A DNA stretch of 9,515 bases from a bacterium (GTDB lineage: Bacteria > Blakebacterota > Blakebacteria > Blakebacterales > Blakebacteraceae): contig JALGWK010000158.1 in the NCBI GenBank assembly GCA_025774205.1, positions 1-9,515 on the forward strand. Direction: 5' to 3'. The notes beneath the pieces were generated by a model. It worked only from the letters and a program-made list of their open reading frames with translations, was not told the DNA's origin and ran no database searches. Shown here in pieces: positions 1 through 9,515 of this stretch (its first letter is position 1; each line of letters opens with the position of its first letter). Both the position numbers and the translations under genes were made by a program.

Positions 1-488
1 GAGGCGCCATCCGGACTTCCGATCTGTTCGGCGACTGCCAGCTCCACGTCGAATACCGTCTGCCTGTTCCCCCCACGGGGGAGGGGCAGGGCAGGGGGAA
101 CAGCGGGATCTTCCTGCAGGACATCTACGAGGTGCAGGTCCTCGATTCGTTTGAGAATATCACCTATGCCGATGGCATGATGGGGGCCCTCTACGGTCAA
201 TACCCTCCGATGGTGAACGCCTGCCGGCCTCCCGGTGTCTGGCAGTCGCTTGACATCCTGTTCAGGCGTCCCCGGTTCGACGTCGAGGGGGGACTCCTTG
301 AGCCGGCGGTCTTCACGGTCTTCCATAACGGGGTGCTCATCCACGACCACGCCGAGCTGGTCGGGCCCACGGTCTGGCAGCGGCGCCCGCCGTACGAGGC
401 GCACGCCGACCGACTGCCGATATCGATCCAGGACCATGGTGATCCGATCCGGTTCAGGAATATATGGGTGAGGGACCTGGAGCACTGA
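1..488 (+). CDS. DUF1080 / 3-keto-disaccharide hydrolase domain protein, 5'-truncated
   Basis: This is the C-terminal part of a DUF1080 (3-keto-disaccharide hydrolase, concanavalin/LamG-like fold) protein. The reading frame is open from base 3, giving about 161 residues ending at TGA 486-488. The start lies before the window, so any signal peptide cannot be seen. Family hallmarks appear in order: QLHVEYR near the N-terminal edge, the GQGRGNSGIFLQ loop, YEVQVLDS, GALYGQYPP, the FHNGVLIHDH strand, and the closing QDHGDPIRFRNIWVR block, which in this family ends the domain. The protein therefore ends with its domain and is complete at this end. Members are usually secreted and cleave 3-keto-glycosides or bind carbohydrate in glycan degraders; the exact substrate cannot be read here. 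It converges on the histidine kinase gene with a 10-base gap and is not part of the minus-strand operon. A G-rich segment (77-98) lies inside the coding sequence. Confidence 0.9.
   Translation, partial: GAIRTSDLFGDCQLHVEYRLPVPPTGEGQGRGNSGIFLQDIYEVQVLDSFENITYADGMMGALYGQYPPMVNACRPPGVWQSLDILFRRPRFDVEGGLLEPAVFTVFHNGVLIHDHAELVGPTVWQRRPPYEAHADRLPISIQDHGDPIRFRNIWVRDLEH
64..103 (+). other. Inverted repeat with overlapping G-quadruplex motif inside the DUF1080 gene
   Basis: Bases 64-73 (CTGTTCCCCC) and 94-103 (GGGGGAACAG) are perfect 10-base reverse complements around a 20-base loop. A tighter alternative hairpin pairs 68-73 with 77-82 across a three-base loop. The same stretch carries G-runs of 5, 4, 3 and 5 (77-81, 83-86, 89-91, 94-98) separated by 1, 2 and 2 bases, matching the usual G-quadruplex pattern on the coding strand. 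It encodes the glycine-rich GQGRGNSG loop, so protein constraint explains part of the G-richness. A regulatory role is only possible. Confidence 0.5.
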
Positions 489-498
489 CGGAGCGGAA

Positions 499-2439
499 TT
501 ATAAATGTTTCTGCACGAGTGAGGTCAGGGCAGAGACCGTGAACGGTTTCTGGAGGAAGATCGAATCGGGCGAGAGCCCCTCCTGTTCGATGATCTCCTC
601 GCCGGGATACCCGGAAACGAAGATGGTCTTCAGGGGTATGCCCCTGTCGGCGATCCGGCTGGCGAGTTCCGCTCCCCCCATACCGGGCATAACCGCGTCG
701 GTGATCAACAGGTCGACCGCTTCCCGCTCCACGATCTCCAGAGCCGCCTGTCCGCTGGCGGCAGGGATCACGCGATACCCGATGGCCTCCAGGATGGTCG
801 TCATCATCTCCCTGATCTCCGCTTCGTCATCCACCACCAGGATGGTCCCGTCGGTGCTGCCGGTGGATGCGGTGTCCTCCTCGACTACGGGCAGCGGGGT
901 TGTTTCGGGCTGCTGCTCCGCGAACCAGATGCGGAAGGTCGTACCTCTTTCCGGTCCACTCGAGACCGACATCTCACCGCCGCTCTGCTTCACGTATCCG
1001 TAGACACCGGGAAGGATGTAGCCGCTTCCCCGGCCGACGTCACGGGTGGCCAGGCGCGGTTCGAAGATAAGAGGCAGATCCTCCGGAGAAATCGGCTCTC
1101 CGGTGTCGATCATGGAGAGCACCACGTATCGGCCGGGCTGGAGCATGAGACGCTCAGACGCGATCCGGTCAGCTTCGAGATCGACCGTTTCGATGATGAT
1201 GGAGAGGGTGCCGCCGGAGGGCATCGATTCACCGGCATTGATCGCCAGGTCGAGTATCACCCGCTCCATGTGCATGGGATCGACTTCGAGCCAGGCCGGA
1301 TCACCGGCGGGGGAGATGGATATCTCGATGTCTTCCCTCAGGGTCTGGCGAAGCAGTTTGTCCAGAGCGATGACAACCGTGTTCAGATCGAAGATCTTCG
1401 GCCGCAGCAGCTGCTGCCGACCGTATGAGGTCAGTTTCTCGATGAGGACCTTCGCCCTGCCGGCCGCTTCGGAAATCCGGCTGATGCGCTCGGCCTCTAT
1501 CGATCCCTCGGGGATCCCGCCGGTCAGGGTGAGTATCTCGGCGGTGCCGCTGATGATCATGAGAAGGTTGTTGAAGTCGTGGGCTACCGCCCCGGCCAAT
1601 CGGCCGGTCGATTCAAGCTGCCTGGCGTTGAAGAGCTGCTCCTCGAGCTGTCTCTTCTCCGTGATGTCCTCACCCGATGAGAGGGTGCCCGTGAACTCAC
1701 CCGCTTCATCCAGGTAGATGGTGTTGTACCATGAGATCAGCCGGATCTCTCCGCTGCCGGTCACAATCGGGTTCACATTATGACGGAACGATCCCCCCGG
1801 TTCCGAAGTCAGATCCCTGAACACCCTGGCAACATGATCCTTTTGATCCTCCGGGAGGAAGCTCTGGAACCAGTTTCGACCCAGGATCTCCTCCTCGGGG
1901 CAGCCGAGGATTTCACACCCCTTGTTGTTGATGAGCGTGATCGTTCCCGCGCGATCGAGGGCCAGCAGCATCACGCCGGCCGTATCGAGGTACCGCTGGG
2001 CGCGATCCCGGGCCTGGAGCAGTCTGGTCTCGGCCTCGATCCGCTCCCGGATATCGGTGTAGATGACGAGGATCATCCTGGAACCATCTGCCAACTCGAT
2101 CGGCAGGCCCCGCACCAGGACATCGATCAGGGTGCCGTCCCTGGCTTGTCGGACCGTTTCCCGGCCGATCTCGTCGCCCTGGAGGACGTTCTTCTTATGC
2201 CTCAGGAACTCGTCCCGCAGATGGTCGGGCACCACGAGTTCGATGCTCCGCCCCCTGATCTCTTCCTCGGTATAGCCCATGAGCCTGGTGAAGGCCCGGT
2301 TGACGCGGGTGATGTGGGCGTCACTGTCGAGGATGCAGATCGAGTCGGGGAATATCTCGAAGATGGGCAGGACGCTGGCCTCGAACTCGGACTTCGTGAG
2401 GGCAGGTGTACCCGGTTTTGATGCGAATTCGCTCATCAC
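499..2439 (-). CDS. PAS-PAS hybrid sensor histidine kinase with C-terminal receiver domain
   Basis: A soluble hybrid two-component kinase of 646 residues with no transmembrane segment. Domains in order: PAS 1 (about 21-135), PAS 2 (about 145-265), HisKA with the AHDFNNLL motif (phospho-accepting His287), HATPase_c (about 380-507) and a receiver (about 531-646). The receiver is intact: acidic pocket Asp537-Asp538, phospho-acceptor Asp581 in ITDAVMPG, Ser609 and Lys631. The ATPase domain keeps the N-box Asn401 and Asp445. However, the usual DTGCGM is DTGEPI (445-450), EPFFTT is EPRLAT, and the GTGLGL glycine box is GSGYIL (471-476), so ATP binding may be altered. The first codon is GTG (2437-2439), directly followed by ATG (2434-2436). 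GAGGTGA at 2450-2456 is the likely ribosome site and fits GTG slightly better. Signal and output partner are unknown. It is separated from the peptidase gene by 163 bases, which suggests its own expression. Confidence 0.93.
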   Translation of the reverse strand: MMSEFASKPGTPALTKSEFEASVLPIFEIFPDSICILDSDAHITRVNRAFTRLMGYTEEEIRGRSIELVVPDHLRDEFLRHKKNVLQGDEIGRETVRQARDGTLIDVLVRGLPIELADGSRMILVIYTDIRERIEAETRLLQARDRAQRYLDTAGVMLLALDRAGTITLINNKGCEILGCPEEEILGRNWFQSFLPEDQKDHVARVFRDLTSEPGGSFRHNVNPIVTGSGEIRLISWYNTIYLDEAGEFTGTLSSGEDITEKRQLEEQLFNARQLESTGRLAGAVAHDFNNLLMIISGTAEILTLTGGIPEGSIEAERISRISEAAGRAKVLIEKLTSYGRQQLLRPKIFDLNTVVIALDKLLRQTLREDIEISISPAGDPAWLEVDPMHMERVILDLAINAGESMPSGGTLSIIIETVDLEADRIASERLMLQPGRYVVLSMIDTGEPISPEDLPLIFEPRLATRDVGRGSGYILPGVYGYVKQSGGEMSVSSGPERGTTFRIWFAEQQPETTPLPVVEEDTASTGSTDGTILVVDDEAEIREMMTTILEAIGYRVIPAASGQAALEIVEREAVDLLITDAVMPGMGGAELASRIADRGIPLKTIFVSGYPGEEIIEQEGLSPDSIFLQKPFTVSALTSLVQKHL

Positions 2440-2476
2440 GGTGCTCTTCTCACCTCGATTCCTGCGGCTGCCCCCG

Positions 2477-2505
2477 AGTATATCTGATTAGCAATATGAT
2501 GAACA
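2477..2505 (-). promoter_or_regulatory. Possible sigma-70-type promoter for the histidine kinase gene
   Basis: On the minus strand TATACT (2477-2482) is a five-of-six match to a -10 box. It sits about 37 bases before the kinase GTG, in a locally AT-rich patch of an otherwise GC-rich region. A weak -35 candidate, TGTTCA (2500-2505), lies 17 bases upstream and matches TTGACA at only three positions. The call rests mainly on the -10 box and its placement. Confidence 0.3.
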
Positions 2506-2534
2506 GTGGTGCAGCCGGTGAGATGTGTGAGTCA

Positions 2535-2585
2535 ATCGATGCCGAAGTGCCCGGGGAATACCTCAATGAACACTTCGGCAGCGAT
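2535..2585 (-). terminator. Inverted repeat after the M28 peptidase gene (terminator-like, no T-run)
   Basis: TGCCGAAGTG (2540-2549) and CACTTCGGCA (2571-2580) form a perfect 10-base stem around a 21-base loop. After one mismatch (2539/2581), four further pairs (2535-2538 with 2582-2585) extend it to 14 of 15 paired. It begins about 18 bases past the peptidase stop and lies upstream of the candidate kinase promoter, a sensible place for a transcript end. No run of T follows on the minus strand, so an intrinsic terminator is not proven. It could instead be an mRNA-stabilising stem or a binding site for a dimeric regulator. Confidence 0.5.
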
Positions 2586-2602
2586 ATCGGTCCTGGTATG
2601 GA

Positions 2603-4180
2603 TCAGCCGCCGCCGCGGCGCCCCCGCTGAGTCACTTCGGGATCCCTGTCCAGTTTGACCATGGCCGGCATGTTTCCCAGTTCGATCGCGCTGGCATAGA
2701 CGAACTTGACCACCCGTGTCATCTTGTCGAAGTCGCACAGCGCGACCTCGTCGGCTGGCGTGTGCAGCTCGTCGTGGATATCGGAGAAGAAGAAGGTGGC
2801 CGGGATGCCATACCGGTGGAAGGCGAAGTGGTCGCTCTGCGAGTGGTAGTTCCGCTGCAGGGTTGGATCGTTGTACTTGTCGTCGATCTCGATGATTCCG
2901 AGCCGGTCGGCTACCCGGCGGTGGACGGCGTCCAGTTCCGAAGAGTAGAAATGGGAGCCGATCAGGCAGATGCTGGCCGGGTCGTTGCGCGAGATCATGT
3001 CCATCTGCAGCATGGCGTCGATCTGCTCCAGCGGCACCGGGGAGTGCTCCACGAAGTAGGACGCTCCCCGCAGTCCCTTCTCCTCCCCGGTCCACCAGCC
3101 AAGGATGATCGAGCGCTTCGGCCGGGTGATCTTCAGCGCCTGGGCGATCTCGAGCAGGGCCACCGTTCCCGAGCCGTCGTCATCCGCCCCGTTATTAATG
3201 CTGTCGGGGTAGGCTCCATGGCGGATGCCGACGTGGTCGTAGTGGCCACCGATGACGATGTATTCGTTCTTCAGCACCGGATCGGAACCCTCAAGGTACG
3301 CCACCACGTTCTGAGTGTGGTCCGACAGCCGGTCCATGACGACCGACACCTCCGCCCGCGTGCCTGGCAGAGCCCGTCCGGGGACCCGCTCACCCCTCCT
3401 GAGGGAAGCGAACATGGCGCTGATATCTGATTCACTCACCCCAAGCAGGGAGGCCGCCACGTGGTGCCTGACCTCGAACATGGTACCAGCGCTCCGGCGG
3501 CCGCCACCACGGCTCTCCGAACCGGGCCACTGCGTGCTCGAGGAGGATGAGAATCCGCTGCCTGACTCCACCATCTGGTTTTCACGCTGATCGTTCAGGA
3601 CGGAGATGACCGCCCGGGCGCCCTTCTGCAGCGGCAGGAACCAGTTCGACCTGAGCCGGTTCCGGGCCACAGGGAATTCCTCCGGCACCTCCGAGGGGGC
3701 CGCGAGGATGACGACCACCTTGTCGGTCAGATCGATCCCCGCGTAATCATCCCACCCGTGATCGGGCTGTTCCAGGCCGAGACCGACGAAGACCAGCTCA
3801 CCCGAGATGGTGCCTTCGCTCAAGCGCCCCCCGAAGTCATCGGGGAACCGGAAGGTTCTCTCTCCGACCGTCATCTTCGTCCCGCTGGTCGAGGGTGAGA
3901 CGGTCACCAGCGGGATCGTCTGCAGGAAGGAGCCATCGGGCAGGATCGGTTCCCAGCCGTAACTCTCCACCATTGTCGCCAGGTAGCGGGCGGCCAGCTT
4001 CAGCTGCGGCGAGGGGGTGTTCCGCCCCATCATCTCGTCGGAGGCGATGAAGGTCAGGTGGGTCCGGAGTTCCTCCGCGGTGATGGAGTCCATGGCACGG
4101 TTCTGTCCCAGAGCGGGCGCGGCTGACGAGCATAACATCACTACGAGGATCGGCAGGATGATCAGGCGGCGATGGTTCAT
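2603..4180 (-). CDS. Secreted M28-family zinc metallopeptidase with PA-type insert
   Basis: A 525-residue M28 aminopeptidase-like protein, numbered from ATG 4178-4180. An N-terminal signal peptide (MNHRR, hydrophobic core, cleavage probably after ALG near residue 25) predicts export. A protease-associated-type insert spans roughly residues 90-280. The di-zinc site is complete: His313 in GGHYDH, Asp334 in the ADDDGSG loop, Glu366-Glu367 in TGEEKG (general base and ligand), Asp394 in QMDM, and His473 in LHTPAD. The family removes N-terminal residues from peptides in the periplasm or outside the cell; specificity cannot be read. Oddities are a Ser/Gly-rich stretch (about 204-232, including five serines in a row) and a Gly/Arg tail (RGRRGGG). 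An in-frame ATG 12 bases upstream (4190-4192) exists, but the GAGGAG ribosome site lies between the two, favouring 4180. It follows the GH123 gene by 72 bases and is possibly co-transcribed. Confidence 0.93.
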   Translation of the reverse strand: MNHRRLIILPILVVMLCSSAAPALGQNRAMDSITAEELRTHLTFIASDEMMGRNTPSPQLKLAARYLATMVESYGWEPILPDGSFLQTIPLVTVSPSTSGTKMTVGERTFRFPDDFGGRLSEGTISGELVFVGLGLEQPDHGWDDYAGIDLTDKVVVILAAPSEVPEEFPVARNRLRSNWFLPLQKGARAVISVLNDQRENQMVESGSGFSSSSSTQWPGSESRGGGRRSAGTMFEVRHHVAASLLGVSESDISAMFASLRRGERVPGRALPGTRAEVSVVMDRLSDHTQNVVAYLEGSDPVLKNEYIVIGGHYDHVGIRHGAYPDSINNGADDDGSGTVALLEIAQALKITRPKRSIILGWWTGEEKGLRGASYFVEHSPVPLEQIDAMLQMDMISRNDPASICLIGSHFYSSELDAVHRRVADRLGIIEIDDKYNDPTLQRNYHSQSDHFAFHRYGIPATFFFSDIHDELHTPADEVALCDFDKMTRVVKFVYASAIELGNMPAMVKLDRDPEVTQRGRRGGG

Positions 4181-4184
4181 GATT

Positions 4185-4190
4185 CTCCTC
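4185..4190 (-). promoter_or_regulatory. Ribosome binding site that fixes the M28 peptidase start
   Basis: GAGGAG on the minus strand lies 4 bases before ATG 4178-4180 and overlaps the earlier in-frame ATG at 4190-4192. No purine-rich site precedes the earlier ATG. The downstream ATG is therefore the better start, and the signal peptide begins MNHRR. Confidence 0.7.
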
Positions 4191-4252
4191 ATCGGTTCAG
4201 GCTGTATTCGGTGAACGACTCCTGTTGATTACGTTCGCAATCCCTGTTTGGT

Positions 4253-5955
4253 TCATCGGTTATCCGGTCGAAGCCGGGAAAGATCGGTGATCGAACTCAT
4301 GACGATATTCACAAAGTACGACGCCTCCCGCTCTCGGGCTGCATCCCAGGTGACCTCGGCCAGAACCCGGTCAAGCTGGTCGATCTTTCGGAGCACTTCA
4401 CTGTCGGTGGTGCCCTCGAATCGCTCTCTCAGGATGTGTATCTGCTCGTAAGCCTCGATCCCGTCGCGGAGCATCTCGAATCGTATGGAGGAACGGGCCC
4501 CCGGGTAGACCAGGAAACAGTCGCCGGCCGACCAGGTGACATGCCCGGTGTCCATGAAGGGATCCTCGACCCACGAATCATACGCCCAGCGCAGGAAGCC
4601 GGTGTACCCCAGGGCGGCGGCATGAATGCCGAGCCAGGTAGATTCAGCCGGCGGGGAGTGGGTGAAGGTGTTTGGTCGTTCCGGATTGCAGCAGACGTAG
4701 AAGGTGGTCTGCGGATAGCGCTCATCAGCCTGCCGGCGTGCGTTCCGCTCCTCGATGAGGTCACTCGAGAGCGGCGACTGGATGGTAATGCACCAGTCGT
4801 CGATCAGGTCCTTCAGCTCGGGATGGTTGCCGCCGGCGAGGGCGATCTTCAGGGCGGGAGCCTCCCGGCGGATCAGTTCGATGGCAGGGAACATCTGGTC
4901 GGGCGGGCGTTCATCCATCGCCAGCACCACCCGGTCGAGCCATCCCTTCGCCGTTCTCCCGAGGCCTCGTCGAGGTAGTCGATCCGGTTCGTCCACGGCA
5001 CGACGGAGTAGCAGTTGATCGCTCCGTCGAAGCCGATTCCGGTGGCGAATTCGACGTAGCGGTCGAAGATCGAGAAGTCCCACCGCCAGGCGCCGTCCGC
5101 CCTGCGTATCCAGCCGACCATCGAATCGTAGGGATCGTAGGTCTGGGTGCCCCACGGCTGGTGGAGGATGGTCGTGGTGAGGACTTTCTGCCCGGCTTCC
5201 AGGAGCATGTTCAGGTGAGGTTCGAGGAGCGCGAAGTGTTCCGGTGACCAGAGTTCCACGTGATGGTAGCGGGCCACGGCGTACGGGTTCTGCCAGAGGT
5301 CGAGATGGAATTCCCATTCCGACGGTTCGGGGAGAACCTGGTCGAGGACCTCGACCTTGAAGGTGAAGGGGATGACTTCGCCCCCCTCGTCGCGCACGAA
5401 CACTGGTATCTGGTAGAAGGCCGGCTCGGCGTCGGCGGGAATGTCGATCCGGATCCAGACCGGACGGACGCTCCGGGCAGGGATATCGAGCCTGGTCGCG
5501 TGGTCGATGATGTCGGCGTAGAGACCTCCGTCACCGAGGGTGTAGCGGACGAACTCGGCTCTGAGGCACGATCGGGGGAGGGTGGATCCGCCCTTATCCG
5601 GGGGGCGGCCGATCTCCTCGAATCGATCGGGGACCTCGATCCGCACCTGGCCGACGTCCTCCGCGGTCCAGAGCACCAGCTGGGCGTTGATACGCTCACC
5701 CCGCCAGCCGCTGGTCCAGCCGATCATCCGGCTCCCGCCCCGGGGGACAAGGTTGCGGGGGTATCGATGATCGACCGATCCGATGGTTCCATGCAGACCT
5801 GGCCCGACCGTGTCCCAGGCCGCGGCCCGGGCAGCATCGAGTGGTTCCGGATCGGGCGGTTCGTAGAGCGGATTGGCTGTCCGCTGGGCCTCGGATCCGA
5901 TGGTGAGCGTGCTGAACACCGTGATGGTCAGCAGCAGTCTTGATACCACCTTCAT
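4253..5955 (-). pseudogene. GH123-like (DUF4091) glycoside hydrolase, frameshifted with a missing segment
   Basis: Two minus-strand frames encode successive halves of one GH123-type protein. The first runs from ATG 5953-5955: signal peptide MKVVSRLLLTITVF with cleavage probably after SEA (residue 23), then a beta-rich N-terminal domain, then barrel motifs such as LDLWQNPYAVARYHH, LWSPEHF and HQPWGTQTYDPYDSMV. It loses the family sequence just after DYLDEASGE near 4950-4965. The second frame resumes at KGWLDRVVLAMDERP, with the Asp-Glu pair expected to be catalytic at 4910-4915. It then runs through YVCCNPERPNTFTHSP and FLRWAYDSW to TGA 4253-4255. Relatives known to me have about 25 residues between these blocks that are absent here, so a deletion of 3n+1 bases fits better than one lost base. 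GH123 enzymes act on beta-linked N-acetylgalactosamine; many DUF4091 proteins are untested. The ATG overlaps the sulfatase TGA (ATGA). A sequencing or assembly error remains possible. Confidence 0.85.
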
Positions 5956-7469
5956 CGGGTTTCCCCGGGCGGTACGTAGTCGGGATTCGGTCGGGGCATC
6001 TTCGCGTCCACTTCGCGGCGCCAGTCGGCGAGCATCGACCTCAGCGCCGCCGCCCGTTCCGGCATCTCTCCGGCTAGGTTTCGCTCCTCGGATATGTCTT
6101 CCCTCAGATTGTACAGTTCGAGAGCACCGTCCTCGAACCATTCGATCAGCTTCCAGTCGCCGGCCCTGACCGCGCCGGCAGGCCGATTGCCTGAACCGTG
6201 GTAGTGGGGGGAATGCCAGAAGAGGGCTTCACGCCCGAGGTCACCACTCTCCTCCAGGAGGGGGACCAGCGAAAGCCCGTCCCGGTGCTGGGCGGGATTC
6301 TGCGCCAGCCCCGCCATGGCCAGCATGGTGGGGTAGAAGTCGGTGCTGGTGACCGGCTCACCGCAGACGCTTCCTTCCCGTACCCGTCCGGGCCAGCGGA
6401 TGATCATCGGTTCCCTGATACCACCCTCGTAATACCATCCCTTGCCGGCCCTGAGGGGGAGCACGGCGGTCGGGGCATTGGAGCTGCGAGCGAAGGTCGT
6501 CAGGCCGCCGTTGTCCGACATGAAGATGATGATCGTGTTCCTGTATTCACCGATTGCTTTGAGGGCCTCCATCACCCTGCCGACGCTTTCATCCACGCTC
6601 TGCACCATGCCGGCGTATGCCGGATCGTCCTGAACCAGGTTGGTGACGCCCCAGCCGTCGTGTTCGGTCCGGCTGGTCTCACCCTCCGGCGTCGGCATCG
6701 ATCCGATCTTCTCCCGGTACCGTTCGGTCAGGTCCGGTTTCGACTGAACGGGGGTATGGACGGCATAGTGGGCGAGGTAGAGAAGGAACGGTTGATCCCG
6801 GTTCGCCTCGATGAAGCTGACCGCCTCATCGGTCAGGCGGTCGGTCAGGTACTCACCCTCCTCGCCATCTTCGAGGTCGGGTACGTCCCAGTAAGCCTCG
6901 GCATCGGGATTCCGGCGATAGGGCCAGAAGTATGAGGATGGGTGTCCGGCGGCATGACCACCGATGTTCAGGTCGAAACCCTGATCCTCCGGATGGTAGC
7001 CCTCATCACCGAGATGCCACTTGCCGATGTAACCGGTCGCGTAACCCGCCTCCCCGAGTGCCTCGGCGATCGTGACCTCCGACAGGGGCAGCTGATGCTC
7101 GTATTCGGCCGGCAGGAGCATCCCCCTCTGTCCGCCGCCGATCCAGTCGGTAATGTTGATTCTGGCCGGGTACTTGCCGGTCATGATGCTCGCCCTGGTG
7201 GGGGAGCAGACCGCGCAGGCCGCGTAGGCATCGGTAAAGCGCATGCCTTCCGAAGCGAGCCGGTCGATGTTGGGCGTCTCGTAGAGGTCGCTGCCGTACG
7301 AACCGAGGTCGGTCCAGCCCATGTCGTCGATGAGGATGAAGACGAAGTTGGGTGCGCGCCGGGATGATCCGGCGCAGCCGGGGAGGGAGGTAAGGATGCC
7401 GGGGAGGGAAACCGCGGCGGCTCCCGTAGCGGCCTGTCTGAGAAATTTGCGTCTGCCTGTTCCAGCCAT
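5952..7469 (-). CDS. Type I formylglycine-dependent sulfatase with Tat/lipoprotein-like signal
   Basis: A 505-residue sulfatase of the alkaline-phosphatase superfamily, numbered from ATG 7467-7469. The signature CSPTR (Cys88 to Arg92, then ASIMTGKYPAR) marks Cys88 for conversion to formylglycine, the catalytic aldehyde hydrate that removes sulfate esters. Other active-site residues are present: metal-binding Asp48-Asp49 in LIDDMGW, Lys150 and His152 in GKWHLG, His238 in AVHTP, Asp319-Asn320 in SDNGG, and Lys343. The N-terminus has a twin-arginine motif (GRRKFLRQ, residues 5-12), a hydrophobic stretch and LPGC (Cys32), so Tat export and lipid anchoring are likely. The substrate, probably a sulfated glycan, is inferred from the adjacent GH123 gene. 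The start at 7469 is chosen over an in-frame GTG at 7499 because GGAGG sits 8 bases before it. The stop overlaps the next ATG by four bases, implying translational coupling. Confidence 0.95.
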   Translation of the reverse strand: MAGTGRRKFLRQAATGAAAVSLPGILTSLPGCAGSSRRAPNFVFILIDDMGWTDLGSYGSDLYETPNIDRLASEGMRFTDAYAACAVCSPTRASIMTGKYPARINITDWIGGGQRGMLLPAEYEHQLPLSEVTIAEALGEAGYATGYIGKWHLGDEGYHPEDQGFDLNIGGHAAGHPSSYFWPYRRNPDAEAYWDVPDLEDGEEGEYLTDRLTDEAVSFIEANRDQPFLLYLAHYAVHTPVQSKPDLTERYREKIGSMPTPEGETSRTEHDGWGVTNLVQDDPAYAGMVQSVDESVGRVMEALKAIGEYRNTIIIFMSDNGGLTTFARSSNAPTAVLPLRAGKGWYYEGGIREPMIIRWPGRVREGSVCGEPVTSTDFYPTMLAMAGLAQNPAQHRDGLSLVPLLEESGDLGREALFWHSPHYHGSGNRPAGAVRAGDWKLIEWFEDGALELYNLREDISEERNLAGEMPERAAALRSMLADWRREVDAKMPRPNPDYVPPGETR

Positions 7470-7477
7470 CCGGTCCG

Positions 7478-7482
7478 CCTCC
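7478..7482 (-). promoter_or_regulatory. Ribosome binding site that fixes the sulfatase start
   Basis: GGAGG on the minus strand lies 8 bases before ATG 7467-7469. It falls inside the 10-codon extension that would be read from GTG 7497-7499. This supports the shorter protein, which also places the twin-arginine motif close to the N-terminus as expected for a Tat signal. Confidence 0.7.
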
Positions 7483-7510
7483 GGTTGAGGGTGGGACACA
7501 ATGGTACAGG

Positions 7511-8392
7511 TCAGAAGTCGTAGCTGGCCATACCGATGGTGATGCCCGAACCGACCGTGAGAAAGACCGCCCGGGTACCCGCTTCGATCAGGCCTGCCTC
7601 CCGGGCGTAATGCAGGGCGAGAATCGGTGAGGTGGTCAGCGTATCGCCGTAGAGAGAGAAGACGTCCACGACCTTCTCGGGCGCCAATCCGAGGGCATCC
7701 GGTAAGCCCGCGATGAAGCCGGCCGATGGCTGTGACGGGATGACCAGATCTATCCCGTCCCGGTCGGTCTTCTCGCTCTCCAGCAGTTCATCCCACACAT
7801 CCGGGAGGAGTGAGAGGCAGGTCCGGTCGAGGTCTTCATCCCGGTGGATATGGAGCTGGCCCCTCTCAACGGTGAGCGTCACGGCTGAGCGTGAGAGATC
7901 GTGATGCTGGTCAAAGGTCCTGAACAGGAAGGCGCCGAAGCCGCGGTCCGGGGTGGGGGAGAGGTCGAGCATGATGGCCGCGCCGCTGGCCGTGATGGCT
8001 GAATCGGGATCGGGAATCTTGTCGGTGTTCACTTCGCTGGCGATGGCCAGGCCGGTCCGGATCGCTCCGCTCTGCATCATGGTGGTCAGCACGTGCAGGG
8101 CATTGAGCATGCCGCAGTTGCCGTTCAACAGGTCGAAGGAGGCCGTCTGCCGGCGCTGGAATTCGACGTTGATGCCCAGCTTGTTCTGGATGTAGACGGC
8201 GAAGGCCGGTTCGGCATAGTGGCGGTCGCGGTGAACCCCGGCATTGATGAGTATCTCCACGTCGACCGGGAGGTACTGTGAGGAGCCGAGGCAGCTGGAA
8301 CCGGCTTTGGCGGCTAAGCCGAGTGAACCCGGTTTCCAGGGGCCGTTACGGGGCAGGCTGACTCCGACGCTCTCTATCCGGCTGCGCAGCAT
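7511..8392 (-). CDS. FabH-like thiolase-fold protein with altered catalytic triad (probable non-catalytic ketosynthase partner)
   Basis: A 293-residue relative of ketoacyl-ACP synthase III, encoded 3 bases after the intact paralogue. It shares the opening RIES(L/V)G(I/V) and aligns around FDLLNGNCGMLNAL, IPSQPSAGF, SLYGDTLTTS and the C-terminal GSGITIGMASY. At the three catalytic positions it differs: Asn92 replaces the nucleophilic Cys (Cys93 is one residue later), Ser220 replaces the His of HQA, and Asp250 replaces the Asn of YGN. The N-terminal region before the active site is about 28 residues shorter and lacks the TGIRERR block that in FabH lies near the acyl/CoA entrance. It cannot work by the normal Claisen mechanism. 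By analogy with PqsB in PqsBC, or with chain-length factors, it probably pairs with the upstream enzyme; this is inference. The frame is clean and unbroken, so it is not a decaying copy. ATG 8390-8392 follows a G-run 8 bases upstream. Confidence 0.85.
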   Translation of the reverse strand: MLRSRIESVGVSLPRNGPWKPGSLGLAAKAGSSCLGSSQYLPVDVEILINAGVHRDRHYAEPAFAVYIQNKLGINVEFQRRQTASFDLLNGNCGMLNALHVLTTMMQSGAIRTGLAIASEVNTDKIPDPDSAITASGAAIMLDLSPTPDRGFGAFLFRTFDQHHDLSRSAVTLTVERGQLHIHRDEDLDRTCLSLLPDVWDELLESEKTDRDGIDLVIPSQPSAGFIAGLPDALGLAPEKVVDVFSLYGDTLTTSPILALHYAREAGLIEAGTRAVFLTVGSGITIGMASYDF

Positions 8393-8395
8393 CTT

Positions 8396-9457
8396 CTATT
8401 CCCCCCCGCCGTGATGATGGCGGTACCGTTCGGCCAGATCATCCATGGTATAGGTGGCATGGGTGATCACGATGCCGGAGGCGCCGCTGACGAAGAGGAT
8501 CCGGTGATCGTGGTCGATCGTCCCGTTCCTCATGAATTCATCGAGTACGACGAAATGACTCGTGGTGGTGGTATTGCCGTAGACATCGCAGTTGTAAAGG
8601 TATTCGTGAGGCACTTCTTCACCGATGAACTTCGCGACCTCCTTCACACCCCGTTTCACCACCCGTACCGAGGCCTGATGCGCGATGCCGTAGTCCACAT
8701 CAGCGAGACTCCAGCCGGTCCGTTCGACGGCCTTCTTCAGGTACTGGGGAAAGTGCTCGGCGCCCTTCCGCTGCAGGCCGATCGCATTCGTGATCAGGAT
8801 GCCGCCGGGACCGCGCTGGGAAGGGGTCGAGTAGCAGTACTGGTTGTGCTTCGCGCCGGTCACCATCTCGAGGTAGTGGAATCCGTACCGGTCATCGTCG
8901 TTCCGGTCGAGGATCACCGCCGCGCCGGCGTCACCCAGGGTGAGCGCAGCCAGCTGTCCGTCAAAGGTGTGCCGGATCTCCCGGGTCGCCGTCTCGGCCA
9001 GGGGCCAGTTGTACTCACCGCTCACCACCATGCCGCACTTGATGACGCCTGCTCGAAGGAAACTCTCCAGTATCAGGATGCCGTTGAACATGCCCGCACA
9101 GGCGTTGACGACGTCGAAATTGAGGGCGTTCGAGGCGCCGACAGCTCTTCTGATGGCGACACTGGTCGCCGGGTCGAAATCGACTTCCTGCTCACGGTTG
9201 TATTTCGAGATGCTGGTGCAGATGATCAGGCCGAGATCTTCGGCGCTGTAACGCGATAGTTCGAGGGCCCGTTCGGCCGCTCTGACGCCGAGGTCGACCG
9301 CGTATTCCCCCTCGGCCACCCTCCGCTCCCTGATGCCGGTGATGCGCTCAAGGTCGAGACGGGGCCGACGTCGACAGCGGTCGAGCAGGTCACTGGTGGT
9401 TAGTTTCGCAGGCGGCAGATAGATGCCGAGGCTCTCGATCCTGGCGTTTCCCGTCAT
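8396..9457 (-). CDS. FabH-like 3-oxoacyl-ACP synthase III family protein (catalytically intact)
   Basis: A 353-residue thiolase-fold condensing enzyme; FabH is usually about 320. The triad is complete: Cys120 in NACAGM, His260 in AHQAS, Asn295 in YGNTTTTS. The N-terminal half has the family block ITGIRERRVAEGEYAVDLG, and GDAGAAVIL (about 175-183) matches the conserved core. Such enzymes load an acyl group on Cys and condense it, usually with malonyl-ACP. The primer and product cannot be told, and a role outside primary fatty-acid synthesis is likely given the neighbours. The tail DLAERYRHHHGGGE is an extension beyond the fold. ATG 9455-9457 overlaps the stop of an upstream frame (ATGA). GGAGG lies 12 bases before the start, which is rather far, so coupling may help initiation. 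The paralogous altered-triad gene follows after 3 bases. OleA-like or other FabH-like secondary-metabolite enzymes are alternatives within the superfamily. Confidence 0.93.
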   Translation of the reverse strand: MTGNARIESLGIYLPPAKLTTSDLLDRCRRRPRLDLERITGIRERRVAEGEYAVDLGVRAAERALELSRYSAEDLGLIICTSISKYNREQEVDFDPATSVAIRRAVGASNALNFDVVNACAGMFNGILILESFLRAGVIKCGMVVSGEYNWPLAETATREIRHTFDGQLAALTLGDAGAAVILDRNDDDRYGFHYLEMVTGAKHNQYCYSTPSQRGPGGILITNAIGLQRKGAEHFPQYLKKAVERTGWSLADVDYGIAHQASVRVVKRGVKEVAKFIGEEVPHEYLYNCDVYGNTTTTSHFVVLDEFMRNGTIDHDHRILFVSGASGIVITHATYTMDDLAERYRHHHGGGE

Positions 9458-9515
9458 TCCCCGGTGGTCCCTCCCCTGAAGTATCTGCTGTAATGATCCT
9501 TTCGCGCGCTCAGCG
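9454..9515 (-). CDS. C-terminal end of an unidentified upstream gene (partial)
   Basis: An open minus-strand frame enters from the window edge and ends at TGA 9454-9456, overlapping the ketosynthase ATG in an ATGA. Only 19 codons are visible, reading LSARKDHYSRYFRGGTTGE, too few to name a family. The four-base overlap repeats the arrangement seen at the sulfatase/GH123 junction, which favours a real gene at the head of the same operon. It could also be a chance open frame. Confidence 0.45.
   Translation of the reverse strand, partial: LSARKDHYSRYFRGGTTGE

Follow-up and report, generated by a model that had tools for sequence, protein, structure and literature searches.

The window analysed here, a stretch of 9,515 nucleotides, is the whole of one contig (C436) from a draft genome whose 527 contigs add up to 3.09 Mb, with 85.9% completeness and 4.8% contamination, and carries two co-directional ketosynthase-like genes on its minus strand. 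The first to be transcribed, KS1 (8396..9457, minus), starts 58 bp from the contig end and encodes a protein of 353 aa with matches to the KAS III/FabH models PF08541 (2e-11) and PF08545 (2e-7). The second, KS2 (7511..8392, minus), encodes 293 aa and matches PF08541 (2e-14); in Pfam, both proteins match only these ACP_syn_III/ACP_syn_III_C (KAS III) models. The genes are separated by a 3-bp spacer (8393..8395, minus) with the junction GAA TAG AAG ATG, KS2 being in frame with KS1, and their products share about 25% identity. Comparison with the sister species gave a dN of 0.099 and a dS of 0.84 for KS1, and a dN of 0.149 and a dS of 0.93 for KS2; both genes are thus under purifying selection and neither is decaying. 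The open reading frames and the junction bear out the sequence-only reading of this DNA, which had described two paralogous FabH-like genes 3 bp apart, the second with an intact frame. Because dN is low relative to dS, and because the tandem pair recurs across phyla, its presence reflects neither chance nor decay.

Alignment with homologues identifies a Cys-His-Asn triad in KS1, comprising the acyl-Cys nucleophile Cys120 (codon 9098..9100, minus), His260 (8678..8680, minus) and Asn295 (8573..8575, minus), and the triad is complete in 24/24 KS1 sequences. Opposite these residues KS2 has Asn92 (8117..8119, minus), Ser220 (7733..7735, minus) and Asp250 (7643..7645, minus), an asymmetry already noted from the sequence alone and upheld by the alignment. 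None of the 26 KS2 sequences has the full triad, or Cys, His or Asn at the respective position, the Cys position being occupied by G, A, S, T, P or N or deleted. KS2 is also without an N-terminal segment of ~35 residues that in KS1 bears the TGI.ERR motif (as TGIRERR); in FabH, a TGIRERR-type N-terminal stretch contributes to CoA binding. By contrast with the lost triad, a Glu-Pro motif beginning at Glu61 (8210..8212, minus; the position of OleA Glu117) is kept in 26/26 KS2 sequences, some of them as distant as 25–30% identity. The sequence-only reading had overlooked both the absent segment and this invariant motif. The equivalent position in KS1, Asp95 (9173..9175, minus), is Glu in 22/24 KS1 sequences, Asp in the window only, and Ala in one further locus (L119).

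An AlphaFold2 (AF2) model of KS2 shows, with fair confidence, the full KAS III fold (pLDDT 80.6, pTM 0.85), and a fold search with it (VIA) returned PqsD, FabH and OleA, all at Z scores of 30.6–33.3, too close to rank. KS1 and KS2 read through the stop codon as one chain of 648 aa, modelled by AF2 from an 8-row alignment, gave a poor model (pLDDT of 57, pTM of 0.49) that is uninformative as to the interface.

The sister species (G001, locus L027) has the gene order threonine synthase, KS1, KS2, sulfatase, M28 peptidase and histidine kinase, and the sulfatase adjoins the pair in both species of the genus. In the window, the sulfatase (5952–7499) starts 11 bp after KS2 and has a putative twin-arginine lipoprotein signal and a CSPTRAS motif. 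The window also has a GH123 gene (4253–6141) that is not found at the corresponding place in the sister locus and is split over two frames, 4873–6141 covering profile positions 1–120 and 4253–5317 covering 148–324, the result of a frameshift or an assembly error. The M28 peptidase is intact in the window (2603–4192) and lies in two overlapping frames in the sister species (L027:13189–14779). In a cross-locus comparison, sulfatase and GH123 neighbours were absent from all homologous loci of other lineages, and because they are not kept there we take them as a genus-level neighbourhood, not as evidence of shared function. The coupling to a sulfatase/glycosidase cassette that had been read from the window was accordingly rejected.

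A scan of genome contigs for KS1 recovered the pair from the sister species, two Fidelibacterota (Neomarinimicrobiota), one Aminicenantes and one Myxococcaceae genome, with KS2 immediately downstream of KS1 in every case, and tblastn searches of plasmids located it on actinobacterial plasmids (Streptomyces and Rhodococcus). Profile searches for KS2 found it in 2/245 genomes in the phylum of L028, 7/396 in the phylum of L030 and 9/195 in the phylum of L031. A KS1 profile search of 591 genomes identified 6 genomes in the L030 phylum set and 8 in the L031 phylum set; KS2 adjoins KS1 in all 14, and no KS1 without KS2 was seen among the 591. The sequence-only reading had held that KS2 homologues routinely found without KS1 would speak against an obligate pair. 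Only two KS2s occur without a full KS1, both at contig ends: one contig (G665) starts inside KS2, and the other (G888) keeps a KS1 remnant of 100 aa. Across about 840 genomes from three phyla (591 of them searched with the KS1 profile), neither subunit was found without its partner except at contig ends. Other KAS III matches are far weaker (about 1e-20 to 1e-29), and those included in the tree group with FabH. Wherever a homologous locus is not truncated by the end of its contig, the two genes are adjacent and in the same direction, or fused.

To place the pair among related enzymes, a tree of 70 rows was built from KS1s, KS2s, FabH and OleA. The KS1s form one clade (K1, support 99/95) and the KS2s another (K2, 100/100), with FabH and OleA on a third side. 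The KS1s and the KS2s show the same internal division: one group comprises all plasmid pairs (lipstatin-type and Rhodococcus) plus three or four divergent pairs, and the other the window pair together with those of Fidelibacterota, Aminicenantes and Myxococcota; the long branches L112_K2 and L119_K2 are of uncertain placement. KS1 and KS2 distances are strongly correlated (Mantel r of 0.96 over 24 loci, and of 0.86 within the 15 loci of the window's clade, p 1e-4). Pairs from different host phyla are intermixed in the tree, so the pair has likely been transferred horizontally as a unit.

Two natural fusions of KS1 to KS2 arose independently. The first (L117:2950–4998, genome G714) is a single chain of 682 aa with an Ala/Pro-rich linker, encoded downstream of FadD and OleD-like genes. 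The second (L112:4693–10002, genome G463) is an ORF of 1769 aa with the layout C-A-PCP-KS1-KS2, in which NRPS condensation, adenylation and PCP domains precede the pair; we know of no description of a megasynthase with this layout. The ORF lies on a 5.1-Mb contig, with another very long ORF (3–4709) ahead of it. The fusions lend indirect support to a physical complex of KS1 and KS2, and offer single-chain versions of the pair for structural work on LstAB-type enzymes. Together with the adjacency in 14/14 genomes, they support the asymmetric, obligate pair that had been proposed from the window.

On three Streptomyces plasmids and one Rhodococcus plasmid, KS1 and KS2 are followed by genes for an OleC-like ligase, an NAD-dependent reductase, an NRPS and a formyltransferase; the ligase of L102 scores above the PRK09274 cut-off. 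We take this order, KS1-KS2-OleC-OleD-NRPS-formyltransferase, to be the operon layout for lipstatin, an anti-obesity drug precursor. The Streptomyces plasmid pairs were used in the alignment and tree as stand-ins for the sequences of LstA and LstB from Streptomyces toxytricini, which are KAS III-like, encoded side by side, share 23% identity and form a heterodimer in lipstatin biosynthesis (Zhang 2019, reviewed in PMC12141560). Neither is soluble by itself, whereas their complex is, LstB counterparts are always found clustered with LstA, and as of a 2025 review the enzyme was without an experimental structure (PMC12141560). C128 and H271 of LstA are needed for activity and N305 for a soluble complex, while the LstB variant E60A is soluble but inactive (PMC12141560). 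In the S. globosus pair (L106), the residues aligned with KS1 Cys120, His260 and Asn295 and with KS2 Glu61 are numbered C128, H271, N305 and E60, identical to LstA/LstB, so that the correspondence holds at the level of residues.

Each subunit of the window pair groups in the tree with its lst-layout counterpart, not with FabH or OleA. The likeness to LstA/LstB extends to the adjacent large subunit with a triad and small subunit without one, the Glu in the small subunit, an identity between subunits of about 23–27%, and membership of both monophyletic groups alongside the lst-layout Streptomyces pairs. Unlike the lst systems, the window has no OleC, NRPS or formyltransferase gene near the pair, and its KS1 has Asp at a position that is Glu in nearly all others; none of the lst beta-lactone genes (OleC-like, OleD-like, NRPS, formyltransferase) was found in the window or in the sister locus. 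Identity to the lipstatin-type pairs is about 36% for KS1 and 27% for KS2, so substrate and product may differ. We consider it likely, with good confidence, that KS1 is the large subunit and KS2 the small subunit of a single LstA/LstB-type (OleA-like) KAS III enzyme, which judging from the sequences is probably heterodimeric. The pair is a distant member of the LstAB kind in a new lineage and gene context, and no new kind of system. The pair had previously seemed assignable to no known pathway, a view that gives way to this assignment and not to PqsBC or to a ketosynthase/chain-length-factor pair. With it, the LstAB kind reaches beyond actinobacteria into several phyla that have few or no cultured members, and into gene contexts without a beta-lactone synthetase.

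Ketosynthase/chain-length-factor pairs of type II PKS, which resemble the window pair in the principle of joining an active to an inactive ketosynthase, belong to the KAS I/II branch. They were rejected as an identification on the grounds that both window proteins match only KAS III models. A closer comparison is offered by OleA of Xanthomonas campestris, a homodimeric thiolase from pathways to head-to-head olefins and beta-lactones, in which the Glu of one subunit is the base in the active site of the partner subunit (PMC7064751). The Glu-Pro motif is present in true OleA (L149; 4e-105 to Xanthomonas OleA), and is missing from the four FabHs in the comparison, where Leu, Phe or Met precedes the Pro. 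The window pair has in common with OleA the Glu-Pro motif and the Cys-His-Asn triad, and would also share a predicted non-decarboxylative Claisen condensation and a base supplied by the partner subunit. It is unlike OleA in being encoded by two genes instead of one, in having a small subunit without an active site of its own, and in being well separated in the tree from the true OleA of G860. An OleA homodimer, in which a single polypeptide has both the triad and Glu117-Pro, was rejected because KS1 has Asp95 and KS2 is without the triad.

By analogy with these enzymes, KS1 most likely carries the acyl-Cys and KS2 provides a base across the interface, so that two acyl-CoAs are joined head-to-head without decarboxylation. 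Cys120 of KS1 would accept a fatty acyl group from acyl-CoA, aided by His260 and Asn295, as in characterised homologues. KS2, with no chemistry of its own when alone, would complete a FabH-type dimer by packing on KS1, and would project Glu61 into the KS1 active site, where it would strip the alpha-proton of the acyl-Cys intermediate (or attack an enoyl one). The resulting enolate would condense with a second acyl-CoA to yield a 2-alkyl-3-keto acid; we infer the dimer, this chemistry and the chain lengths involved. In such a heterodimer only the Glu of KS2 meets a live active site, and the KS1 Glu should therefore be dispensable. Its loss in two KS1s (Asp in the window, Ala in L119) fits this expectation and is suggestive, the difference (2/24 KS1s vs 0/26 KS2s) being not significant. 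Because most KS1s keep their own Glu, this position is by itself no proof of a division of labour.

In PqsBC of the Pseudomonas quinolone signal, another asymmetric FabH-like pair with one subunit lacking the triad, PqsB has none of the three triad residues and is regarded as a scaffold, and PqsC is without the catalytic Asn (PMC4807248). KS2, having lost both the triad and the N-terminal TGI.ERR segment, could likewise be a purely structural partner that shapes the KS1 pocket and has no catalytic residue. We consider this unlikely, as Glu61-Pro is conserved throughout the KS2s, LstB E60 is essential while the complex stays soluble (PMC12141560), and KS1 keeps the Asn that PqsC is without. The same two features, Asn295 in KS1 and the invariant Glu61 in KS2, set the pair apart from PqsB, which has no catalytic residue, and from PqsC, and led us to reject an identification as PqsBC; no pqs-like genes were found near the KS pair. 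Since Glu61 is invariant and its LstB counterpart essential, KS2 is not simply non-catalytic: the earlier description of it as such holds for the missing triad and not for the retained Glu. A case of a dead enzyme beside a live one thereby becomes a testable assignment, in which Glu61 should be the sole catalytic residue of KS2.

Two further readings leave KS2 with a smaller part or change the reaction. KS1 has the full triad, and most of its homologues have Glu at the OleA Glu117 position, as would be expected if it worked alone as an OleA-like homodimer, here through its own Asp95, with KS2 as an accessory or regulatory paralogue. This is very unlikely, given that the residue has become Asp in the window and Ala in L119, that KS1 never occurs without KS2 in the genomes searched, that the two are fused and have mirrored trees, and that LstA by itself is insoluble (PMC12141560). 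Priming of fatty acid synthesis by decarboxylative condensation with malonyl-ACP, as in ordinary FabH-type initiation, would be in line with the finding that the best solved-structure matches by sequence are FabHs. It is highly improbable nonetheless: the tree sets K1 apart from FabH, the FabHs compared do not have the Glu-Pro of OleA, and the same genome encodes further KAS III homologues (on C342 and C142).

The genes accompanying the LstA/LstB-type pair differ among lineages. A FadD-type acyl-CoA ligase, an OleD-like reductase, KS1 and KS2 occur in this order in six loci of the window's clade (L107, L108, L109, L111, L116 and L117), of which L109 and L111 are close relatives, while L030 has the reductase beside the pair and no ligase. 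By profile, the two operon ligases that were scanned belong to the long-chain-fatty-acid-CoA ligases (about 490–500 bits, below the curated cut-off) and not to OleC, and the one operon reductase scanned scores 207 bits against the OleD model (cut-off 580), making it OleD-like, not a certified OleD. The pair stands bare in the window genus and in L028, L029, L114 and L115. Profile searches found no OleC above cut-off in the two genomes of the window genus (G000 and G001); one of 10 pair-bearing genomes, G860, has such an OleC, in a separate ole-type cluster with true OleA. An OleD was also rejected for the window genus, where the SDR matches are weak (1.6e-45 in G001 and 2.6e-23 in G000, vs about 1e-59 for operon-linked OleD-like proteins) and at best 36% identical to the L030 OleD-like protein, and the two Fidelibacterota genomes have no OleD match better than 1e-20; these being draft genomes, missing genes may reflect missing sequence.

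The beta-keto acid product of OleA decarboxylates spontaneously to a ketone (PMC7064751), and ketones are therefore predicted where there is no reductase, and 2-alkyl-3-hydroxy acids where there is one. Pairs with an adjoining OleD-like reductase and FadD likely make a mycolate-like 2-alkyl-3-hydroxy acid, and in bare-pair lineages such as the window genus the keto acid may lose its carboxyl group to give a long-chain ketone, or an unlinked enzyme may reduce it. Head-to-head lipids of these sorts (ketones or mycolate-like acids) are thus predicted in Fidelibacterota, Aminicenantes and Myxococcota. We tentatively suggest, as a possibility about which we have some doubt, a separate LstAB-type clade that spread horizontally among uncultured bacteria and makes lipids other than beta-lactones: hydroxy acids with FadD and OleD-like enzymes, and ketones as a bare pair, with a more distant relative built into an NRPS. 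The hosts of this clade are the window's phylum, Fidelibacterota, Aminicenantes and other genomes of the phylum of Aminicenantes, and Myxococcota.

Several loci have further neighbours. Two ArsA-type ATPase genes lie beside the pair in Myxococcota loci, upstream in L115 (5782–8162) and downstream in L117 (5012–7137), and ORFs related to ArsA-type ATPases lie upstream of the pair in L113. The Rhodococcus plasmids pDK1 and pRWAY01 (L101 and L104) have bare pairs with overlapping genes, located among universal stress, CBS, Hsp20 or flavodoxin-domain genes. Two wax ester/triacylglycerol synthase genes flank the L104 pair, a hint of a role in storage lipids during stress. In both Fidelibacterota loci, KS2 is immediately followed by an ORF of 145–148 aa (L028:11986–12423 and L029:11948–12394), apparently of membrane type and with no match in Pfam, which is a candidate partner of the bare pair.
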